A stretch of DNA of 64,000 nt from Bacteroidales bacterium. Its GTDB lineage: Bacteria > Bacteroidota > Bacteroidia > Bacteroidales > F082. How positions within the stretch are numbered: position 1 is the stretch's first letter; each line of letters begins with the position of its first letter. Below, in pieces: positions 1-64,000 of the stretch. Under the pieces are notes generated by a model, which saw nothing but the letters and a program-made list of their open reading frames with translations, searched no databases and was not told the DNA's origin. Made by a program: the position numbers and the translations under genes. The stretch is from the NCBI GenBank assembly GCA_017538795.1, contig JAFYIE010000066.1, positions 1 to 64,000 of the forward strand, given 5' to 3'.

Positions 1-147
<147 letters not shown>

Positions 148-155
148 TCACCTCC
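148..155 (-). promoter_or_regulatory. Strong Shine-Dalgarno sequence before the J-domain gene
   Basis: Read on the minus strand this is GGAGGTGA, six bases before the ATG at 141-139. It is a near-perfect anti-16S match and fixes the start. Almost no other gene in this window has one, as expected for Bacteroidetes, so it is notable. Confidence 0.6.
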
Positions 156-226
156 GGATAATACCATATCAAATTTCGTTCCAAAGTACGAAATTACGGG
201 TAATTTTTCCAAAAAGTGACAAAATG

Positions 227-2011
227 TCAAGCTTTGCCGAAACGTTTGTAGTAGGCAGGACGATTTTCTTCAGGGACGTCTTTGAGCATCATGTCGAGTT
301 CATCTTTCGGGTAGTCGGTGAACTTGAGCAGAAGCAGTCCGTCGAGGGTGTCGTTGAAGTCAGGGTCGACGTTGAAGCACAAAAACTTCGAGTTGATCTT
401 GAGATATTTCTTGAACAGCGTAGGCATACGGTAGTCGCCGTTGCTGAGCTTCATGAGATAACGGTCGAATTTATCGACGGTATCCATATTTTTCTCCATC
501 AACACCTTGATATCGCACTTGTTGTAATTAGGCACGAACGGAGTTTTTGGGTTGAACAGTTTCGACATTTCCTCGTTGGTGTGTTTTGTGGTGACATAAT
601 ACACCATCAAGCTCTGGTAGAACTTCGGATACCAGCTGCTTATACTCACAGGTCCGATGAAATAGTTCATCTCAGGATACTTCATGATTGTCTCCATAAG
701 ACCTTTGAGCAGAAGCATGAGCGGGAGTATATCTTTCTGATAATCAACAGATACGAATGAGCGACCGAGTTCTATAGTTTCTTTAAGATAAGGTTCAAAC
801 TGCGGGTCGATATTGAACAGCGAGTCGACGTAGAAGCCGCGAGCGCCGTATTTCTCGTAGATCTCGTTGCCGAGACCGATACGATAGCCGCCAGCTATGG
901 TCTGTTCTTTGGTATCCCAAAGGATAAGATGTTTGTAGTAGCTGTCGAAAGCGTCGGTGTCGATGCTCTTTCCTGTGCCTTCGCCCACTGCGCGGAACGC
1001 CTCCTCACGACGGCGGCCGATCTCACGAATCACGTGCGGAATCTTGTCGTAATCAGCAAGATAGCATTCGAAGTCGGCGGTTTTGAACAGCAACGACTTC
1101 TCGCGTATCGCGTAAAGCTCGCGTGCCAAATCTGATGGACGGAAAGGCGGGTCGATAGGGTCGGAAACCCTTGTACGGATATGGTTCAGTTCGCTCGAGA
1201 TATTAGCTTCAAGAGCATAGCTTCTGTCTCTCAGGTAAGCTGCCAATGCCTCCGGTGTCTCGTATTGTTCAATTTCTGAAGCTAGGACAGGTTTACCTAT
1301 CTTCATGATAATCTTCTTGTTGCGCTTGTTAAGAAGTTCTTTCACAAGACGCACTGTGCCGAGAAGAGGATTTATTTTTGTCAGCCAATAGAACTTTCTT
1401 GAGTTTTTGCCGTCGAAATAAACCGGTATCACCGGAATCTTCGTTCTCATTATAATCTTAGCGATAGACGGCGACCATGCTATGTCTTCAGGATAGCTAT
1501 GTCCGTGATAGCGAGCCACTTCGCCTGCTGGGAACACGCCGAGTCCATGACCTTCGGAGAGTTGTTTTATAGATGCCTTTGTGCCGTTGACGCTGCCTCC
1601 ACCCCACTCCGGGTTGTTCACGAAAGGATTCACGGAGAAGAATACATCTTTCAGGTTAGGGATGTAAGAAAGAATGAAATTCGCCATGATTTTGAAGTCG
1701 GGACGCACTTTCGCGATGGCATCATAGAGGATAATTCCTTCCATAGCTCCAAAAGGATGGTTGCATACAAGCATGAAAGGGCCCTCTTTCGGGATGCTGT
1801 TCAGTTCGTTCTCGTCGAGGTCGTATGTCGTGTTGTAACGACGCAGCATATCCTCTGTGAAGTCCTTGTTTTTCAGCTCAGAAGAAGGTTTATATATACG
1901 GTTGATTTTTCTGAAACCCATCAACATCAGACCGACAGCCAAGAGTGGTCTGGTAAGCGGGCTCCATTTCAAATACTTCGCAAGATCGTCGCCTGTTATA
2001 AGTTTTTTCAT
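227..2011 (-). CDS. Fused PlsC-like O-acyltransferase / GNAT N-acyltransferase (hemolysin-family aminolipid enzyme)
   Basis: This 594-residue protein has two acyltransferase halves. The N-terminal half is PlsC-like, with NHPFGAME (about residues 84-91) as acyltransferase block I and FPAGE (160-164) as block III. The C-terminal half is a GNAT/COG3176-type domain, around YRIGLGNEIYEKYG and ARGFYVDSLF. The domain order matches OlsF-type enzymes, which N-acylate then O-acylate ornithine or glycine to make aminolipids; function here is inferred from that architecture. Block I has His-x5-Glu rather than the canonical His-x4-Asp. I chose the ATG at 2011; a GTG lies immediately upstream. It is monocistronic, divergent from iorA, and likely acts at the inner membrane face. 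Confidence 0.75.
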   Translation of the reverse strand: MKKLITGDDLAKYLKWSPLTRPLLAVGLMLMGFRKINRIYKPSSELKNKDFTEDMLRRYNTTYDLDENELNSIPKEGPFMLVCNHPFGAMEGIILYDAIAKVRPDFKIMANFILSYIPNLKDVFFSVNPFVNNPEWGGGSVNGTKASIKQLSEGHGLGVFPAGEVARYHGHSYPEDIAWSPSIAKIIMRTKIPVIPVYFDGKNSRKFYWLTKINPLLGTVRLVKELLNKRNKKIIMKIGKPVLASEIEQYETPEALAAYLRDRSYALEANISSELNHIRTRVSDPIDPPFRPSDLARELYAIREKSLLFKTADFECYLADYDKIPHVIREIGRRREEAFRAVGEGTGKSIDTDAFDSYYKHLILWDTKEQTIAGGYRIGLGNEIYEKYGARGFYVDSLFNIDPQFEPYLKETIELGRSFVSVDYQKDILPLMLLLKGLMETIMKYPEMNYFIGPVSISSWYPKFYQSLMVYYVTTKHTNEEMSKLFNPKTPFVPNYNKCDIKVLMEKNMDTVDKFDRYLMKLSNGDYRMPTLFKKYLKINSKFLCFNVDPDFNDTLDGLLLLKFTDYPKDELDMMLKDVPEENRPAYYKRFGKA

Positions 2012-2029
2012 CACTTAGATTTGAAACAG

Positions 2030-2037
2030 CAAAGATA
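2030..2037 (-). promoter_or_regulatory. -7 box of the acyltransferase gene
   Basis: TATCTTTG on the minus strand fits the Bacteroidetes TAnnTTTG consensus and lies 18 bases before the ATG. Confidence 0.55.
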
Positions 2038-2119
2038 AGACATTTTTCAATACGAACATAGATTTTTGAATTTTATTTATTTTAATTGAAAAACACATTG
2101 TCGTGTGAAATATTTTTCG

Positions 2120-2127
2120 TATATTTG
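2120..2127 (+). promoter_or_regulatory. -7 box of iorAB
   Basis: TATATTTG matches TAnnTTTG. A TTG at 2098-2100 lies 19 bases upstream, suitable for the -33 element. The predicted 5' leader is about 50 nt. Confidence 0.6.
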
Positions 2128-2180
2128 CCGAATTATAAAAAAACGATTTCTGAATCAATAAATTTAAAAAATACATTCAA

Positions 2181-3761
2181 ATGAAGAAAATCTTATTACT
2201 TGGAGATGAGGCAATTGCGCAGGGCTTTATTGATGCCGGAGGCAGTGCCATCAACAGTTATCCAGGCACTCCTTCTACACAGATTACGGAGTATGTCATG
2301 AACTCTAAACAGGCCAAGGAACAAGGCGTGATCGCCAACTGGTGTGCCAATGAGAAGACAGCTCTTGAGGCTTCTTTAGGTGTGGCTTACGCCGGAAAAC
2401 GCGCCATGACATGTATGAAGCATGTCGGTCTTAACGTGTGTGGCGACCCTTTTATGAATGCCGCCATCATTGGAACCAAGGGCGTGTTGGTAGTTGTTGC
2501 CGACGATCCGAGCATGTTCTCGTCACAGGACGAGCAAGACAGCCGTTTCTATGGTCACTGGGCAATGATACCGATGTTGGAGCCTTCGAACCAGCAAGAG
2601 GCTTACGATATGGTACATTATGGATTTGAGTTGAGCGAGAAGCTTGGCACTCCGGTTCTTTACCGTATTCCTACCCGTTTGGCACACAGCCGCGCAGGCG
2701 TTGAGTTGAAACCGGTTCGCAAGCAGAACGAGCTCACAGAGCCAGCCGACGCAAAGTCGTTCGTGCTCCTTCCAGCCAACGCAAAACGTCTTTACAGAGA
2801 TTTGATCGACAAGCAGCCGGCATTCACAAAGATGTCGGAGGAATCGGGATACAACAAATTCATTGAAGGTACCGACAAGAAAATCGGCATCATCACGACA
2901 GGTATCGCATACAATTATTTAATGGAGAACTTCCCTGGCGGAAAATGTCCATATCCAGTGGTGAAGATTACTCAATATCCGTTGCCATATAACATGATTA
3001 ACAAGCTCTATGACGAGGTTGACGAGATTCTCGTTCTCGAAGACGGTCAGCCATTCGTGGAGGAGCTGATAAAAGGCTTCCTCGGCAAGGGAAAGAAAGT
3101 GAGAGGCCGTCTTGACGAGACAATCCGCCGCGACGGAGAGCTTAACGCCGAAAAAGTTGCCAAAGCATTGGGAATGAAGGCAGAGGCTACATTAGCCGTT
3201 CCGGAAGTCGTAACTAACCGTCCTCCAGCGCTCTGCCAGGGATGTCCTCACGTTGACAGCTACACAGCGTTGAACGAGGTGATGGCAAACCACAAAGGTG
3301 GTAAGGTGTTTGGCGATATCGGTTGCTACACTTTGGGCTTCAACATGGGCGCTATCAACACAACAGTGTGTATGGGTGCTTCAATCACCATGGCCAAGGG
3401 AGCCAGCGAGGTTGGTATATTCCCGAGCGTGGCAGTTATCGGTGACGGCACATTCGGTCACAGTGGTTTGACAGGTCTTATGGACTGCGTCAACGAGAAG
3501 GCCAACGTCGTCGTCATGATTTTGGACAATGACATCACCGCTATGACAGGTGGTCAGCCATCGTCGGCACACAACAAGATTCGCCGCATCTGCGAAGGTC
3601 TCGGCGTCGAGCCAGAGCATATCCGCGACATCATCCCATTGCCAAAGAACCACAAGGAGAACGTCAGAATCATCGAGGAAGAAGTTAATTACAACGGCGT
3701 GTCGGTCATCATCCCTCACCGCACCTGCATCGTCGAGTTGAAGAAACACATTAAAAAATAA
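2181..3761 (+). CDS. iorA: Indolepyruvate:ferredoxin oxidoreductase, alpha (TPP) subunit
   Basis: Thiamine-diphosphate enzyme that decarboxylates aryl pyruvates from aromatic amino acid transamination to aryl-acetyl-CoA, reducing ferredoxin. The N-terminal pyrimidine-binding half opens LLGDEAIAQGFIDAGG. The C-terminal half has CQGCPH (about residue 350) and the GDG...N TPP motif (VIGDGTFGHSGL, about 420, and LDND). Many IorA proteins end in a ferredoxin-like domain with eight cysteines. This 526-residue version stops at VELKKHIKK and lacks it, so electrons must leave through another subunit or centre. iorB follows 20 bases downstream. Confidence 0.9.
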   Translation: MKKILLLGDEAIAQGFIDAGGSAINSYPGTPSTQITEYVMNSKQAKEQGVIANWCANEKTALEASLGVAYAGKRAMTCMKHVGLNVCGDPFMNAAIIGTKGVLVVVADDPSMFSSQDEQDSRFYGHWAMIPMLEPSNQQEAYDMVHYGFELSEKLGTPVLYRIPTRLAHSRAGVELKPVRKQNELTEPADAKSFVLLPANAKRLYRDLIDKQPAFTKMSEESGYNKFIEGTDKKIGIITTGIAYNYLMENFPGGKCPYPVVKITQYPLPYNMINKLYDEVDEILVLEDGQPFVEELIKGFLGKGKKVRGRLDETIRRDGELNAEKVAKALGMKAEATLAVPEVVTNRPPALCQGCPHVDSYTALNEVMANHKGGKVFGDIGCYTLGFNMGAINTTVCMGASITMAKGASEVGIFPSVAVIGDGTFGHSGLTGLMDCVNEKANVVVMILDNDITAMTGGQPSSAHNKIRRICEGLGVEPEHIRDIIPLPKNHKENVRIIEEEVNYNGVSVIIPHRTCIVELKKHIKK

Positions 3762-3781
3762 TCATTAAAATAGAAGTCAAT

Positions 3782-4354
3782 ATGAAAAAAGATATCGTTT
3801 TGTGTGGTGTTGGTGGTGACGGCATCGTGTCAGTTGCCAAAATCATCTCAGATGCTGCCCTCAACATGGGTATGAACCTGAAACAATCTGAAATCCATGG
3901 CATGTCGCAGCGTGGCGGCTCGGTGTTTTCGCACCTCCGCTTGTCGGACGAGCCTATCTTCGCCGATGTCATTCCTGAAGGCAAGGCCGACATTATACTG
4001 TCGAGCGAGCCGATGGAGGCATTGCGCTATCTGCCATGGCTCAGCAAGGAAGGCTGGGTGATTACCAACTCCGACCCGTTCATCAACATTAACAACTACC
4101 CTGACATTGAGAAGGTGCACGCCGAGTTAAAGAAACTCAAACACGTGGTGTCGTTCAACGCCAGCGAAGTGGCAAAACAGCTCAAGGCACGTTCAAACAT
4201 GGTGCTTTTAGGTGCCACAGTGCCTTATCTCGGCATCTCTATGGAGAAGGTTGAAGAGGCTATCGCTCACATCTTCGGCAAGAAAGGCCAGGACGTGGTG
4301 GAGCTGAATATCAAGGCTGTGAGAGCGGGATACGAGCAAGTAGTTAGAAGTTAG
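3782..4354 (+). CDS. iorB: Indolepyruvate:ferredoxin oxidoreductase, beta subunit
   Basis: Partner of IorA in a cytoplasmic complex. At 190 residues it is the standard length. The gamma-type oxidoreductase domain shows GVGGDGIVSVAKII near the N terminus and the hallmark GMSQRGGSV. It is in an operon with iorA. Oddly, the last codons (QVVRS then TAG at 4352-4354) are written by a 7-nt-period AGTTAGN repeat that continues past the gene, so the C terminus and stop codon come from repeat DNA. Confidence 0.9.
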   Translation: MKKDIVLCGVGGDGIVSVAKIISDAALNMGMNLKQSEIHGMSQRGGSVFSHLRLSDEPIFADVIPEGKADIILSSEPMEALRYLPWLSKEGWVITNSDPFININNYPDIEKVHAELKKLKHVVSFNASEVAKQLKARSNMVLLGATVPYLGISMEKVEEAIAHIFGKKGQDVVELNIKAVRAGYEQVVRS

Positions 4355-4381
4355 TAGTTAGCAGTTGGAAGTTAGCTGTTA
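4342..4381 (+). repeat. Heptad tract AGTTAGN, about 5.5 units
   Basis: Units AGTTAGA, AGTTAGT, AGTTAGC, AGTTGGA, AGTTAGC then TGTTA, strictly 7 bases apart. It overlaps the last codons of iorB and supplies its TAG stop. Related tracts occur at 7802, 21311/21362, 24402 and 35092. Confidence 0.85.
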
Positions 4382-4387
4382 AAAAAT

Positions 4388-4417
4388 TGTAGAGACGCGC
4401 CATGGCACGTCTCTACA
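4388..4417. terminator. 30-bp palindrome, putative terminator or dispersed repeat
   Basis: Arms TGTAGAGACGCGCCA and TGGCACGTCTCTACA are complementary except at one position. The palindrome is centred on CATG, follows iorB and precedes the M23 lipoprotein gene. Perfect dyads like this are usually dispersed intergenic repeats; here it could terminate iorAB transcription. Confidence 0.6.
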
Positions 4418-4435
4418 TTTTAAAAATTAATCATT

Positions 4436-5650
4436 ATGAAAAAAATTACACCGTTTTTGATTTTGTTGTTGTTTCTGGTTTCTTGCGGAGGCGGAAATAA
4501 CGGCGCAGGTAAGAAAGACGCAAAAAAACAAGCTGAGCCGAAGTTTTTGTACGGCATCTGCGTCGATTCGTTGAATGTTGTGGAAGGTCAAGTGCAGAAA
4601 AATGAGTTTCTGGCAAATATTTTGCAAAAAGAAGGTGTGAGCTACAACACCGTCAATTACATCGACAGAAACTGCCGCAAGGTTTTTGACGTGAGGAAGA
4701 TTAAAGTCGGGAACAAATACGTGTTTTTGAAGACGCGCGACAGCATCCCGACAGCCAAATACTGGATTTATGAAATCGACAGGACCAATTACGCTGTTTT
4801 CCAGCTAACCGACTCAATAGCAGCATGGAAAGGCGAAAAAGAAGTCATCACCAAGGTTAAGCATGTGGGCGTAGAGATAAAATCGAGCCTGTGGAACGCT
4901 ATGGCTGAAGCCGGCTGCGACGCGAATCTAATCCTCGAGTTGTCGGACATCTATGCTTGGACCATCGACTTTTTCGACATACAGCAAGGCGACTCATGCA
5001 AAGTCATCTTCGAAGAAAGATATATCGCCGGCGACACCGTTCCATTTGGCATTGGCAATGTTATAGCGTCGTATTTCAAGAACAAGGGCGAAGGCAAATA
5101 CGCTTTCAGCTTTGAGCAGAACGGCAGGAAGGAATATTTCGACGAAAACGGTGACAATTTGCGCAAAGCGTTTTTGAAGGCTCCGCTGAACTACAGGCGT
5201 ATCAGTTCCAAGTTCTCGGAAGCGAGAAAACATCCAGTGCTTAAGATAGTACGTCCGCACCACGGAGTGGATTATGCGGCTCCGAGCGGAACTCCTGTGC
5301 AATCTATCGGCGACGGCACTGTTATCGACAAGGGCTGGGATAAAAAAGGCGGCGGCAATTATTTGAAAATCAAACATAACAGCACATACACGACCACTTA
5401 CATGCACTTGAAGGGCTTTGCCAAAGGCATCTCGAAAGGCTGCAAGGTGAAACAGGGTCAGACGATAGGCTACGTCGGCATGACAGGCACCGCCACCGGA
5501 CCGCATCTCGACTTCCGTCTGCAGAAAAACGGCACCTACATCGACCCGCTGAAGTTCAAGTCGCCGAGTGCGGAACCGGTAAAGAAAGAAAACCTCGAGC
5601 AATACAAGCAAGATATTGCGGTGTTGATGCAAATCTTGAAAGAACATTAG
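4436..5650 (+). CDS. M23-family peptidoglycan endopeptidase lipoprotein
   Basis: The 404-residue protein starts MKKITPFLIL with lipobox LVSC (Cys17), so it is a lipoprotein exported by Sec and lipidated. An N-terminal region of about 250 residues precedes the LytM/M23 fold, which has HHGVDYAAPSG (about 274-284), the TTYMHLKGF strand and GTATGPHLDFR (about 353-363). Family members cleave peptide cross-links in murein. The usual second zinc motif HxH reads HLD here, a variant worth noting; activity is probable but not certain. A bidirectional hairpin follows the stop. Confidence 0.85.
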   Translation: MKKITPFLILLLFLVSCGGGNNGAGKKDAKKQAEPKFLYGICVDSLNVVEGQVQKNEFLANILQKEGVSYNTVNYIDRNCRKVFDVRKIKVGNKYVFLKTRDSIPTAKYWIYEIDRTNYAVFQLTDSIAAWKGEKEVITKVKHVGVEIKSSLWNAMAEAGCDANLILELSDIYAWTIDFFDIQQGDSCKVIFEERYIAGDTVPFGIGNVIASYFKNKGEGKYAFSFEQNGRKEYFDENGDNLRKAFLKAPLNYRRISSKFSEARKHPVLKIVRPHHGVDYAAPSGTPVQSIGDGTVIDKGWDKKGGGNYLKIKHNSTYTTTYMHLKGFAKGISKGCKVKQGQTIGYVGMTGTATGPHLDFRLQKNGTYIDPLKFKSPSAEPVKKENLEQYKQDIAVLMQILKEH

Positions 5651-5653
5651 GAC

Positions 5654-5737
5654 AATTATTTTTCAGAACATGCAAACATCAGGCTGCGAAGCATTCGCTT
5701 CAAAGGCCTGATTTTTTGCATATTCTGAAAAATTATT
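5654..5737. terminator. Long bidirectional hairpin between convergent genes
   Basis: Left arm 5654-5684 and right arm 5706-5737 are complementary over about 30 bp with few mismatches. The loop holds a smaller GAAGC/GCTTC hairpin. It ends the M23 gene on the plus strand and the K+ channel operon on the minus strand. A U-run follows the GC-containing part on either strand. Confidence 0.8.
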
Positions 5738-5746
5738 CTTTAATGA

Positions 5747-6481
5747 TTATTTCCCTTTTTTCAGCTCTTCGAGGTAGCTGGCGGTGATGACACCTGAAGG
5801 CAAAGCGATAATCGCGACGCCGAACAGCGACGAAATCATACTGATAACCCTGCCTATGTCGGAAACCGGTGAGATGTCGCCATAGCCCACCGTCGTCAGA
5901 GTGGTGGTAGCCCAATACAAGGCATCGAAAAACGTTTTGAACACAAATTCGCCATCAGCATTGGCATTATTCATCTCCACATTGAACATTATGAGCGCCG
6001 TCGTCAAAATATAGAACATGGCTATTCCGAGCACGGTGAGCAAGACCATTTTTTCTTTCTTGATGACGCTCATCAACGTTTCGATGCGCCTTGAATAACG
6101 CAGAAATCTTAAAATACGCAGAAGTTTCAGCAGCCTTATCACACGCAACACCTTGAAGGCCTTGTTGAACAATCCCACCGACGGTAAAATCGACAGCAAA
6201 TCGACTATAGCCATAAAGCTGATCGGGTAAGTCAGGAACGCCACTACCCTACTCTTCTGTGGATTACGGATATCGGCTGTCATCCAGCGCAAAATGTAAT
6301 CTATGATAAACACTGACACTGAAAATTTGTCGAGAAAAGCGAAAAACAAGGTCTGTTTTGAGAACATCAACGGGATGATGCTGATCAGAATCATGAGAAA
6401 CATGAAGTAATCATAACTCATGCTCATTCTTGAGTGCTGGGTGTCTTTTTCAATAATTGAATACAGTTTCTTTCTATCCAT
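5747..6481 (-). CDS. Voltage-gated potassium channel (Kv/KvAP-type)
   Basis: This 244-residue six-helix channel has an arginine-rich S4 segment (RVIRLLKLLRILRFLRYSRR) and pore-loop selectivity filter TTVGYGD (about residues 197-203). The C-terminal S6 is followed by ASYLEELKKGK. It should conduct K+ across the inner membrane in response to voltage. It is the last gene of a three-gene operon, six bases after a LuxR-type regulator and downstream of a hemerythrin-like protein, suggesting a link between redox or gas sensing and membrane potential (inference). Confidence 0.9.
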   Translation of the reverse strand: MDRKKLYSIIEKDTQHSRMSMSYDYFMFLMILISIIPLMFSKQTLFFAFLDKFSVSVFIIDYILRWMTADIRNPQKSRVVAFLTYPISFMAIVDLLSILPSVGLFNKAFKVLRVIRLLKLLRILRFLRYSRRIETLMSVIKKEKMVLLTVLGIAMFYILTTALIMFNVEMNNANADGEFVFKTFFDALYWATTTLTTVGYGDISPVSDIGRVISMISSLFGVAIIALPSGVITASYLEELKKGK

Positions 6482-6487
6482 AAAATT

Positions 6488-7087
6488 TTACATTATATCA
6501 GATTCATCGACTAAATTATTCAAAAGTGCGTAAACTGTCAAGCCGGAAACGGATTTGATGCCTGTTTTGCGGATGATGTTCTTGCGATGTGTGATAACCG
6601 TGTGAACCGAGATGAACAATTTATCGGAGATTTCCTTGTTCGTCATGCCTTTCACGAGGGCGATAAGGACATCGGTCTCGCGGTTTGATAGCTCCACGTT
6701 TTCGGTCTGCTCCTGCCCCGACTTATTGTCGTTCAACAGGTTAAATATTTTAGAAACGACTTTTTGTTTGTTGTCGTTAATCTCAATTACTTCCTTGAAT
6801 TGTTTCAAAACATTTTTATCGATGTAAGAAGTCACGAGAGCGACAGGTATCATGTTTAAGAAGTCGCGGCAGATTTTCATAAACTGCTCATTGAAGTCGT
6901 AAGCGATCAGCAACGGATTGATTATCAGGATTTCAGGGTTGCAAGCGGCAAGTTTCTCCTCCAATCTGTCGATTCTGTCGAGTTGCGAGACGATGGAAAT
7001 CTGCTTGCAGTCGTCGAAATATTGCGCAAGTCCGGCGCTGATAATCGGTGACGGCTCCACAATGATTATTTTGTTGTCGGATTTCAT
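6488..7087 (-). CDS. LuxR-type regulator with degenerate receiver domain
   Basis: The 199-residue protein has a response-regulator layout. The C-terminal GerE/LuxR helix-turn-helix (about 133-195) contains LSNRETDVLIALVKGMTNKE and SVHTVITHRKNI. The N-terminal half resembles a receiver (IIIVEPSPIISAGL), but the acidic pocket is altered. The DD pair reads VEPS, and the strand that normally ends in the phospho-accepting Asp reads EILIINPLL, with Asn in the Asp region. Classical phosphorylation therefore looks unlikely. It lies three bases after the hemerythrin-like gene and six before the channel gene. Confidence 0.85.
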   Translation of the reverse strand: MKSDNKIIIVEPSPIISAGLAQYFDDCKQISIVSQLDRIDRLEEKLAACNPEILIINPLLIAYDFNEQFMKICRDFLNMIPVALVTSYIDKNVLKQFKEVIEINDNKQKVVSKIFNLLNDNKSGQEQTENVELSNRETDVLIALVKGMTNKEISDKLFISVHTVITHRKNIIRKTGIKSVSGLTVYALLNNLVDESDIM

Positions 7088-7090
7088 CGT

Positions 7091-7771
7091 TTAAGCTTCT
7101 AAAGATTCGACAAAAGGGATAAGCACACGTTCCTCGATGAGGGCATGATTCATCAAATCAGCTGATAACTCGTTGATATCCAGGGCTATTTCGATACGTT
7201 CCTTAGGAAAGACATCGGCAGGAAGGTATTTCACAAGGATATTCATCAGGTCGGAGAGTTTATCTTCGATATTGGTATGATTCTCGTGGAAGACCTTTAT
7301 CTTGTAGTCGGTCTTAACGTTTTGGTTTACAATCTGTTCCAGATATGGAAACACGTTTTTCTCTTCATAGATGAAGTGGTCGACCACCTCATTTTTATAC
7401 TCTTCGAAGAAACGGCGGAGCATGTTGCCGTACTTCGGGATGCAGGCGTTGATGATATGGTCGAGATGTTCCTCGATATGCGGGATACGTTCGTTGAGAT
7501 AGTATTTATGCGACTCCAGCAGATAGCTGACCAAAGCTTTCAGGTCGACGTTGGCGATATCTTCAGGTGATGGCGAGAAGTCGTCGTTGCAATAGATATT
7601 GCACACCATGAGGAAAAACTGTGTCGAGACGTTGTTCATGGCGCACACCTCGGCTATGCTATGGTCGCCGAAGCCAAGGTCCATGCCGAAACGCGGGAAC
7701 ATCAGCAGGAGCTTGGGGTTACCGAGCACGAGGTCGGCCATTTTTGTCGTTTCAGAAAAAATGTTTTTCAT
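7091..7771 (-). CDS. Hemerythrin-like (RIC/ScdA-type) di-iron domain protein
   Basis: At 226 residues, it has an N-terminal segment like the ScdA/RIC family (MADLVLGNPKLLLMF followed by a short helical domain). An HHE-type four-helix bundle follows, with His/Glu ligands in HIEEHLDHI, HFIYEEKNVFPYLE, FHENHTNIEDKL and MNHALIEERVLIPF. RIC proteins repair iron centres after nitrosative or oxidative damage, and hemerythrin domains bind O2 or NO. It is first in the operon and its own -7 box lies 16 bases upstream. The functional link to the regulator and channel is inferred from the tight operon. Confidence 0.8.
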   Translation of the reverse strand: MKNIFSETTKMADLVLGNPKLLLMFPRFGMDLGFGDHSIAEVCAMNNVSTQFFLMVCNIYCNDDFSPSPEDIANVDLKALVSYLLESHKYYLNERIPHIEEHLDHIINACIPKYGNMLRRFFEEYKNEVVDHFIYEEKNVFPYLEQIVNQNVKTDYKIKVFHENHTNIEDKLSDLMNILVKYLPADVFPKERIEIALDINELSADLMNHALIEERVLIPFVESLEA

Positions 7772-7787
7772 AAAATGATATTTTTTG

Positions 7788-7795
7788 CAAAAATA
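7788..7795 (-). promoter_or_regulatory. -7 box of the hemerythrin/LuxR/K+ channel operon
   Basis: TATTTTTG on the minus strand, 16 bases before the ATG at 7771. Confidence 0.55.
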
Positions 7796-7801
7796 GTAAA
7801 A

Positions 7802-7838
7802 AGACCTTAGACTTTAGACCTTAGACATTAGTTTTTAG
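7802..7838. repeat. Heptad tract AGACNTT, 5 units
   Basis: AGACCTT, AGACTTT, AGACCTT, AGACATT, AGTTTTT at exact 7-base spacing, just upstream of the hemerythrin-operon promoter. It is the same TTAG-core family as at 4342, 21311, 24402 and 35092. Confidence 0.8.
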
Positions 7839-7915
7839 GCAAAATAACCATTATTAGGTATTAAATTTTCGGAAAATCATCAATTATGGGGAGATGTCAT
7901 GTCGAAAATCTGCGA

Positions 7916-7923
7916 TATTTTTG
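7916..7923 (+). promoter_or_regulatory. Possible -7 box of a short intergenic transcript
   Basis: TATTTTTG on the plus strand, with no gene downstream on that strand except a terminator hairpin about 50 bases away. It could start an RNA of about 70 nt ending at the nrdG-side hairpin. Chance occurrence in AT-rich DNA is possible. Confidence 0.3.
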
Positions 7924-7973
7924 CAATCAGAATGAATGACAAAAAAACAGGCCATATTTTTAGTTTAGAAATG

Positions 7974-7999
7974 AAAAACGCCCCTCCCGGGGCGTTTTT
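7974..7999. terminator. Perfect bidirectional intrinsic terminator after nrdG
   Basis: AAAAACGCCCC, loop TCCC, GGGGCGTTTTT: an 11-bp perfect stem with U-runs on both strands. It sits directly after the nrdG stop (8001-8003, minus strand). Confidence 0.9.
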
Positions 8000-8000
8000 G

Positions 8001-8459
8001 TTAATGTTTTCTTTGAAAGCGTTCGGTGCAATCTATAAGATTGCCGTCTGTCACTTTATAAAATCGCTGGTTTGTCTCCGGCGACTTCAGTCCGCCTTTC
8101 TCATCGTCGTACGGACCGAATTTTATATAATCGAAGTCGTTGATATTCACTGGCTTGTCGTATCTTCCGGAATACCAGGCGACCTTAAGTTTCAAAGTGT
8201 TTTTGATGTAATGTGCCAAAGTTTCCACCTCGTTTTTCGCAGCGTCACCACCCATGATGCACACGCAGGTGATGTCGCCACGATAAATCTCAACGAGTCT
8301 ACTCAGTTCGTCTTCAGTGAGTTCGGCGCCTATATTCTCCCACAGATGCGGGCTGTGGCAGGCAGGGCAATGATTCGGGCAGTTGGTGAGGTTAATCGCC
8401 AGACTCACCTCGTCGGGAACCTCCTGAAAGACGACGTCGTAGTTGTAGTACTTCAGCAT
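8001..8459 (-). CDS. nrdG: Anaerobic ribonucleotide reductase activating protein (radical SAM)
   Basis: The 152-residue radical-SAM activase uses a [4Fe-4S] cluster and SAM to place the glycyl radical on NrdD. The cluster motif CPNHCPACHS (C-x3-C-x2-C, about residues 27-34) is present. The downstream sequence VCIMGGDAAKNEV matches the GGD/GGE SAM-binding strand. The length is normal. It follows nrdD by 11 bases in an operon and ends at a perfect terminator. Confidence 0.95.
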   Translation of the reverse strand: MLKYYNYDVVFQEVPDEVSLAINLTNCPNHCPACHSPHLWENIGAELTEDELSRLVEIYRGDITCVCIMGGDAAKNEVETLAHYIKNTLKLKVAWYSGRYDKPVNINDFDYIKFGPYDDEKGGLKSPETNQRFYKVTDGNLIDCTERFQRKH

Positions 8460-8470
8460 CTCCCGCTATC

Positions 8471-10561
8471 TTAGAATTTAGCGTAGTAACGTTTGCCTGC
8501 TTCCACCTGACGAGCCTGTGAGAAATTGCTGACGCGTTTCATGTAGCCGATGACGCGTGTGAGATAGTCGAGGTGTTCGCTGCCGCACTTCGGGCATTTC
8601 TTGAGATAACGCTTGTCGATGTGACCGCAGTCGTTGCAAACGGTGTTCGGGATATTGAATGTGAAGTAGTTGCAGCCTTCTTTCGATGCCACGCGCAGAA
8701 GCTGGCGATACTGTTCCTCTGTGAGGTGTTCCTCGAGGTTGCAGTGCAATGCCGAGCCGCCAGTGAGGTGTTTGATGTAACGCTCGCCATGGAGTTTGAA
8801 CTTATCGAGGACGTTAGTGTTCTGGTTCTCAACGACGTAGAAGTAGCTATTGTAGCAGTCGCGAGGCACTTTGTAGCCGTCTTCTTTGTCCCATTTCGCG
8901 TGTTTCACGCCCACGTTCTCAGCAGGAATCATTTCGCAGTTGAACATCAGGCCTGGTTTCTTGTACTGTTTGTTGTACTTCTCGATAAGGCTGAGAATCT
9001 GTTCCACGAAGTGCTGATACTCAGGGTTGTCGCTGATTTCGATGCCTTTAAACTCTGCTGCCTCGACTATACCGTTCACACCTATTGTGAGGTACTGGCG
9101 GTCGATTGCGATGTAGCCGGCGTCGAACAACGGGAGCATGCCTTTGTCACGGAGGTAACGGAGGTTGCTGTCGTAAGCCATCTGCACCTTATGCATGAGG
9201 TCGATGACTTCCTCGACGAAGCTGAGGAACGGCAGGTGGTTCTGCTCCTCGTACTGGATGCAGCGGTTCATGTTGATTGTGAGCACGCTCTTCGAGCCTG
9301 TCGACACGCCACCGGCGCCGAGGGTGTAGCTGAACTCGTTGTCGGTAATCTCGTTGCGGAGACGGCAGCATGAGCTGAGTGAGTCGGCGTTGTCGCTGAC
9401 GTAGGTGAAGAACGAATGGCCTTCGGCATACATTTCAGCGGTGAAGTCGGCGTATTCCTTGTCGGCGATGTCGCCATTTTCCGAAAGGAGAGCCATGGTC
9501 TCGACAGGGAATGTCAAGACGGTCTTGAGGCGTTCCGCGTTGAACCATTTCATGAAGCGTTTCTGGAGCCAGTTGAGTGATTCCCAGTCAGGCTGACTGC
9601 CATCAGGGAAGTAGAAGTTACCGAAGAGGCTCTTGAAGTAGAACTTGTCGTAGTAGGAGATGTTCCAGAACACCGACTGGTAGTTACGAGCTCCGGTAGG
9701 CTGGTTGATGGAGTAAACAATCTGTTCGAAGCAGTCGGTGATGACCTTGTCGAGGGTGCGTTTGCGTGTCGACAGGTCGACCACTTCGTTAGCGCGAAGA
9801 TAGTAGTCTTTTCCGTATTCCATCCCGATGAAGTAGTTGAGATACATCAGGAATTCCGGAGTTGCACAGGCGCCGCTCAGCATGCTCGACACCATGAACA
9901 CCATGTTGATGAAGCCGCCGCAGAACGACTTAAGGTTGGTCGGGCGTGTTGCGTTGCCGCCTATTGACTTGGTGCCTTCGAGGAGCCAAGGATACATAGT
10001 GATACTGGCGCAGTAGTTGGCGATGCTTGTCTCATCATTCTTGTAGATGAAGTGATGGTTAAGCAGCTCGATATACTTGTCGGCCACTTCCTTGCCGTAC
10101 ATGTCTTTGATTTTATCGCAAAGCATACGGCGGTTCAGACGTATGAAGTTTGATTTTGGCAATTCGCCGATGAGTGTCGCGATATTCTTTTTCTCGACAT
10201 TGGCGTTGGCGTCGTACTTACTTCCAGTTGCCGCATTCTGGGCGTTGCAGTAGTTGATGAGGAAGTCGAGTTTATCTTTGACTTCACGATCCTCATAATG
10301 ACGCTGACGATAAAGAATATACGATTTAGCGACGTTGTAATAACGTTCAGCCATGAGTGCGTTCTCGACTTGGTTCTGAATCTCCTCAACAGAAATTCCG
10401 TCGTGGATGCTGACGCGGCTCATGATGTTGGTGAGAACCTCCTGCGGAGCGAAGCTACCGACGCTGAGGAAGGCTTTCTGAATTGCATTTTTAATTTTAT
10501 CAACTGAGAAAGGCTCGCGCTTACCATTTCTCTTGATAATAAAGACCTGGTTAAACTCCAT
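8471..10561 (-). CDS. nrdD: Anaerobic ribonucleoside-triphosphate reductase
   Basis: This 696-residue class III ribonucleotide reductase makes dNTPs without oxygen. An N-terminal ATP-cone (KRNGKREPFSVDKIKNAI) gives allosteric control. The finger-loop region carries SSCCRLRNEI. A zinc site is formed by CNDC (642-645) and CPKC (656-659). The C-terminal glycyl-radical motif RVIGYMKRVSNF places the radical at Gly672. It is the first gene of nrdDG, with a promoter about 110 bases upstream. Its presence indicates strict or facultative anaerobic growth. Confidence 0.97.
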   Translation of the reverse strand: MEFNQVFIIKRNGKREPFSVDKIKNAIQKAFLSVGSFAPQEVLTNIMSRVSIHDGISVEEIQNQVENALMAERYYNVAKSYILYRQRHYEDREVKDKLDFLINYCNAQNAATGSKYDANANVEKKNIATLIGELPKSNFIRLNRRMLCDKIKDMYGKEVADKYIELLNHHFIYKNDETSIANYCASITMYPWLLEGTKSIGGNATRPTNLKSFCGGFINMVFMVSSMLSGACATPEFLMYLNYFIGMEYGKDYYLRANEVVDLSTRKRTLDKVITDCFEQIVYSINQPTGARNYQSVFWNISYYDKFYFKSLFGNFYFPDGSQPDWESLNWLQKRFMKWFNAERLKTVLTFPVETMALLSENGDIADKEYADFTAEMYAEGHSFFTYVSDNADSLSSCCRLRNEITDNEFSYTLGAGGVSTGSKSVLTINMNRCIQYEEQNHLPFLSFVEEVIDLMHKVQMAYDSNLRYLRDKGMLPLFDAGYIAIDRQYLTIGVNGIVEAAEFKGIEISDNPEYQHFVEQILSLIEKYNKQYKKPGLMFNCEMIPAENVGVKHAKWDKEDGYKVPRDCYNSYFYVVENQNTNVLDKFKLHGERYIKHLTGGSALHCNLEEHLTEEQYRQLLRVASKEGCNYFTFNIPNTVCNDCGHIDKRYLKKCPKCGSEHLDYLTRVIGYMKRVSNFSQARQVEAGKRYYAKF

Positions 10562-10670
10562 ACTACTTGTTTTTATATATTATTATTGCTCGTTTTGTTA
10601 AGATTTTCAAGGAATTGCGGGGATTTGCCTTTAGGCCTTCTCCCCATCTTTTTTGTCATCTTTCACAATG

Positions 10671-10678
10671 CAAAATTA
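10671..10678 (-). promoter_or_regulatory. -7 box of nrdDG
   Basis: TAATTTTG on the minus strand, giving a leader of about 100 nt. The leader holds a GGGGA...TCCCC inverted pair (about 10611-10646). I saw no convincing pair of NrdR boxes. Confidence 0.45.
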
Positions 10679-10732
10679 TACAAAACTTTTCGGTTTGGAG
10701 CGCGTTTTTTTAGGTTTTTATTAACAAAATTA

Positions 10733-11470
10733 TCAACATTTCATAACATCAACAGCCACAAGGCTTTGCCGATTTTCGAGTGCTTTTTTCACCTTCGTGA
10801 AGCCTTTTTCGACGACAAAACGACCGTCTTTTTTGTTGATAATTAATTTCTCCCCGGCATCATCCGGCTCATTACCTTTTAATATTAATGACTTTGGCGA
10901 AAGCCATATTTTTGTGTATTCTTTCCCTTCTTCAAAAGCTTTGAAGCTGTTGTAAATCAGCTCGTTAACCTCATCACGGCTGGCATGGCTGGTGTCGACA
11001 ATCAAATCGTAGTTGTTGTAGTCGTCGAGGTTGCAGTGATAGAAATTCTGGTAACGCAGCAGTTCGCTTTGACGTCTCTCCATAATCTCTTTGCGTGCCG
11101 TCGTCTTGTCGGTATACGACTCGCTGACGCGGCCTGTGTCGTTGAAGATACGTTCGGTGGCAGTATCCACATCCACATAGAGGTAAATCTTAAATGAAGA
11201 AGGCACAAAATGCCATGCCATGCGCGAGTCGAAGATGATTTTCTCGTCGGTGCGGCCCAGCTCAGCCATGGTGTCGTCGACATAATGGTCGTATTTCGGG
11301 TCGTTCTCGATAAACTGGTTGAATTCCTTCGCCGACATGCCGTGTTTGGCGGCTAACTGACGGAACAGCAGGCCTGCCGACACTATTCTAAAAGGCATTT
11401 TACTTATCAGATAATTAGCGACGGTGCTTTTTCCGCTACCGAGCTCGCCCGACAATGTGATGTGGTTCAT
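10733..11470 (-). CDS. Cytidylate-kinase-like nucleotide kinase with C-terminal extension
   Basis: The 245-residue P-loop kinase has Walker A GELGSGKST (8-16) and the Cytidylate_kin2 pattern: RIVSAGLLFRQLA, DSRMAWHF and a YVDVDTATERIF strand. It probably phosphorylates CMP/dCMP, but Cmk2-type kinases are less well characterised than Cmk. The last 60 or so residues (KGNEPDDAGEKL onward) form a short additional domain of unknown role. It is the last gene of the hisS operon and overlaps the preceding membrane-protein gene by four bases (ATGA). Confidence 0.75.
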   Translation of the reverse strand: MNHITLSGELGSGKSTVANYLISKMPFRIVSAGLLFRQLAAKHGMSAKEFNQFIENDPKYDHYVDDTMAELGRTDEKIIFDSRMAWHFVPSSFKIYLYVDVDTATERIFNDTGRVSESYTDKTTARKEIMERRQSELLRYQNFYHCNLDDYNNYDLIVDTSHASRDEVNELIYNSFKAFEEGKEYTKIWLSPKSLILKGNEPDDAGEKLIINKKDGRFVVEKGFTKVKKALENRQSLVAVDVMKC

Positions 11471-11949
11471 TTTCCGTCTTTAAAAGGGTTAATTTTTTGT
11501 GTTTCAGTTTGAATGATATCGGTAAACTTTGAAATGACCTTCAGCGGTGCGATAATGAGCACTATAAAAAGCTCGATGATATAAGTCATCCACGCTGGAG
11601 GATAGGTCGTAAAGAATTGACAGCCAATGAGTAAAAAGGTGAATATCATGAAAAGAAACTTACCGAAACGTTTCTTGAAAAACACCAGAAAGAGGCTCAC
11701 AATAATAAAGGCAAGGAGAACCCATTGAATTATGAACAAAGTAAAATGATTGGAATTCACCACGTCGTTCAGGTTGTTATCAGTGTAAGCCTTGTCGAAA
11801 ACGGTGTTGTATTTTATCAAAAGATAGGTCGTAAAGGAGAAAAGCAATATATAATAGGTGATTGCGAAGGTGCACAGCAGCTTCATGCCAAGCGAAACGT
11901 GCTCACGCTCAACGAATATACTCTGTCTCTCCTTTTCGACCTGCTCCAT
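11467..11949 (-). CDS. Unknown four-helix membrane protein
   Basis: I do not recognise this 160-residue protein. It begins with a charged stretch (MEQVEKERQSIFVEREH) and has about four hydrophobic helices, for example around YYILLFSFTTYLL, WVLLAFIIVSLFLVFF, FLFMIFTFLLIG and IIELFIVLIIAPL. It ends in a polar tail INPFKDGK. It shares one base with the preceding gene and four with the kinase gene, so the three are translationally coupled. Confidence 0.7.
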   Translation of the reverse strand: MEQVEKERQSIFVEREHVSLGMKLLCTFAITYYILLFSFTTYLLIKYNTVFDKAYTDNNLNDVVNSNHFTLFIIQWVLLAFIIVSLFLVFFKKRFGKFLFMIFTFLLIGCQFFTTYPPAWMTYIIELFIVLIIAPLKVISKFTDIIQTETQKINPFKDGK

Positions 11950-12443
11950 TATTGCAATACCTTTTTATAATAATTGTAATATATGGCGATGAACACCGCT
12001 GTGATGATAACGCCTCCCCAAGGTGACGATCCAGTAACACTATCGAACATCAAAACTTCGATAATCAAAACCAAAATTTGGGCGATAGCATAAATGTGGA
12101 AGCCTTTTTTAAGCTGTCTCCACATGTAAAGCACGCCGATGAACGAAGCCACATAAAGCAATGCAGTGTACAGATAATAGCTTCTGCCGACATTCAATAT
12201 TGCCGCCATCGCCTGTTCATATTGTCCTTCCTTCACCCCGAATTTATCCATCATTTCGAGGTAATTCTCATCTTCGGTAAGATCCTTCAACGTTCCAAAC
12301 ACAAGGAACGTGCCTATTCCGATAAAGAACTGATACACAGCGTTAATAAACGAGAGAACGCAGAAAAGCGAAAGTCCAAACGGGCGTTCCGGTTTCGGGT
12401 TTTCAACATCGCTAAATGTTGGGATTTGATCGTTTTCTTCCAT
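11949..12443 (-). CDS. Unknown membrane protein
   Basis: The 164-residue protein is not recognised. An acidic, proline-containing N terminus (about 20 residues) precedes four predicted transmembrane segments: GLSLFCVLSFINAVYQFFIG, YLYTALLYVASFIGVLYMW, IYAIAQILVLIIEVLMF and GVIITAVFIAIYYNYY. Size, topology and adjacency to the 160-residue membrane protein suggest the two work together. Nothing in the sequence gives a substrate. It lies 12 bases after hutH in the same operon. Confidence 0.7.
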   Translation of the reverse strand: MEENDQIPTFSDVENPKPERPFGLSLFCVLSFINAVYQFFIGIGTFLVFGTLKDLTEDENYLEMMDKFGVKEGQYEQAMAAILNVGRSYYLYTALLYVASFIGVLYMWRQLKKGFHIYAIAQILVLIIEVLMFDSVTGSSPWGGVIITAVFIAIYYNYYKKVLQ

Positions 12444-12455
12444 AATTCTTAATTT

Positions 12456-13964
12456 TTATTTTTCAAAAATCTTCTCGCCAAGATCGTAATCCTGCAAGAA
12501 TTTCACTGATTTAGCGATTTCAGTGTACATCACCTTGTCAACCTTCACGAATTCCACTTTCTTGCGGTATTCGGCGACGAAATTCTCAATAAATGCTGAT
12601 GATTTGATAGGTTTGCGGAAGTCGAGAGCCTGTGCCGCGTTGAAGAGCTCGATGGCGAGGATGCGCTCGAGGTTGTTGGCAACGCGCAAAGCCTTTGTGG
12701 CTGCGTTGGCACCCATACTCACGTGGTCTTCCTGACCCTGCGACGACTCGATACTATCGACTGATGCCGGCGTGCAGAGCTGTTTGTTCTGGCTGACGAT
12801 AGCAGCAGCTGCATATTGTGGAATCATGAAGCCTGAGTTCAGACCTGGCTCAGCGACGAGGAACGACGGCAGACCGCGTTTTCCGGCGATGAGCTGATAT
12901 GTACGGCGTTCTGAGATGTTACCGAGCTCAGCCATAGCGATAGCGAGGAAATCGAGGCTCAACGCCAGAGGCTGTCCGTGGAAGTTACCTGCCGAGATGA
13001 CCATGTCCTCATCAGGGAACACTGTCGGGTTGTCGGTGACGGCGTTGATTTCCTCACCGAGGATCTGCGACACGTAGTTGATGGCGTCTTTCGAAGCACC
13101 GTGAACCTGCGGGATGCAACGGAACGAATACGGATCCTGAACATGCTGTTTCTCACGAGCGATCATCTCGCTGCCTTTCAGGAAGTTACGGAAACGCTCA
13201 GCGGTGACAATCTGTCCGCGGTGATGACGAATCTGATGAATCTGGTCGAAGAACGGCTCGATGCGACCGTCGAAAGCGTCCAATGAGACGGCGCCAATCA
13301 TATCGGCGAGGTACTGCAGACGGAATGCCTTGAGCAACACGTAGGTGCCGTATGAGCACATGAACTGTGTGCCGTTGAGCAGTGCCAGACCTTCTTTCGA
13401 CTGAAGTGTTATAGGCTCCCAACCGAAAATCTTGCAGACTTCAGCGGCTGGACGGATTTCGCCTTTGTAATGAACCTCACCGAGGCCGAGCAATGGCAGC
13501 ATGAGGTTGGCGAGTGGTGCGAGGTCGCCTGAAGCGCCGAGTGAACCCTCATCGTAAACAACTGGCAGAACGTCGTTGTTGAAGAAGTCGATAAGTCGCT
13601 GAACTGTAACGAGTTGCACACCCGAGTTACCGTACGACATGTTCTGAATCTTCAGAAGGAGCATGATGCGGATGATTTCTTCCGGGACAAGGTCGCCGGT
13701 GCCACAAGCGTGCGACATCACCAGGTTTTTCTGGAGAGTGCTGAGGTCTTCCTTCGAGATGTTGACGTTGCAGAGTGAGCCGAAGCCGGTTGTGACGCCG
13801 TAAATCGGGGTTTTCTGGGTCTCCATCTTCTTGTCGAGATAGTCGCGGCATTTCTGGATGCGCTGTTTTGCGTCGTCTGACAATGCGAGTTTGTAATGCT
13901 CGCTGATGATTCTGTTGACTTCCTCAAATGTGAGGGTTTCTGTTGAGATATAATGTGTCTTCAT
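12456..13964 (-). CDS. hutH: Histidine ammonia-lyase
   Basis: This 502-residue MIO-type lyase converts histidine to urocanate and ammonia. The Ala-Ser-Gly triad that cyclises to the MIO electrophile is at 144-146 in GSLGASGDLAPL, and YGVTTGFG (55-62) is the active-site Tyr loop. The substrate-selectivity pair is Ser-His (84-85, LVMSHACG), as in histidine rather than tyrosine or phenylalanine lyases. No other hut gene is nearby. Instead it sits six bases after hisS, an unusual pairing of histidine charging and breakdown. Confidence 0.93.
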   Translation of the reverse strand: MKTHYISTETLTFEEVNRIISEHYKLALSDDAKQRIQKCRDYLDKKMETQKTPIYGVTTGFGSLCNVNISKEDLSTLQKNLVMSHACGTGDLVPEEIIRIMLLLKIQNMSYGNSGVQLVTVQRLIDFFNNDVLPVVYDEGSLGASGDLAPLANLMLPLLGLGEVHYKGEIRPAAEVCKIFGWEPITLQSKEGLALLNGTQFMCSYGTYVLLKAFRLQYLADMIGAVSLDAFDGRIEPFFDQIHQIRHHRGQIVTAERFRNFLKGSEMIAREKQHVQDPYSFRCIPQVHGASKDAINYVSQILGEEINAVTDNPTVFPDEDMVISAGNFHGQPLALSLDFLAIAMAELGNISERRTYQLIAGKRGLPSFLVAEPGLNSGFMIPQYAAAAIVSQNKQLCTPASVDSIESSQGQEDHVSMGANAATKALRVANNLERILAIELFNAAQALDFRKPIKSSAFIENFVAEYRKKVEFVKVDKVMYTEIAKSVKFLQDYDLGEKIFEK

Positions 13965-13970
13965 TGTATG

Positions 13971-15332
13971 TTATTTTTTGATTATTTCGATTAAATTTTC
14001 AGCTTTCACGCTCTCCTGACGGCCTTCTTTCATCCATTTCACGGTGAAAGTCTTGTCGTTGACCTCGGTCTCGCCTGCCATCACCACCACCGGGATGTTG
14101 CGCTGGTCGGCATATTTCATCTGCTTCTGAATCTTGCTTGCGTCAGGATAGATTTCAGCGTTAACTCCTTGACGGCGAAGCTGTTGCAGATATGGGAGGC
14201 AATAAAGCTCCTCGTTTTTGCCGAAGTTCAAGAAGATGACTTCTGTGTTCTCGGCGTTCTTCTCCGGGAAGAGCTTCAATTCGTTTAAAACGTCGTAGAT
14301 ACGGTCTGCTCCGAAGCTGATGCCGACGCCTGAAACGTTAGGCAGGCCGAAGATTCCGGTGAGGTTGTCGTAGCGACCACCGCCAGAGATGCTGCCCATC
14401 GCCACGTCTTTTGCCTTGACCTCGAAGATGGCTCCAGTGTAATAGTTGAGGCCGCGAGCGAGGGTAAGGTCGAGTTCGTATTCGATGCGTAATCCCATAA
14501 CATCCAAGTAGTTAAATAAAGTATCAAGCTCCTCGATGCCTTTTGTCCCGACTTCGATGCCGTTCATGATAGATTTCAGCTGCGCCATCTTCTCGCGGGC
14601 GGTGCCTTTCATGAAGAGAATCGGCTGAAGACGGTTGATTGCCGACTGTTCGAGACCTTTCTCAGCAAGTTCGGCGTTCACCGCGTCGATTCCGATTTTA
14701 TCGAGTTTGTCGATTGCCACAGTGATATCGACGAGAGCGTCAGGTTTTCCGATGTATTCGGCAATTCCGGCGAGCACTTTGCGGTTGTTAATCTTCATCA
14801 CCACGTTGATTCCCAGCTTGTTGAACACTTCATCGACGATCTGCACGAGTTCAGCCTCGTTGAGAAGTGAGTCGCTGCCGATGATATCGACATCGCACTG
14901 GTAGAACTCGCGATAACGGCCTTTCTGAGGGCGGTCGGCGCGCCACACCGGCTGCATCTGATAGCGTTTGAACGGGAATGCGATCTGGTCGCGGTACATC
15001 GTGACGAAGCGCGCGAACGGCACTGTGAGGTCGTAGCGGAGACCTTTCTCACAGATCTTGCTTGAAAGCTTCAGTGAGTCAAGCGGTTGGCCGTTCTGCT
15101 CCACTCCCGACATGAAGTCGCCCGAGTTGAGGATACGGAACAGGAGCTTGTCGCCTTCGTCGCCGTATTTGCCGAGCAGCGTGGAGAGGTTTTCCATCGA
15201 AGGAGTCTCAATCGGTTGAAAACCAAAGCGTTTGAACACGCCTTTTATCGTGTCGAATATATAATTTCGGCGCATCATGACATCCGGCAGGAAGTCGCGA
15301 GTGCCCTTAGGAATTGACGGTTTCTGTGCCAT
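13971..15332 (-). CDS. hisS: Histidyl-tRNA synthetase
   Basis: This 453-residue class II synthetase has an N terminus [16 protein letters not shown] and motif 2 region [15 protein letters not shown]. The histidine-specific [14 protein letters not shown] is present, as is motif 3 [18 protein letters not shown]-terminal anticodon-binding domain begins near [11 protein letters not shown]. It is the first gene of a five-gene operon continuing to hutH, two membrane proteins and a nucleotide kinase. Its -7 box lies 22 bases upstream. Confidence 0.97.
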
Positions 15333-15354
15333 TTTTTGAAAGTTTTACAAACTG

Positions 15355-15362
15355 CAAAGATA
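15355..15362 (-). promoter_or_regulatory. -7 box of the hisS operon
   Basis: TATCTTTG on the minus strand, 22 bases before the hisS ATG. Confidence 0.6.
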
Positions 15363-15435
15363 GGAATTTTTGTTAAAAGATTAGAGATAAAAGATAAAAG
15401 TTTTAAAAACGGGCTGCGTGAAAGGATTTTTTGAT

Positions 15436-15443
15436 TATTTTTG
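15436..15443 (+). promoter_or_regulatory. -7 box of hicBA
   Basis: TATTTTTG, 20 bases upstream of the chosen hicB ATG at 15464. This is the main reason for rejecting the earlier in-frame ATG at 15431, which would precede the transcription start. Confidence 0.55.
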
Positions 15444-15463
15444 CGGAACAAATTAATAACAAT

Positions 15464-15682
15464 ATGGAATACACAATTTTGATTCATAAGGACGAAAAAA
15501 GCGGCTGGTATTGCGGTCAGTGCGAGCAGTTGCCCGGAGCGATTTCGCAAGGTGCCACTTTTGAAGAACTTATGGAAAACATGAAAGAAGCGATTTCATT
15601 GATTTTGGAGTACAACAAAGAGAAAGCCCGCGAGAATTTCAAAGGCGAACGTATTTTTTACAGAAAGTTAGCCATGGCATAA
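15464..15682 (+). CDS. hicB: HicB-family antitoxin, short form
   Basis: The 72-residue partial-RNase-H-fold protein contains YTILIHKDEKSGWYCGQCEQ, then LPGAISQGATFEELMENMKE and a predicted helix ISLILEYNKEKA. This is the HicB core that binds and blocks HicA. It lacks the C-terminal DNA-binding domain seen in longer HicB proteins, so autoregulation may differ. It is followed one base later by hicA; the antitoxin-first order is the reverse of the commonest arrangement. Confidence 0.85.
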   Translation: MEYTILIHKDEKSGWYCGQCEQLPGAISQGATFEELMENMKEAISLILEYNKEKARENFKGERIFYRKLAMA

Positions 15683-15683
15683 T

Positions 15684-15875
15684 ATGAAAAGAAACCTTTT
15701 AATTAAGCATCTGCAACAAAATGGATGTGTGTTGCGACGCGAAGGCTCAAACCATAGCCTCTATGAAAGTCCGAACGGGATAATTGTCGCCGTCCCCCGT
15801 CATCCAAACATTGTTGATTACACTGCAAAAACTATTTGCAAACAGTTAGGAATTCCTGTTGTTGGAAGTAATTGA
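15684..15875 (+). CDS. hicA: HicA mRNA-interferase toxin
   Basis: This 63-residue dsRBD-like toxin has the HicA signature: helix LLIKHLQQNGCVLRREGSNH, with catalytic His in GSNHSLY, and a basic strand IIVAVPRHPNIVDY. It would cleave translated mRNA when free of HicB. It is paired one base downstream of hicB. It opens the AT-rich accessory patch running to about 17.1 kb, consistent with horizontal acquisition. Confidence 0.88.
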   Translation: MKRNLLIKHLQQNGCVLRREGSNHSLYESPNGIIVAVPRHPNIVDYTAKTICKQLGIPVVGSN

Positions 15876-15918
15876 GAAAATTTTCAACTCATTTTATAAT
15901 TTATTACAAAAAAAACTT

Positions 15919-15926
15919 TATCTTTG
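15919..15926 (+). promoter_or_regulatory. -7 box of the candidate structured RNA
   Basis: TATCTTTG places a start near 15930, just before the GGTTTAA-GCAA-TTAAACC hairpin. Confidence 0.55.
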
Positions 15927-15929
15927 CAA

Positions 15930-16138
15930 GTGGTTTAAGCAATTAAACCGATGATTTATTGAAATTAACGAAGCGTTATGCCGTTCTGCTGATAGGAACG
16001 TGAGAAATTCTAATCGGAATGCAGACAAGGTATAATGGTTCGCGCTGTATAGCGTGGACTGTTTTCCATTTCTACATTCCAAGGTTATTCTCACGACCTC
16101 TATCAGAAGAAGTGGTTTATCAGTGCCACGCTTTTTTA
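15930..16138 (+). ncRNA. Candidate structured RNA, about 210 nt, 6S-like rod
   Basis: The promoter, fold and terminator form a self-contained unit with no coding potential. A 5' hairpin (15932-15938 with 15943-15949) has a GCAA tetraloop. A long rod then pairs 15971-15976 with 16128-16133, 15989-15995 with 16100-16106, 15999-16006 with 16088-16095, 16016-16024 with 16072-16080, 16034-16038 with 16066-16070 and 16041-16046 with 16051-16056. Large internal loops lie at 15977-15988/16107-16127 and 16007-16015/16081-16087. A U6 run ends it. Size, rod shape and internal bubble recall 6S RNA, but I cannot align it to a known family. Confidence 0.55.
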
Positions 16139-16208
16139 TTAAACAAGTGTCTTTATTGGTGCTGTGAGGACATACAAGTTGCGCCCGACACGTATAAGGG
16201 ACATTATT

Positions 16209-16688
16209 ATGAAAAAAGGGTTATTGATAGCGTTAATGCTCATTTTTACTACTCCTTTTGTTGTAAATGCACAATTAAAAAAGTCTTCAGAAATAGAAAA
16301 AGTAAGATCTTTTACAAATGGAACAGTTGCTTTATTTAAAACAACTATTATCGATGATTTTGAATTGTTAAATGACACCATTGAAATATATGCTGTAAAA
16401 TTACCAAACGTTTCAACATATCATAGTCCTATAGTTCTATATCTTGGTACCAAAGAAAATATGTTAAAAAATTTGCAAGATTTTTCAGACGCATTAAATA
16501 ATGGGAAAAAAGGAGAATCTTTTGAATTTGATGTATTAAATAAAAAATACTATTTATCATTTGGAAAAGTTTTGGGTCAGCGTTGTTTTCTTGTTAGCGA
16601 ACCTTATAGTTCATCTAATGATTATGGTCGTTTCTTTAAATCTACTATTGATGACATTATTGAGTATTTTAAGAAAGTAGAAGAATAA
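16209..16688 (+). CDS. Small secreted protein of unknown function
   Basis: The 159-residue product has a clear Sec signal peptide (MKKGLLIALMLIFTTPFVVNA, cleavage before QLKK). The remaining mixed alpha/beta sequence has no motif I recognise. Base composition is markedly AT-rich compared with flanking genes. I chose the ATG at 16209, because the 15 residues before it (in frame from 16164) are not signal-like. The next gene begins four bases after the stop, so they are probably co-transcribed. Confidence 0.6.
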   Translation: MKKGLLIALMLIFTTPFVVNAQLKKSSEIEKVRSFTNGTVALFKTTIIDDFELLNDTIEIYAVKLPNVSTYHSPIVLYLGTKENMLKNLQDFSDALNNGKKGESFEFDVLNKKYYLSFGKVLGQRCFLVSEPYSSSNDYGRFFKSTIDDIIEYFKKVEE

Positions 16689-16692
16689 ATAT

Positions 16693-17079
16693 ATGGAAAG
16701 ATACAATAAATGGCTGGTCTTAGGTAATTCAAATAAATGCAATCATACAAATAGTTTTCATAACAATGGCTTTATAAGTTGGGTACAGAAATCATATCCG
16801 TTTCAGATTGGAGACATAGTATTTGTTTATGTTAAAGGCGCTGTACGGTTTAAAACAGTTGTAGAAGCACTCATAGATTATCGTCAAGACTGCGAATATT
16901 GGATAGAGAAAGCGCCACAACATCCAACATTCAGACTAAAACTAATTAAAGAATTAGATGACGATAAACTTAAAGAGGTCAATTTGGCAAAATATGGTTT
17001 TAAAGGTGGACGTAGTCTAAGACATTATATTCATAAAAACGTCAAATTACTTGATTATATAGATAATGTGTTTATATGA
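16693..17079 (+). CDS. EVE/PUA-like domain protein
   Basis: The 128-residue protein has a pattern like EVE-fold modified-nucleobase readers: YNKWLVLGNSNKC at the N terminus, a Trp-containing loop ISWVQK, then IGDIVFVYVKGAVRFKTVVEAL. EVE and related PUA-like domains bind modified bases and often occur in defence islands, but the assignment here is by pattern only. The gene is AT-rich, follows the secreted orphan by four bases, and ends 14 bases before the convergent deoxyribosyltransferase gene. Confidence 0.5.
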   Translation: MERYNKWLVLGNSNKCNHTNSFHNNGFISWVQKSYPFQIGDIVFVYVKGAVRFKTVVEALIDYRQDCEYWIEKAPQHPTFRLKLIKELDDDKLKEVNLAKYGFKGGRSLRHYIHKNVKLLDYIDNVFI

Positions 17080-17092
17080 TTGAAATCACATA

Positions 17093-17515
17093 TCAATGAA
17101 CATCACCTAATATATCCTCCAACACCTCATAAATCTCATCTTCCTTTTCGTAAGGATGAATGTTGAAAAATGGGTTACCGGTGAGCATTGCGGAGAGATG
17201 AGTTTTGGTCTTGTTGTAGAAGATGTGGCACGGAATTCCGAAGCGTTCGGCGTAGGCGAACTCATAGCCGACACCGAGAGATGGGCAGGTGCATTCGCCG
17301 ATGAGAAGGTCGCTTTCACGAAGCCAGGAAGTGTCTTGGTTGTAAATCTTCGAATCACGAGCAAAACCTTGCTCTTCGAGGCATAGATTGCTGCCGCCGA
17401 CATGCTCTGTCAGCACGATATCGGTGCGCTGAATGTAAGAAATGATGCGGTTGTAAAGGTCGGCATCGATGCGACCGCCGCGGATGGAGCCTGCGAAATA
17501 GATTTTCTTTTTCAT
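17093..17515 (-). CDS. Nucleoside 2-deoxyribosyltransferase family protein
   Basis: The 140-residue Rossmann-like enzyme has KIYFAGSIRGGR at the N terminus, YNQDTSWLRESDLLIGE in the middle, and the catalytic-glutamate loop PSLGVGYEFAYAE. Members transfer 2-deoxyribose between bases or hydrolyse deoxynucleoside monophosphates, as DNPH1/RCL does. The sequence does not settle which. It is the last gene of the prfB-cstA-methyltransferase operon and overlaps the methyltransferase gene by four bases. Confidence 0.8.
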   Translation of the reverse strand: MKKKIYFAGSIRGGRIDADLYNRIISYIQRTDIVLTEHVGGSNLCLEEQGFARDSKIYNQDTSWLRESDLLIGECTCPSLGVGYEFAYAERFGIPCHIFYNKTKTHLSAMLTGNPFFNIHPYEKEDEIYEVLEDILGDVH

Positions 17516-18696
17516 TCTTTATTTTTTTGTGCCAAAATCACCACCTTCTTCTCCCCCATCAATGTCGTGCCGAAAACGAAATTTTTATCGCTTTCTTTGA
17601 GATTTAATATTTTTCGTAATTCATTGGCACTCAATGGGAAATTTCGGGTAGCGACAGATGCTTCGGTGATGTCGTTTAATAATTCTTTTTTGATTTTTTT
17701 GTTGAAAGGCGCAAAACCGACGACCTCGAAAATGCGGCCCGGAAAATCGGAAACGAGATTATCGGAGGTGTATAAATGACTGTTAACGTGCAATTTTTCG
17801 ATGCCGAAACGCTGGGAAATCAATTTGAACGCACCAGATTTCATGAGGGAGGCGTTGGGCTCGTAGAGGTAGCGTTTTATTGTTGGCGCAAATGAGGAGA
17901 TAGCGGAGCTCTCAGATGTCTCAGAGAACTCGAATGATTGCGATGATTTCAAATCATTTCCAGTAAAATTCACGCAAAAATATTTTATTTCGCCTTCAAA
18001 CTCCGGTTCAATTTTAATCAAAATTTCCTTGCATTCGTTTTTTACAGAAACGATGTGGATTTCCGAAATGTTTTGCAATTCATTGGTAATCAATGAAATG
18101 TCTAACATTGGGGAGGCCTTGATTAAAATATTTTTTGAATTTTTCAATAAAATATTTTGCAAATCAACGACATCCGGCGAACAATCATGCAACGAAACCA
18201 TTTTACGGTTGTAAATGTCACGGCGCCCAGGATCAATAAAAATCAAATCAAAATTTTGATTATTTGATAAAAATGTTTCCGCGTCAGAATTGACAACATT
18301 TATTTTTCGTCCTAAAACATCGAAATTATGTTCCGCCAAATCGCATAGTTCCTTTTGATTTTCAACGTAATAGGATGTTTTGAATTTCTCCGAAAGGAAA
18401 AACGAATCGATACCCAAACCGCCTGTCAGATCGACAAATGTGTCGCCACCTGAGATGATTGAGGCTTTGTATTTCGCGGTAAGCTCCGAGGAACATTGCT
18501 CGATGGAGAGATGTTTCGGGAACAGCAAATCGGGATTGGAAGCCCACGAAGGCACCTTCTTCAACAAAAGCTGCCGAGCCTCTATCTGATTGAGCACCAA
18601 CATTTTATCGACATCGTCAGGAAACTTCTGCAACGCCAGCTGGCGCACGTCGTCCTTTAAATGTTTTTCGACAAAATCTCGTGTGACTGTATTCAT
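17512..18696 (-). CDS. Class I SAM-dependent methyltransferase with THUMP-like C-terminal domain
   Basis: The 394-residue protein contains FVDLTGGLGIDSFFLS as SAM-binding motif I. FDLIFIDPGRRDI is the catalytic/adenine-side loop and is typical of the THUMP-like methyltransferase family of Bacteroidetes. A C-terminal segment (RNFPLSANELRKILNLKESD) matches the THUMP-like RNA-binding part. The substrate is probably RNA but unproven. It shares one base with cstA upstream. Confidence 0.75.
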   Translation of the reverse strand: MNTVTRDFVEKHLKDDVRQLALQKFPDDVDKMLVLNQIEARQLLLKKVPSWASNPDLLFPKHLSIEQCSSELTAKYKASIISGGDTFVDLTGGLGIDSFFLSEKFKTSYYVENQKELCDLAEHNFDVLGRKINVVNSDAETFLSNNQNFDLIFIDPGRRDIYNRKMVSLHDCSPDVVDLQNILLKNSKNILIKASPMLDISLITNELQNISEIHIVSVKNECKEILIKIEPEFEGEIKYFCVNFTGNDLKSSQSFEFSETSESSAISSFAPTIKRYLYEPNASLMKSGAFKLISQRFGIEKLHVNSHLYTSDNLVSDFPGRIFEVVGFAPFNKKIKKELLNDITEASVATRNFPLSANELRKILNLKESDKNFVFGTTLMGEKKVVILAQKNKE

Positions 18697-20150
18697 CAGC
18701 TTTTCAAAGCTTTATTGTTTTTCCTACAGAAATTGAAGAACAAAACCGTGAACAGAATCATGATGCAGCCTGCGATTATCGGAGCGACGACACCCGAGAA
18801 GCCCACGCCTTCGATGTATTTTCCGGCAGGAAACTCAAAAATATATGTCATCGTAACCATCGTCATGAGCATCGCAGGGATGAGGCTGAAGATGTAGTTT
18901 TTCTTTTCCTTGGCGAGATAAACCGTTATTGTCCAAAGAGTTACCATAGCCAAAACCTGGTTAGCCCAAGCGAAATAACGCCAAATAATATCGAAACCTT
19001 TCGCGTCGGCGAGACTGTAAACCAAGATGAGTGCTGTCACCGCGAACATCGGGATGGCGACGATCAAACGATTTTTGATAGGCTTCTGGTCGAAGTGCAG
19101 GAAGTCGGCGATGATGAGGCGCGCCGAACGCAAGGCTGTGTCGCCCGAGGTGACGGCTGCCGAGATGACGCCAAGAATGGTAATCACAGCAATCACTGGG
19201 GTAAACCAAGTATTGGCAATCACACCCACTATGGCGGCTCCGCTCATTCCACTGACATTGACCACACTGTCGGGACCGAAGAAATATGCCGCTGCGGCAG
19301 CCCAAATCAAGGCAACGACACCTTCAGTGATCATGGCTCCGTAGAAAATCGGACGGCCTTGTTTCTCGTTGACCATGCAACGTGCCATCAGAGGCGACTG
19401 TGTGGCATGGAAACCGCTGATTGCACCGCATGCGATGCTGATGAACATCATCGGGAAGATTGGGCTGTGAGCCGCGTTAGGATGACGGTTTTGCAAGCCG
19501 CTCCAAATCTCCGGAATCTCAGGCTGATAAAGGATAAACGCCACGAAGATGGCAACTGCCATTCCAAGTAAAAGTATTCCGAAAACAGGATAAAGTCTGC
19601 CGATGAGCTTGTCGATTGGCAGCAAAGTCGCAATCAGATAATAAGCCAAGATGATGATAACCCAAACGTATGGATTCCAACCTGGAGTGAAGTTGTTGAT
19701 TAACAGCGTCGCCGGGGTATTGACGAATACCACACCCACCAGAATCATCAAAATTACAGTGAATCCGCGCATAAACTGTTTCACGCCATTGCCGAGGTAC
19801 ATTCCGTGAATCTCAGGCAGACTCGCGCCTTTGGTACGCAACGAAATCATGCCGGCGAGGTAGTCGTGGACGGCACCTGCGAAGATACTGCCGAGCACAA
19901 TCCACAGGAACGAAGCCGTTCCGAACTGCGCTCCCATGATGGCACCGATGATTGGACCGACGCCAGCGATGTTCAAAAACTGAATCAAGAAGATTCTCCA
20001 AGGCTTCATCGGCACGTAGTCGACGCCGTCAGCCATAGTAATTGCTGGGGTTTCGCGTTTCGGGTCAGCGCCGAAGAGCTTCTCGATAATCTTTCCGTAA
20101 ATGAGATAGCCGACAATCAAGACGGCCAAAGCAATGAAAAATGTTATCAT
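18696..20150 (-). CDS. cstA: CstA-type carbon starvation protein / peptide or pyruvate transporter
   Basis: The 484-residue polytopic inner-membrane protein starts FFIALAVLIVGYLIYGK and carries the CstA signatures GVGPIIGAIMGAQFG, AGMISLRTKGASLPE, CGAISGFHATQSPL and GDTALRSARLIIAD. Bacteroidetes versions are shorter than the 700-residue E. coli protein, and this length is normal for them. CstA homologues take up peptides or pyruvate during starvation. It lies six bases after prfB. Confidence 0.9.
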   Translation of the reverse strand: MITFFIALAVLIVGYLIYGKIIEKLFGADPKRETPAITMADGVDYVPMKPWRIFLIQFLNIAGVGPIIGAIMGAQFGTASFLWIVLGSIFAGAVHDYLAGMISLRTKGASLPEIHGMYLGNGVKQFMRGFTVILMILVGVVFVNTPATLLINNFTPGWNPYVWVIIILAYYLIATLLPIDKLIGRLYPVFGILLLGMAVAIFVAFILYQPEIPEIWSGLQNRHPNAAHSPIFPMMFISIACGAISGFHATQSPLMARCMVNEKQGRPIFYGAMITEGVVALIWAAAAAYFFGPDSVVNVSGMSGAAIVGVIANTWFTPVIAVITILGVISAAVTSGDTALRSARLIIADFLHFDQKPIKNRLIVAIPMFAVTALILVYSLADAKGFDIIWRYFAWANQVLAMVTLWTITVYLAKEKKNYIFSLIPAMLMTMVTMTYIFEFPAGKYIEGVGFSGVVAPIIAGCIMILFTVLFFNFCRKNNKALKS

Positions 20151-20156
20151 AATCTT

Positions 20157-21267
20157 TTATTTTTGTCCAAATTCCATCAAATATGCCTTTATAAACTCGT
20201 CGATTTTGCCGTCCATCACGGCCTGCACGTTGCTGGTCTGGTAGTTGGTGCGGTGGTCTTTCACGCGGCGGTCATCGAACACATAAGAGCGGATTTGCGA
20301 GCCCCACTCAATCTTTTTCTTCGACGCCTCGATTTTGTTTTTCTCCTCCATGCGGTGCTGTAACTCCTTGTCGTACAATTGAGATTTAAGCAGTCGCAAT
20401 GCGTTTTCCTTATTTTTAGGCTGGTCGCGCGTCTCGGTGTTTTCAATCAAAATCTCCTCTTCGTGACCGTCGTAAGGGTCTTTGTATTGATATCTCAAAC
20501 GCACTCCCGACTCCACCTTGTTCACGTTCTGACCGCCTGCGCCTCCACTGCGGAATGTATCCCAAGTCAGTCTCGACGGGTCGATGACGATTTCGATGGT
20601 GTCGTCGATCAAAGGTGACACAAACACCGAGCTGAATGATGTCATTCGTTTGCCTTGGGCGTTGAATGGCGACACGCGCACGAGGCGGTGCACTCCGTTC
20701 TCACCTTTGAGGTAACCGTAGGCGTAGTCGCCGTCAATCTCCATGGTGCACGACTTGATTCCGGCATCGTCACCTTCCAAAATGTTACTGATTCTCACCT
20801 TATAGTTATGAGCCTCGGCGTAGCGCATATACATTCGCATGAGCATATCCGCCCAGTCCTGCGACTCGGTCCCGCCAGCGCCCGCGTTGATTTTCAGTAC
20901 GCAGCTCATCGAGTCGGCCTCGTCGTGAAGCATATTGCGGAACTCAAGGTCTTCAACGAGTTTTATCACGTCGGCATATTGCTTGTCGACTTCCTCTTCC
21001 GTCGCCTCGCCTTCCTTGGCAAATTCGTACAAAACTCCAAGGTCGTCGTTGGCCTTCACAATCTCATCGTAAGCCGTCACCCAGCTCTTCACGTCCTTGA
21101 TCTGGCGCATGATGACCTTGCCGTTTTTAGGGTCGTCCCAGAAGCCGTCAACCTTTGTTTTCTCTTCTAATTCAGCTATTTTCGACAGTTTTGTGTCGAT
21201 GTCAAAGATACCTCCTCAAGGCATCAATCCTCTTACTCAGTTCTTTTATGCTGTCTAAAGTGACCAT
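20157..21267 (-). CDS. prfB: Peptide chain release factor 2, with programmed +1 frameshift
   Basis: RF2 recognises UGA and UAA. Frame one runs from ATG 21267 through MVTLDSIKELSKRIDALRRYL to an in-frame TGA at 21204-21202. After a +1 slip on CTT, reading resumes as GAC at 21203 and gives a 369-residue protein. The slip site reads AGGAGGTAT CTT TGA C, an internal Shine-Dalgarno plus CUU-UGA-C, exactly the classic autoregulatory arrangement. The stop-codon-recognition tripeptide SPF is at 199-201 and catalytic GGQ at 244-246. Annotators that ignore the shift would start wrongly at the Met at 21110. Confidence 0.97.
21201..21216 (-). promoter_or_regulatory. RF2 autoregulatory +1 frameshift signal
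   Basis: On the minus strand AGGAGGTATCTTTGAC combines an internal Shine-Dalgarno, the CTT slip codon and the UGA stop followed by C. Low RF2 lets the ribosome pause and slip. Confidence 0.95.
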
Positions 21268-21292
21268 ATTAATATAAGGTGTAAAATTTCTG

Positions 21293-21300
21293 CAAAAATA
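21293..21300 (-). promoter_or_regulatory. -7 box of the prfB operon
   Basis: TATTTTTG on the minus strand, 25 bases before the prfB ATG. Confidence 0.5.
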
Positions 21301-21310
21301 ATAATTTTTT

Positions 21311-21391
21311 AGACTTTAGACGTTAGACTTTAGACATTAGTCAAAAAAAACATCCAATTCTAAGGTCTAAGGTCTAATATCTAAGGTCTTC
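21311..21391. repeat. Inverted pair of heptad tracts between recX and prfB
   Basis: AGACTTT, AGACGTT, AGACTTT, AGACATT (21311-21338) is followed after a short spacer by AAGGTCT, AAGGTCT, AATATCT, AAGGTCT (21362-21389). The second array is roughly the reverse complement of the first and can fold back on it. The second array writes the last codons and the TAG stop of recX (21369-21367). Confidence 0.85.
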
Positions 21392-21828
21392 GCAACATCC
21401 CAAACTAAGTTTGGCTCATACCCTTTCTGCATAGCGTATTGAGCTAGTTTGGCGCGGCGTTTGTAGGGATCGATTTCGTTGATTTTCTTTGATTTCAAGA
21501 CTTTTATCAGTTCTTCACGATAGATTTCAGGGTCGATTTCCGACAAGGCATTGGCAATTATTTCATCGCTGATGCCTTTCATTTTCAACGACATACGAAT
21601 TTTATTCACACCCCATTTTTTGAGATGAATCTTGCTTCTCACGAAAGTGGAGGCATAACGCTCATCGTCGAGATAGCCTTCATCTACAAGGAGTTTCACG
21701 ATTTTCTCCTTCTCGGAATCGGGCATGTCGAAAGTGGCGAGCTTCATTCTCACCTCCTGCGTGCAGCGATCCTGATAAGCGCAGTAATGCAACACCTTTT
21801 TCAATATGACATCATTCGACAATTCCAT
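21367..21828 (-). CDS. recX: RecX-family regulator of RecA
   Basis: The 153-residue all-helical protein contains three RecX-type repeats: VLHYCAYQDRCTQEVRMKL, VDEGYLDDERYASTFVRS and the KWGVNKIRMSLKMKGIS stretch. RecX binds and limits RecA filaments. The C terminus TLDIRP plus TAG is encoded by heptad-repeat DNA. The promoter box ends four bases before the ATG, so the mRNA is leaderless or nearly so. Confidence 0.88.
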   Translation of the reverse strand: MELSNDVILKKVLHYCAYQDRCTQEVRMKLATFDMPDSEKEKIVKLLVDEGYLDDERYASTFVRSKIHLKKWGVNKIRMSLKMKGISDEIIANALSEIDPEIYREELIKVLKSKKINEIDPYKRRAKLAQYAMQKGYEPNLVWDVAKTLDIRP

Positions 21829-21832
21829 ACCA

Positions 21833-21840
21833 CAAAATTA
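21833..21840 (-). promoter_or_regulatory. -7 box of recX (near-leaderless)
   Basis: TAATTTTG on the minus strand with only four bases to the ATG, implying a leaderless or very short-leader mRNA if used. Confidence 0.45.
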
Positions 21841-21899
21841 CGATTTTTTCGATTTTTCAGCTTCATTTTTCAAAAAATTTGTAATTTTACGCTCGAATT

Positions 21900-22589
21900 A
21901 TGGTAAAAAAGATAATTATTTGGATTTTTGCAAGTCTGGGCGGCATCTTCGCCTTGCTACTGGTTCTGGCTCTCACATCAGTGCCATTCTACATGCATTA
22001 TAATCTCGGCAAAGACCCCAATCATGAGTATGACACCGTGCAAGCATTTGAACCTCAACATATTATAATGATGGGTGGAGCTGGTATGCCGTCGGCAAGC
22101 AACCTCATGAGATTGTATTACACCGCAGGCTTGGCGAAAAACTACGACTGTCCGGTCACAATAGCCCTGCCTTACGATTCAACATGTCACGCTGAAATGG
22201 ATAAATATCTTGTAAGTCAAGGAGTTACAATGATAATTCATGATACCATCGGCACAAACACCCGTTCGCAAGTTCTCGGTCTCGCCGAAAACAATCCCGA
22301 GTTGCTTACCACAAAAATAGTTGTCGTAACATCGCCAGAGCATATAAAAAGAACAATAAAATGCTTTAACAAGGCTGGTTTTCAACAAGTTAGAGGCATG
22401 GCGGCCTACGAAGGCACTGTCGATTTCAATTTATCGATAAAAAAACAGAAACTGAAAGGCAACGAAGATATTCCAAGCGTCGAAAGTACCAGGCTTCGCT
22501 ACACTTTCTGGAACTATATGAAGCTCGAAATCGACACTTATCGCGAATATATCGCGCTGTTTTACTACAGAATTAAAGGCTGGATTTAG
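21900..22589 (+). CDS. YdcF/SanA-family (DUF218) membrane-anchored protein
   Basis: At 229 residues, it has an N-terminal signal anchor (IIIWIFASLGGIFALLLVLA) followed by a DUF218 alpha/beta domain. Family-type motifs are IIMMGGAGMPSASNLMRL, TNTRSQVLGLAE with its Asn-Thr-Arg, and KIVVVTSPEHIKRTI. Relatives include SanA and ElyC, linked to envelope integrity, but no reaction is established for this branch. The domain faces the periplasm. Its 3' end overlaps the convergent radical-SAM gene by four bases. Confidence 0.75.
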   Translation: MVKKIIIWIFASLGGIFALLLVLALTSVPFYMHYNLGKDPNHEYDTVQAFEPQHIIMMGGAGMPSASNLMRLYYTAGLAKNYDCPVTIALPYDSTCHAEMDKYLVSQGVTMIIHDTIGTNTRSQVLGLAENNPELLTTKIVVVTSPEHIKRTIKCFNKAGFQQVRGMAAYEGTVDFNLSIKKQKLKGNEDIPSVESTRLRYTFWNYMKLEIDTYREYIALFYYRIKGWI

Positions 22590-24400
22590 TTGCGGCCGTA
22601 AAGGCGGTTTATCCACTCGGCCTTGCCCATTTTTCTTAACGTTTGCTTAACCCACTGGCGGTTTTCGGGCTTGTACCAGAAGAAAAAGCGTTGTTGGGCC
22701 AGTTTTTCCTCTTTGTTTTTTGCCACAAAAACAGGTTTCAAAGTGTACGGGTCATAGCCCGAATAATAGATTTCAGTCGCCAAAGTCATCGGCGTGGGTG
22801 TGAAGTCCTGCACCTGTTCGAGATGATAGCCTAACTCCTTGGTTTTCACCGCAAGTTCGGCCATATCCATCAAGGTGCAAGCCGGATGGCTCGATATAAA
22901 ATAAGGTATCAACTGCTGGTTGAGATGATATTTGTCGTTGACCTGGTCGAAGCGCTTTTTCAGTTTGTTGAACAACGAGAACGGCGGCTTGCGCATGAGT
23001 TTCAACACGTTGTCACTCACCTGCTCGGGTGCAACTTTCAGACGACCGCTCACGTGGCGGCGCATCAGCTGCTCGAAATATTCGTCGTAACCGAGTTTGC
23101 CATCTGGGTCGTCGTTAGTCAAAAACAGGTCGTAACGGATACCCGAGCCGATGGTAACTTTTTTAATATTAGGGTTTTTATCGACCTCTTTGTAAAGCTC
23201 GATTAAAGGATGATGGTCTGTGTTCAGATTTTTGCATATATTCGGTTGAATGCAGGTCGGACGCACGCATTTCTCGCATAACGACTCGTCTTTGCCGCGC
23301 ATTCGGTACATGTTTGCCGACGGCCCGCCCAAATCGCTGATATAGCCTTTGAAATCAGGCATTTGGGTAACCTGTTCAACTTCACGCAAGATGGATTCTT
23401 TACTTCTCGATGCCACAAATTTTCCTTGATGCGCCGAGATTGTGCAGAAGGCACAGCCGCCGAAGCATCCGCGGTGGATGTTCACCGAGTGGCGAATCAT
23501 CTCGTAAGCCGGAATCGGGCCGCGTTTGGCATATTTCGGGTGCGGCATGCGAGTGTACGGCATGTCGAAGGCAGCATCGATTTGCGCTGTGGTGTAAGTT
23601 GGGTAAGGCGGGTTGATGTAAAGAGTATATGCGCCGACATCTTGCAGCAATCTGGCAGCGTGTTTTTTGTTCGATTCCTCCTCAACGTGCTTGAAATTGG
23701 AGGCGTAAAGCTTCTTGTCTTTTAAACAAACTTCATGCGAAACAAGTCTAATATCCTGCCACTCAGATTCAACTTTTTGCGATTTATTTTTCAGGAAAAA
23801 CGTCTGCGGAATATCTGTTATTTCGTCAATTTTCTTACCTGCTTCAATAGCTTTCGCTATCTCTACATTGGCGAGTTCGCCCATGCCGTATACGCCCATA
23901 TCTGCATGAGAATCAACGAGAATGCTTGGTTTTAGAGTGTCCGACCAATAGTCATAATGCGTCACTCTTCTCAAAGAAGCTTCTATTCCGCCCAGAACGA
24001 CTGGAACATCGGGATAAATCTGTTTCAGTATGTTGCAATAAACGATTGAAGCGTAGTCTGGCCTAAATCCTGCCTCGCCGCCAGGGGTGTAGGCATCGTT
24101 GGAACGCAGACGTTTGTTAGCGGTGTAATGGTTCACCATCGAATCCATGCAGCCGGCCGAGACGCCGAAAAACAGGCGCGGTTTGCCGAACTTGCGGAAG
24201 TCGCGGAGGTCGTCGCGCCAGTTGGGTTGCGGAATGATGGCAACTCTATAGCCTTCTTTTTCAAGTGTGCGCCCGATAACAGCCGCCCCAAACGATGGAT
24301 GGTCGACGTATGCGTCGCCGCTCACAAGCACGATGTCGAGCTCGTCCCACCCACGCAGGTCGGATTCCTTTTTCGTTATCGGTAGCCACTTGAGGTCCAT
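22586..24400 (-). CDS. YgiQ-family radical SAM protein (UPF0313)
   Basis: The 604-residue protein starts with the family opening WDELDIVLVSGDAYVDHPSFG. The radical-SAM cluster motif RGCFGGCAFCTISAHQG (C-x3-C-x2-C) lies in the middle. Extra cysteines (CEKCVRPTC...CKN) suggest a second metal site. The B12-binding-like N-terminal region and radical-SAM core are typical; the substrate is unknown. I chose the ATG at 24400 over a GTG one codon upstream. It is last in the M20-nucleosidase-YgiQ operon. Confidence 0.88.
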   Translation of the reverse strand: MDLKWLPITKKESDLRGWDELDIVLVSGDAYVDHPSFGAAVIGRTLEKEGYRVAIIPQPNWRDDLRDFRKFGKPRLFFGVSAGCMDSMVNHYTANKRLRSNDAYTPGGEAGFRPDYASIVYCNILKQIYPDVPVVLGGIEASLRRVTHYDYWSDTLKPSILVDSHADMGVYGMGELANVEIAKAIEAGKKIDEITDIPQTFFLKNKSQKVESEWQDIRLVSHEVCLKDKKLYASNFKHVEEESNKKHAARLLQDVGAYTLYINPPYPTYTTAQIDAAFDMPYTRMPHPKYAKRGPIPAYEMIRHSVNIHRGCFGGCAFCTISAHQGKFVASRSKESILREVEQVTQMPDFKGYISDLGGPSANMYRMRGKDESLCEKCVRPTCIQPNICKNLNTDHHPLIELYKEVDKNPNIKKVTIGSGIRYDLFLTNDDPDGKLGYDEYFEQLMRRHVSGRLKVAPEQVSDNVLKLMRKPPFSLFNKLKKRFDQVNDKYHLNQQLIPYFISSHPACTLMDMAELAVKTKELGYHLEQVQDFTPTPMTLATEIYYSGYDPYTLKPVFVAKNKEEKLAQQRFFFWYKPENRQWVKQTLRKMGKAEWINRLYGRN

Positions 24401-24401
24401 C

Positions 24402-24436
24402 ACTAAGGACTAACGACTAAAGACTAGAGACTGAAA
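24402..24436. repeat. Heptad tract ACTAANG, 5 units
   Basis: ACTAAGG, ACTAACG, ACTAAAG, ACTAGAG, ACTGAAA at 7-base spacing. On the minus strand it encodes the nucleosidase C terminus SLVFSR and its TAG stop, immediately before the YgiQ start. Confidence 0.85.
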
Positions 24437-24976
24437 ATAAGCAGTCAACCCTTCCCTTGCGTCAGCGAGCTTGGCAAACCATTCCTGACTTGAATTCTGT
24501 CCGACTATGTCGGTGACGTATTTCACAGAAACGAACGGAACTCCCATCTCACGGCAAACGTCAGCTTCGGCGTACGATTCCATATCAATTACATCGCCTT
24601 CGATATCGTTGCCTTCCGTGATGAAGGAATCGCCGGTGTTGCAGGTACCCCAAATTGAATTTGAAAAATTTGCAAATTTTTCAAATTCAATTTCAGATAT
24701 CACACCATCGAGAGTAACCTTACGTAAATCTCTGTCAATGAAACGGTTACAAACAATAATATCGCCAACTTTATGATTCAAAGTACCAGCCGAACCGGCG
24801 TTTATCACCATGTCGGGATGATATTCGCAGATGGCGCGCATCAGACGCATTGAGGCATTCACCTTGCCCATACCTGTTTCAACATAAATCACTTCCGCGT
24901 TAGGGATGTTAACCTCGATTTTTTCCTGAGGGATAGCGTAAACTATTAAAATTTTCATGATTAAAAGTAATTTCAT
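24410..24976 (-). CDS. MTA/SAH nucleosidase or futalosine-hydrolase-like enzyme, with palindrome insert
   Basis: The 188-residue nucleoside phosphorylase/hydrolase-fold protein has ETGMGKVNASM, VINAGSAGTLN, GTCNTGDSFITE, VIDMESYAEADV (purine/ribose-binding Glu) and SVKYVTDIVGQN (catalytic Asp). It would release adenine from MTA/SAH or the base from futalosine. Residues 95-108 are encoded by a 42-bp perfect palindrome and look like an added loop. The C terminus comes from a heptad repeat. The first ATG overlaps the upstream stop (ATGA); Met7 at 24958 is an alternative start. Confidence 0.8.
   Translation of the reverse strand: MKLLLIMKILIVYAIPQEKIEVNIPNAEVIYVETGMGKVNASMRLMRAICEYHPDMVINAGSAGTLNHKVGDIIVCNRFIDRDLRKVTLDGVISEIEFEKFANFSNSIWGTCNTGDSFITEGNDIEGDVIDMESYAEADVCREMGVPFVSVKYVTDIVGQNSSQEWFAKLADAREGLTAYFQSLVFSR
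24652..24693. repeat. 42-bp perfect palindrome inside a coding sequence
   Basis: The two 21-bp arms are exact reverse complements meeting at TTTG|CAAA. Both strands encode the same core peptide, IEFEKFANFSNSI. The reading frame of the nucleosidase is maintained. Confidence 0.95.
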
Positions 24977-26184
24977 AGCAAATTTATTGTTAAAAATGTC
25001 ATCGTTTCCATACCAATTTTCATCGAATTCTCGTCGATATCAAAAGTTGACGTATGTTGTTTAGAATCAATACCTTTCGCAGAATTTGAAGTTCCTAAAC
25101 GATAAAAACATGCAGGTATTTTTTGCGAATACCAGGCAAAATCTTCTGCAGTCATCAGCTGAGGCAGATCTTTAACTTTGTTTTCGCCCAAAATCTCCTT
25201 TGCGAAAGCGGCACATTTTTCGGTCAGTTTAACATCGTTTTTCAACGAAGGATAGCCCGATTCGATGAAAACCTCAGCCTCGCAGCCAAATTCTGATGCA
25301 ACCTCTTTTGAAACCTTTAAAATATTGTTTTTCAACAGCTTACGCTTCTCTTCGTCGAAGGTGCGCATAGTGCCTTTCAGATTCACTTCTGAAGGAATGA
25401 CGTTGTATGTTCCGTCAGCGATAAAACCGCCAAATGCCAGTAAAACGTCGCCAGTTTCCGGATACATTTCCGATAATTTTGCGACAATTTTCGCCGCTGC
25501 CAGAACCGTATTTTCACGCTCACCTGGTTTCGCAGCATGTCCTCCCCTGCCTTTCACCGCTATATTGACCTCATCCGACGACGCCATGTAAGCGCCGGCA
25601 TGAAAACCGACTTCACCGCAAGGCAAGTCAGGGTAAACGTGTTGCCCGATAATCAAATCGACATCATCGATAACACCTTCTTTTATCATCAACGAAGCGC
25701 CACCGGGAAGTTTTTCTTCACCGGGCTGGAAAAAAAGCTTCACGGTGCCAGAAAATTTATCACGTAAGTCATTAAGAATGAAGGCAACTCCAAGCAGCAT
25801 AGCAGTATGCGCATCGTGACCGCAGGCATGCATCACGCCGTCGTTGACGGAACGGTATGGAAGGTCGGTGGTTTCCTGAATTGGGAGGGCGTCCATATCG
25901 GCGCGAAGTGCAACGGTTTTCGTCGTCGAGTTTCCTCGCGCCTGCGGCGCTCGAAATGACAACGGTTTTTCGGTTAATTGTGCCGTTCCATAAATCGTGG
26001 CAACCACTCCATATCCGGCGATATCTAATTGATAGTCAATATTCTTTGAGGCGAGACAACGTTTCACAAGTTCTGCGGTGTCTTTCTCGCAAAAACTCAA
26101 CTCGGGATGCTGATGAAGCTGTCGGCGAATGGCCACAACCTCATCGAAATACGCTTCACACTTGGATTTTATCAGTTGCCTCAT
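24973..26184 (-). CDS. M20-family amidohydrolase (IAA-amino acid hydrolase / hippurate hydrolase type)
   Basis: The 403-residue metallohydrolase has RRQLHQHPELS near the N terminus, ALRADMDALP (metal Asp) at about 92-101, and MHACGHDAHTAML as further ligands. FFQPGEE carries the general-base Glu. A lid/dimerisation domain contains RGGHAAKP. It probably hydrolyses N-acyl or N-carbamoyl amino acids. Residues 76-87 (SFRAPQARGNST) are encoded by an inserted CATTTCGAGC-type element. I chose the ATG at 26184, because the 40 codons upstream are hydrophobic and lie before the promoter. Confidence 0.88.
   Translation of the reverse strand: MRQLIKSKCEAYFDEVVAIRRQLHQHPELSFCEKDTAELVKRCLASKNIDYQLDIAGYGVVATIYGTAQLTEKPLSFRAPQARGNSTTKTVALRADMDALPIQETTDLPYRSVNDGVMHACGHDAHTAMLLGVAFILNDLRDKFSGTVKLFFQPGEEKLPGGASLMIKEGVIDDVDLIIGQHVYPDLPCGEVGFHAGAYMASSDEVNIAVKGRGGHAAKPGERENTVLAAAKIVAKLSEMYPETGDVLLAFGGFIADGTYNVIPSEVNLKGTMRTFDEEKRKLLKNNILKVSKEVASEFGCEAEVFIESGYPSLKNDVKLTEKCAAFAKEILGENKVKDLPQLMTAEDFAWYSQKIPACFYRLGTSNSAKGIDSKQHTSTFDIDENSMKIGMETMTFLTINLL
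25928..25960 (-). repeat. CATTTCGAGC-type palindromic element inserted in frame
   Basis: On the minus strand GTCATTTCGAGCGCCGCAGG continues to GCGCGAGGAAACTC, with a GCGCC/GGCGC dyad. The leading GTCATTTCGAGCG is identical to the start of the intergenic element at 30170. Here it lies in the M20 gene between the beta strand and the DMD motif. Confidence 0.75.
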
Positions 26185-26202
26185 TTTTAATTTTATTTTT
26201 TG

Positions 26203-26210
26203 CAAAAATA
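26203..26210 (-). promoter_or_regulatory. -7 box of the M20-nucleosidase-YgiQ operon
   Basis: TATTTTTG on the minus strand, 18 bases before the M20 ATG. Confidence 0.5.
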
Positions 26211-26223
26211 AAAAAAATATTAG

Positions 26224-26231
26224 TAACTTTG
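26224..26231 (+). promoter_or_regulatory. -7 box of the carboxyltransferase gene
   Basis: TAACTTTG, divergent from the M20 promoter 13 bases away. The predicted leader is about 55 nt. Confidence 0.6.
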
Positions 26232-26287
26232 CACTCCCATTTAAAAGAGTCGAAAAAATAAATTTTAAAATATAAAAGAAAACGAAC

Positions 26288-28054
26288 ATGAAAAAAGAAG
26301 TCAAATTCAGTCTTGTTTACCGCGACATGTGGCAGAGTTCAGGCAAATACGTGCCTCGCAAGGACCAGTTGGAAAAGATCGCGCCTCTAATCATCGACAT
26401 GGGATGTTTCGACCGTGTTGAGACCAACGGTGGCGCAGCCGAGCAGGTGAATCTGCTTTATGGCGAGAACCCTAACCCATCGGTACGTGCTTTCACGGCG
26501 GCTCTGCATAAGGGCGGCATCGAGTGTCATATGCTCGACCGTGCTCTTAACGCACTGAGAATGAACCCTGTTCCAGCCGACGTGCGTCAGTTGATGTATA
26601 AAGTGAAGAAAGCTCAAGGCGTAGATATAACACGAATTTTCTGCGGGTTGAACGATGTGCGTAACATTATCCCGTCGATTCAGTGGGCCAACGAAGCGGG
26701 CATGATCTCGCAAGCCGCCATGAGTATCACCTATTCGCAGGTTCACACCGCTGAATATTACATGCACATGGCCGATGAACTCATCGCCGCCGGAGCAAAG
26801 GAAATCGCACTCAAAGACATGGCCGGCGTCGGTCGTCCTGTGACTTTAGGTAAGATCGTCAACCATATCAAGACACAGCATCCTGAGATAAAAGTTCAAT
26901 ATCACGGTCACACCACCCCTGGCCTCTCGATGGCATCAATGCTCGAGGTGTGCAAGGCAGGCTGCGACTACGTCGACGTGGCAATGGAGCCGCTCTCATG
27001 GGGCACTGTCCACCCGGATGTCATCAGCGTGCAGGCGATGCTGAAAGACGCAGGATTCCTCGTGAAAGACATCGACATGAAGACCTACATGGCAGCGCGT
27101 AGCATGACACAGAGCTTCATCGACGACTTCCTCGGCTACTGGATCGACCCGCGTAACCGTTACATCAACTCGTTGCTTGTCGGATGCGGTCTTCCTGGCG
27201 GCATGATGGGCTCTTTGATGGCCGACCTCAAGCCAGTGCACGCAGCCATCAACATGAACCGTAAGAATCAAGGACTGCCGGAGCTCAGCGAAGACGAGAT
27301 GCTCGTCGAGTTGTTCCAGGAAGTGCAGGACATCTGGCCAAAACTCGGCAACCCGCCATTAGTGACACCATTCAGCCAGTACACCAAGAATATCGCTTTG
27401 ATGAACCTCTTCGCTTTGAGCAAAGGCGAGCCTCGTTATGAGACATCCATCGACCCTGCCGCATGGGATATGATCCTCGGCAAGGCAGGAAAACTCCCGG
27501 GCACATTGGCACCTGAAATCGTCGAATTGGCAAAGAAGAAAGGATTTGAGTTCTTCACAGGCAACCCGCAGGACAACTACCCGGATGCATTGCCGCATTT
27601 CATCGAGATGATGGAAAAAGAAGGCTGGGACCGCGGTCAGGACGACGAAGAGCTGTTCGAGTTTGCAATGCACGAGAAACAATATCGTGAATACAAGTCG
27701 GGCGAGGCAAAACGTCGTTTCAACCAAGAACTCGACGCCAAGATGCAGGCCAAGGCCGAGAAGAGCGGCATGACCATCAACCTCGACGACCTCAGAAAGA
27801 TGCGTCACCCGAACGCCGAAGCCATCACCACACCGATAAGCGGCCGTATCATCTGGGAACTCGACGCCTACGAGAAGTCGATACCGCCAGCGAACGGCAC
27901 CAAATACAACGAAGGCGACGTGTTCTGCTATGTCCAGACACCTTACGCCAACGAGGTTATCAACACCAACTGGAGCGGCAAGCTCGTTGAGGTGATAGCC
28001 GAGCAGGGCAAAGTCGTGAAGAAAGGCGATATCTTAGCGTTTATCGAAAAATAA
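26288..28054 (+). CDS. Oxaloacetate decarboxylase alpha / pyruvate carboxylase B-type carboxyltransferase
   Basis: The 588-residue protein has an HMGL-like TIM barrel. Near the start is FSLVYRDMWQSSG in place of the usual DTTLRDAHQS, then KDMAGV with the catalytic Lys and VQYHGHTTPGL metal His residues. A conserved carboxyltransferase domain (DFLGYWIDPRN...LPGGM) follows. The C-terminal 80 residues resemble a biotinyl domain, but where EAMKM should be the sequence is YVQTPYANEVI, with no lysine. It may act with a separate biotin carrier or on another carrier. It is monocistronic, flanked by its own promoter and terminator. Confidence 0.82.
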   Translation: MKKEVKFSLVYRDMWQSSGKYVPRKDQLEKIAPLIIDMGCFDRVETNGGAAEQVNLLYGENPNPSVRAFTAALHKGGIECHMLDRALNALRMNPVPADVRQLMYKVKKAQGVDITRIFCGLNDVRNIIPSIQWANEAGMISQAAMSITYSQVHTAEYYMHMADELIAAGAKEIALKDMAGVGRPVTLGKIVNHIKTQHPEIKVQYHGHTTPGLSMASMLEVCKAGCDYVDVAMEPLSWGTVHPDVISVQAMLKDAGFLVKDIDMKTYMAARSMTQSFIDDFLGYWIDPRNRYINSLLVGCGLPGGMMGSLMADLKPVHAAINMNRKNQGLPELSEDEMLVELFQEVQDIWPKLGNPPLVTPFSQYTKNIALMNLFALSKGEPRYETSIDPAAWDMILGKAGKLPGTLAPEIVELAKKKGFEFFTGNPQDNYPDALPHFIEMMEKEGWDRGQDDEELFEFAMHEKQYREYKSGEAKRRFNQELDAKMQAKAEKSGMTINLDDLRKMRHPNAEAITTPISGRIIWELDAYEKSIPPANGTKYNEGDVFCYVQTPYANEVINTNWSGKLVEVIAEQGKVVKKGDILAFIEK

Positions 28055-28060
28055 TTTTTT

Positions 28061-28098
28061 AAAGGGCGAAAAAAAACAATCGCCCTTTTATTTTTTTT
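28061..28098 (+). terminator. Intrinsic terminator of the carboxyltransferase gene
   Basis: AAAGGGCGA (28061-28069) pairs with TCGCCCTTT (28080-28088) and is followed by a U-rich run. Confidence 0.85.
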
Positions 28099-28099
28099 A

Positions 28100-28107
28100 T
28101 ATATTTG
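28100..28107 (+). promoter_or_regulatory. -7 box of the Omp28-like T9SS protein gene
   Basis: TATATTTG, 27 bases before the ATG and immediately after the preceding terminator. Confidence 0.55.
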
Positions 28108-28134
28108 CATGTTAAACATTTAAAATCATAGCAC

Positions 28135-30159
28135 ATGAAAAAAACTTTACTATTCATTGCTGCAATATTGATGTCAGTATCAGTATTCGCACAGACAAGA
28201 ACAACCTTCATCAGCGAGCATTTCGACGGCACATCGGCGCCTGAAGGATGGCAGATTATGGGAGCAGGCACCAGCAACTGGGGCATCTCGGCAACACAAA
28301 ACGCTGGCGGCGAAGCCAACGAGCTCGTCTTGGTATGGAGCCCGCAGTTCAACGGAACATCACGCATGGTGATGCCAGCCGTTGACCTCACAGGCATTTC
28401 AAGCGTCGTGGTGAGCTTCAAGCACGCCCTCGACAACTATTCAGGCAGCCACACCCTCGGTATCGCCACATCATCAGACGGCGGCACCACATGGCATGAC
28501 GGATGGACACAGAGCTACGGCTCAAGCAGCGCATGGACTGTCACACAGAGCATCACAACAGCCGACATGGGCAACAACAATGTTCAATTCTGCATCTACT
28601 ACACAGGCAACAGTTACAACATCAACAACTGGTATTTCGACGACATCGAGATCTTCTCTATGGAGAACCTCGACCTCTCATTGAACAGCATTAACATGAA
28701 CAGCACCATTGGTGCCGGAAGCGTTGATGTCGCTTTCACAGTTCAGAACAAAGGCGTTGAGGCAATCAACCAGTTCAAGATGGGCTATCAGATTGATGAA
28801 GAAGAAATAGTAGAACAAACATTTGACGTGACATTGGCATCATTGGCGACACAGCAGTTCACCTTTGCTGTGCCAGCATCATTCGCTCCAGGTTCATACA
28901 ACCTCACAGTAGCCATCATGGAAGTGAACGGCGGTGACGACGATGATCCTTCAAACAACGTCTTGGAAAAAGTCATCAACGTGGCTCTTGGCGAGACACA
29001 GAGAAAGGTCATGATTGAGCACTTCTCAAGCTCAACATGCGGACCATGCGTCAACGTGAACACAACAATGGGCAACCTCACAGCAGCCAACCCAGGTAAA
29101 TTCACATACACCAAATATCAGATGAACTGGCCTGGCAACGGTGACCCATATTACACAGAGGAAGGCGGCGTGAGAAGACAGTTCTACGGCGTGAACGCAG
29201 TGCCTAATGTATGCCTCGAAGGAACAAACCTGGGCGCAACATCAGTAACTCAAGCCCAGTTGGACAACGCTTACAACACACCTTCATTCGGTGATGTAAG
29301 AGGCTCATTCAATGTTGACGGCACCACTATCACTGTTAAGGTCGACTTCATGTCATATTATGATATGACCATTGAAAAAGCCTTCGTGACAGTGAACGAA
29401 AAAGAGACACACAACAACGTTGGTGGCAACGGCGAGACATCATTCCACCATGTCTTCATGAAATTCTTGACCTCACCTTCAGGCGACGACCTCAACATCC
29501 CTGCCGGTGAATGCCAGCATTTCGAATGGACACAGAACATGTCATCAACACACGTTGAAGAGATGAGCGACCTCGAAGTATCAGCATGGATTCAGAACTT
29601 GGCTTCACACGAGGTCATCAACAGCCACTTCATGTATGAATACACCGACATCCATCCATATCCGGTGCAGAACTTCGCTATCGAAGATGGTGAAAACAGT
29701 GTTAATTTGTCATGGGAAGCTCCGGAAGGCGGCAACGCTGTTGCTTACAACGTTTATATGAATGGTGAAGTTATCGCAGAAAATTTAACAGCTACAGAAT
29801 ACAACTACAGCTGCGACTATGGCTTCTATGTCTTTGCTGTTGAAGCAGTTTATGAAAATGAAATGACTTCTGTAAAGATTGCCAAGGGTTACGATTATAT
29901 CGACCATACTTCAGTAGGCGAAAACAACGAAAAAGCATTCAACATCTATCCTAACCCGACCAACGGCAACATCACAGTTTGCGGCGAAGAAATCAACATG
30001 GTCGAGGTTTACAACCTCTGCGGCCAGAAAGTGATGGCTATCGAAGCCAACTCAAGCAATGTGAACGTCAACATGAACGCGCTCGCGACAGGCGTTTATA
30101 TGGTGAAGATTGTTGACAACAACGGCAACGCAACAGTTAACAAGGTTGTGAAACGATAA
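28135..30159 (+). CDS. T9SS-exported Omp28-like protein with cleaved-adhesin domain
   Basis: The 674-residue protein opens with a signal peptide (MKKTLLFIAAILMSVSVFAQ). A lectin-like cleaved-adhesin domain (SEHFDGTSAPEGWQI to about 180) follows. Next is a CARDB-like segment and an Omp28-type thioredoxin-like domain with EHFSSSTCGPCVNVN. An Fn3-like domain (VQNFAIEDGENSVNLSWEAP) precedes the C-terminal T9SS sorting domain (FNIYPNPTNGNITV to VNKVVKR). It should be secreted or anchored at the cell surface. The CGPC motif may be a surface disulfide site. Confidence 0.88.
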   Translation: MKKTLLFIAAILMSVSVFAQTRTTFISEHFDGTSAPEGWQIMGAGTSNWGISATQNAGGEANELVLVWSPQFNGTSRMVMPAVDLTGISSVVVSFKHALDNYSGSHTLGIATSSDGGTTWHDGWTQSYGSSSAWTVTQSITTADMGNNNVQFCIYYTGNSYNINNWYFDDIEIFSMENLDLSLNSINMNSTIGAGSVDVAFTVQNKGVEAINQFKMGYQIDEEEIVEQTFDVTLASLATQQFTFAVPASFAPGSYNLTVAIMEVNGGDDDDPSNNVLEKVINVALGETQRKVMIEHFSSSTCGPCVNVNTTMGNLTAANPGKFTYTKYQMNWPGNGDPYYTEEGGVRRQFYGVNAVPNVCLEGTNLGATSVTQAQLDNAYNTPSFGDVRGSFNVDGTTITVKVDFMSYYDMTIEKAFVTVNEKETHNNVGGNGETSFHHVFMKFLTSPSGDDLNIPAGECQHFEWTQNMSSTHVEEMSDLEVSAWIQNLASHEVINSHFMYEYTDIHPYPVQNFAIEDGENSVNLSWEAPEGGNAVAYNVYMNGEVIAENLTATEYNYSCDYGFYVFAVEAVYENEMTSVKIAKGYDYIDHTSVGENNEKAFNIYPNPTNGNITVCGEEINMVEVYNLCGQKVMAIEANSSNVNVNMNALATGVYMVKIVDNNGNATVNKVVKR

Positions 30160-30170
30160 CACCCCGCCCG

Positions 30171-30271
30171 TCATTTCGAGCGTAACGAAGTGAAGTCGAG
30201 AAATCCCCTGCAAAAGAGTCATTACTCAATTGCAGGGGATTTCTCCATTCCGCTCCGCTTCAGTCGAAATG
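30171..30271. terminator. Composite palindromic element acting as bidirectional terminator
   Basis: The inner stem GAGAAATCCCCTGCAA (30198-30213) pairs perfectly with 30230-30245. The outer CATTTCGA (30172-30179) pairs with TCGAAATG (30264-30271). The GTCATTTCGAGCG head is shared with the element inside the M20 gene (25928-25960). It separates the convergent Omp28-like and cysteate-synthase-like genes. Confidence 0.8.
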
Positions 30272-30272
30272 G

Positions 30273-31568
30273 CTAATATTCCAGATTCGTTTTTACGAAA
30301 CCTTTGATTTCTTCTTTGCTGGCGTCGACTTTGAAAACACGGTCTGGCTTGAGATACCAAACGTTGTTGTGTTCTTTAAACAGCTTCTCACCGCCGCCGG
30401 TGATGTTCAGCATTATCACGTCGGTGGCGTTGACTTGTTTGTTTTCGACAGCCTGAATGAGCGATGCTGTTGCAACACCGGCGGCGTGATAAATATCAAT
30501 GCCTTCGAGTTCCTTGAACATATCGCAGGCTTTCTGTGCCTCCTCGTTGGTAACAGCAAAGAAGTCGCCATCGGTGTCGACCATAGCGTCGTACAAGCCA
30601 CCAGCCAATGAGTAAGGCGGTTTGCGGTTTGAAAGAACCTTGGCACAGATTTGAGCCGCGTCTTTGCGAGCCTGCTCCGCGTCGTATGGCAACATAGCTC
30701 TTGAATGAGCCTTCCATGCGTCGTACATAGGTGTGAACGGCTTGTTTTGCGACACGAACAATCTTGCCTTGTTGCTTCCAAAACGTCCGTCCTCGATGAA
30801 ACGGAGGTTAGCTTCCCAAGCAGCGATGGCGCCAGTGCCGCTTCCCACAGCCTGGAAATAGAAGTCCGGAATACGACCGATAGTGGTCACCGCCGACATC
30901 ATGGTGGTGCTCATGCCATCGCGACGGGCTATATTTTTGGCGCCGCCTTCCGCGAAGAAGCCGTCCATCTCGCAAATGATATTTCCGAGGTTGATTGCGT
31001 CGAAATAGTCGCTGCCATGTTCGGTGCAAAGCAACTTCACGCAAGGATTCAACGGTTTCTCGAACCAGAGCGCGTCGATGTTATCCTCAGGCACCGTAAG
31101 CAAAAGATTGATGTTGTTGTCGGAGCACACCTGAGCGAATGCGCGGGCGGTGTTGCCTGCCGAAGAAACCACCATCACCTGTTTGCGGAGCTCGTCACTG
31201 AGACGGGCGCACACCGAATAAGCCTCGGTTTCCTTGAAAGAGCAAGTGCGCATCTTGGCACCGATTTCAGGATAATATCCGTTGAATGTGATGTATAAAT
31301 TCTTAAGTCCCAGCTTCTTGGCGAGTTTTTCGCTTTTATAAGTCACCGGGCACGAAGCGTTTTTCAACAAATTTTTCAAAGGCATCCAGTCGGCGAAACG
31401 ATAGAGACCGCCGTTTTCGGGCTTCACCTCAAGCTGTTTCTTCTCATAAATGGCGCGGATGAGACTCGGCTTTTCGCTGTTCGGGAAGTCGAGCATCCAA
31501 CCTGAATCGTCGCAAACACGGCCGTCGGCAACGCATTGCACCTGATATTTGGTAGGAGTAAAAGTCAT
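30273..31568 (-). CDS. Cysteate synthase-like PLP enzyme
   Basis: The 431-residue fold-type II PLP enzyme is related to threonine synthase. PLP Lys is probably K112 in TCSFKETEA. The phosphate/carboxylate loop is SSAGNTARAF (135-144), and LNITGGGEKLF lies near the C terminus. GYYPEIGAKMRTCSFKE and AVGSGTGAIAAWEANLRF resemble cysteate synthases, which make L-cysteate from phosphoserine and sulfite. In some Bacteroidetes cysteate feeds capnine-type sulfonolipids. I chose the ATG at 31568; the 41 codons before it span the promoter. Threonine synthase is the alternative call. Confidence 0.68.
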   Translation of the reverse strand: MTFTPTKYQVQCVADGRVCDDSGWMLDFPNSEKPSLIRAIYEKKQLEVKPENGGLYRFADWMPLKNLLKNASCPVTYKSEKLAKKLGLKNLYITFNGYYPEIGAKMRTCSFKETEAYSVCARLSDELRKQVMVVSSAGNTARAFAQVCSDNNINLLLTVPEDNIDALWFEKPLNPCVKLLCTEHGSDYFDAINLGNIICEMDGFFAEGGAKNIARRDGMSTTMMSAVTTIGRIPDFYFQAVGSGTGAIAAWEANLRFIEDGRFGSNKARLFVSQNKPFTPMYDAWKAHSRAMLPYDAEQARKDAAQICAKVLSNRKPPYSLAGGLYDAMVDTDGDFFAVTNEEAQKACDMFKELEGIDIYHAAGVATASLIQAVENKQVNATDVIMLNITGGGEKLFKEHNNVWYLKPDRVFKVDASKEEIKGFVKTNLEY

Positions 31569-31593
31569 AATTCTTCCAATAATTTTTAAGTTG

Positions 31594-31601
31594 CAAAAAT
31601 A
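31594..31601 (-). promoter_or_regulatory. -7 box of the cysteate-synthase-like gene
   Basis: TATTTTTG on the minus strand, 25 bases before the chosen ATG. This rules out the earlier in-frame ATG at 31691. Confidence 0.55.
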
Positions 31602-31673
31602 GTAAAATAACTTACTAATTTGAAAAAAAGATGAAAAAATAAAGAAAAATGTAAAATAAGTCGAATTATTTAT

Positions 31674-31681
31674 TACATTTG
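31674..31681 (+). promoter_or_regulatory. -7 box of the 258-residue lipoprotein gene
   Basis: TACATTTG, about 50 bases before the ATG. AAAGGAG at 31721-31727, five bases before ATG 31733, is a Shine-Dalgarno sequence unusual for this genome. Confidence 0.5.
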
Positions 31682-31732
31682 CAGTGTTCATTAATCTTAA
31701 ACTAATTAATTATTTAAAAAAAAGGAGTCCTT

Positions 31733-32509
31733 ATGAAAAAATTATCATTGATTTTATTGGCGATTTTAACAGTTGCATTGATTGGCTGCAAAAAAGACGA
31801 CGACAACAACGACAATGGAGGTGGCAATGGCGGCGGATCATCCAGCTCTACCATTTTATTACAAGAAAGCTCGAAAACATTACACCATGGTGACACTTAC
31901 GAGATTAAAGCAGTATGTGAGAACCCCATCACCTACACTTCTGAAAACGACTATGTTGCCGAAGTTAACGGGAATGGTATTGTTCACGCCAATTATGTTG
32001 GTATAACAAATATCATATTAGAGGATACTGTGTCAAGCCTACAATTTAAAGTGACAGTTGCAGCAGAGAGCAATCTTTACACTTTGCCAAATATTAATTT
32101 CGGTGAAACAAGAAGTACAATAATATCAAGATTCGGCAATCCTGATTATGAAGATGAAGATGGTTTGTTGTACGAAAGAGAAACAGAAACAATATATGGA
32201 TACATGATTGTGTTCGATGATACAAACAAAGTTTATACATATGTTGTAATTGTTAAACCTGGCTATGGTCATGAATTAGCCAATGTGTTTATTCCTGAAA
32301 GATACGCATTTTTAGGTGAAGCTGACATTTATAAATACTACATGGATGCATTAGATTTAGATGATGCAAGCACTATTGTTAGTGCAACACAAGAAACTTC
32401 TACAGGCTATTGGATAGCCGCGTACATGGATAAAGATTATTTCCGTAAAGATGACATGAATTCTGCAATGGATGCCATGCAAAATTTGGTTAAAAAATTT
32501 GTGAAATAA
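31733..32509 (+). CDS. Surface lipoprotein with Ig-like domain, unknown function
   Basis: The 258-residue protein has lipobox LIGC (Cys19), followed at once by KKDDDNNDN. This matches the acidic lipoprotein export signal that sends Bacteroidetes lipoproteins to the cell surface. A Gly/Ser-rich linker leads to a Big_2-like Ig segment (VCENPITYTSENDYVAEVNG). A C-terminal domain of about 150 residues (NINFGETRSTIISRFGNPDY) resembles small lipoprotein folds with a FG[NK]P turn. No enzymatic motif was seen. It is monocistronic with a strong terminator. Confidence 0.7.
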   Translation: MKKLSLILLAILTVALIGCKKDDDNNDNGGGNGGGSSSSTILLQESSKTLHHGDTYEIKAVCENPITYTSENDYVAEVNGNGIVHANYVGITNIILEDTVSSLQFKVTVAAESNLYTLPNINFGETRSTIISRFGNPDYEDEDGLLYERETETIYGYMIVFDDTNKVYTYVVIVKPGYGHELANVFIPERYAFLGEADIYKYYMDALDLDDASTIVSATQETSTGYWIAAYMDKDYFRKDDMNSAMDAMQNLVKKFVK

Positions 32510-32528
32510 ACAAGTCCAGCTCAAGAAT

Positions 32529-32566
32529 AGTACGGCGGGGGCTGCGCCCCCGCCGTACTTTTTTTT
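32529..32566 (+). terminator. Strong intrinsic terminator
   Basis: AGTACGGCGGGGGC, loop TGC, GCCCCCGCCGTACT: a 14-bp perfect GC-rich stem followed by eight T. Confidence 0.95.
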
Positions 32567-32597
32567 AATTAATCACACCTTATTAAAAATAAATTCT

Positions 32598-32605
32598 TAT
32601 CTTTG
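32598..32605 (+). promoter_or_regulatory. -7 box of the tandem C1 peptidase genes
   Basis: TATCTTTG, 31 bases before the first peptidase ATG. Confidence 0.6.
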
Positions 32606-32636
32606 TAACCTCGAAAACGAACATAATTTTAATATC

Positions 32637-33836
32637 ATGAAAAACTTAAAATACGCTTTTTTACTAGCATTTGCGATGATTTTCGCAGTTTCGGCACAGG
32701 CTCAGAAAGAAGAAAAACCTGTTTATCAAATCACCGACGACGTCGAGGTGCCTCACACCATAGTGCAAAACCAGGCTAAGTCGGGAACGTGCTGGTGCTT
32801 CGCCGGCACAGGCTTCGTCGAGGCCGAAATCCTCAGAAAATACGACGTGAAACTCAACCTCTCGGAGATGTTCTCAGTGCGTTGGGCTTACACCAAAAAA
32901 TTCGACCGTTTCGTGCAGCTGCACAGCGCCACCAACCTCAGCTGCGGCGGCGAGGTGTTCGACGTGCTCTACGCCATCAACGACGCCGGTATGATTACCG
33001 ATGAGGCTTACAGCGGCCTCGTCATCGGCGACGAAAAGCATAACCACAGCGAGCTTCAGAAGGCTGTCGAAGGCTATGCCAGACTCGTGACACAGAAAAG
33101 CAACGGACGCATCCTCTATGAGACATATCCTAAGGCTTTAAACGGCATCCTCGACGCTTATCTCGGCGAGGTTCCAGAGGAATTTGAATACGAAGGCGCA
33201 AAATACACTCCAAAGTCATTTGCCGATAAATACGCTCTCGACATCAACGAGTATGTGCAGTTCGCCTCGTTCAGCGACAAGGAGATGTACAAACCGTTCC
33301 TCGTCATGATTCCTGACAACTGGACCTACACCATGACTTACAACATGGGCTTTGACGAGATGATGAACGAAGTCGACAACGCCTTGAACAACGGCTATAC
33401 CGTGGGCTGGGCACAGGATGTCAGCGACAAAGGCTTCTCACGCAAAGACGGTCTCGCCATCGTTCCTGAGACCGACGTCAACAAGATTCGCGAAAGCAAC
33501 CCTAAGGCATTCAAGAAGATGACCGACGAAGAGATAGCAGAAAAGATTTACTCTTTTGAATTTGTGATGCCTGAAAAGACCGTCACCGAAGAGATGCATC
33601 AGCGCGCCTACAACGACTGGAGCACCGGCGACGACCACAGCATGCTGCTCGTCGGCATAGCCCACGACCAGAACGGCAACAAATATTATAAGGTGAAAAA
33701 CTCATGGGGCGAGAGCGGTCCTTACAAAGGCTACTGGTACTGCTCGGAGCAGTTTGTGAGACTCCACACAGTGTTCTTCACAGTAAACAAAGCCGCATTC
33801 AGCGATGGAATGAAAGATAAATTATCAATCAAATAA
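32637..33836 (+). CDS. Secreted C1-family (bleomycin hydrolase/PepC-like) cysteine peptidase
   Basis: The 399-residue protein has signal peptide MKNLKYAFLLAFAMIFAVSAQAQ and a papain-like C1B core. Catalytic Cys is in QAKSGTCWCF (about residue 52), His in DDHSMLLVGIAHD (about 333) and Asn in VKNSWGESG (about 355). C1B enzymes are usually cytosolic aminopeptidases; the signal peptide puts this one in the periplasm or outside. It is the first of two adjacent paralogues 12 bases apart, and probably takes part in peptide use. Confidence 0.88.
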   Translation: MKNLKYAFLLAFAMIFAVSAQAQKEEKPVYQITDDVEVPHTIVQNQAKSGTCWCFAGTGFVEAEILRKYDVKLNLSEMFSVRWAYTKKFDRFVQLHSATNLSCGGEVFDVLYAINDAGMITDEAYSGLVIGDEKHNHSELQKAVEGYARLVTQKSNGRILYETYPKALNGILDAYLGEVPEEFEYEGAKYTPKSFADKYALDINEYVQFASFSDKEMYKPFLVMIPDNWTYTMTYNMGFDEMMNEVDNALNNGYTVGWAQDVSDKGFSRKDGLAIVPETDVNKIRESNPKAFKKMTDEEIAEKIYSFEFVMPEKTVTEEMHQRAYNDWSTGDDHSMLLVGIAHDQNGNKYYKVKNSWGESGPYKGYWYCSEQFVRLHTVFFTVNKAAFSDGMKDKLSIK

Positions 33837-33848
33837 ATTACAAACACA

Positions 33849-35084
33849 ATGAAATTCAAACATTTTCTTATGGCAGCCGCTCTGTTTTTGAGCACAGCTG
33901 CTTTCGCACAAGCTCCTGAAAAAGAAGCAAAACCTGCAGAAGAAGGTTACAAATTCGAGGTCATCAAGGAATTGCCTATGACTCCTGTGAAAGACCAGAA
34001 CAGAGCCGGCACATGCTGGTGCTACTCTACCCTCGGTTTCTTCGAGGCTGAACTGCTCCGTATGGGCAAGCCTGAGTACGACTTCTCAGAAATGTACATC
34101 GTTTACAAGACATACCAGGACCGCGCTGACCGTCACGTGCGCACACACGGCGACGTCTCTTACTCAGAAGGCGGCTCGTTCGGCGATGTCATCTACGCCA
34201 TCAAACACTATGGTCTCGTTCCGGATGTTGAGATGAGAGCCGGTCAGATGCACGGCGACAGCCTCACCGACTTCTCAGAATTCTCAGCAGTGAGCGGCAG
34301 ATTCCTCGAAGGCGTCGTCAAGACCAAGAAGCTCCAGCTCGGCACCGACGAGAACCACACTCCACTCTGGAAGACAGCTTTCAACGGCATCCTCGACGCC
34401 TACATCGGCAAAGTGCCGGAGAAGTTCACCTACAACGGCAAAGAATACACTCCAATGGAGTTCGCAAAGTCGACAGGTTTGAACATGGACGACTATGTCA
34501 ACATCGCTTCATTCGCACACCAGGCTTGGTATGAGCCATTCGTCATCGAAGTGCAGGACAACTGGCGCTGGGGCAAGGCCTACAACCTCCCAGTCGACGA
34601 GTTTATGGAGGTGATGAACAACGCTATCGACAACGGCTACCCTATCGCATGGGGTGCTGACGTCAGCGAGAGCGGCTGGCTCAGAGGCAAGATGGCAGGC
34701 GTTTGCGTCCTCCCAGACCTTAAGAACAACGCAGCCGACAAATCAGGCACTGACTTCGCACACTGGAACGGCCTCAGCGCTGCCGACCGTCAGAAAGAAG
34801 CCATGAGCAAACCTACTCCACAACGCTGGGTCAACGACCAGGATCGTATCGACGCTTACAACAACTACGAGACAACCGACGACCACGGCATGGTGATCTA
34901 CGGCAAGGCAAAAGACCAAATTGGCAACGTCTACTTCATGGTTAAGAACTCATGGGGCGATGCAGGCAACTACAACGGCAACTGGTATGCTTCAGAAGCC
35001 TTCGTGCGCTACAAAACCCTGAACATCGTGGTTCACAAAGACGCTCTTCCAAAAGCAATTAAGAAGAAACTTGGAATCAAGTAG
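33849..35084 (+). CDS. Second secreted C1-family cysteine peptidase (paralogue)
   Basis: The 411-residue paralogue of the preceding protein has signal peptide MKFKHFLMAAALFLSTAAFAQA. Catalytic Cys is in RAGTCWCYSTLGF (about 55), His in TDDHGMVIYG (about 345) and Asn in VKNSWGDAG (about 367). Both share the AFNGILDAY[LI]G-PE-F-Y-G-[KE]YTP block but have clearly diverged, so the duplication is old. A heptad repeat tract starts a few bases after the stop. Confidence 0.88.
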   Translation: MKFKHFLMAAALFLSTAAFAQAPEKEAKPAEEGYKFEVIKELPMTPVKDQNRAGTCWCYSTLGFFEAELLRMGKPEYDFSEMYIVYKTYQDRADRHVRTHGDVSYSEGGSFGDVIYAIKHYGLVPDVEMRAGQMHGDSLTDFSEFSAVSGRFLEGVVKTKKLQLGTDENHTPLWKTAFNGILDAYIGKVPEKFTYNGKEYTPMEFAKSTGLNMDDYVNIASFAHQAWYEPFVIEVQDNWRWGKAYNLPVDEFMEVMNNAIDNGYPIAWGADVSESGWLRGKMAGVCVLPDLKNNAADKSGTDFAHWNGLSAADRQKEAMSKPTPQRWVNDQDRIDAYNNYETTDDHGMVIYGKAKDQIGNVYFMVKNSWGDAGNYNGNWYASEAFVRYKTLNIVVHKDALPKAIKKKLGIK

Positions 35085-35091
35085 TTTAAAA

Positions 35092-35150
35092 AGTTAGGAG
35101 TTAGAAGTTAGGAGTTAGAAATTAACTACTAACTTCTAACTAACAACTAT
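35092..35150. repeat. Heptad tract AGTTAGN with inverted second half
   Basis: AGTTAGG, AGTTAGA, AGTTAGG, AGTTAGA (35092-35119) is followed by a CTAAC-rich inverse array, so it can fold into a hairpin. It lies between the second peptidase and the CYTH gene and may act as a terminator. Confidence 0.8.
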
Positions 35151-35158
35151 TAAAAAAG

Positions 35159-35611
35159 ATGTTACAGGAGATTGAAAGAAAATTTTTAGTGAACGGCGAC
35201 TTCAGAAATGAAGCGTTTAAGGCTGTTCATATCGTCCAGGGATACCTCTCGAGGGTTCCTGAGCGAGTAGTAAGAATCAGAATCAAAGACCAGAAAGGTT
35301 TCATAACCATCAAAGGAAAAAACAACGCCTCAGGCGCCACACGCTTCGAATGGGAAAAAGAGATACCCGTCGAAGAGGCTAAGAAACTTTTAGAGCTCTG
35401 CGAGCCAGGACTCGTCGACAAAACCAGATACCTTATTAATAATACCGACGGCAAACACACATGGGAAGTGGATGTCTACCATGGCCGCAAGGAAGGTATA
35501 ATTATTGCTGAGATTGAGCTCGGCGACGAAAACGAGGCTTTCGACAGACCATCATGGCTCGGCGAGGAAGTCACCGGCGACCAAAGATATTACAATTCAA
35601 ATTTGATTTAG
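35159..35611 (+). CDS. CYTH/triphosphate tunnel metalloenzyme domain protein
   Basis: The 150-residue single-domain protein has the ExExK signature near its start (QEIERKFLV). Basic tunnel strands follow (VVRIRIKDQKGFITIKGK) along with an EVDVYHGRKEGIIIAEIEL acidic strand. Members hydrolyse tripolyphosphate or thiamine triphosphate, or cyclise ATP; small bacterial ones of this size are usually inorganic triphosphatases. It is cytoplasmic. No partner is evident. Confidence 0.85.
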   Translation: MLQEIERKFLVNGDFRNEAFKAVHIVQGYLSRVPERVVRIRIKDQKGFITIKGKNNASGATRFEWEKEIPVEEAKKLLELCEPGLVDKTRYLINNTDGKHTWEVDVYHGRKEGIIIAEIELGDENEAFDRPSWLGEEVTGDQRYYNSNLI

Positions 35612-35616
35612 GGATT

Positions 35617-36753
35617 TTATTCTTTTTCTTTAAATCCGTGTTCTTCAACAAACTCCATAGGTGTCATGCCTGTGTTTTTACGGAAGACCGTCTGGAAATA
35701 GCTGCGCGACGCAAAGCCGCAATGTTCGGCGATGTTATCGTTCGACCAGTCGGGATGCGCGAGCATCTGACGTTTTGCCTCTTCCACGCGAAGATAAGTA
35801 AGCCACGGGCTGAACAGCTCCTGTTCAGTATTTTTCAGCCATGCCGAGAATTGATAGCGCGGGATTTTCATTTCATCGGCGGCTATCTGGATGGTTATGC
35901 CGCTACGCAGATGATTGCCGGCCTCGACCCAACGGTTCACGATGGCATCTATGCGATTATGTTCTTCATAAGATAAAGTCACGGTGGCATTATCCTCCGG
36001 CTGCTCCATCTCGTTCTCTTTGACTATTTTATCCATCTCGATCACCCTATGCGCGTCTTTACTCACAACATAGCAGATGAAGCTGATGACAAAAAAGTAA
36101 ATGCACGCGAAGAAGATGAGGGCATAAATTGCCGAAACCCATATCGGACCGAATATCGCCACAGGCAACAGCACCGCTATGACAACAAGAGAAACCACGC
36201 CGACTTCCATCCAGGTGAGCATCTCTGTGACATCATAATCGAAATAGTTATTCAGCGAGCGGCGGATTCTTCGCAGTTCCATCCATTCCTTATAATAATA
36301 AAAGAACTGCATAGCGGCGAATATCACGCTACAGATTGCCACAAGCACACGCATCGATGGAGCATCGCTCCAAATAGGCTCGTCGGCGATGACATGCGCG
36401 ACAATCAGAATCGCTATCATCAGTATCCAAGTATAAAGTCCGATAAATCGCTCAAAAGGTTTGATGCGCCCAATTCGCTGAAGGTTGAGAATAGCCAGAT
36501 TAAAATGCCATGATGCCGGGACAAAAAACAACAAATTGGTCATAACACCGGGCGCCATACCATAATATTCCCGTATCTGAAAAATATATTGAAACAAGAA
36601 ATGGAGGCATATTAATGTCGTTCCGGCTGCCAAAAGGTCTCTGGTGCGTCCAAGCAGCTTATCTTTGATAACTCTGCGAGGCACAGGCAGCACCAATGTC
36701 AATGTAAGCATCAACATCAGCAAAACAGCGAAAAATTGTACTGACTCCATCAT
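35617..36753 (-). CDS. Membrane-anchored AraC-family transcriptional regulator
   Basis: The 378-residue protein has an N-terminal half with about six transmembrane helices (from FFAVLLMLMLTLTLVLP to YALIFFACIYFFVISFICYV). A cytoplasmic linker leads to a C-terminal AraC double helix-turn-helix: QIAADEMKIPRYQFSAWLK, then SNDNIAEHCGFASRSYFQTV and NTGMTPMEFVEEH. The layout suggests a membrane-derived signal controls DNA binding. It is divergent from the beta-helix operon. Phased TTTTAACACC repeats in the shared intergenic region are plausible binding sites (inference). Confidence 0.88.
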   Translation of the reverse strand: MMESVQFFAVLLMLMLTLTLVLPVPRRVIKDKLLGRTRDLLAAGTTLICLHFLFQYIFQIREYYGMAPGVMTNLLFFVPASWHFNLAILNLQRIGRIKPFERFIGLYTWILMIAILIVAHVIADEPIWSDAPSMRVLVAICSVIFAAMQFFYYYKEWMELRRIRRSLNNYFDYDVTEMLTWMEVGVVSLVVIAVLLPVAIFGPIWVSAIYALIFFACIYFFVISFICYVVSKDAHRVIEMDKIVKENEMEQPEDNATVTLSYEEHNRIDAIVNRWVEAGNHLRSGITIQIAADEMKIPRYQFSAWLKNTEQELFSPWLTYLRVEEAKRQMLAHPDWSNDNIAEHCGFASRSYFQTVFRKNTGMTPMEFVEEHGFKEKE

Positions 36754-36761
36754 AACGGGTG

Positions 36762-36769
36762 CAAAAGTA
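36762..36769 (-). promoter_or_regulatory. -7 box of the AraC regulator gene
   Basis: TACTTTTG on the minus strand, eight bases before the ATG at 36753. The leader is very short. Confidence 0.5.
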
Positions 36770-36788
36770 TAAAAAAAACGGACATGTT

Positions 36789-36861
36789 TGTCAAAATTAT
36801 AACAATTTTAACACCTTTTTTTGAAATTTTAAACACCATTGTGTGATTTTTAACACATTAT
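36789..36861 (+). promoter_or_regulatory. Operator-like block, copy 1: three phased TTTTAACACC repeats
   Basis: TTTTAACACC, TTTTAAACACC and TTTTTAACAC recur with start-to-start spacing of about 20-21 bases (two helical turns), ending about 20 bases before a -7 box at 36877. Nearly the same block of about 72 bases recurs at 37031. Direct repeats at this spacing are typical AraC-family sites. Confidence 0.65.
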
Positions 36862-36876
36862 TTTCAATTCATAATA

Positions 36877-36884
36877 TATCTTTG
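36877..36884 (+). promoter_or_regulatory. -7 box of the minimal upstream cassette
   Basis: TATCTTTG just after operator block 1. It would drive a transcript of about 140 nt ending at the terminator at 36992-37029. Confidence 0.5.
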
Positions 36885-36920
36885 CCATGTATTTGAGAAA
36901 ATTGTTAGAGCAAATAAAAT

Positions 36921-36962
36921 ATGATGAAAAATTATATGTCATTAGCAGAAATAAGAAAATAA
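36921..36962 (+). CDS. Possible 13-codon peptide in the minimal cassette
   Basis: ATGATGAAA...AAATAA encodes MMKNYMSLAEIRK. It lies between a promoter and a terminator that are both copies of those flanking the 37188-40636 operon. The stop codon falls at the same position of the duplicated 33-base 3' sequence as the stop of the 81-residue gene. It may be a deletion remnant or a leader peptide. A 28-codon frame from 36887 overlaps it. Confidence 0.25.
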   Translation: MMKNYMSLAEIRK

Positions 36963-36989
36963 TTATTGGTTAATTTAATGAATTTTTCC
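36957..36989 (+). repeat. 33-bp pre-terminator repeat, copy 1
   Basis: AAATAATTATTGGTTAATTT followed by AATGAATTTTTCC. The same 33 bases recur at 40631-40663 with one mismatch, in both cases right after a stop codon and just before a GC-rich hairpin. Confidence 0.9.
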
Positions 36990-36991
36990 CC

Positions 36992-37029
36992 GTGGGGATA
37001 TACGACGCCCGTCGTAATCCCCACTTTTT
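36992..37029 (+). terminator. Terminator of the minimal cassette
   Basis: GTGGGGAT-A-TACGACG, loop CC, CGTCGTA-ATCCCCAC, then TTTTT. Confidence 0.85.
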
Positions 37030-37030
37030 A

Positions 37031-37103
37031 TGTCAAAATTATAACAATTTTAACACCTTGTTATTAGATTTTAAACACCATTGCATGATTTTTAACACCT
37101 TAT
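37031..37103 (+). promoter_or_regulatory. Operator-like block, copy 2
   Basis: The block beginning TGTCAAAATTATAACAATTT repeats copy 1 (36789) with few differences and keeps all three phased TTTTAACACC-type repeats. It ends about 16 bases before the -7 box of the beta-helix operon. Confidence 0.65.
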
Positions 37104-37118
37104 GTTTTTTTTATATTC

Positions 37119-37126
37119 TACTTTTG
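37119..37126 (+). promoter_or_regulatory. -7 box of the beta-helix T9SS operon
   Basis: TACTTTTG, 61 bases before the ATG at 37188 and downstream of operator block 2. Confidence 0.6.
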
Positions 37127-37187
37127 CGACTCGAAAATTCAAACGAAAATTAAAAACGAACAGGAAAAAAATTAAATCAAACCAACA

Positions 37188-40100
37188 ATGAAAAATTCAT
37201 TAAAATTAACTCTGGCATTGATTTTAACATTCTGCGCCATTTCGCTATGGGCAGGAAACACTGGCCGGGCCTACTCGTGGGACGGCGAAGGGACTCAACA
37301 GAACCCGTACATTATTATGAATGATGAACAGTTTCTGCTGCTCGCCAATTTAGTAAACGCTGGCGACACAGAAGTTTCCCACTCATACTTCAAACTCGGC
37401 GCGGACATCACATTCGGTACCGAACAAGAGCCTGACACCACAATGGTAGGCTTCTCAAAAAGCCGCAGATTCTACGGCCACTTCGACGGCGACGGCCACA
37501 CCCTCAACGTTTACATGGTTCGTGACAAAAATTTCGCTGCACCATTCGGCATCGCTGATGGCTCAACATTCACCAACCTCAACGTCGAAGGCACCATCAT
37601 TACCGACCATAAGTTTGCAGGCGGTATCGCTTCATACGTCTACGGAAAGAACAACGGTCCTGTTAACGTTACCAACTGCAACAGCAACATCCATATCATC
37701 AGCAACGTCACCGTCCCTTCAAACCACGACGGCACACACGCAGGATTTGTAGGTCAGTGCGAAGAAGGCACCATCAACTTTGAAAACTGCGTCTTCACAG
37801 GCAGCATCATCGACCCTGTCGAGCCTCACCAGACCATCAAATGCGCCGGATTCCTCGGATGGGTCAACAACACGGCCAACTACACCAGATGCTTGCAAGC
37901 CGGAACAATCGACGTTGAATCATACATGGCTACATTCCAACGCAATAAAAAAGGCGCGTCGATTAATTATACAAACGCCTACTACATCAACGGATTCAAC
38001 GACAATCAAGGCACACAGGCATTAGGCATAGTGCCTGACAGCACCATCGTTAGGAGATACCTTATAAACACAACACCATATTACATTCCAGGCGTTGAAA
38101 TATCAGGCATCTACGGATATTATTATACTGATGGCAATCCTGTCACTGTGGCACCTGTAGTGACATATTTCAGCAATGAACTTATCGAAGGCAACGACTA
38201 CACTGTCACTTTCAAAATCAAGAACGGCGATGTGTACAACACCGTGACACAAGTAACAGAAGCCGGCGACTATAAGATCAAAATTGAAGGCGCAGGCGAT
38301 TACACAGGCACATACACCGACACATTCAGAGTTATAGCAATAACCAACGACTGGGTTGAGTTGCAGAGCTTATTAGACGCCGACGGTACAGTGGTCCTGA
38401 ACAAAAACTACATCGCCAACAGTGACGATGAGGCTTTGATAGTCAATGGCGACGTGACAATCGACATGAACAGCCACATCATCGACCGCGCCGTGAATGT
38501 AGCCAAAGAAGACGGCTACGTCATCAAAGTCAACAAAAACGCTTCGCTTACCATCATCGACAACAGTAAGGATAAAGCCAACGCCATCACCGGCGGTAAC
38601 ACCATCGGAAACGGCGGCGGCATCTATAACGAAGGCAAATTAACCATTGAAAATCTAAATATAAGCGGTAACAGAACCATCCGCAACTCTAAAGTCTACG
38701 GAACCGGCGCCGGCATCTACTCAACAGGTACTCTGTTGATGACAAACTGCAACGTTAGCGATAACGTTGGTGACGGTGGCGGCGGCGGTATCCATGCTTT
38801 AGGAGGACTCACCATCTCTGGCGGTAGCGTAAGCGACAACAAAACATTCAGCAAAGGCGCTGGCATCCGCGTAACAGGAAAGAACTCTACCATCACCGAC
38901 TGCGTCATCACAAACAACAGCATAATTACCGGTGCTAACATAAAGAACGGCGGCGGCATCTACGTCGACGGCTCAAACGGCGCAATCGTCCTTACTATTA
39001 CAAGATGCACCATCACCAACAACACAGCAATTGAAAACGGCGGCGGCATCTACGTGATGAACAGCAGCGTAATAGCTAAAGACTGTACGATTTCAAATAA
39101 CAGCGCCAGTTTAGGCAACGATATCTACCTCTATCAAAACTGCACCATAAACATTGAAGGTAGCACAACGACGACCAACACAAGCGCAAACGATATCTTC
39201 GCTTACTCCAACGCACAAGTCATCGTCCCTACAAACTCAACATTCCTGGCAACAGTCCAGAATAACACCATAACATGGAACGCAGATCATAAGACTGGCT
39301 GGAGCCCGATATCTTCTCCAATAGAAAACCAACTCTTCGAAAATGTAACAAACCTGCAGTCAGCAATACATAACATCTATCGTTATGACGCTGAAAGCAC
39401 CGTGTGGCAGGAATACAGAGACGGACACAACTTATTCGATAGATTTGAGACAGGCCGCGGATATCTGTACCGCAGAGCCTCAGCGGCAACCATCACATAC
39501 TCAGGCACCCTCAACAGCGGTGATGTAAGTTACGACCTGGCCTACACCGAAGGCAACGATTTGAAGTCATACAACCTCATCGGAAATCCTTACTCACACA
39601 CTATTTATAAAGGTGTCAACATTTCCAACGACTTCCTCGAGGAGAAATATTGCTTACTCAACACCGACGGCACATGGCAAGTGATGGACGACAGCGAAGC
39701 CATCCCTGTGGGAACAGCCATCCTCGTCCAGGCTACAGCAGCCAAGACATTGAAGATCACCAACGAAGGCACTTCCTCTAAAGAACGTTCAAACAACGAC
39801 AACATCTGGTTTACAGTCTCCAACAACGAGTTCAAAGATGTGGCTTGCATCGAGTTCAAGAATGGTCACGGATTCAACAAGGTGGCTCACCGCAACGAAG
39901 ACGCTCCTATGCTCTACATCAACCACAACGGCGAAAACTTCGCGTCGGTCGACATGAGCGACGACACCGATCTGATAAATCTTAATTTCAAGACCAACAA
40001 AACAGGCAAATTCACCTTGAGTTACAAAGCAAACGGCATGTTCAACTACCTGCATCTCATCGACAGACTGACAGGAGCTGATGTCGACTTGCTCCTCGAC

Positions 40101-40394
40101 GAAGAATATTCATTCATCGCGTCATCCAAAGATGATGAATCAAGATTTATCGTCCGCATGAACTATCAGGGCGCTCCAAGCAACTCCGACGATCACTTCG
40201 CTTACCAAAACGGCAACGACATCATCGTCAACGGCGAAGGCACACTGCAAATATTCGACATGACAGGACGCTTGGTTTCTACAGCCAACGTACAAGGCGT
40301 TGAGACGATGTGCACGTCATCTATGCAGACAGGCCTCTACATCTTCAGATTGATCGGAAATGAAATTAAAACTCAGAAAATTATTGTCAGATGA
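37188..40394 (+). CDS. Large T9SS-exported beta-helix adhesin-like protein
   Basis: The 1068-residue protein opens with signal peptide MKNSLKLTLALILTFCAISLWA. A GLUG/adhesin-like N-terminal region (WDGEGTQQNPYIIMNDEQF, TNLNVEGTII) comes first. An Ig/MBG-like module (about 300-385) follows. A right-handed parallel beta-helix spans about 400-680, with recurring GGGIY rungs (NGGGIYNEG, NGGGIYVDG, NGGGIYVMN). The C-terminal T9SS sorting domain reads GTLQIFDMTGRLVSTANV to QKIIVR. No catalytic motif is evident, so binding or adhesion is the likely role. It overlaps the next gene by four bases. Confidence 0.88.
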   Translation: MKNSLKLTLALILTFCAISLWAGNTGRAYSWDGEGTQQNPYIIMNDEQFLLLANLVNAGDTEVSHSYFKLGADITFGTEQEPDTTMVGFSKSRRFYGHFDGDGHTLNVYMVRDKNFAAPFGIADGSTFTNLNVEGTIITDHKFAGGIASYVYGKNNGPVNVTNCNSNIHIISNVTVPSNHDGTHAGFVGQCEEGTINFENCVFTGSIIDPVEPHQTIKCAGFLGWVNNTANYTRCLQAGTIDVESYMATFQRNKKGASINYTNAYYINGFNDNQGTQALGIVPDSTIVRRYLINTTPYYIPGVEISGIYGYYYTDGNPVTVAPVVTYFSNELIEGNDYTVTFKIKNGDVYNTVTQVTEAGDYKIKIEGAGDYTGTYTDTFRVIAITNDWVELQSLLDADGTVVLNKNYIANSDDEALIVNGDVTIDMNSHIIDRAVNVAKEDGYVIKVNKNASLTIIDNSKDKANAITGGNTIGNGGGIYNEGKLTIENLNISGNRTIRNSKVYGTGAGIYSTGTLLMTNCNVSDNVGDGGGGGIHALGGLTISGGSVSDNKTFSKGAGIRVTGKNSTITDCVITNNSIITGANIKNGGGIYVDGSNGAIVLTITRCTITNNTAIENGGGIYVMNSSVIAKDCTISNNSASLGNDIYLYQNCTINIEGSTTTTNTSANDIFAYSNAQVIVPTNSTFLATVQNNTITWNADHKTGWSPISSPIENQLFENVTNLQSAIHNIYRYDAESTVWQEYRDGHNLFDRFETGRGYLYRRASAATITYSGTLNSGDVSYDLAYTEGNDLKSYNLIGNPYSHTIYKGVNISNDFLEEKYCLLNTDGTWQVMDDSEAIPVGTAILVQATAAKTLKITNEGTSSKERSNNDNIWFTVSNNEFKDVACIEFKNGHGFNKVAHRNEDAPMLYINHNGENFASVDMSDDTDLINLNFKTNKTGKFTLSYKANGMFNYLHLIDRLTGADVDLLLDEEYSFIASSKDDESRFIVRMNYQGAPSNSDDHFAYQNGNDIIVNGEGTLQIFDMTGRLVSTANVQGVETMCTSSMQTGLYIFRLIGNEIKTQKIIVR

Positions 40395-40636
40395 AAAAAA
40401 TATTAATTACAATCGCATTTATAATAATGGGCCTTTGCGCCAGTGCTCAAAGTGATGGTTTCTTCAGTGGCTGGAGCGACGGCGGTGACCGCACACTAAA
40501 CAATTCTTCAACACTTATTGCGCCAGTCTCACCTATCGGCTCAGAGACAAACGAAAATGTTCCTACCGGCAGCGGTTTGCTTATCATGACCGCTATCGGC
40601 GCATGCTATGCAATTAAAAAGAGAAAAAGTAAATAA
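40391..40636 (+). CDS. Small secreted protein with C-terminal P-x-G-S-G / TM / basic-tail signal
   Basis: The 81-residue protein has signal peptide MKKILITIAFIIMGLCASAQ, then SDGFFSGWSDGGDR and a short polar linker. It ends VPTGSGLLIMTAIGACYAIKKRKSK: a short motif, one hydrophobic helix and a basic tail. That tripartite ending looks like a membrane-retention or sorting signal analogous in layout to PEP-CTERM or LPXTG tails, but with a different motif. Its ATG overlaps the stop of the beta-helix gene (ATGA), so translation is coupled and the two products probably act together. Confidence 0.75.
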   Translation: MKKILITIAFIIMGLCASAQSDGFFSGWSDGGDRTLNNSSTLIAPVSPIGSETNENVPTGSGLLIMTAIGACYAIKKRKSK

Positions 40637-40663
40637 TTATTGGTTAATTTAATGAATCTTTCC
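40631..40663 (+). repeat. 33-bp pre-terminator repeat, copy 2
   Basis: 32 of 33 bases match 36957-36989. It lies at the stop codon of the 81-residue gene and leads into the terminator hairpin. Confidence 0.9.
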
Positions 40664-40705
40664 GTAGGGGGGAAGCCACGCCCGTGGCTCCCCCTTACAA
40701 TTTTT
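40664..40705. terminator. Bidirectional terminator
   Basis: GTAGGGGGGAAGCCACG (40664-40680), loop CC, CGTGGCTCCCCCTTAC (40683-40698), then T-rich sequence. It separates the beta-helix operon from the convergent YitT gene. Confidence 0.85.
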
Positions 40706-41588
40706 ATTTCTTCATCACCTCGAAACCTTTTCCATAAACTCCCATCACGGTATTCACCGACACAAACGCCTTCGGGTCTTCCTGCTTCACGATACGAATC
40801 ACCGGCTGGCACTCTGTCTTGCGCACCACAGCCATAACTATGTCACTGTCCTGCTTGGTGTACCAACCTGTACCTTTTATAATAGTGACGCCACGATGAA
40901 TCTCATTACCAATTCTGTCAGCGATAACCTCAGGTTTTGATGAGAAAATGAACATCTGCACCGACTGCTTGCTGCCTGTGAAGGCCAAATCCATACAGTA
41001 GCTGCTCACGAAATTACCGACCAAGCTATAGATGATAAGCTCCACACGCTGAAGGATCTCCATGTCCTGAAACACGAAAAACGAACTGCCGATGATGACG
41101 AGGTTCATCGCCAAAGTAAAGCGTCCTAACGAGATATTTCGGTACTTATTCACCACCATTGTGATGATATCCACGCCGCCGGTGCTACCGCCCTGAAGGA
41201 AGATGATGCCGTTGGCGAAGCCGCCGATGCCACCGCCTATGATGGCTGCCAAAAACTTGTCAGAGATGACAGGAGCGTCGCCGATGATGTTCTGCAACAA
41301 AGAGAAGAAGAACGACATCACCACGATGCAGTAAATGGTCTTCAAGCCGAAACGCCATCCTAAAATCCTGAAAGAGAACAAGATAAGTATAGCATTAAGC
41401 GTAAAAATGGTGATACCTGTCGAGAGCCCTGTCACCCAGTAAACGATGGTCGCGATACCGTTGACGCCGCCGCCAAGCATGTTATTCGGGATGAGGAACG
41501 CCGTCCATCCGAGGGCTATGATAAACAAGCACACTGTGATGACAGCGTAGTTTTTGATTTCAATGAGGATGTTTGAGGATTTTTTCAT
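40704..41588 (-). CDS. YitT-family membrane protein
   Basis: The 294-residue protein has five or six N-terminal transmembrane segments, including AFLIPNNMLGGGVNGIATI and GGIGGFANGIIFLQGGSTGGVDI. These are duplicated Gly-rich halves typical of YitT/DUF161. A C-terminal DUF2179 domain follows (SVQMFIFSSKPEVIADRI, RGVTIIKGTGWYT). The function of the family is not established; transport has been proposed. I chose the ATG at 41588, because the 53 upstream codons in frame are antisense or through-reading of the tRNA-Leu gene. Confidence 0.88.
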   Translation of the reverse strand: MKKSSNILIEIKNYAVITVCLFIIALGWTAFLIPNNMLGGGVNGIATIVYWVTGLSTGITIFTLNAILILFSFRILGWRFGLKTIYCIVVMSFFFSLLQNIIGDAPVISDKFLAAIIGGGIGGFANGIIFLQGGSTGGVDIITMVVNKYRNISLGRFTLAMNLVIIGSSFFVFQDMEILQRVELIIYSLVGNFVSSYCMDLAFTGSKQSVQMFIFSSKPEVIADRIGNEIHRGVTIIKGTGWYTKQDSDIVMAVVRKTECQPVIRIVKQEDPKAFVSVNTVMGVYGKGFEVMKK

Positions 41589-41668
41589 GATTTTATCATT
41601 TTCAGGATGCAAAGTTATAAATATTTTCAAATATTTGCAACCAAAAATGAAAAATCCCTTGGAAATCG

Positions 41669-41753
41669 TACCTGAGGCCGGGGTCGAACCGGCACGTCCA
41701 CAATGGACACAGGATTTTAAGTCCGGCGCGTCTACCGATTCCGCCACTCAGGC
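41669..41753 (-). tRNA. tRNA-Leu (TAA anticodon)
   Basis: 85-nt cloverleaf with a long variable arm (class II). Acceptor GCCTGAG pairs with CTCAGGT (one G-U). The D arm is GGCGGAATCGGTAGACGC. The anticodon loop ACTTAAAATC gives TAA. The T arm is GCCGGTTCGACCCCGGC. CCA is not encoded. It is downstream of two tRNA-Gly genes, probably in one transcript. Confidence 0.95.
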
Positions 41754-41766
41754 ACTTATATCTTAG

Positions 41767-41837
<71 letters not shown>

Positions 41838-41839
<2 letters not shown>

Positions 41840-41861
41840 AAATTTTGCTAGCAAAATTTGC
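41838..41861. repeat. 24-bp perfect palindrome at the tRNA-Gly 5' end
   Basis: GCAAATTTTGCTAGCAAAAT followed by TTGC. Its first bases are the first two bases of the tRNA and its last two begin the 71-nt spacer element. A 23-bp counterpart (GCAATTTTT...AAAAATTGC) sits at 42079-42101. Confidence 0.9.
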
Positions 41862-41930
41862 GGCTTTTCTTCGCGACTCGGCATTGCTCAAGCGAGCTTG
41901 GCACTGCACTCGCTGCTCAGAAAAGTCCGC
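41860..41930 (-). repeat. 71-nt tRNA-spacer hairpin element, copy 1
   Basis: On the minus strand it runs from GCGGACTTTTCTGAGCAGCG to CGAGTCGCGAAGAAAAGCCG plus C. Outer stem GCGG-A-CTTTTCT pairs with AGAAAAG-CCGC. The central hairpin is CAAGC-TC-GCTTG. Single-stranded segments GAGCAGCGAG and GCCGAGTCG are shared with copy 2. Stems differ from copy 2 by compensatory changes. Confidence 0.8.
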
Positions 41931-42007
41931 ACTCCTTCTATTGAAGGTCATCGTAGTACTAATATGCTACGAGAATTTTGCAGCTTTAATTCTTTCAAAG
42001 AACTTTG

Positions 42008-42078
<71 letters not shown>

Positions 42079-42080
<2 letters not shown>

Positions 42081-42101
42081 AATTTTTATCCCAAAAATTG
42101 C
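42079..42101. repeat. 23-bp palindrome at the second tRNA-Gly 5' end
   Basis: GCAATTTTT, ATCCC, AAAAATTGC. It occupies the same position relative to the tRNA as the 24-bp palindrome of copy 1, but with different sequence. Confidence 0.85.
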
Positions 42102-42171
42102 GGCTTCTTGTCACGACTCGGCAAAATCAAAACGCGTTTTGCTTCTGCTCTCGCTGCTCCAAGAAGTCCGC
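42100..42171 (-). repeat. 72-nt tRNA-spacer hairpin element, copy 2
   Basis: Minus-strand outer stem GCGG-A-CTTCTTG pairs with CAAGAAG-CCGC. The central palindrome is CAAAACGCGTTTTG. It has the conserved GAGCAGCGAG and GCCGAGTCG segments of copy 1. It lies in the predicted leader of the tRNA transcript. Confidence 0.8.
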
Positions 42172-42209
42172 TATGGAACAACTGCAAATTCCTATTTGGA
42201 ATTGCGGTG

Positions 42210-42217
42210 CAAAAATA
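42210..42217 (-). promoter_or_regulatory. -7 box of the tRNA cluster
   Basis: TATTTTTG on the minus strand. It is the only good box upstream of both tRNA-Gly genes, suggesting one transcript of element, tRNA-Gly, element, tRNA-Gly and tRNA-Leu. Confidence 0.5.
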
Positions 42218-42262
42218 CTACATTTTTTTATACCTACAACATTTTTTTGAAAAAAAATTTCA

Positions 42263-42339
42263 GTGTCTTCAGTTATCATTTTTCGGTTGCCACCTCTCTG
42301 CGAGAGCTGAAGGCCTTCAAAATTGATAACCAAAGACAC
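42263..42339. repeat. Imperfect inverted repeat downstream of mutS
   Basis: 42263-42278 (GTGTCTTCAGTTATCA) pairs with 42324-42339 over 14 of 16 positions. A CTCTC-TGC-GAGAG hairpin sits inside. No gene was seen in 42172-42425 apart from this, the tRNA promoter and the type-A unit. Confidence 0.7.
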
Positions 42340-42358
42340 CAATGAGTTCTCAAAGTCA

Positions 42359-42421
42359 CTGATTGTCAATTAGAGAGCCTCAGCGAGCGCAGCGAGGTGC
42401 CAGCTCGATAATGACGACTAA
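42359..42421 (-). repeat. Type-A palindromic unit, third copy
   Basis: Read on the minus strand it matches the units at 59645-59707 and 59816-59878: a TTAGTC(A/G)TCATTATCGAGC start, a CCTCGCTGCGCTCGCTGAGG core and CTCTCTAATTGA near the end. It sits directly after the mutS stop and may terminate it. Confidence 0.85.
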
Positions 42422-42425
42422 AAAA

Positions 42426-45032
42426 TCAGTAGTTTTTTAGCATCTTCTTGATTTCATTGAGCTTCATCAGCGCCTCAACCGGCGTCAAAGTATCAATGTT
42501 GGTGTTCAAAATATCATCTTTAATTTGAAGCAAAAGCGGGTCATCGAGCTGAATGAAGCTGAGCTGCATATTATCGATCTGCTTACTCTCTTTGATAGCC
42601 TCATCAAGGTTATCATGCGAATGCGACTTCTCAAGCATCGATAGCAACGCATCGGCTCTGTCGATGACTTTCCGCGGCATTCCCGCCATCGCCGCCACAT
42701 GGATACCGAAGCTGTGTGCACTGCCTCCACGTTTCAATTTTCTTAAAAACACAACCTTGTTCCCGACTTCTTTCACCGTCACATGGTAGTTTTTAATCCT
42801 CTTGAACGACGCCTCCATCTCGTTAAGTTCATGATAATGAGTGGCAAACATCACCTTGGCGCGCATAGTCGGATGCTCGTGCAGATACTCAGTTATCGCC
42901 CACGCTATGCTGATGCCATCGTAGGTGCTGGTGCCTCGCCCGATCTCGTCGAGCAAAATCAGGCTGCGGTTCGAGACGTTGTTCAAAATCGAAGCGGTCT
43001 CGTTCATCTCAACCATAAACGTCGACTCGCCGGAAGAAATGTTATCAGAAGCGCCGACACGCGTGAAAATCTTGTCGACCAAGCCAATACGCGCCGCCGA
43101 AGCCGGCACAAACGAGCCAATCTGAGCCAACAAAACAATGAGCGCCGTCTGCCTCAACAGAGCCGACTTACCCGACATGTTAGGTCCAGTGATAATGATG
43201 ATTTGCTGTTTTTCTCTATCGAGATACACGTCGTTCGAGATATACTCCTCTCCCACCGGCATCATCTGCTCTATGACCGGATGCCTACCTTCTTTAATAT
43301 CAATAACATACGACTCATCAACAGTCGGCATGACATAATTGTTGCTCAACGCTATGTATCCAAAGTTCACGAGGCAGTCGATCTTCGCCACTAAAGCCGC
43401 GTCGAGCTGAATCGGAGCCACAAACTCCGCCGTAGCGGCAATCAGCTCCGCATAAACTTGATCCTCAATGACTTGAATCCTCTCTTCTGCTCCGAGAATC
43501 TTCTGCTCATATTCTTTGAGCTCTTCTGTGATATAACGTTCGGCATTTGCCAGCGTCTGCTTGCGGATCCACTCAGCCGGCACCTTGTCTTTGTGCGTGT
43601 TCGTGACCTCCAGATAATATCCGAAAACGTTGTTGAAGCCCACTTTCAACGATGAAATACCAGTCGCTTCGACCTCTCTTTTCTGAATGTTGACAAGGTA
43701 ATCTTTGCCCGAACGCGACAAATTTCTCAAATCGTCAAGTTCAGCGTTCACGCCATCGGCGATGAAATTTCCTTTAGATGTCACCGCCGGCGCATCGACT
43801 CTGATCTCTTTTTTAATTCTCTCTCTTATTGATTCACAAGGATTTAGCTGCTCGGCAAACGCCTTAACGGAAGCATTGTCACTCTCCTTGCAAAGCTCAC
43901 GGATTATCGCTATTTGTTCCAATGCGCGCGCCACCTGCAGGAGCTCGCGAGGGTTTACCCGAGCGAGCGACACTTTTGAGATAAGTCGTTCTAAATCACC
44001 AACTTGACGGATGGCATCTTGAAATTTTGTAATGACATCTCTATTTTTATAGAAATAATCGACAACCTCATATCGTGCCTGGATCTGCTCTTTGTTTTTC
44101 AACGGCAACGAAATCCAGCGGCGCAACAAACGTGAACCCATTGGCGATACGGTCTTGTCGACAACGTCAATAAGAGTTTTGGCGTTAGGATTCGGGGTGT
44201 TCAACAACTCTAAATTTCTGATCGTGAACTTATCCAGCCACACAAACTGTCCCTGGTCGATACGTGAAAGCGAGGTGATGTAATCTATCTTATCGTGCTG
44301 AGTTTCATGGAGATAATGTATCGCAGCGCCCGCCGCCACAATGCCTTTCGGGAAGTCGTCAACGCCAAAACCTTTCAACGAGGTGGTATTAAAATGCCGC
44401 GTCAAAATGTCGTGCGCATAGTCGTCGGTGAAGACCCAGTCGTCGAACACCGTCAAAAAATATTTATCACTGAAAGACTCAATAAAATCGCGGCGTTTAT
44501 TGCGCTGGCAAAGCACTTCCGAAGGGTTGAAACTTTGCAGAAGCTTGTCGATATACTCGTTGTTGCCCTGCGTAAGATAAAATTCTCCCGTCGACACGTC
44601 AAGAAACGCTATTCCGCTCTCGTTTTTGTCAAGATGCACCGACGCCAGGAAGTTGTTCTCCTTCTGCGTCAGCACGTTATCGTTATAAGTAACGCCAGGT
44701 GTCACCAACTCGACCACGCCTCGTTTAACTAAACCCTTGGCTGTTTTTGGATCTTCAAGTTGCTCACACACAGCCACTTTAAGCCCGGCACGCACCAACT
44801 TTGGCAGATAAGTGTCGAGCGCGTGATGCGGAAATCCGGCAAGCTCAACGCTCTGCACCATCGCACTCGAGCGACGCGTCAAAACGATACCCAAAATCTC
44901 CGACGCCTTCACCGCGTCCTCACCGTACGTCTCATAAAAATCGCCAACACGGAACAACAGCATCGCTTCAGGGTATTTCGCCTTGAATGCATAATACTGC
45001 CTCATCAAAGGGGTATCATTGGGATTTGCCAT
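42426..45032 (-). CDS. mutS: DNA mismatch repair protein MutS
   Basis: The 868-residue full-length MutS has the mismatch-recognition [14 protein letters not shown] Phe-x-Glu motif near residue 36. Connector, lever and clamp domains follow. The C-terminal ABC ATPase has Walker [17 protein letters not shown]-type STFMVEMNE, Walker [14 protein letters not shown] and the ATHYHEL switch. A C-terminal tetramer/beta-clamp tail is present. It finds mismatches and recruits MutL. It is monocistronic and divergent from the TrmH-type gene. Confidence 0.98.
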
Positions 45033-45076
45033 GTTTTAATGAAAAATAAGTAAAAGTTATTGATGCTAACAATGCA

Positions 45077-45084
45077 CAAAATTA
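45077..45084 (-). promoter_or_regulatory. -7 box of mutS
   Basis: TAATTTTG on the minus strand, about 45 bases before the ATG. Confidence 0.5.
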
Positions 45085-45118
45085 CACTTTTTTCCTGAAA
45101 CCGCACCAAAAAAAATCA

Positions 45119-45126
45119 TATTTTTG
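45119..45126 (+). promoter_or_regulatory. -7 box of the SpoU methyltransferase gene
   Basis: TATTTTTG, 17 bases before ATG 45144. Confidence 0.5.
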
Positions 45127-45143
45127 CAAAAATTATTTATCTT

Positions 45144-45674
45144 ATGCGCAAGCTAACAATGCCCGAGTTAAATCGTTTGAATGTCAATGACTATCACAAA
45201 GTTAAGAAGTTGCCTGTGGTCGTGGTGCTTGACAATGTGCGTTCGATGGAGAACGTCGGCTCGTTTTTCCGCACCGCCGACGCCTTCCGCATCGAGGCTA
45301 TCTACCTCTGCGGAATCACAGCATGTCCGCCGCATCGCGAGATTCACAAGACCGCACTGGGCGCCGACGAGAGCGTGGAATGGAAGTATTTCGAGACCAC
45401 ATCGCAGGCTTGCGAACACCTTAAAGAAAAGGGTTACAAGATTTTCGCCGTCGAACAGATCGAAAACAGCATAAAACTCAATGATTTCAAAACACCCGAA
45501 AACTCAGCGTATATCTTTGGTAACGAAGTGGATGGCGTCGACGATGCCGTTCTTCCTTACTGCGAACAGGCCATAGAAATACCTCAAGAAGGCACAAAAC
45601 ACTCGCTCAACGTGTCGGTAAGCGGCGGCATCGTGATGTACCATCTGTTCAACGACCTGAAAAAATATTTATAA
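45144..45674 (+). CDS. TrmH/SpoU-family RNA 2'-O-methyltransferase
   Basis: This 176-residue SPOUT enzyme carries the three SpoU motifs: motif 1 DNVRSMENVGSFFRTADAF (with the catalytic Arg), motif 2 YIFGNEVDGVDDAVL and motif 3 HSLNVSVSGGIVMYHL, which form the SAM-binding knot. It probably methylates a tRNA or rRNA ribose; which site cannot be told. It lacks the N-terminal RNA-binding extension of larger members. Confidence 0.9.
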   Translation: MRKLTMPELNRLNVNDYHKVKKLPVVVVLDNVRSMENVGSFFRTADAFRIEAIYLCGITACPPHREIHKTALGADESVEWKYFETTSQACEHLKEKGYKIFAVEQIENSIKLNDFKTPENSAYIFGNEVDGVDDAVLPYCEQAIEIPQEGTKHSLNVSVSGGIVMYHLFNDLKKYL

Positions 45675-45771
45675 TACAAGTGTTAACACGTTAAATATCA
45701 ATGCGTTACGTGTAAACAAAACATTTTTGTCTTTTTTTTAATTTATTTGTGGTTAATTACCAAAAATTCAC

Positions 45772-45779
45772 TACTTTTG
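45772..45779 (+). promoter_or_regulatory. -33/-7 promoter of the OmpA-family gene
   Basis: TACTTTTG, with TTTG at 45746-45749 lying 22 bases upstream as the -33 element. The leader is about 55 nt. It is one of the clearest promoters in the window, as expected for an abundant outer-membrane protein. Confidence 0.65.
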
Positions 45780-45838
45780 TAGCTTGAAATAAAGGGTATT
45801 TTAAATAGGTTAAATTAATAAATCAAACTAAATAAATT

Positions 45839-47152
45839 ATGAGTAAAATTACTTTCAAATCATTGCTAATCATTGTTTTAGCAGTTTTGCCATTAACATT
45901 CTTCGGTCAGGAGAACACAAATGACAATCAAAACAAGGAAAAGACAAACTACTGGTATGTTGGCTTCGATGAGGGCGCAACTCTCCTCTTCGGCGACAAC
46001 AAAGCATGGGATTTTGAGCAAGTCAGACCACAGATCGGTATCCACGGCGGTTACAACTTCGCAAAGCATTTCCAAGTTTACGGTAGAATTTCAGCCGGTA
46101 CTCTTAAAGGCGAATTAAAAAATGTTTTCAAAATTGAAAACTCAAGCTTCATCGCTTACGACTTGAACTTATCAGCAGACGTTATCAGCCTTATCAAAGG
46201 TTATAACCCTGACAGAGTCTTCGGTTTGAAACCACACGTCGGTTTCGGTCAGATGATGTACCAGGCAAGAACTATCGCCGGCGGTAAAGTTTACAAATAC
46301 GGTTATGACGATGCTACAACAACAGACAAAGGTAACGGTATCGGCGGCAGAAAAGTCGTTATGGAAGTTCCTTTTGGTGTTGAATTTGAATTCAACCTCA
46401 CAAGAAGATGCGCTCTCTACCTCGATGTTATGGCAACATACACCGATACAGACTGCCTCGACGGTTATGCAAGCGGTGACCACTACGATTGGTACGCTTC
46501 AACAAACGTCGGTTTCAGATATAAATTCAGAAAGCCAAAACCGAATCCATGCGAGCCAGTTCCTTGCGACCCAGTTCCATGCGAAGTAGACCAGGACGCT
46601 ATCGACAAAGCAGTTGAAGAGGCTCTCGAAAAATACAAAGCAGAACATCCTGAACCAGTTGAGGCTGAGGCAGAAGAAGCTGACGAGACAGAATCTCTCG
46701 AAAACTACGAAGAAAAAGACATCCACCTCGCATTCAAAGTTGGTAAAGCAGAAGTTGAAGATTCTCCAGCCAACAACGCAGAAGTTGAGAAAATCAAAGA
46801 AGATGGCAGAGAAATCAGCACAATTATGACAGTAGGTTACGCTTCACCAGAAGGCAACGACGAGCAAAACCAGAAACTCTCAGAAGAACGCGCCCAAGCA
46901 GCTGCCGACTTCATCGAGAAGAAACTCGGCGAAGAAGGTGAAGGCATCAACTTCCAGCCAAAAGGTATGGGTTCAGACTGGGACGGTTTGAGAGAAGCTG
47001 TCAACAACTCAAACATCTCAAACAAAGAAGAAATCTTGAAGGCTATCGACGCTAAAGACACAAAGGCTTTGAACGCATTGAAAGCTAAGAATCCTGAGCT
47101 CGGCAACATGTTGAACAGCCTCAGAAGAACACAGATCTTCATCAACAAATAA
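45839..47152 (+). CDS. OmpA-family outer-membrane protein
   Basis: The 437-residue protein has signal peptide MSKITFKSLLIIVLAVLPLTFFG. An N-terminal eight-strand-type beta-barrel (about 30-230) follows, with alternating aromatic strands such as WYVGFDEGATLLFGDN. A PCEPVPCDPVPCE hinge and an acidic helical linker lead to an OmpA/MotB-like peptidoglycan-binding domain (TVGYASPEGNDEQNQKLSEE, RAQAAADFIEKKL). It tethers the outer membrane to the wall. The three-Cys-Pro hinge is a small peculiarity. Confidence 0.9.
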   Translation: MSKITFKSLLIIVLAVLPLTFFGQENTNDNQNKEKTNYWYVGFDEGATLLFGDNKAWDFEQVRPQIGIHGGYNFAKHFQVYGRISAGTLKGELKNVFKIENSSFIAYDLNLSADVISLIKGYNPDRVFGLKPHVGFGQMMYQARTIAGGKVYKYGYDDATTTDKGNGIGGRKVVMEVPFGVEFEFNLTRRCALYLDVMATYTDTDCLDGYASGDHYDWYASTNVGFRYKFRKPKPNPCEPVPCDPVPCEVDQDAIDKAVEEALEKYKAEHPEPVEAEAEEADETESLENYEEKDIHLAFKVGKAEVEDSPANNAEVEKIKEDGREISTIMTVGYASPEGNDEQNQKLSEERAQAAADFIEKKLGEEGEGINFQPKGMGSDWDGLREAVNNSNISNKEEILKAIDAKDTKALNALKAKNPELGNMLNSLRRTQIFINK

Positions 47153-47169
47153 GAAGATTTCTGAATGAT

Positions 47170-47198
47170 AAAAAAGGTCTCCGACGGAGACCTTTTTT
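47170..47198. terminator. Bidirectional intrinsic terminator
   Basis: AAAAAGGTCTCC, GAC, GGAGACCTTTTT between the OmpA gene and the convergent deoxynucleoside kinase gene. Confidence 0.9.
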
Positions 47199-47203
47199 TA
47201 TTA

Positions 47204-47842
47204 TCAAAGTACCAACCGGTGAATTCCTATATCATACGGCTGGTCGATAGCCTCAACAACCCGGTCGTAATCCTTTTTGTTGGCGACAAAATCAATATTG
47301 TTGGTGTCCAAAATCAAAATTCTCATGTCGGTCTGCTGACGAATGAAATCGAAATAACCTTGCTGCAGATGCTCGAGATACGAGTCATCGATTTTCTGCT
47401 CATACTCCCTGCCGCGCTTGTGAATGTTATATTGCAAATGCTCGACATCAAGATAAAGATACACCATCAGCTCAGGTTTAGGAATGTTCGAGAAAATGAT
47501 ATTGAAAAATCTTGAAAACAAGTCGTATTCATCAGGTTGCAGGTTCTCACGCGAGAAAATCAACGATTTGGCGACATAATAATCGGAGATAATGAAATCG
47601 TGGAACAAATCAAGGTTTCCAAGCTTATCCTTCAGCTGCTGAAAACGCAAAGCGAGAAACGTCATCTCCACCTGGAAGGCATACTTGTCAGGCTCCTCGT
47701 AAAACTTAGCAAGAAAAGGATTCTTATCAGGTTCAAACTCCTCAAGGATGAGCTTTCCGTTGAAATCCTTGGAAATCATCGTCGAGAGCGTAGTCTTGCC
47801 GGCTCCCATCGTACCTTCTATTGCCACGTAATTATATCTCAT
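47204..47842 (-). CDS. Deoxynucleoside kinase (dGK/dCK/TK2-like family)
   Basis: The 212-residue P-loop kinase has Walker A IEGTMGAGKTTLS near residue 9, EEFEPDKNPFL with the substrate-binding Glu, and a lid region RGREYEQKIDDSYLEHLQQG typical of the dNK family. It phosphorylates deoxynucleosides for salvage; base preference cannot be read from the sequence. It follows folK by six bases. Confidence 0.9.
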   Translation of the reverse strand: MRYNYVAIEGTMGAGKTTLSTMISKDFNGKLILEEFEPDKNPFLAKFYEEPDKYAFQVEMTFLALRFQQLKDKLGNLDLFHDFIISDYYVAKSLIFSRENLQPDEYDLFSRFFNIIFSNIPKPELMVYLYLDVEHLQYNIHKRGREYEQKIDDSYLEHLQQGYFDFIRQQTDMRILILDTNNIDFVANKKDYDRVVEAIDQPYDIGIHRLVL

Positions 47843-47848
47843 ACCTTA

Positions 47849-48343
47849 TTAATATATGTTCACTTTTCCAAAATCCTGACACTCTTCAAGAAGCTGCCGA
47901 TTTGTCTTCTTCAGCACCGAATGCATAAAATCAGGAGCGATGTCACAAAGCGGCAACAACGTAAAACGTCTCAGATGAAGACGTGGATGCGGCGCCTTAA
48001 CCATTTCAGTATCAACGACTTTATCACCAAAATAAAGAATATCCAAATCCATCGGACGCGACACATAACCATCGTGCGGAACGCTTCGGTCACGACCTAA
48101 AAACTTCTCAATGGAAAGAAGCGTTTTCATCAACTCATCAGGCGACAACGACGTATTAATTTTCACCACTTGGTTAAGAAACCATTGCTTCGACTCAAAT
48201 CCCCATGGCTCCGACTCATAAATTTTTGATTTGCCAACAATCTTGCCACAGCTCTCCTCTATCATGCTACATGCCTGATTAACAAGTAGTTCACGGTCAC
48301 CGAGATTTGAGCCTAACAATATGAAAACAAATTCCGAAGCCAT
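47849..48343 (-). CDS. folK: 6-hydroxymethyl-7,8-dihydropterin pyrophosphokinase
   Basis: The 164-residue HPPK transfers pyrophosphate from ATP to hydroxymethyl-dihydropterin in folate synthesis. It has FILLGSNLGDRE, YESEPWGF with the pterin-stacking aromatic, FLGRDRSVPHDGYVSRPMDL containing the magnesium-binding DLDIL, and PHPRLHLRRFTLLPL. I chose the ATG at 48343 because the 27 residues before it span the promoter. It is in an operon with the deoxynucleoside kinase. Confidence 0.93.
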   Translation of the reverse strand: MASEFVFILLGSNLGDRELLVNQACSMIEESCGKIVGKSKIYESEPWGFESKQWFLNQVVKINTSLSPDELMKTLLSIEKFLGRDRSVPHDGYVSRPMDLDILYFGDKVVDTEMVKAPHPRLHLRRFTLLPLCDIAPDFMHSVLKKTNRQLLEECQDFGKVNIY

Positions 48344-48370
48344 TGAAAAAATTTTTTGCCTTACAAAATG

Positions 48371-48378
48371 CAAATATA
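48371..48378 (-). promoter_or_regulatory. -7 box of folK-dNK
   Basis: TATATTTG on the minus strand, 27 bases before ATG 48343. Confidence 0.55.
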
Positions 48379-48391
48379 ATGAAAGAAATTG

Positions 48392-48399
48392 TATCTTTG
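48392..48399 (+). promoter_or_regulatory. -7 box of sppA
   Basis: TATCTTTG, 16 bases before the sppA ATG. It is back to back with the folK box. Confidence 0.55.
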
Positions 48400-48415
48400 A
48401 AAAAAATTTATCTGT

Positions 48416-50179
48416 ATGAAACAATTCTTCAAATTCATGTTCGCTTCATGCCTTGGATCGGCATTGATGCTTATAATTGCGTTCATCATCCTGATTTGGA
48501 CTGTCGGTTCCAGCTCTAAAAGTTCGGTGTCATTGAAGCCCAAATCTGTTCTTTACATGAATCTCAACTACGACATTCCTGAGAGAACCACGGATAGCGA
48601 CATCACCGCCACCTTGATGGGACTGAGAAACGGCAACAGCGATATGTCGGGCATGGACGACATCATAGCGAACATCGACGCGGCGAAAAACGACCCTAAC
48701 ATCAGCGGCATTTTCCTTGAGCTTTCATCTATAGGCACCACAACCGCCAACCTCGAGGAGATACGGAATCACATCTTAAGTTTCAGAGAATCAGGGAAGT
48801 TTGTGATATCTTACGCCGAGACAATGTCGCAAGGCGCATATTATCTTGCCACCGCCGGCAATGAGATTTACGTCAACCCTGACGGCTCGCTCGACATCCA
48901 CGGAATGGCGACACAGGTGATGTCTTACAAAAATCTCTTGGACAAGCTCGACGTCGAGATGCAAATCATCAGAGGCCCGAACAACAAGTTCAAGAGCGCT
49001 GTGGAGCCTTATTTCTTAGATAAAATGAGCGCCGCCAACAGCGAGCAGATGGAAAAACTCGTTAACTCGATATGGTTCAAAATCATCAGCGACATCAACA
49101 CCTCAAGAAGCATTAGCACCCAGAGAATCAACGAGTTAGCCGACAATTTGTCTTTGACATTCGACACGAAGCTGGCTCTTGAAGAAGGTTTCGTCGACGG
49201 CCTCGCATACAGAGACGAGATTATCGCGAGAATCAAGGAACTGGCTGGACTCAAGGAATCGGAGGAAATCAACACCATCACCAACGGACAATATGCCGGT
49301 TTGAGACCGCAAGACAAGGTGAAACCTGATAAAATCGCCATCATTTACGCCAACGGACAAATCAACGACGGTGAAGGCGACGACAGCACCATTGGCTCAA
49401 CGACCTTGTCGAAAGCAATCCGCGAGGCACGCGAGAACAAAAAAGTGAAAGCCATCGTTATGCGCGTCAACTCGCCAGGCGGCAGCGCCCTCGCCTCCGA
49501 AGTGATTCGCAGAGAAGTGGAACTCGCCAAAGCAGAAAAACCTTTCATCATCTCCATGGGAGGCTATGCGGCATCAGGCGGCTACTGGATCTCGACAGAA
49601 GGCAATTACATCTTCGCTGACCCAACCACGTTGACGGGTTCAATCGGCGTTTTCGGAACCTTCCCTAACGCAAAGAAATTCCTCAACGAGAGAGTCGGCT
49701 TAACCTTCGACGGAGTGAAAACTAACGAAAACGCCGATTTCGGACGCATTTCCGAGCCGCTCACACCTTATCAGAAGGAATTGCTGCAGAAATATGTTGG
49801 CAAAACATACAACGACTTCACCGCTTTGGTAGCCCGCACACGCGGACTGCGTCAGAGCTACGTCGACTCCATCGGTCAAGGTAGAGTGTGGACAGGCGCC
49901 GACGCCCTCGAACTCGGTCTGGTCGACGAACTCGGCGGACTCGACAAAGCCATCGCATACGCCGCTCAACAAGCCAATCTGACAGATTTTTCCATCAAAG
50001 AATATCCAAAACAAAAAGATCTGATGGAAGCACTGTTAAGCGGAGAAATGCCTGAACCATACACTAAATCATTGTTAAAGAAGAGATTTGGCGATAACTA
50101 CATATATGTCGAGACATTTGAAAACATATCAAAACTCGATGGTGTTCAGGCACTTATGCCATTTTTAGTTGTGGAATAA
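48416..50179 (+). CDS. sppA: Signal peptide peptidase SppA, 67-kDa type
   Basis: The 587-residue protein has an N-terminal membrane anchor (GSALMLIIAFIILIWTVGSS) and two tandem SppA domains. The first carries the general-base Lys region (MQIIRGPNNKFKSAVEPYF). The second has the nucleophile Ser in SMGGYAASGGYWISTEG and the downstream TLTGSIGVFG. It degrades cleaved signal peptides at the inner membrane. It is nine bases upstream of an acyltransferase gene, apparently in one operon. Confidence 0.95.
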   Translation: MKQFFKFMFASCLGSALMLIIAFIILIWTVGSSSKSSVSLKPKSVLYMNLNYDIPERTTDSDITATLMGLRNGNSDMSGMDDIIANIDAAKNDPNISGIFLELSSIGTTTANLEEIRNHILSFRESGKFVISYAETMSQGAYYLATAGNEIYVNPDGSLDIHGMATQVMSYKNLLDKLDVEMQIIRGPNNKFKSAVEPYFLDKMSAANSEQMEKLVNSIWFKIISDINTSRSISTQRINELADNLSLTFDTKLALEEGFVDGLAYRDEIIARIKELAGLKESEEINTITNGQYAGLRPQDKVKPDKIAIIYANGQINDGEGDDSTIGSTTLSKAIREARENKKVKAIVMRVNSPGGSALASEVIRREVELAKAEKPFIISMGGYAASGGYWISTEGNYIFADPTTLTGSIGVFGTFPNAKKFLNERVGLTFDGVKTNENADFGRISEPLTPYQKELLQKYVGKTYNDFTALVARTRGLRQSYVDSIGQGRVWTGADALELGLVDELGGLDKAIAYAAQQANLTDFSIKEYPKQKDLMEALLSGEMPEPYTKSLLKKRFGDNYIYVETFENISKLDGVQALMPFLVVE

Positions 50180-50188
50180 TTTTTTAAG

Positions 50189-51343
50189 ATGATACCCGAA
50201 CAATTTGAAGATATAAGGTCGTATAAAGACGATGAGATTCCGGCTGCGATGGAATATTTCATCAACGACGAGGCATCACTCGCGACAGCGAAAATGGTGC
50301 TTCCCGATATGTCAGACGACGAAATTAAAAATTTGTTGAGAAGCATTAAGACAACCGACGACTTTCAACGTATAATGATGACACGTTTCGTTAAGTTGAT
50401 CATCGCTACAACCATGAAACACGTTGACTCTCAAGGATTTGAGCTCATCGACAAACACAAGGCATATCTTTTTACAGGCAATCACCGCGACATCACTCTG
50501 GATGCCTTCATCCTTCAGATGTGCATGTTTGAAAACGGCTTCGAGACATGCAACATCGCTTTCGGAGCCAACCTCATCTTCAATAAAACCATCGACATTT
50601 TCAGCAAGTCGAACAAGATGTTCAAGGTTGAAAGGTCGCAGAACGTCAGGGAGTTAACACAAAATTCGCAGCATCTCTCAGATTATATCAGGTATCTTAT
50701 CAGAGACAACAAATCAGTTTGGATCGCGCAACGTAACGGCAGGACGAAAGACGGCAACGACAAGACCGACCACGGCTTGCTAACGATGTTCTCGATGTCG
50801 GGCGACAGAAAAAATCTCGTGCCGAATCTCGCTGAACTAAACATCACACCTGTAGCGACTTCTTACGAATACGAGCCTTGCGCCATGATGAAAGCCCGCG
50901 AAAGCTATATCAAAGAGCGCGATGGCGTTTATGTGAAGAAACCTAACGAAGACTTTGAAAGCGTGGTCTCGGGCATACAGAAGAAGAAAGGCATCATGAA
51001 TATCGCCATCTGCCCTACCATCACGTACGACGATTTGAAACAATACGAAGGCGCAGACAAGCATGAGATTGTCCCGGCAATAGCCGACATGATCGACAAA
51101 AGAATCTACGAAAGATACAGGCTCTACCCGAACAACTACATCGCATACGACTGGTTGTCAGGAACTTCCACCTTCAAGAATTATTACACGCAGGAAGAGA
51201 AAGACAAATTCAAAGCCTATTGCGATAAGATTTTCTCGAAGCTTCTGGAAGAACTCGGCAATGACGCGGAGAAACGGTTCACGGAGATTTTATTGGGAAT
51301 CTACGCCATTCCTGTTGAAAATCATATCAAAGCGACGAAGTAA
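50189..51343 (+). CDS. Glycerol-phosphate acyltransferase-like (PlsC/PlsB superfamily) protein
   Basis: The 384-residue protein has acyltransferase block I LFTGNHRDITLDAFIL (NHRD, with His-x5-Asp) and a second block around WIAQRNGRTKDG. Block III is less clear. The rest is helical and charged with no membrane span, so it is probably peripheral. It likely acylates a glycerol-phosphate intermediate in phospholipid or lipoprotein metabolism. It is co-transcribed with sppA; the stop codon abuts the convergent ABC-F stop with no gap. Confidence 0.75.
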   Translation: MIPEQFEDIRSYKDDEIPAAMEYFINDEASLATAKMVLPDMSDDEIKNLLRSIKTTDDFQRIMMTRFVKLIIATTMKHVDSQGFELIDKHKAYLFTGNHRDITLDAFILQMCMFENGFETCNIAFGANLIFNKTIDIFSKSNKMFKVERSQNVRELTQNSQHLSDYIRYLIRDNKSVWIAQRNGRTKDGNDKTDHGLLTMFSMSGDRKNLVPNLAELNITPVATSYEYEPCAMMKARESYIKERDGVYVKKPNEDFESVVSGIQKKKGIMNIAICPTITYDDLKQYEGADKHEIVPAIADMIDKRIYERYRLYPNNYIAYDWLSGTSTFKNYYTQEEKDKFKAYCDKIFSKLLEELGNDAEKRFTEILLGIYAIPVENHIKATK

Positions 51344-53260
51344 CTACATTGCGAGTTCACCCCATTTGTCGATAAGGTACTGCAAATCTTCTTTTTTCTT
51401 GCCATACGACCAGTAAAAGTCGTCGTCAACCTTGACTTCAGGGTGCACTGAAGGATTTGCCATTATCTCGTCGAGTGTGGCAAGTTCTTTCTCCAAAGCA
51501 TCGATCTGTTCCTCCAATTTCTTGATTTCCTTCTCGACACGACGTTTCTCACGGTCATCAGCTTTCTTCGCCTCGTAGTCGATCTTATTCTGGGATACGA
51601 CGGGTGCCTGTTGCTGTTGCACCTTCTGCTGACGGTTCAAATCGTCGAGTTCCTTCAGGCGTTTTTCTTCAAGAAAATCATAGATGTCGCCGATATATTC
51701 CTTGATATGCGGCTTTTTGAACTCGTAAACCTTAGTTGTCAAGCCCTGCAAGAAATCGCGGTCGTGGGAGACGACAATAAGCGTACCGTCGAACTGTATC
51801 AAGGCCGATTTGAGGATATCTTTCGAGAGCATGTCGAGGTGGTTCGTAGGCTCGTCGAGGATGAGCAAGTTGGTCGGGAAAAGCAACATTTTAGCCAACG
51901 ACAGACGAGCTTTTTCGCCTCCCGAAAGCACCTTCACCTTTTTGTCGATGGTCTCGCCACTGAACAGGAACGCCCCGAGCAGCGACTTCACCTTCACGCG
52001 CATATCGCCTGTTGCGACGTCGTCCAATGTCTCAAACACGGTCTTGTCCGGGTCGAGCATATCCTGTTGATTCTGAGCGTAATAGCCGATTTTCACCTCG
52101 TGACCGAGCTTCACCTCGCCGGTATGATCCAGCACGCCAGCAATGATTTTTGATAACGTCGATTTGCCTTCGCCGTTGCGACCGACAAAAGCGATCTTTT
52201 CCCCTCTCGGAATCAGCAGATTGATGTCGTTGAGGATATTTTTCTCACCGTACGACTTCGACACGTGGCTCAGCTCCAATGTCACCTTGCCCGAATGCGG
52301 CGCAGGCGGGAACTTGAAGTGCATCACCGACTTGTCGCGGTCGTCGATTTCGACCACTTCCATCTTCTCGAGCTGTTTCACACGCGACTGCACCTGTTTC
52401 GCCTTCGTAGCTTTATAACGAAAACGCTCAATGAAAGCCTCTATCTCTTTTATCTCACGCTGTTGGTTGTCGAACGCCGCCTTTTGCATGTCGATACGCT
52501 CCTCGCGACGCTCCACAAACTCGGTGTAGGCGCATTTGTAGTCGTAAATCTTACCTCCCGAGATCTCGATGGTTCGAATTGTGATATGGTCAAGGAAAGC
52601 GCGGTCGTGCGACACCATGAAGATGGCGCCGTAGTAGTTTTTCAAATAGTTTTCGAGCCATTGAATTGACTCGATGTCGAGGTGGTTCGTGGGCTCGTCG
52701 AGAAGCAGAAGCTTCGGTTTGCGCAACAATATCTTTGCCAGCTCCACACGCATCTGCCATCCGTTGCTGAACTCGTTCATCTCGCGCGTCATATCCTCAT
52801 GGTCGAAGCCCAATCCCACTAAAATCCGTTCAGCCTCGCCTTCCACGTTATGGCCACCAATGAGAGTAAGCCGCTCGTTCAAGGCGCTCATTCTCTCGCA
52901 GAGCTTCTGATAGCCATCAGTCTCATAATCAGTACGTTGCGAAAGCTCATCCTGAAGTTTCGCAAGATTCCTCTCAATCTGATGATACTCCTCGAACGCC
53001 GTCATCGTCTCTTCGAGGACAGTCTTGGTGGAATGGATGTTCTTTTCCTGCGGCAGATAGCCGATAGTGACATCGTCCGACATCACCACGCCGCCATGCG
53101 AAGGCTGCTCAAGCCCTGCAATGATACGGATCAGCGTGGTTTTACCGGCACCGTTCTTACCCACGAGACCGATGCGATCCTTCTCCCGAATCATAAAGTT
53201 GATGTCGGTGAAAAGGTCCTGACCCGTAAAATGTATGCTAAGATTCTGTATCGAAATCAT
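51344..53260 (-). CDS. ABC-F family ATPase (ribosome-associated, Uup/YheS-like)
   Basis: The 638-residue soluble protein has two ABC cassettes and no membrane domain. Walker A motifs are GLVGKNGAGKTT and AFVGRNGEGKST. One signature LSGGEKARLSLAK lies in the second domain, with a degenerate one (EFSNGWQMRVELAK) in the first. Walker B/H pairs are LLLLDEPTNHLD and LILDEPTNHLD. The linker is charged and the C-terminal tail is coiled-coil-like (KRRVEKEIKKLEEQIDALEK). ABC-F proteins act on stalled ribosomes. Its start shares one base with the EndoI stop. Confidence 0.92.
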   Translation of the reverse strand: MISIQNLSIHFTGQDLFTDINFMIREKDRIGLVGKNGAGKTTLIRIIAGLEQPSHGGVVMSDDVTIGYLPQEKNIHSTKTVLEETMTAFEEYHQIERNLAKLQDELSQRTDYETDGYQKLCERMSALNERLTLIGGHNVEGEAERILVGLGFDHEDMTREMNEFSNGWQMRVELAKILLRKPKLLLLDEPTNHLDIESIQWLENYLKNYYGAIFMVSHDRAFLDHITIRTIEISGGKIYDYKCAYTEFVERREERIDMQKAAFDNQQREIKEIEAFIERFRYKATKAKQVQSRVKQLEKMEVVEIDDRDKSVMHFKFPPAPHSGKVTLELSHVSKSYGEKNILNDINLLIPRGEKIAFVGRNGEGKSTLSKIIAGVLDHTGEVKLGHEVKIGYYAQNQQDMLDPDKTVFETLDDVATGDMRVKVKSLLGAFLFSGETIDKKVKVLSGGEKARLSLAKMLLFPTNLLILDEPTNHLDMLSKDILKSALIQFDGTLIVVSHDRDFLQGLTTKVYEFKKPHIKEYIGDIYDFLEEKRLKELDDLNRQQKVQQQQAPVVSQNKIDYEAKKADDREKRRVEKEIKKLEEQIDALEKELATLDEIMANPSVHPEVKVDDDFYWSYGKKKEDLQYLIDKWGELAM

Positions 53261-54312
53261 TACTGCACAACAACTTTTTTAAGTACCGAGCCTCCGTTAT
53301 GCGAGATCACGTTCATGAAATATATGCCGCTGTTGAAGCTGCCGACGTCGATTGAATTCTGCTCGTCGGCATTGCTAACATCAAGAGTGAGAACAAGTTG
53401 ACCTATTGAATTGTACATGTAGACAGCATCAAGATTCTCACCTTTTATATTGATGGTTGATGTCGCAGGGTTCGGCCACACGTTAACCAACACTGTGTAT
53501 TCGTTTTCATCCACGTTCCAATGCGGATCCCAAATCTTTTCGGCGAATTCCGGATAATCGACGAACGGGTTTCTGTTGCGCTGGATGTTATAAACGGCGT
53601 TGTTTCTGTTGATTTCCTTGTCGTCGACGGGGTCTTCCTCGTGCCAGCGGAGCAGCATTGTCATCGCCCAGTCTTTGATGACCGACTTGTTTGTCATGTC
53701 GGACGTGCTCCAGCTGCTGTCTTCCTGGTAGTAGCGCACGCTGACGTACATGAGAGCGCGGGCGATGTCGCCTTTATATTCGTCGATAGGCTCGAACACG
53801 GTGCCGTTGTATCCGCTGACTGTGTTAGAGCCAAGTTTGCTGCCATTTTGTGAGGTCCACGATGCATTTCCGACCTCGCCGAAGGCATAATTATCGCGTT
53901 TGTTGTTAACCCAGCCGTCGGTAGGATATACATGATGCAGGTCGGTTTTATGCGTGCCGTCGTTGCTTGTCCACGATTGCGCCCAGAGGTGCTCACGGTT
54001 GTAGCAGTCGCCCTCGCCGTTATAGCTGCCGCATTGGTCGTCACCTAAAACGAATTGGTATGGAGGCGTTCCGTTTGGCACATCGGAATAGATATCCCAG
54101 ACATAGTTGGTACCTGGCCGTTTGTCGGTCTGATAATATGCGCTCCACAAGCCGCTATACGACGCATGGTCGTCGTTTTTGATAATGTTATGCAGAGCCG
54201 TTTTCAGGGCGTTTCCGGTGAGGCCTTCGGTGCCGTTGTAATAGTTTTGAGGCTGTGCATTGAGGGTAACAGCCGCGATTATCAGGGTTAATATTAAATA
54301 TAATTTTTTCAT
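53260..54312 (-). CDS. T9SS-exported endonuclease I (EndA/NucM-like)
   Basis: The 350-residue protein has signal peptide MKKLYLILTLIIAAVTLNAQ and an endonuclease I domain. REHLWAQSW and THKTDLHHVYPTDGWVNNKR give the His-Me/beta-beta-alpha metal site. RNRNPFVDYPEFAEKIW is the family C-terminal signature. A T9SS sorting domain follows (VNVWPNPATSTINI to GSVLKKVVVQ). It degrades extracellular DNA, perhaps for nutrition or trap escape. It is unexpectedly coupled to an ABC-F gene by a TAATG overlap. Confidence 0.92.
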   Translation of the reverse strand: MKKLYLILTLIIAAVTLNAQPQNYYNGTEGLTGNALKTALHNIIKNDDHASYSGLWSAYYQTDKRPGTNYVWDIYSDVPNGTPPYQFVLGDDQCGSYNGEGDCYNREHLWAQSWTSNDGTHKTDLHHVYPTDGWVNNKRDNYAFGEVGNASWTSQNGSKLGSNTVSGYNGTVFEPIDEYKGDIARALMYVSVRYYQEDSSWSTSDMTNKSVIKDWAMTMLLRWHEEDPVDDKEINRNNAVYNIQRNRNPFVDYPEFAEKIWDPHWNVDENEYTVLVNVWPNPATSTINIKGENLDAVYMYNSIGQLVLTLDVSNADEQNSIDVGSFNSGIYFMNVISHNGGSVLKKVVVQ

Positions 54313-54355
54313 TATCAGATATTTAAAAAATTTTTAATTATATTGTTTTAGATTA

Positions 54356-54363
54356 CAAATATA
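54356..54363 (-). promoter_or_regulatory. -7 box of EndoI/ABC-F
   Basis: TATATTTG on the minus strand, about 43 bases before the EndoI ATG and just past the hicB stop. Confidence 0.5.
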
Positions 54364-54373
54364 CAAAATATTA

Positions 54374-54781
54374 TCATGCTGTAACAGATTGCAACTCTTT
54401 TCCTAAAGAATGAAGCGCATTGACGATTTTATCCTGCTGTTTTTTCATAGGATGGCTTCTTCCACAGATATAATGCCCAAGTTGTCTTTCATTGATGCCT
54501 GTCAGTCTTGACAAGGCGGCTCTTGTGATGATTTTATCATAACAATACAAAATAGTTTGAATATTCATTTGATATTCAAAAACATATTGACCGTCAAAAA
54601 CCTTAGGATAATCTCTTTTATCAGCTTTTGCACACTCGATATAAAAATCCACGCTTTCCTGAATATATTTTGAAAAATCGGTAAAGTTGCCTGTAAATGC
54701 AACCACCCAGCCTGGCAATAACTCACAACTTGCACTGAATCCTTTTTCTGTTTTCGATGTTAAAATAATAACTTTTTCCAT
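54374..54781 (-). CDS. hicB: HicB-family antitoxin with C-terminal helix-turn-helix
   Basis: The 135-residue protein has an N-terminal HicB fold, IILTSKTEKGFSASCELLPG followed by WVVAFTGNFTDFSKYIQESV. The C-terminal half is an XRE-like DNA-binding domain (ITRAALSRLTGINERQLGHYICG). It neutralises HicA and represses the operon. The gene follows hicA by one base, the usual toxin-first order. A palindrome overlapping the promoter is the probable operator. Confidence 0.85.
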   Translation of the reverse strand: MEKVIILTSKTEKGFSASCELLPGWVVAFTGNFTDFSKYIQESVDFYIECAKADKRDYPKVFDGQYVFEYQMNIQTILYCYDKIITRAALSRLTGINERQLGHYICGRSHPMKKQQDKIVNALHSLGKELQSVTA

Positions 54782-54782
54782 A

Positions 54783-54980
54783 TTAAAACTCTATTCCTGA
54801 TTGATTTTCAATACTTTTCAATTCAAAACCCCAAGTATCGTAACTTGGTTTTCCATTCACTGTCACAACTCCAGATTTCTCAGGATGCTTAAACTGTCTG
54901 TGACTCCCTTTTTGTCTGTCGATGAACCATCCGTTCTCCATCAACTTTTTGATTATAAAACTAACTTTAACTACCTTCAT
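54783..54980 (-). CDS. hicA: HicA-family toxin
   Basis: The 65-residue protein has the HicA layout: helix VSFIIKKLMENGWFIDRQKG, catalytic His in GSHRQFKHPEKSG, and VVTVNGKP strand. The C-terminal segment is shorter and less conserved than in the first HicA of the window, but the His and basic strand are intact. It forms a second, independent hicAB locus whose components are not closely similar to the 15.5-kb pair. Confidence 0.85.
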   Translation of the reverse strand: MKVVKVSFIIKKLMENGWFIDRQKGSHRQFKHPEKSGVVTVNGKPSYDTWGFELKSIENQSGIEF

Positions 54981-55002
54981 AAATTCAGATTTTTGTTCTC
55001 GG

Positions 55003-55027
55003 CAAAAATAGTAATAATACTATTACT
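55003..55027 (-). promoter_or_regulatory. hicAB promoter with overlapping operator palindrome
   Basis: -7 box TATTTTTG (55003-55010) abuts AGTAATA-GTAT-TATTACT (55010-55027), an 18-bp dyad just upstream of the box. Its position is right for autorepression by the HTH-bearing HicB. Confidence 0.6.
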
Positions 55028-55151
55028 TGTCAAGAGTTTTCATGAAAAAAATTTATTTTTCGCAAAAATATATCAAAGCACAACACCTCCGACATTTTTA
55101 ACTTAACTTGCAGAAAAAAGGTGGAAATCTTAAAAAAATTTAACAATTTTT

Positions 55152-55198
55152 GCCATTACATGGCGGTTTTTTGTTCTTTCCATCATGGGAAAGAACAA
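55152..55198. terminator. Two small hairpins after the tnaA operon
   Basis: GCCAT-TAC-ATGGC with an adjoining T-run (plus strand), and TTGTTCTTTCC (55171-55181) pairing with GGAAAGAACAA (55188-55198). They lie downstream of the MntP-like gene. The remainder of 55028-55264 is AT-rich with no gene seen. Confidence 0.5.
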
Positions 55199-55264
55199 GA
55201 AAGACTGCCTGTTAAGGCATAATAATCAATTTAATAATCTAAATTTGATTGAAATGACGATAGA

Positions 55265-55804
55265 TTAAAATATCGCTACGAAGCCTGTGGCAAGCACTGC
55301 CAAAGCCGCAGCGATGTTCAGTAAGCTGTTAATCAACAGTTTTGTTTGCGAAAACTTGGTTCCTATTCCGATGAATCCCCAAATAAGCGAGATCCCTATT
55401 ATATATAAAGGTGTGATTTTTCCAAATAAAGGCAAAAATGCCGCATCAGCTATCAATCCAGCTATTAAAGTATTGATACCCAAGGCAATAGATAAGATTA
55501 TCAGTTGTTTTGGTTTGTCGATAAGGAAAAGGTTCTTTCCGCTTTTGATTTTCAGTGTGTCGAGAATCATCCTGAATGCTATCATGAAACAAAGGATGAA
55601 TACGATGACCTTGGCGAAACCCTCGAATCGGTTCATAAACGTGCCGCCGAGCAACGAGCCAAGCCAGTACATCAGCCCCTGCCCTGCCGCCAAGGCGCAG
55701 ATGAATAAAAAATTGCGCCACCAACCACTGCGTTTCTCTATGTTAAACGCAGTGGAGGCGGTGCATATACAAAATGTCAATGCAATGACAAATGCAAAAT
55801 TCAT
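55265..55804 (-). CDS. MntP-like integral membrane protein, atypical
   Basis: The 179-residue, six-helix protein has the two-fold internal layout of MntP/UPF0059 manganese exporters (FAFVIALTFCICTASTAFN; LIILSIALGINTLIAGLIAD). The helix-1 and helix-4 aspartates of true MntP (LSMDAFAV and SIDALAVG) are replaced here by neutral residues (ICTASTAF and GINTLIAG). Manganese export is therefore doubtful. It begins 1 base after the tnaA stop region (55804 against 55805), so it is tightly co-transcribed with tryptophanase. Confidence 0.55.
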   Translation of the reverse strand: MNFAFVIALTFCICTASTAFNIEKRSGWWRNFLFICALAAGQGLMYWLGSLLGGTFMNRFEGFAKVIVFILCFMIAFRMILDTLKIKSGKNLFLIDKPKQLIILSIALGINTLIAGLIADAAFLPLFGKITPLYIIGISLIWGFIGIGTKFSQTKLLINSLLNIAAALAVLATGFVAIF

Positions 55805-57181
55805 TTATTTCAAACGTTTGAATTGGCAGGTGAAGTGACGCATCAATTCAGCTTCCCAGGTGATTTCCAAACCACGTTTGATGGTGTCGCGGCGGTCGTA
55901 AACGTTCTTCAGAGCTGCTGCGATGACGTCCATGTGGTTGTTGGTGTAAACACGGCGTGGGATGCACAGACGCACGAAGTCGTTGCCACCGAAACGGTTT
56001 TCACGTGTAACAGGGTCACGGTCGGCGAGAACGTAACCGATTTCGCAAGCGCGGATACCTGCTTCGAGGTAGAGCTCGCATGTCAAAGTCTGTGCAGGGA
56101 ACTCTTCCTTAGGGATGTTGGTCAAAACCTTGTCAGCATCGACGAAGATGGCGTGACCACCGGCAGGACGCTGGTAAGGAATGCCGTATTCATCGAGTTT
56201 CGAAGCGAGGTAGTGCACCTGTTTTATACGTGTCTCGACCATTTCGAATTCGATGTTTTCCTTCAAACCGACGGCGAGAGCATCCATATCACGGCCGTTC
56301 ATACCACCGTATGTGAGGAAGCCTTCGAACGGGATGCAGAACAACTTGGCACCTTCGTACCAGTCCTTCTTATTTGTTGCGATGAAGCCGCCCATGTTGA
56401 CGAGAGCGTCTTTCTTTGCTGACATTGTCATTGAGTCGGCATAGCTGAACATCTCTTTCACGATCTCGCGGAGGGTCTTGTTTTCATAACCTTTCTCACG
56501 TGTCTTGATGAAATATGCGTTCTCGATGAAACGAGCGCTGTCGATGTTGACCGGCACGCCGTATTTATGACAGAGTTCGCAGGTCTCGCGGACGTTCTGC
56601 ATTGAAACAGGCTGTCCGCCGACGGTGTTGTTTGTCACTGTCAAGACGAAGAACGGGACGTTGCCTTTGTTTTCCTTCAAAATCTTCTCGAGTTTCTCGA
56701 GGTCGACATTGCCTTTGAAAGGAGCTTCGAGCTGTGTGTCGTAAGCCTCACGCACTGTGACGTCGATAGCGAATGCCTTACGGCTCTCGATATGACCTTT
56801 TGTTGTGTCGAAATGAGCGTTGCCCGGGATGATCTGACCTGGTTTCACGAGATATGAGAACAGCACGTTCTCAGCGGCGCGGCCCTGGTGTGTAGGGATA
56901 ACATATTCAAAACCAGTGAGTTCGGTGATGGTGTCTTTCATGTGATAGAAAGAACGAGCGCCGCCGTAGCTTTCGTCGCCCTGCATCATAGCTGCCCACT
57001 GACGGTCGCTCATGGCGCCTGTACCTGAGTCGGTGAGAAGGTCGATGTAGACGTAGTCGCTCTTCAACATAAACACATTCTGATGGGCTTCGTTGAGCCA
57101 CTTTTCACGTTGTTCGCGAGTGGATTTCTTGATAGGTTCAACCATCTTGATTTTCCACGCTTCTGCAAATGGTAATTCCAT
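55805..57181 (-). CDS. tnaA: Tryptophanase
   Basis: The 458-residue PLP lyase converts tryptophan to indole, pyruvate and ammonia. It has DLLTDSGTGAMSDRQWA, PTHQGRAAENVLF, SARFIENAYFIK and the PLP-lysine MSAKKDALVNMGG. Choice of tryptophanase over tyrosine phenol-lyase rests on GIRACEIGYVLADRDP, which has Ile where the lyase has the phenol-specific Arg (MERG). I chose the ATG at 57181; a TTG lies three codons upstream. It has its own promoter and is followed by an MntP-like gene. Confidence 0.92.
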   Translation of the reverse strand: MELPFAEAWKIKMVEPIKKSTREQREKWLNEAHQNVFMLKSDYVYIDLLTDSGTGAMSDRQWAAMMQGDESYGGARSFYHMKDTITELTGFEYVIPTHQGRAAENVLFSYLVKPGQIIPGNAHFDTTKGHIESRKAFAIDVTVREAYDTQLEAPFKGNVDLEKLEKILKENKGNVPFFVLTVTNNTVGGQPVSMQNVRETCELCHKYGVPVNIDSARFIENAYFIKTREKGYENKTLREIVKEMFSYADSMTMSAKKDALVNMGGFIATNKKDWYEGAKLFCIPFEGFLTYGGMNGRDMDALAVGLKENIEFEMVETRIKQVHYLASKLDEYGIPYQRPAGGHAIFVDADKVLTNIPKEEFPAQTLTCELYLEAGIRACEIGYVLADRDPVTRENRFGGNDFVRLCIPRRVYTNNHMDVIAAALKNVYDRRDTIKRGLEITWEAELMRHFTCQFKRLK

Positions 57182-57253
57182 GATATTCAATATTTTAGAT
57201 TTAATAATTCAAAGATTTAAAGATTCGAAAATTTCTCCTTATTAAAAGGTCTG

Positions 57254-57261
57254 CAAAAGTA
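57254..57261 (-). promoter_or_regulatory. -7 box of tnaA
   Basis: TACTTTTG on the minus strand. The leader of about 70 nt contains no TnaC-like peptide with a conserved Trp. Confidence 0.55.
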
Positions 57262-57288
57262 CGATTTTTTTTGATTTTATTTAAAAAA

Positions 57289-58689
57289 TCATTTAATAAA
57301 TTTTCCAACCTTTGTTTTTCCGTTAAAGTCAACAGCTTCAATGAGATACGTGCCGACAGCGAGTTTTGTGATGTCGATTTCAACGACTGTCTGGTCTTTC
57401 ACTGAAATCTTTTTCACCGTCTGGCCTTTGATATTGAAAATTTTGATCTTTTTCAAGCCTTCCGAATCGATTTTTATCACTGAAGAGGCTGGATTAGGAT
57501 AGATTTTCAATGAGTCGGACGATGTGTTTTCCTCAACAACGTCATCATCGAGAGAGTCGGCGCCGTCGGTGAGCCATTCGAGGCTGAAATTGTAGAATGC
57601 CGTAAGATAATTTCCCATCTCGCCAGCCGGATTTTCCTCAACATAAAGTCCTATGCTGCCGTCGGGAAGGACGCAGAGCGATGAATATGCCGAGCTGTAA
57701 GGGACGATCGTCTTGCTGACAGGCCACGTCTCGCCCTCGTCGTAGCTGATATAGACCGTGACGTCGGTACGCTGCGTTCCTTTTGGCACAGAGTGAAGTA
57801 ACCTGTTTTTGTTAGCTCCTTGATTTACAGAAGTATAACGTATCAAATCGCCGTTACACGCCGGTGCCGTGATGTCGTTCCAGGTCGAGGTTGTCGGTTG
57901 CCATGTCTCGCCACCGTCTTCGGAAATATTGTACCAGCGTTTGCCGCCGTGACGGATGCTCATGAGGATACGACCATCGACAAGTTCGGTGACTTTTGCT
58001 TCGTCGCCGCCGGTCGAGGCGCGTCCCGACACCTGCCATGTGACGCCGTTATCGTCGGAATAGACAGCGTAGTTGTTCAGCGACTGCGCCGAGCCTTCGC
58101 GTATTGCGGCCACGAACATGATTCTTCCTGTCTTGGTGAGGAGGCCGTTGCCAGAACCAAAGAACGAGGCGCGCCAGGTGGCGTGTTCAGGGATCACGCA
58201 GTTGTCGCCAAAGATGAAATGTGTGATGTCTTCAGGCTCCGTCCAAGTCTGACCATTATCGTAACTATATGATTTATAAGATCTTATCGGGTTGCTTGGA
58301 GTTGAATTCCAAAGCCCGACGCCACCCACGAAGACAGCGATAAGGCCGTTTTCGTCGTTGCTCCACGCCAGCGCGCAGTCGCCGAAGCCATGATTGTAGC
58401 CGGTGCCTTGCGCTATGGTGTACGGCTCGCTCCACGTCAAGCCGCCGTCGGTGCTGCGGTTGCAAATGATGTCGATATCTTGCGGAAGGTCGCCTTCGTT
58501 GTATTTCCGTTTGTCGGTGACAGCCACTATTGAGCCATCTTTCGCCGTGATGACGGCAGGGATGCGGTAGTTTGTCGAGCCATAATCGCCCGGATGGTAA
58601 AGCTCTGTGCGGGTAAACAGAGAGTCGTTTTGCGCAAAAGCGGCAACAGTCGCGAAAAAAGCGAAAATAAGGGTCAGGATTTTTTTCAT
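57289..58689 (-). CDS. T9SS-exported exo-alpha-sialidase
   Basis: The 466-residue protein has signal peptide MKKILTLIFAFFATVAAFAQ. The sialidase six-bladed propeller carries the arginine motif YRIPAV (FRIP-type) and five Asp-boxes: STDGGLTW, SYDNGQTW, SDDNGVTW, SEDGGETW and SYDEGETW. A C-terminal T9SS sorting domain follows (LKIYPNPASSVIKI to KVGKFIK). It should remove terminal sialic acid from mucin or host glycans outside the cell. No sialic-acid catabolic genes are nearby. I chose the ATG at 58689 because upstream codons lie before the promoter. Confidence 0.93.
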   Translation of the reverse strand: MKKILTLIFAFFATVAAFAQNDSLFTRTELYHPGDYGSTNYRIPAVITAKDGSIVAVTDKRKYNEGDLPQDIDIICNRSTDGGLTWSEPYTIAQGTGYNHGFGDCALAWSNDENGLIAVFVGGVGLWNSTPSNPIRSYKSYSYDNGQTWTEPEDITHFIFGDNCVIPEHATWRASFFGSGNGLLTKTGRIMFVAAIREGSAQSLNNYAVYSDDNGVTWQVSGRASTGGDEAKVTELVDGRILMSIRHGGKRWYNISEDGGETWQPTTSTWNDITAPACNGDLIRYTSVNQGANKNRLLHSVPKGTQRTDVTVYISYDEGETWPVSKTIVPYSSAYSSLCVLPDGSIGLYVEENPAGEMGNYLTAFYNFSLEWLTDGADSLDDDVVEENTSSDSLKIYPNPASSVIKIDSEGLKKIKIFNIKGQTVKKISVKDQTVVEIDITKLAVGTYLIEAVDFNGKTKVGKFIK

Positions 58690-58708
58690 AGAGATAGATT
58701 TTAAGTCG

Positions 58709-58716
58709 CAAATATA
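58709..58716 (-). promoter_or_regulatory. -7 box of the sialidase gene
   Basis: TATATTTG on the minus strand, 19 bases before ATG 58689. Confidence 0.55.
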
Positions 58717-58777
58717 CAAAATTTTCGAAACATTAAAAAAAAATATCCAAAACAGAACAAAATCAAAATAAGTTTCA

Positions 58778-58785
58778 TAACTTTG
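58778..58785 (+). promoter_or_regulatory. -7 box of the aquaporin gene
   Basis: TAACTTTG, 29 bases before ATG 58815. Confidence 0.55.
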
Positions 58786-58814
58786 CACTGCTAAAACTTT
58801 AAAATTTAAAAGTC

Positions 58815-59540
58815 ATGAAAACATGTAACAAGTTTTTCGCCGAGTTGTTCGGCACTTTCGTTTTGGTTTTCGGAGGTTGCGGCACAGCACTCTTCGGACA
58901 AGTTGGTTTTCTTGGTGTAGCTATCGCTTTCGGCTTGACCGTCATCGCGATGGCATACGGCATCGGTCACATCTCAGGCGCACATTTGAACCCTGCTGTG
59001 AGTTTCGGCGTATGGGCTAATGGACGCATGAGTTTCAAAGAGATGCTCACCTATTGGGCAGCTCAGATTATCGGCGGTATCATCGCGGGTGCATTGCTTT
59101 ATGTCATCTGGAACGCCGCAGGTCTTGGCAACACTGGCGTTTTCGCATCTAACGGCTACGGTCCAGACTTCGCTCAGGCAGCTGGCGACGGATATCTCAA
59201 GCTCACCACTGGTGGCGCCTTCCTCGTTGAGGCATTGCTCACCTTCGTGTTCTTGATGGTCATCCTCGGCATCACCGACAGCCGTCATGAGAACGGCAAG
59301 TTCGGCGGCTTAGCCATCGGTCTCACCTTGACTCTCATCCACCTCATCAGCATCCCGTTGACCAACACATCTGTCAACCCGGCTCGTTCACTCGGCGTGG
59401 CTATCTTCTCAGACTGCCCGACATGGAGCGCATGCGGTCAGGTGTGGTTGTTCATCGTGGCGCCGCTCGTTGGTGCATGCCTCGCAGGATTGGCATACAA
59501 ATGCATCATGGGGGACTGCTGCAAAAAGTGCGAGAAATAA
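58815..59540 (+). CDS. Aquaporin (AqpZ-like)
   Basis: The 241-residue six-helix MIP channel has two NPA boxes: [12 protein letters not shown] (about residue 58) and [10 protein letters not shown] (about 188). The selectivity-filter Arg follows the second NPA (NPARS), and the narrow-pore pattern fits water rather than glycerol. It ends with an unusual Cys/Lys-rich tail ([10 protein letters not shown]). It acts in the inner membrane. Downstream lies a cluster of four palindromic units. Confidence 0.92.
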
Positions 59541-59560
59541 TATTTGATTATTAGCAATCA

Positions 59561-59623
59561 TTAGTCGTCATTCCTTAGCTGGCGCTTTGCTTTGCAAATC
59601 AAGGCTAAGTCATTGACGACTAA
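59561..59623. repeat. Type-B palindromic unit, copy 1
   Basis: TTAGTCGTCA at one end and TGACGACTAA at the other, with CTTAGC/GCTAAG and TTTGC/GCAAA dyads inside. It is near-identical to the unit at 59727-59796. It lies directly downstream of the aquaporin gene. Confidence 0.9.
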
Positions 59624-59644
59624 TGATGTTTTTAGAATTCGTTA

Positions 59645-59707
59645 TTAGTCATCGTTATCGAGCTGGCATCTCGCTACGCTCGCTGAGGCTCTCTAACTGA
59701 CGACTAA
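59645..59707. repeat. Type-A palindromic unit, copy 1
   Basis: TTAGTCATCGTTATCGAGCT at one end and CTGACGACTAA at the other, with an inner CCTC/GAGG-type dyad around CGCTACGCTCGC. The same unit occurs at 59816-59878 and 42359-42421. Confidence 0.9.
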
Positions 59708-59726
59708 TGATGTTTTTATTGATTGT

Positions 59727-59796
59727 TTAGTCGTTAATCATCATTACTTAGCTGGCGCTTTGCTTCGCAAATCAAGGCTAAGTCATTGATGACTAA
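59727..59796. repeat. Type-B palindromic unit, copy 2
   Basis: Same core as 59561-59623 (CTTAGCTGGCGCTTTGCTT, CAAATCAAGGCTAAG), with a seven-base difference near its start. Confidence 0.9.
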
Positions 59797-59815
59797 TGTT
59801 TTTTTGAATCCGTTG

Positions 59816-59878
59816 TTAGTCATCATTATCGAGCTGGCACCTCGCTACGCTCGCTGAGGCTCTCTAATTGATGACTAA
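59816..59878. repeat. Type-A palindromic unit, copy 2
   Basis: Completes the B-A-B-A series in 59541-59886, a stretch with no gene. The spacers between units are T-rich (GTTTTT), so each unit could also act as a terminator. Confidence 0.9.
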
Positions 59879-59886
59879 CAACTTTT

Positions 59887-60810
59887 TTAAAATATGATTC
59901 TTACGAAAATCGGATAGTGGTCGGATGGGTTGCGGCGGGTTGTGTTGCTGAACCATATTTCCTGCGGTGCGTCGGAGGCTTTTTCCGAGGCGCTTGGGGT
60001 GGCATTTTCGGTCCAGTAGCTGTTGGTGAGAACGCCGTAGGCCTCAACTTTTGTTGATGGTGACACGAAGACGTGGTCGATGCGGCTTGTGGTGAAATAT
60101 TCGGTTTTGAACGCGTTGAAGGTTCCGTTTTCGGCAAAGCGGATGCGGGCTGCGTCATAAGAGTCTTTCAGCAAACCAGAGTTTGTGAAAATAGTGTAGA
60201 TTTCGTTGGTTTGGTCGACGTTGAAGTCGCCGGTGAGGATAACGGGAGCGCCTTGTGCGATTTCTTGAATACGAGCAACCACGAGTTTCGCGGCTTCACG
60301 ACGTGCAATCACACCTACGTGGTCCATGTGGAGGTTGAAGAAATAAAACACAGTGCGGTCTTTTTTCTTCTTGGCGTTGACTTGGAACTTGCCCCATGTG
60401 CAGATGCGGATGCAGGCGGCATCCCAGCCGAGACCAGGTTTTTCGGGCGTCTCGCTGAGCCAGAAGTTGCCGTTATCGAGGAGTGTCAGCTGGTCTTTTT
60501 TATAGAAAATAGCTTCGTGTTCGCCAGCACGTTCGCCGTCATCGCGGCCAATTCCGATGTAGTCGTAGCCGTCGAGACCTTTCAGCAGGTCCTGAAGCTG
60601 ACCATAGAGCACTTCTTGGGTACCAAAAATGAGCGGATTCATGAAGTTTATCTGGTCGCATATCACCTGGCAACGCTTGGTCCAGACGTTGCCGCTAAGG
60701 CTGTCATTGCGGTTTTTGTAACGAATATTATATGAGCCGACGAGCATCTCCTGCGCCGTGATTGAAAGCGCCAAAACGCTGAATATGGCAATAAATAAAA
60801 GCTTTTTCAT
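59887..60810 (-). CDS. Secreted endonuclease/exonuclease/phosphatase-family hydrolase
   Basis: The 307-residue protein has signal peptide MKKLLFIAIFSVLALSITAQ and an EEP (DNase I-like) fold: VGSYNIRYKNRNDS, FGTQEVLYGQL with the metal Glu, FFNLHMDHVG, ILTGDFNVDQ and the closing SDHYPIFVRIIF. Substrates in the family range from nucleic acids to phospho-sugars and sphingomyelin. Bacteroidetes secreted members of this size are usually of unknown substrate. It is last in the HD-bcp operon, two bases after bcp. Confidence 0.85.
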   Translation of the reverse strand: MKKLLFIAIFSVLALSITAQEMLVGSYNIRYKNRNDSLSGNVWTKRCQVICDQINFMNPLIFGTQEVLYGQLQDLLKGLDGYDYIGIGRDDGERAGEHEAIFYKKDQLTLLDNGNFWLSETPEKPGLGWDAACIRICTWGKFQVNAKKKKDRTVFYFFNLHMDHVGVIARREAAKLVVARIQEIAQGAPVILTGDFNVDQTNEIYTIFTNSGLLKDSYDAARIRFAENGTFNAFKTEYFTTSRIDHVFVSPSTKVEAYGVLTNSYWTENATPSASEKASDAPQEIWFSNTTRRNPSDHYPIFVRIIF

Positions 60811-60812
60811 AA

Positions 60813-61256
60813 TTATAGAATCTGTGCTGTGTGATTTTTCGTATCGACTTTGCCGATTGCATCGATAATTACACCGTTTTCGTCGATGACGTAGGTCGTT
60901 CTTAAAGTTCCTTCTGTGGTTTTGCCGTACATTTTCTTTTCGCCCCAGGCTTCGTAAGCTTTGAGGATGGTGAGGTCGGTGTCGGCGATGAGGTGGAACG
61001 GCAGCTCATATTTTGCGATAAATTTCTGGTGCGATGCGGCGCTGTCGCGGCTCACTCCCAGCACGTTGTAACCCAATGCTATGAAGCGATGATAGTTGTC
61101 GCGGAGGTCGCAGGCTTCGGCAGTGCAGCCCGGGGTGCTGTCTTTCGGATAGAAATACAAAACGAGCTTCTTTCCAGCGAAATCTGTGAGTTTCACGACG
61201 TTTCCGTTTTCATCTTTGCCCTCGAAATAAGGGGCTTTTTGACCTGGTTGTAACAT
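60813..61256 (-). CDS. bcp: Thioredoxin-dependent thiol peroxidase (Bcp/PrxQ)
   Basis: The 147-residue atypical two-Cys peroxiredoxin has peroxidatic Cys44 in DSTPGCTAEACDLRD and resolving Cys49 (C-x4-C), as in PrxQ. YFYPKDS and VLGVSRDSAASHQKF are family motifs. It reduces peroxides using thioredoxin in the cytoplasm. It lies 11 bases after the HD gene. Confidence 0.95.
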   Translation of the reverse strand: MLQPGQKAPYFEGKDENGNVVKLTDFAGKKLVLYFYPKDSTPGCTAEACDLRDNYHRFIALGYNVLGVSRDSAASHQKFIAKYELPFHLIADTDLTILKAYEAWGEKKMYGKTTEGTLRTTYVIDENGVIIDAIGKVDTKNHTAQIL

Positions 61257-61267
61257 GATATTAACTT

Positions 61268-61894
61268 TTAATGTTTCTGCAAAATTAAAAAATTTTCAAA
61301 TATCTTCTTTATTTCATTTTCCTCATCAATCATTTGTCTCAATTTCTCCAATCTTGCAGCGTTTGGTGAATTTGGAAACCAAAGTTTCAGATAACCATCT
61401 CGGCCATATTTTTCGTGGAGATGCTGCATCATGCGGTCGTATTGCTGCTCCTTGGAGAGCTCGGGATAGTGGTCGAGGCCGTATTGGATGGTACGCTTCA
61501 CTATGGTTTCGGGGTCTATGAAACGGTCGGCTTCGGCAACGATGCGGCCGTAGATGGTGCGAGGCTCGTGTTTCGATGAGGCGCGATGGTCTTCAGCGGC
61601 ATCGGCCATGGTTTGAATCTGCTCCTCTGTGAACCATTTCCGAAGGTTTTCATCGGCTTTTATGATTTGCGCCGACACCTCATGATGGCTCTCACGGCCT
61701 TCGCAAAGCCCGGTGTCATGATAAGCCGCAATGACATAAACCATATTGGGATCAACATCAAGATGCTCAGCAATTTCAAGGCTTTGCTTGATAACCATCG
61801 TCACATGGTCACGCTGATGTGCTGCGTCGAAGTTATCGTAACGCGGGATGATTTCAGATTCAATACACGAAACTATTTCGGGATTAATTTTCAT
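61268..61894 (-). CDS. HD-domain phosphohydrolase
   Basis: The 208-residue protein has an HD domain with metal ligands His in AHQRDHV, the YHDTGLCEGRESHH stretch (HD pair and following His residues), and Asp in EADRFIDPE. It resembles stand-alone HD phosphohydrolases acting on nucleotides; the substrate is not predictable. I chose the ATG at 61894. The -7 box ends four bases before it, so the mRNA is almost leaderless. It heads the HD-bcp-EEP operon. Confidence 0.8.
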   Translation of the reverse strand: MKINPEIVSCIESEIIPRYDNFDAAHQRDHVTMVIKQSLEIAEHLDVDPNMVYVIAAYHDTGLCEGRESHHEVSAQIIKADENLRKWFTEEQIQTMADAAEDHRASSKHEPRTIYGRIVAEADRFIDPETIVKRTIQYGLDHYPELSKEQQYDRMMQHLHEKYGRDGYLKLWFPNSPNAARLEKLRQMIDEENEIKKIFENFLILQKH

Positions 61895-61898
61895 TTTA

Positions 61899-61906
61899 CA
61901 AAGATA
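61899..61906 (-). promoter_or_regulatory. -7 box of the HD-bcp-EEP operon (near-leaderless)
   Basis: TATCTTTG on the minus strand with TAAA before ATG 61894, as for recX. Confidence 0.5.
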
Positions 61907-61916
61907 CAAAATTTTG

Positions 61917-61924
61917 TATATTTG
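61917..61924 (+). promoter_or_regulatory. -7 box of the M13 peptidase gene
   Basis: TATATTTG, 36 bases before ATG 61961. It is divergent from the HD operon box 10 bases away. Confidence 0.6.
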
Positions 61925-61960
61925 CACCGCGAAAAAAATTATTAAAAATATCATTTTAAA

Positions 61961-64000
61961 ATGAAAAAACTCCTTTTAACTATTGCAACTATGGCTATTA
62001 TCGCTACAGGTTGTCAACACGCTCCAAAGCTTACGTCAGGCGTGAATCTTGACAATTTAGACACATCAGCTCGTCTACAAGATGATTTCTACCAATATGC
62101 ATGCGGCGGATGGATGAAAAACAATCCTCTTGACGCCGAGCATTCACGCTACGGCGCATTCGACGTGCTCGCCGAGAACGCTCAGAAAGACCTGCGCGAC
62201 ATAATCGACAACGTCAGTAAGAACAATAATCCTCAAGGCTCGATAGCCGAAAAGATTGCCATGTTCTACAACATCGGCATGGACAGCATCCGTCTGCAGG
62301 AGCAGGGTGCGGCACCTCTTATGCCTTACCTTGAGCAAATCAACAGCATGAAGACCCGCGAGGATGTATGGAACGCTTTGCTCGAGATGCACCGCCGCGG
62401 TGGCTTCGCGCTCTTCGCGACATTCGGCGAGTCAGACCCGGACGAAGCCAACATGAACATCGCCTGGACTTACCAGAGCGGACTCGGTCTCGGCGACCGC
62501 GACTACTACCTCACCGACGAAGGCAACAACGTCAACATCCGCAAAGGTTATGTCGCTTTGATGGCAAAAGAATTCAACATGACAGGTTTCGACAAGATGA
62601 GCGGCATCGAGGCCGAAAAACTCGCACAGATGGTGATGGACTTCGAGACTCGTCTCGCCAAAGCACAGAACACACGCCTCGAGAACCGTGACCCTCAGGC
62701 CACCTTCAACCGCTTCACCGTAAAAGAAGCATCTGAGGCTATGCCAAACATCGATTGGGCAAATTATTTCGAGACAATGGGCATCTTGGACGGTATGAAG
62801 AGTTTCAACATCGCTCAGCCTAAGTATTTCCAAGAGGTTAACAACGTACTCGGCGACACCGATATCAATGTCTTCAAGGCATATTTCGCATGGAACGCCA
62901 TCAACGGAGCCGCCGGCTACCTCAGCGACGACTTCGTGGAGGTCAACTTCGACTTCTACGGCAGACAGCTTAGCGGTCGCGAGCAGAACCGTCCACGCTG
63001 GAAACGTGTCACTTCAACTGTTGACGGTGCCATGGGCGAGGCTCTCGGACAGCTTTATGTAGAGAAATACTTCCCGGCAGAGGCCAAGGCACGTATGGAG
63101 ACACTGGTGCAGAACCTCATCACAGCCCTCGGACAGCGTATCGACATGGCAGAATGGATGACCGACGCCACCAAGGCAAACGCACACGAGAAACTCGGCA
63201 CAATCTTGGTTAAGATTGGTTACCCTGACAAATGGCGTGACTACAGCGGTCTTGAAATCAAAGACGACAGCTACTTCGCCAACATCATGCGCAGCAACGA
63301 GTTCGACATGGCTTACATGTTCAGCAAAATCAACAAACCTGTCGACCGCGACGAATGGGGCATGACACCTCAGACCGTCAACGCTTACTACAACCCGACA
63401 ACTAACGAGATCTGCTTCCCTGCAGCTATCCTTCAGCCTCCGTTCTTCAACATGAACGCTGACGAGGCCGCTAACTACGGTGCCATCGGCGTGGTGATTG
63501 GCCACGAGCTGACACACGGTTACGACGACCAAGGCCGTCAATACGACAAAGACGGAAACCTCAACGACTGGTGGACAGAGCAAGACGCAGCCAACTTCGA
63601 CAAGAACAAACAGACACTCATTGAGGCCTTCAACAACTGCATCGCTGTCGATGACCCTGAGCTGGGTCTCATCCACGGCAACGGCGAGTTGACATTAGGC
63701 GAGAACATCGCTGACAACGGCGGTTTGCATGTGAGCTACCTCGCTATGCACAATGCAATGGCAAAGGGCCAGGTCAACAAACAGATGATGGATGGCTTCA
63801 CTCCTGAGCAGCGTTTCTTCCTTGCATACGCAGCAGTGTGGGCGAGCAACATTCGCCCGAAGGCAGCGCTGCAGCTCACCCAGATGGACGTTCACTCACT
63901 CGGACGTAACCGCGTTAACGTGGCACTTCCGCAGGTGACAGAGTTCATCGAGGCCTTCGACATCAAGGAAGGCGACGGAATGTGGCTGGAGCCTGAAAAA
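61961..64000 (+). CDS. M13-family (neprilysin/PepO-like) metallopeptidase lipoprotein, 3' truncated by window
   Basis: The first 680 codons are present and the frame is open to the window end. Lipobox ATGC (Cys18) makes it a lipoprotein. The N-terminal M13 domain starts DDFYQYACGGWM. The catalytic domain has zinc motif IGHELTHGYD (HExxH, about 516-520) and third ligand Glu in GENIADNGG (about 580). NAYYNPTTNEICFPAAILQP is the substrate-binding Asn-Ala region. It cleaves oligopeptides at the cell envelope. Only a short C-terminal part, including the CxW end, should lie outside. Confidence 0.95.
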   Translation, partial: MKKLLLTIATMAIIATGCQHAPKLTSGVNLDNLDTSARLQDDFYQYACGGWMKNNPLDAEHSRYGAFDVLAENAQKDLRDIIDNVSKNNNPQGSIAEKIAMFYNIGMDSIRLQEQGAAPLMPYLEQINSMKTREDVWNALLEMHRRGGFALFATFGESDPDEANMNIAWTYQSGLGLGDRDYYLTDEGNNVNIRKGYVALMAKEFNMTGFDKMSGIEAEKLAQMVMDFETRLAKAQNTRLENRDPQATFNRFTVKEASEAMPNIDWANYFETMGILDGMKSFNIAQPKYFQEVNNVLGDTDINVFKAYFAWNAINGAAGYLSDDFVEVNFDFYGRQLSGREQNRPRWKRVTSTVDGAMGEALGQLYVEKYFPAEAKARMETLVQNLITALGQRIDMAEWMTDATKANAHEKLGTILVKIGYPDKWRDYSGLEIKDDSYFANIMRSNEFDMAYMFSKINKPVDRDEWGMTPQTVNAYYNPTTNEICFPAAILQPPFFNMNADEAANYGAIGVVIGHELTHGYDDQGRQYDKDGNLNDWWTEQDAANFDKNKQTLIEAFNNCIAVDDPELGLIHGNGELTLGENIADNGGLHVSYLAMHNAMAKGQVNKQMMDGFTPEQRFFLAYAAVWASNIRPKAALQLTQMDVHSLGRNRVNVALPQVTEFIEAFDIKEGDGMWLEPEK

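Follow-up and report, generated by a model that had tools for sequence, protein, structure and literature searches.

A probable home site of a membrane-anchored AraC regulon for T9SS surface proteins in a Bacteroidales genome, with a first cassette that seems to have lost its payload

We suggest with reasonable confidence that a locus in the genome of a Bacteroidales bacterium is the home site of a regulon in which a membrane-anchored AraC-family protein governs surface proteins, and that the first of the two tandem cassettes found there has lost its payload. The locus lies in a window of 64,000 nucleotides (the whole stretch of DNA analysed), which corresponds to contig C118 in a genome of 2.48 Mb made up of 122 contigs, with completeness estimated at 93.5% and contamination at 6.6%. 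Our reading starts from what is observed in the sequence, in the synteny, in the co-occurrence of operator and AraC gene and in a split between recognition helices. The elements concerned are the following:

35617..36753, minus strand: gene of an AraC-family regulator of 378 aa, with N-terminal hydrophobic segments and a C-terminal HTH_18 domain
36789..36857, plus strand: operator 1, with an inverted degenerate half-site (36789-36798) and boxes at 36806-36815, 36828-36837 and 36848-36857
36875..36884, plus strand: putative -7 element of promoter 1, TATATCTTTG, lined up with other promoters
36886..36962, plus strand: interior of the seemingly gutted first cassette, including a 13-codon frame at 36921-36962 (reading and spacer comparison)
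36950..36989, plus strand: terminal repeat, copy 1 (repeat comparison)
36992..37029, plus strand: terminator-like hairpin 1 and T run (reading and fold; a similar one in genomes G061 and G113)
37031..37099, plus strand: operator 2, with half-site (37031-37040) and boxes at 37048-37057, 37070-37079 and 37090-37099
37119..37126, plus strand: putative -7 element of promoter 2, TACTTTTG, lined up with other promoters
37188..40394, plus strand: gene of a 1068-aa secreted protein with a T9SS type A sorting domain (TIGR04183)
40391..40636, plus strand: gene of an 81-aa small secreted protein (DGFF ... PTGSGLLIMT ... KKRK), member of a genus-wide family (family comparison)
40624..40663, plus strand: terminal repeat, copy 2 (repeat comparison)
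40667..40694, plus strand: terminator-like hairpin 2 (reading)

The elements named in the initial annotation are all present, with coordinates right to a few bases. The operator/promoter block is indeed doubled (36789-36885 and 37031-37127, 84% over 97 nt), and the pattern of paired boxes, allowing up to 3 mismatches, matches 5 times in the window, where shuffles give an expectation of 0.06. The 13-codon frame at 36921-36962 is found on reading. The terminal repeat is also doubled (36950-36989 and 40624-40663, 93%), although it measures 40 nt and not the 33 that had been given. Hairpins are read at about 36992-37024 and 40667-40694, the first of them appearing in the computed fold as well. A simple terminator scan listed neither, giving just 6 minus-strand sites against 4.6 expected, and for this reason we call them terminator-like from their shape and place. 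Since the Bacteroidetes promoter type differs from the sigma-70 type, a scan for sigma-70-type promoters (22 sites, with 7.0 expected, in a stretch that is AT-rich) was set aside.

The gene of the 1068-aa secreted protein is sound and its product carries a T9SS type A tail (TIGR04183, residues 1010-1068), which scores 34.7 bits in NCBIfam, over the cut-off of 23, while the Pfam T9SS model stays at 23.3 bits, under its cut-off of 27. The protein had also been described as a beta-helix, a label that is only approached in the window, where the models fall just under cut-off (18.7 against 19.45; Pfam 19.4 against 20.6), and that is reached for one beta-helix model by the ortholog in G061. All six further cassette proteins scanned (from the window's own genome, G061, G113 and G013) exceed the TIGR04183 cut-off. 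Moreover, the own genome encodes the T9SS component sprA (SprA_N, 565.9 bits), found in none of 14 control genomes. In its C-terminal type A sorting domain and in the presence of sprA the protein resembles known type A cargo; it differs in its coupling with a small secreted protein and with an operator linked to AraC. The 81-aa frame that follows, and that overlaps the 1068-aa gene by 4 nt, is likewise sound.

The locus was compared with those of G061 and G113, which together with the window represent three close species; the neighbouring genes do not settle which two of them are closest. In all three, two C1 peptidase genes, a CYTH gene, the AraC gene and a YitT gene flank the cassettes. In G061 the AraC gene is followed by operator 1, a T9SS protein of 783 aa, a small protein, end repeat and hairpin 1, and then by operator 2, a T9SS protein of 1073 aa, end repeat and hairpin 2, and YitT. 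In G113 operator 1 is followed by a spacer of about 40 nt and by repeat and hairpin 1, after which come operator 2, a T9SS protein of 768 aa, a small protein, a T9SS protein of 1158 aa, repeat and hairpin 2, and YitT. The window has operator 1, a spacer of about 77 nt, repeat and hairpin 1, and then operator 2, the 1068-aa T9SS protein, the small protein, repeat and hairpin 2, and YitT. No small protein was found behind the second cassette of G061 or behind the second T9SS gene of G113. The sequence ATTGGTTRATTTAATGA is common to all six unit ends of the window, G061 and G113 and is absent elsewhere in 155 loci, and the first hairpins of the three are closely similar.

Three readings of the nearly empty first unit had been offered, namely an internal-deletion remnant, a regulatory short RNA and a modular cassette with exchangeable payload. 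The first is the best supported, because G061 holds a full payload at the matching position. The empty unit of the window is thus best read, from these comparisons, as a gutted cassette whose payload is gone, with loss as the presumed direction of change. In G113, the last codons of the spacer match the 3' end of the small gene of G061 (4 of 100 shuffles as good, for the best of 5 comparisons), which would not be expected of a unit that had never been filled. The spacer of the window, when compared with five intact cassettes, matched none significantly (between 25 and 89 of 100 shuffles did as well), so that the deletion junction cannot be placed. The modular reading holds in part: different payloads do stand between operator and terminal repeat in the three species, but the search of relatives for both elements found the terminal repeat at this locus only among the 155 loci, so that elsewhere only operator and payload recur.

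It could also be proposed that the doubled block arose when the control region alone was recently duplicated in place, without ever bearing a payload. The two blocks of the window are in fact alike at 81 of 97 positions, compared with 72 to 80 of 97 in four orthologous pairs between species, and the pairs within G061 (75/97) and G113 (76/97) are lower. However, we regard such an origin as very unlikely, as the unit has its own end repeat and hairpin, like those behind the full payload of G061, and G113 retains the codons resembling the small gene ahead of its end repeat.

The presence of an empty unit in two of the three close species could mean function and not decay. The first unit might be a functional short RNA of about 100-140 nt driven by the AraC protein, which would share its 3' end with the cassettes and act as a decoy or sponge for whatever binds there. 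Both the window and G113 retain the operator, the -7 element, the end repeat and the hairpin, and the 142-nt stretch folds with a z of -4.9, a value that the terminator hairpin alone could give. Against this, the two spacers (77 nt in the window and 40 nt in G113, stop codon included) differ in sequence as well as length and their short frames code for different peptides, G061 has no empty unit at this locus, and no Rfam match was obtained at E<=1. The short RNA therefore seems to us quite improbable, and the comparison lends no support to a function of the empty unit beyond its control region, end repeat and hairpin.

A different question is why the remnant should persist, and here we give a somewhat less than even chance to the suggestion that operator 1 is kept solely to control the divergent AraC gene, everything from promoter 1 through hairpin 1 being inert. 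This is compatible with the loss of a payload that we favour. The minus-strand sequence TATACTTTTGCA at 36760..36771 is presumably the -7 element of the AraC gene's own promoter; the half-site overlaps, by eye, its likely -33 region, and in the window, G061 and G113 a distance of 52-54 nt separates the first box from the AraC start. On the other hand, the operator of G022 is 603 nt away from the AraC gene with other sequence between, and at distant sites the operator is retained, the fetched stretches containing no AraC gene.

A relative of the lost payload may still exist in the same genome, on contig C17, where a copy of the block precedes a 780-aa T9SS protein and an 81-aa small protein. 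This T9SS protein is 75% and 72% identical, over nearly the full length, to the first-type T9SS proteins of G061 and G113, respectively, and about 55% identical to the 1068-aa protein over its C-terminal 397 residues; the accompanying small protein is 76% identical to that of G061. The site in G061 and G113 that matches C17 has other genes and no operator. Relocation of the payload with its operator and duplication followed by differential loss both fit these data, and we infer relocation rather than differential loss. The second end repeat of the window resembles the first repeats in its left part and the second repeats in its right part, at two or three positions, which is a hint of recombination within the end repeat.

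The operator consists of three TTTTAACACC-like boxes starting at 0, +22 and +42, with an inverted half-site upstream that is weak in the window, and is followed at a nearly constant distance by a TAnnTTTG-like promoter. In class II promoters of AraC-family activators direct repeats lie about two helical turns apart and the last box adjoins the promoter. The operator of the window is similar in its direct repeats and in the position of its last box; it differs in having three boxes and an inverted half-site, a fixed 22/20 spacing and a promoter of Bacteroidetes type. Owing to this box position and to the class II promoters we infer activation rather than repression.

With up to 3 mismatches allowed, the operator was found in 6 of 99 genomes of the genus, at 14 sites, while a reversed control pattern gave none. 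Twelve of these sites stand before a T9SS gene, a gene for a small protein or what by eye is a fused form, and 2 are empty. In the own genome, besides C17, a block copy on contig C24 precedes an 89-aa small protein and a 518-aa protein. The locus had been called a self-contained module, which is too narrow a description, since the operator is present at distant loci too; it looks rather like part of a membrane-AraC regulon for T9SS proteins and a family of small secreted proteins.

An exact operator scan of 84,980 named species genomes, a collection that possibly lacks the window's own genome, returned 17 stretches. Of these, 8 come from metagenome-assembled genomes (MAGs) with Bacteroidales in their title; the other 9 belong to Prevotella or Prevotellaceae, namely P. 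ruminicola KHT3, P. communis E15-14 and three MAGs. Where a title gives the source, as four do, it is a ruminant (sheep, yak, red deer and goat). In five Prevotella genomes 12 operator sites were found with up to 3 mismatches, the control again giving none. A similar AraC gene adjoins the operator in five of the nine Prevotella stretches (L123, L124, L130, L134 and L136). The operator heads a long frame in five (L133-L137), while the frame in L124 runs off the end of the stretch; in L123 and L130 it stands before a membrane-protein-like frame, in L122 just a signal peptide and a short tail lie behind it, and an additional site beyond the nine, L147, has no clear target gene. Among the Prevotella targets, one (1199 aa) was scanned in NCBIfam and lacks a type A T9SS tail, so T9SS cargo as the target is seen in the genus of the window only. 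P. communis has three such AraC genes, each adjoining an operator of 22/20 spacing (two of them found only when allowing 1 and 3 mismatches), and the box sequences differ among the paralogs.

The identity of the regulator as an AraC-family protein is well founded (HTH_18, E 6.6e-16; PF12833, 58.8 bits against a cut-off of 33.6). The PDB sequences matched by its family profile, 18 in all, fall inside the HTH part (positions 274-370). Kyte-Doolittle analysis gives five hydrophobic segments in the window protein and 5-6 in all six AraC proteins tested, and it is probably membrane-anchored. In the excerpts available, TfoS of Vibrio cholerae is placed among membrane-integrated one-component systems (PMC5936718) and grouped with AraC-family regulators (PMC8248653). 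As far as those excerpts go, the likeness would lie in an AraC-family regulator in the membrane that acts directly on DNA; host and targets are different, the window protein having several hydrophobic segments and T9SS targets.

A protein search in 60 genomes of the genus gave 13 with an AraC match at E<=1e-10. Matches at E<1e-100 occur in 5 of the 60, exactly the 5 that have the operator; as this cut was chosen after seeing the data and the genomes are not independent but related, we attach no probability to the agreement. Five further genomes have matches of E about 1e-65 to 1e-75 (37-40% identity) and lack this operator, and the remaining three gave fragments or weak matches. G113, outside the 60, carries both AraC gene and operator. 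In a hand-chosen alignment of 15 AraC proteins, the second recognition helix has the form CGFx[ST]R[ST]YFQT in all ten linked to the operator and CGI-SRSxFQRV in all five without such a link; an eleventh linked protein, from P. communis and outside the alignment, has CGFSDRSYFQT. Upstream of five AraC genes of the second group, triple boxes were searched for and scored against 200 shuffles: G065 has a variant of the same spacing (3 of 200 as good) and G015 and G042 have none (21 and 24 of 200). Repeats in G067 and G054 (4 and 1 of 200) are AT-rich and were not taken as operators, these AraC genes having no T9SS neighbour.

The AraC proteins of the window and G061 are 55% identical overall, 49% in the hydrophobic part and 80% in the HTH part, compared with 87-96% for five neighbour proteins and 100% for rpoA, which is located elsewhere; those of G061 and G113 are 85% alike. 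Fast divergence between window and G061 is also seen in the 1068-aa protein (68%) and the 518-aa protein of C24 (62%). It would appear from these identities that the sensor part drifts or is exchanged, while the DNA-binding part and the operator stay.

The three small proteins of the own genome (window, C17 and C24) are relatives that share DGFF near the mature start and an end of the form P-x-GSGL...GA-x-YA...K. A profile made from them has 22 matches at E<=0.1 in the own genome. At E<=0.01 it matches in 27 of 40 genomes, with 19 matches in the own genome, and is present in all 23 other genomes of the genus and weakly in 3 of 16 others of the order. Among the fetched loci a motif filter, which missed at least one member (in G113), retained 34 distinct small proteins, 32 of them with at least 300 nt upstream; of these 32 genes, 21 begin no more than 180 nt downstream of a T9SS-tail gene, and the other 11 do not. 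The operator (at least 24 of 30 positions) was not found in the own-genome stretches around the other copies, so that the regulon would cover only part of the family. The small protein of the window had no Pfam or NCBIfam match over cut-off, the LPXTG-type model TIGR01167 reaching 14.1 bits against 15.9, and the family profile had no match in PDB at E<=1. A FISUMP-like label for the larger fusions of the small protein was dropped, since none of the 3 scanned in Pfam gave such a match, one of them matching a beta-helix repeat.

Taken together, the AraC protein would sit in the inner membrane and sense a signal there, and would bind the three direct boxes and the inverted half-site just upstream of the TAnnTTTG promoter. 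Binding would turn on the cassettes, in which a T9SS surface protein is encoded together with a small secreted one. Two such cassettes may once have stood in tandem at the locus of the window; the first would have lost its payload and kept only operator and promoter, a short spacer that has decayed, and the end repeat with its hairpin, while a relative of that payload with its own operator persists on C17.

A literature search restricted to open-licence papers gave no title pointing to a membrane AraC protein for T9SS cargo, which does not prove absence, and the available part of a T9SS review (PMC10202324) has no occurrence of AraC. A bolder view, which we consider doubtful, is that the locus is an expression site, where a fixed membrane-sensor AraC protein and standing pairs of operator and end repeat have surface cassettes loaded, copied out and discarded by repeat recombination, wiring new inputs to an interchangeable repertoire in at least two groups of gut Bacteroidales. 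This view takes up the divergence of the sensor part (49% between close species), against which the DNA-binding domain (80%) and the operator stay fixed.

The small-protein family may be a part of surface display that is not yet described. Moreover, the analysis provides a candidate regulator, operator and list of targets for T9SS surface proteins in an uncultured genus of Bacteroidales, and the same operator in named strains of P. ruminicola and P. communis makes the proposal testable there. The AraC proteins in which recognition helix and operator split together offer a natural set from which specificity could be decoded.

The small secreted protein encoded at 40391-40636 of the window belongs to a family that occurs throughout the genus, with further members at loci L010-L018 and L031-L058 of other contigs and genomes. 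Complete members are 81 to 107 aa long, and their genes often follow a T9SS cargo gene. The profile of the small protein also matches the start of larger frames of about 925, 607 and 562 aa, and a small-protein-like start was seen by eye in a frame of 675 aa. The window's protein gave no match over the cut-off in Pfam or NCBIfam, and no match to the family was found in the PDB. Other features of the window:

35085-35155: imperfect inverted repeat of 33 nt in the gap that separates the C1 peptidase gene from the CYTH gene, 82% complementary and with a loop of 5 nt
41668-42080, minus strand: three tRNA genes (Leu, Gly, Gly)

The YitT frame, taken from its longest start (41747), overruns into the first of these tRNA genes.

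In G065, a genome of the same genus, TTAAGACAA-like boxes with the 22/20 spacing were found in the intergenic region (L104, 5615-5966) adjoining an AraC gene of the second group, which lacks the window-type operator and recognition helix; 3 of 200 shuffles were equally good. In another, G022, the stretch between the AraC gene and the operator (L075, 4717-5270) seems, when inspected by eye, to resemble a toxin-antitoxin pair of small genes.

Two stretches of Prevotella communis (L148 and L149) carry AraC paralogs, each opposite a large secreted-looking gene across a candidate operator. The spacing of these operators is unchanged and their boxes are altered (TTCTTACACC; TTTAGACACC), as are the recognition helices of the paralogs.

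In a P. ruminicola genome an operator-like site with one mismatch (L147, 1501-1552) has no clear target gene near it. At another P. ruminicola site (L122, 5316-5640) nothing follows the candidate operator, as judged by eye, beyond a signal peptide with a short tail, and this is apparently a second instance of a gutted surface-protein gene.
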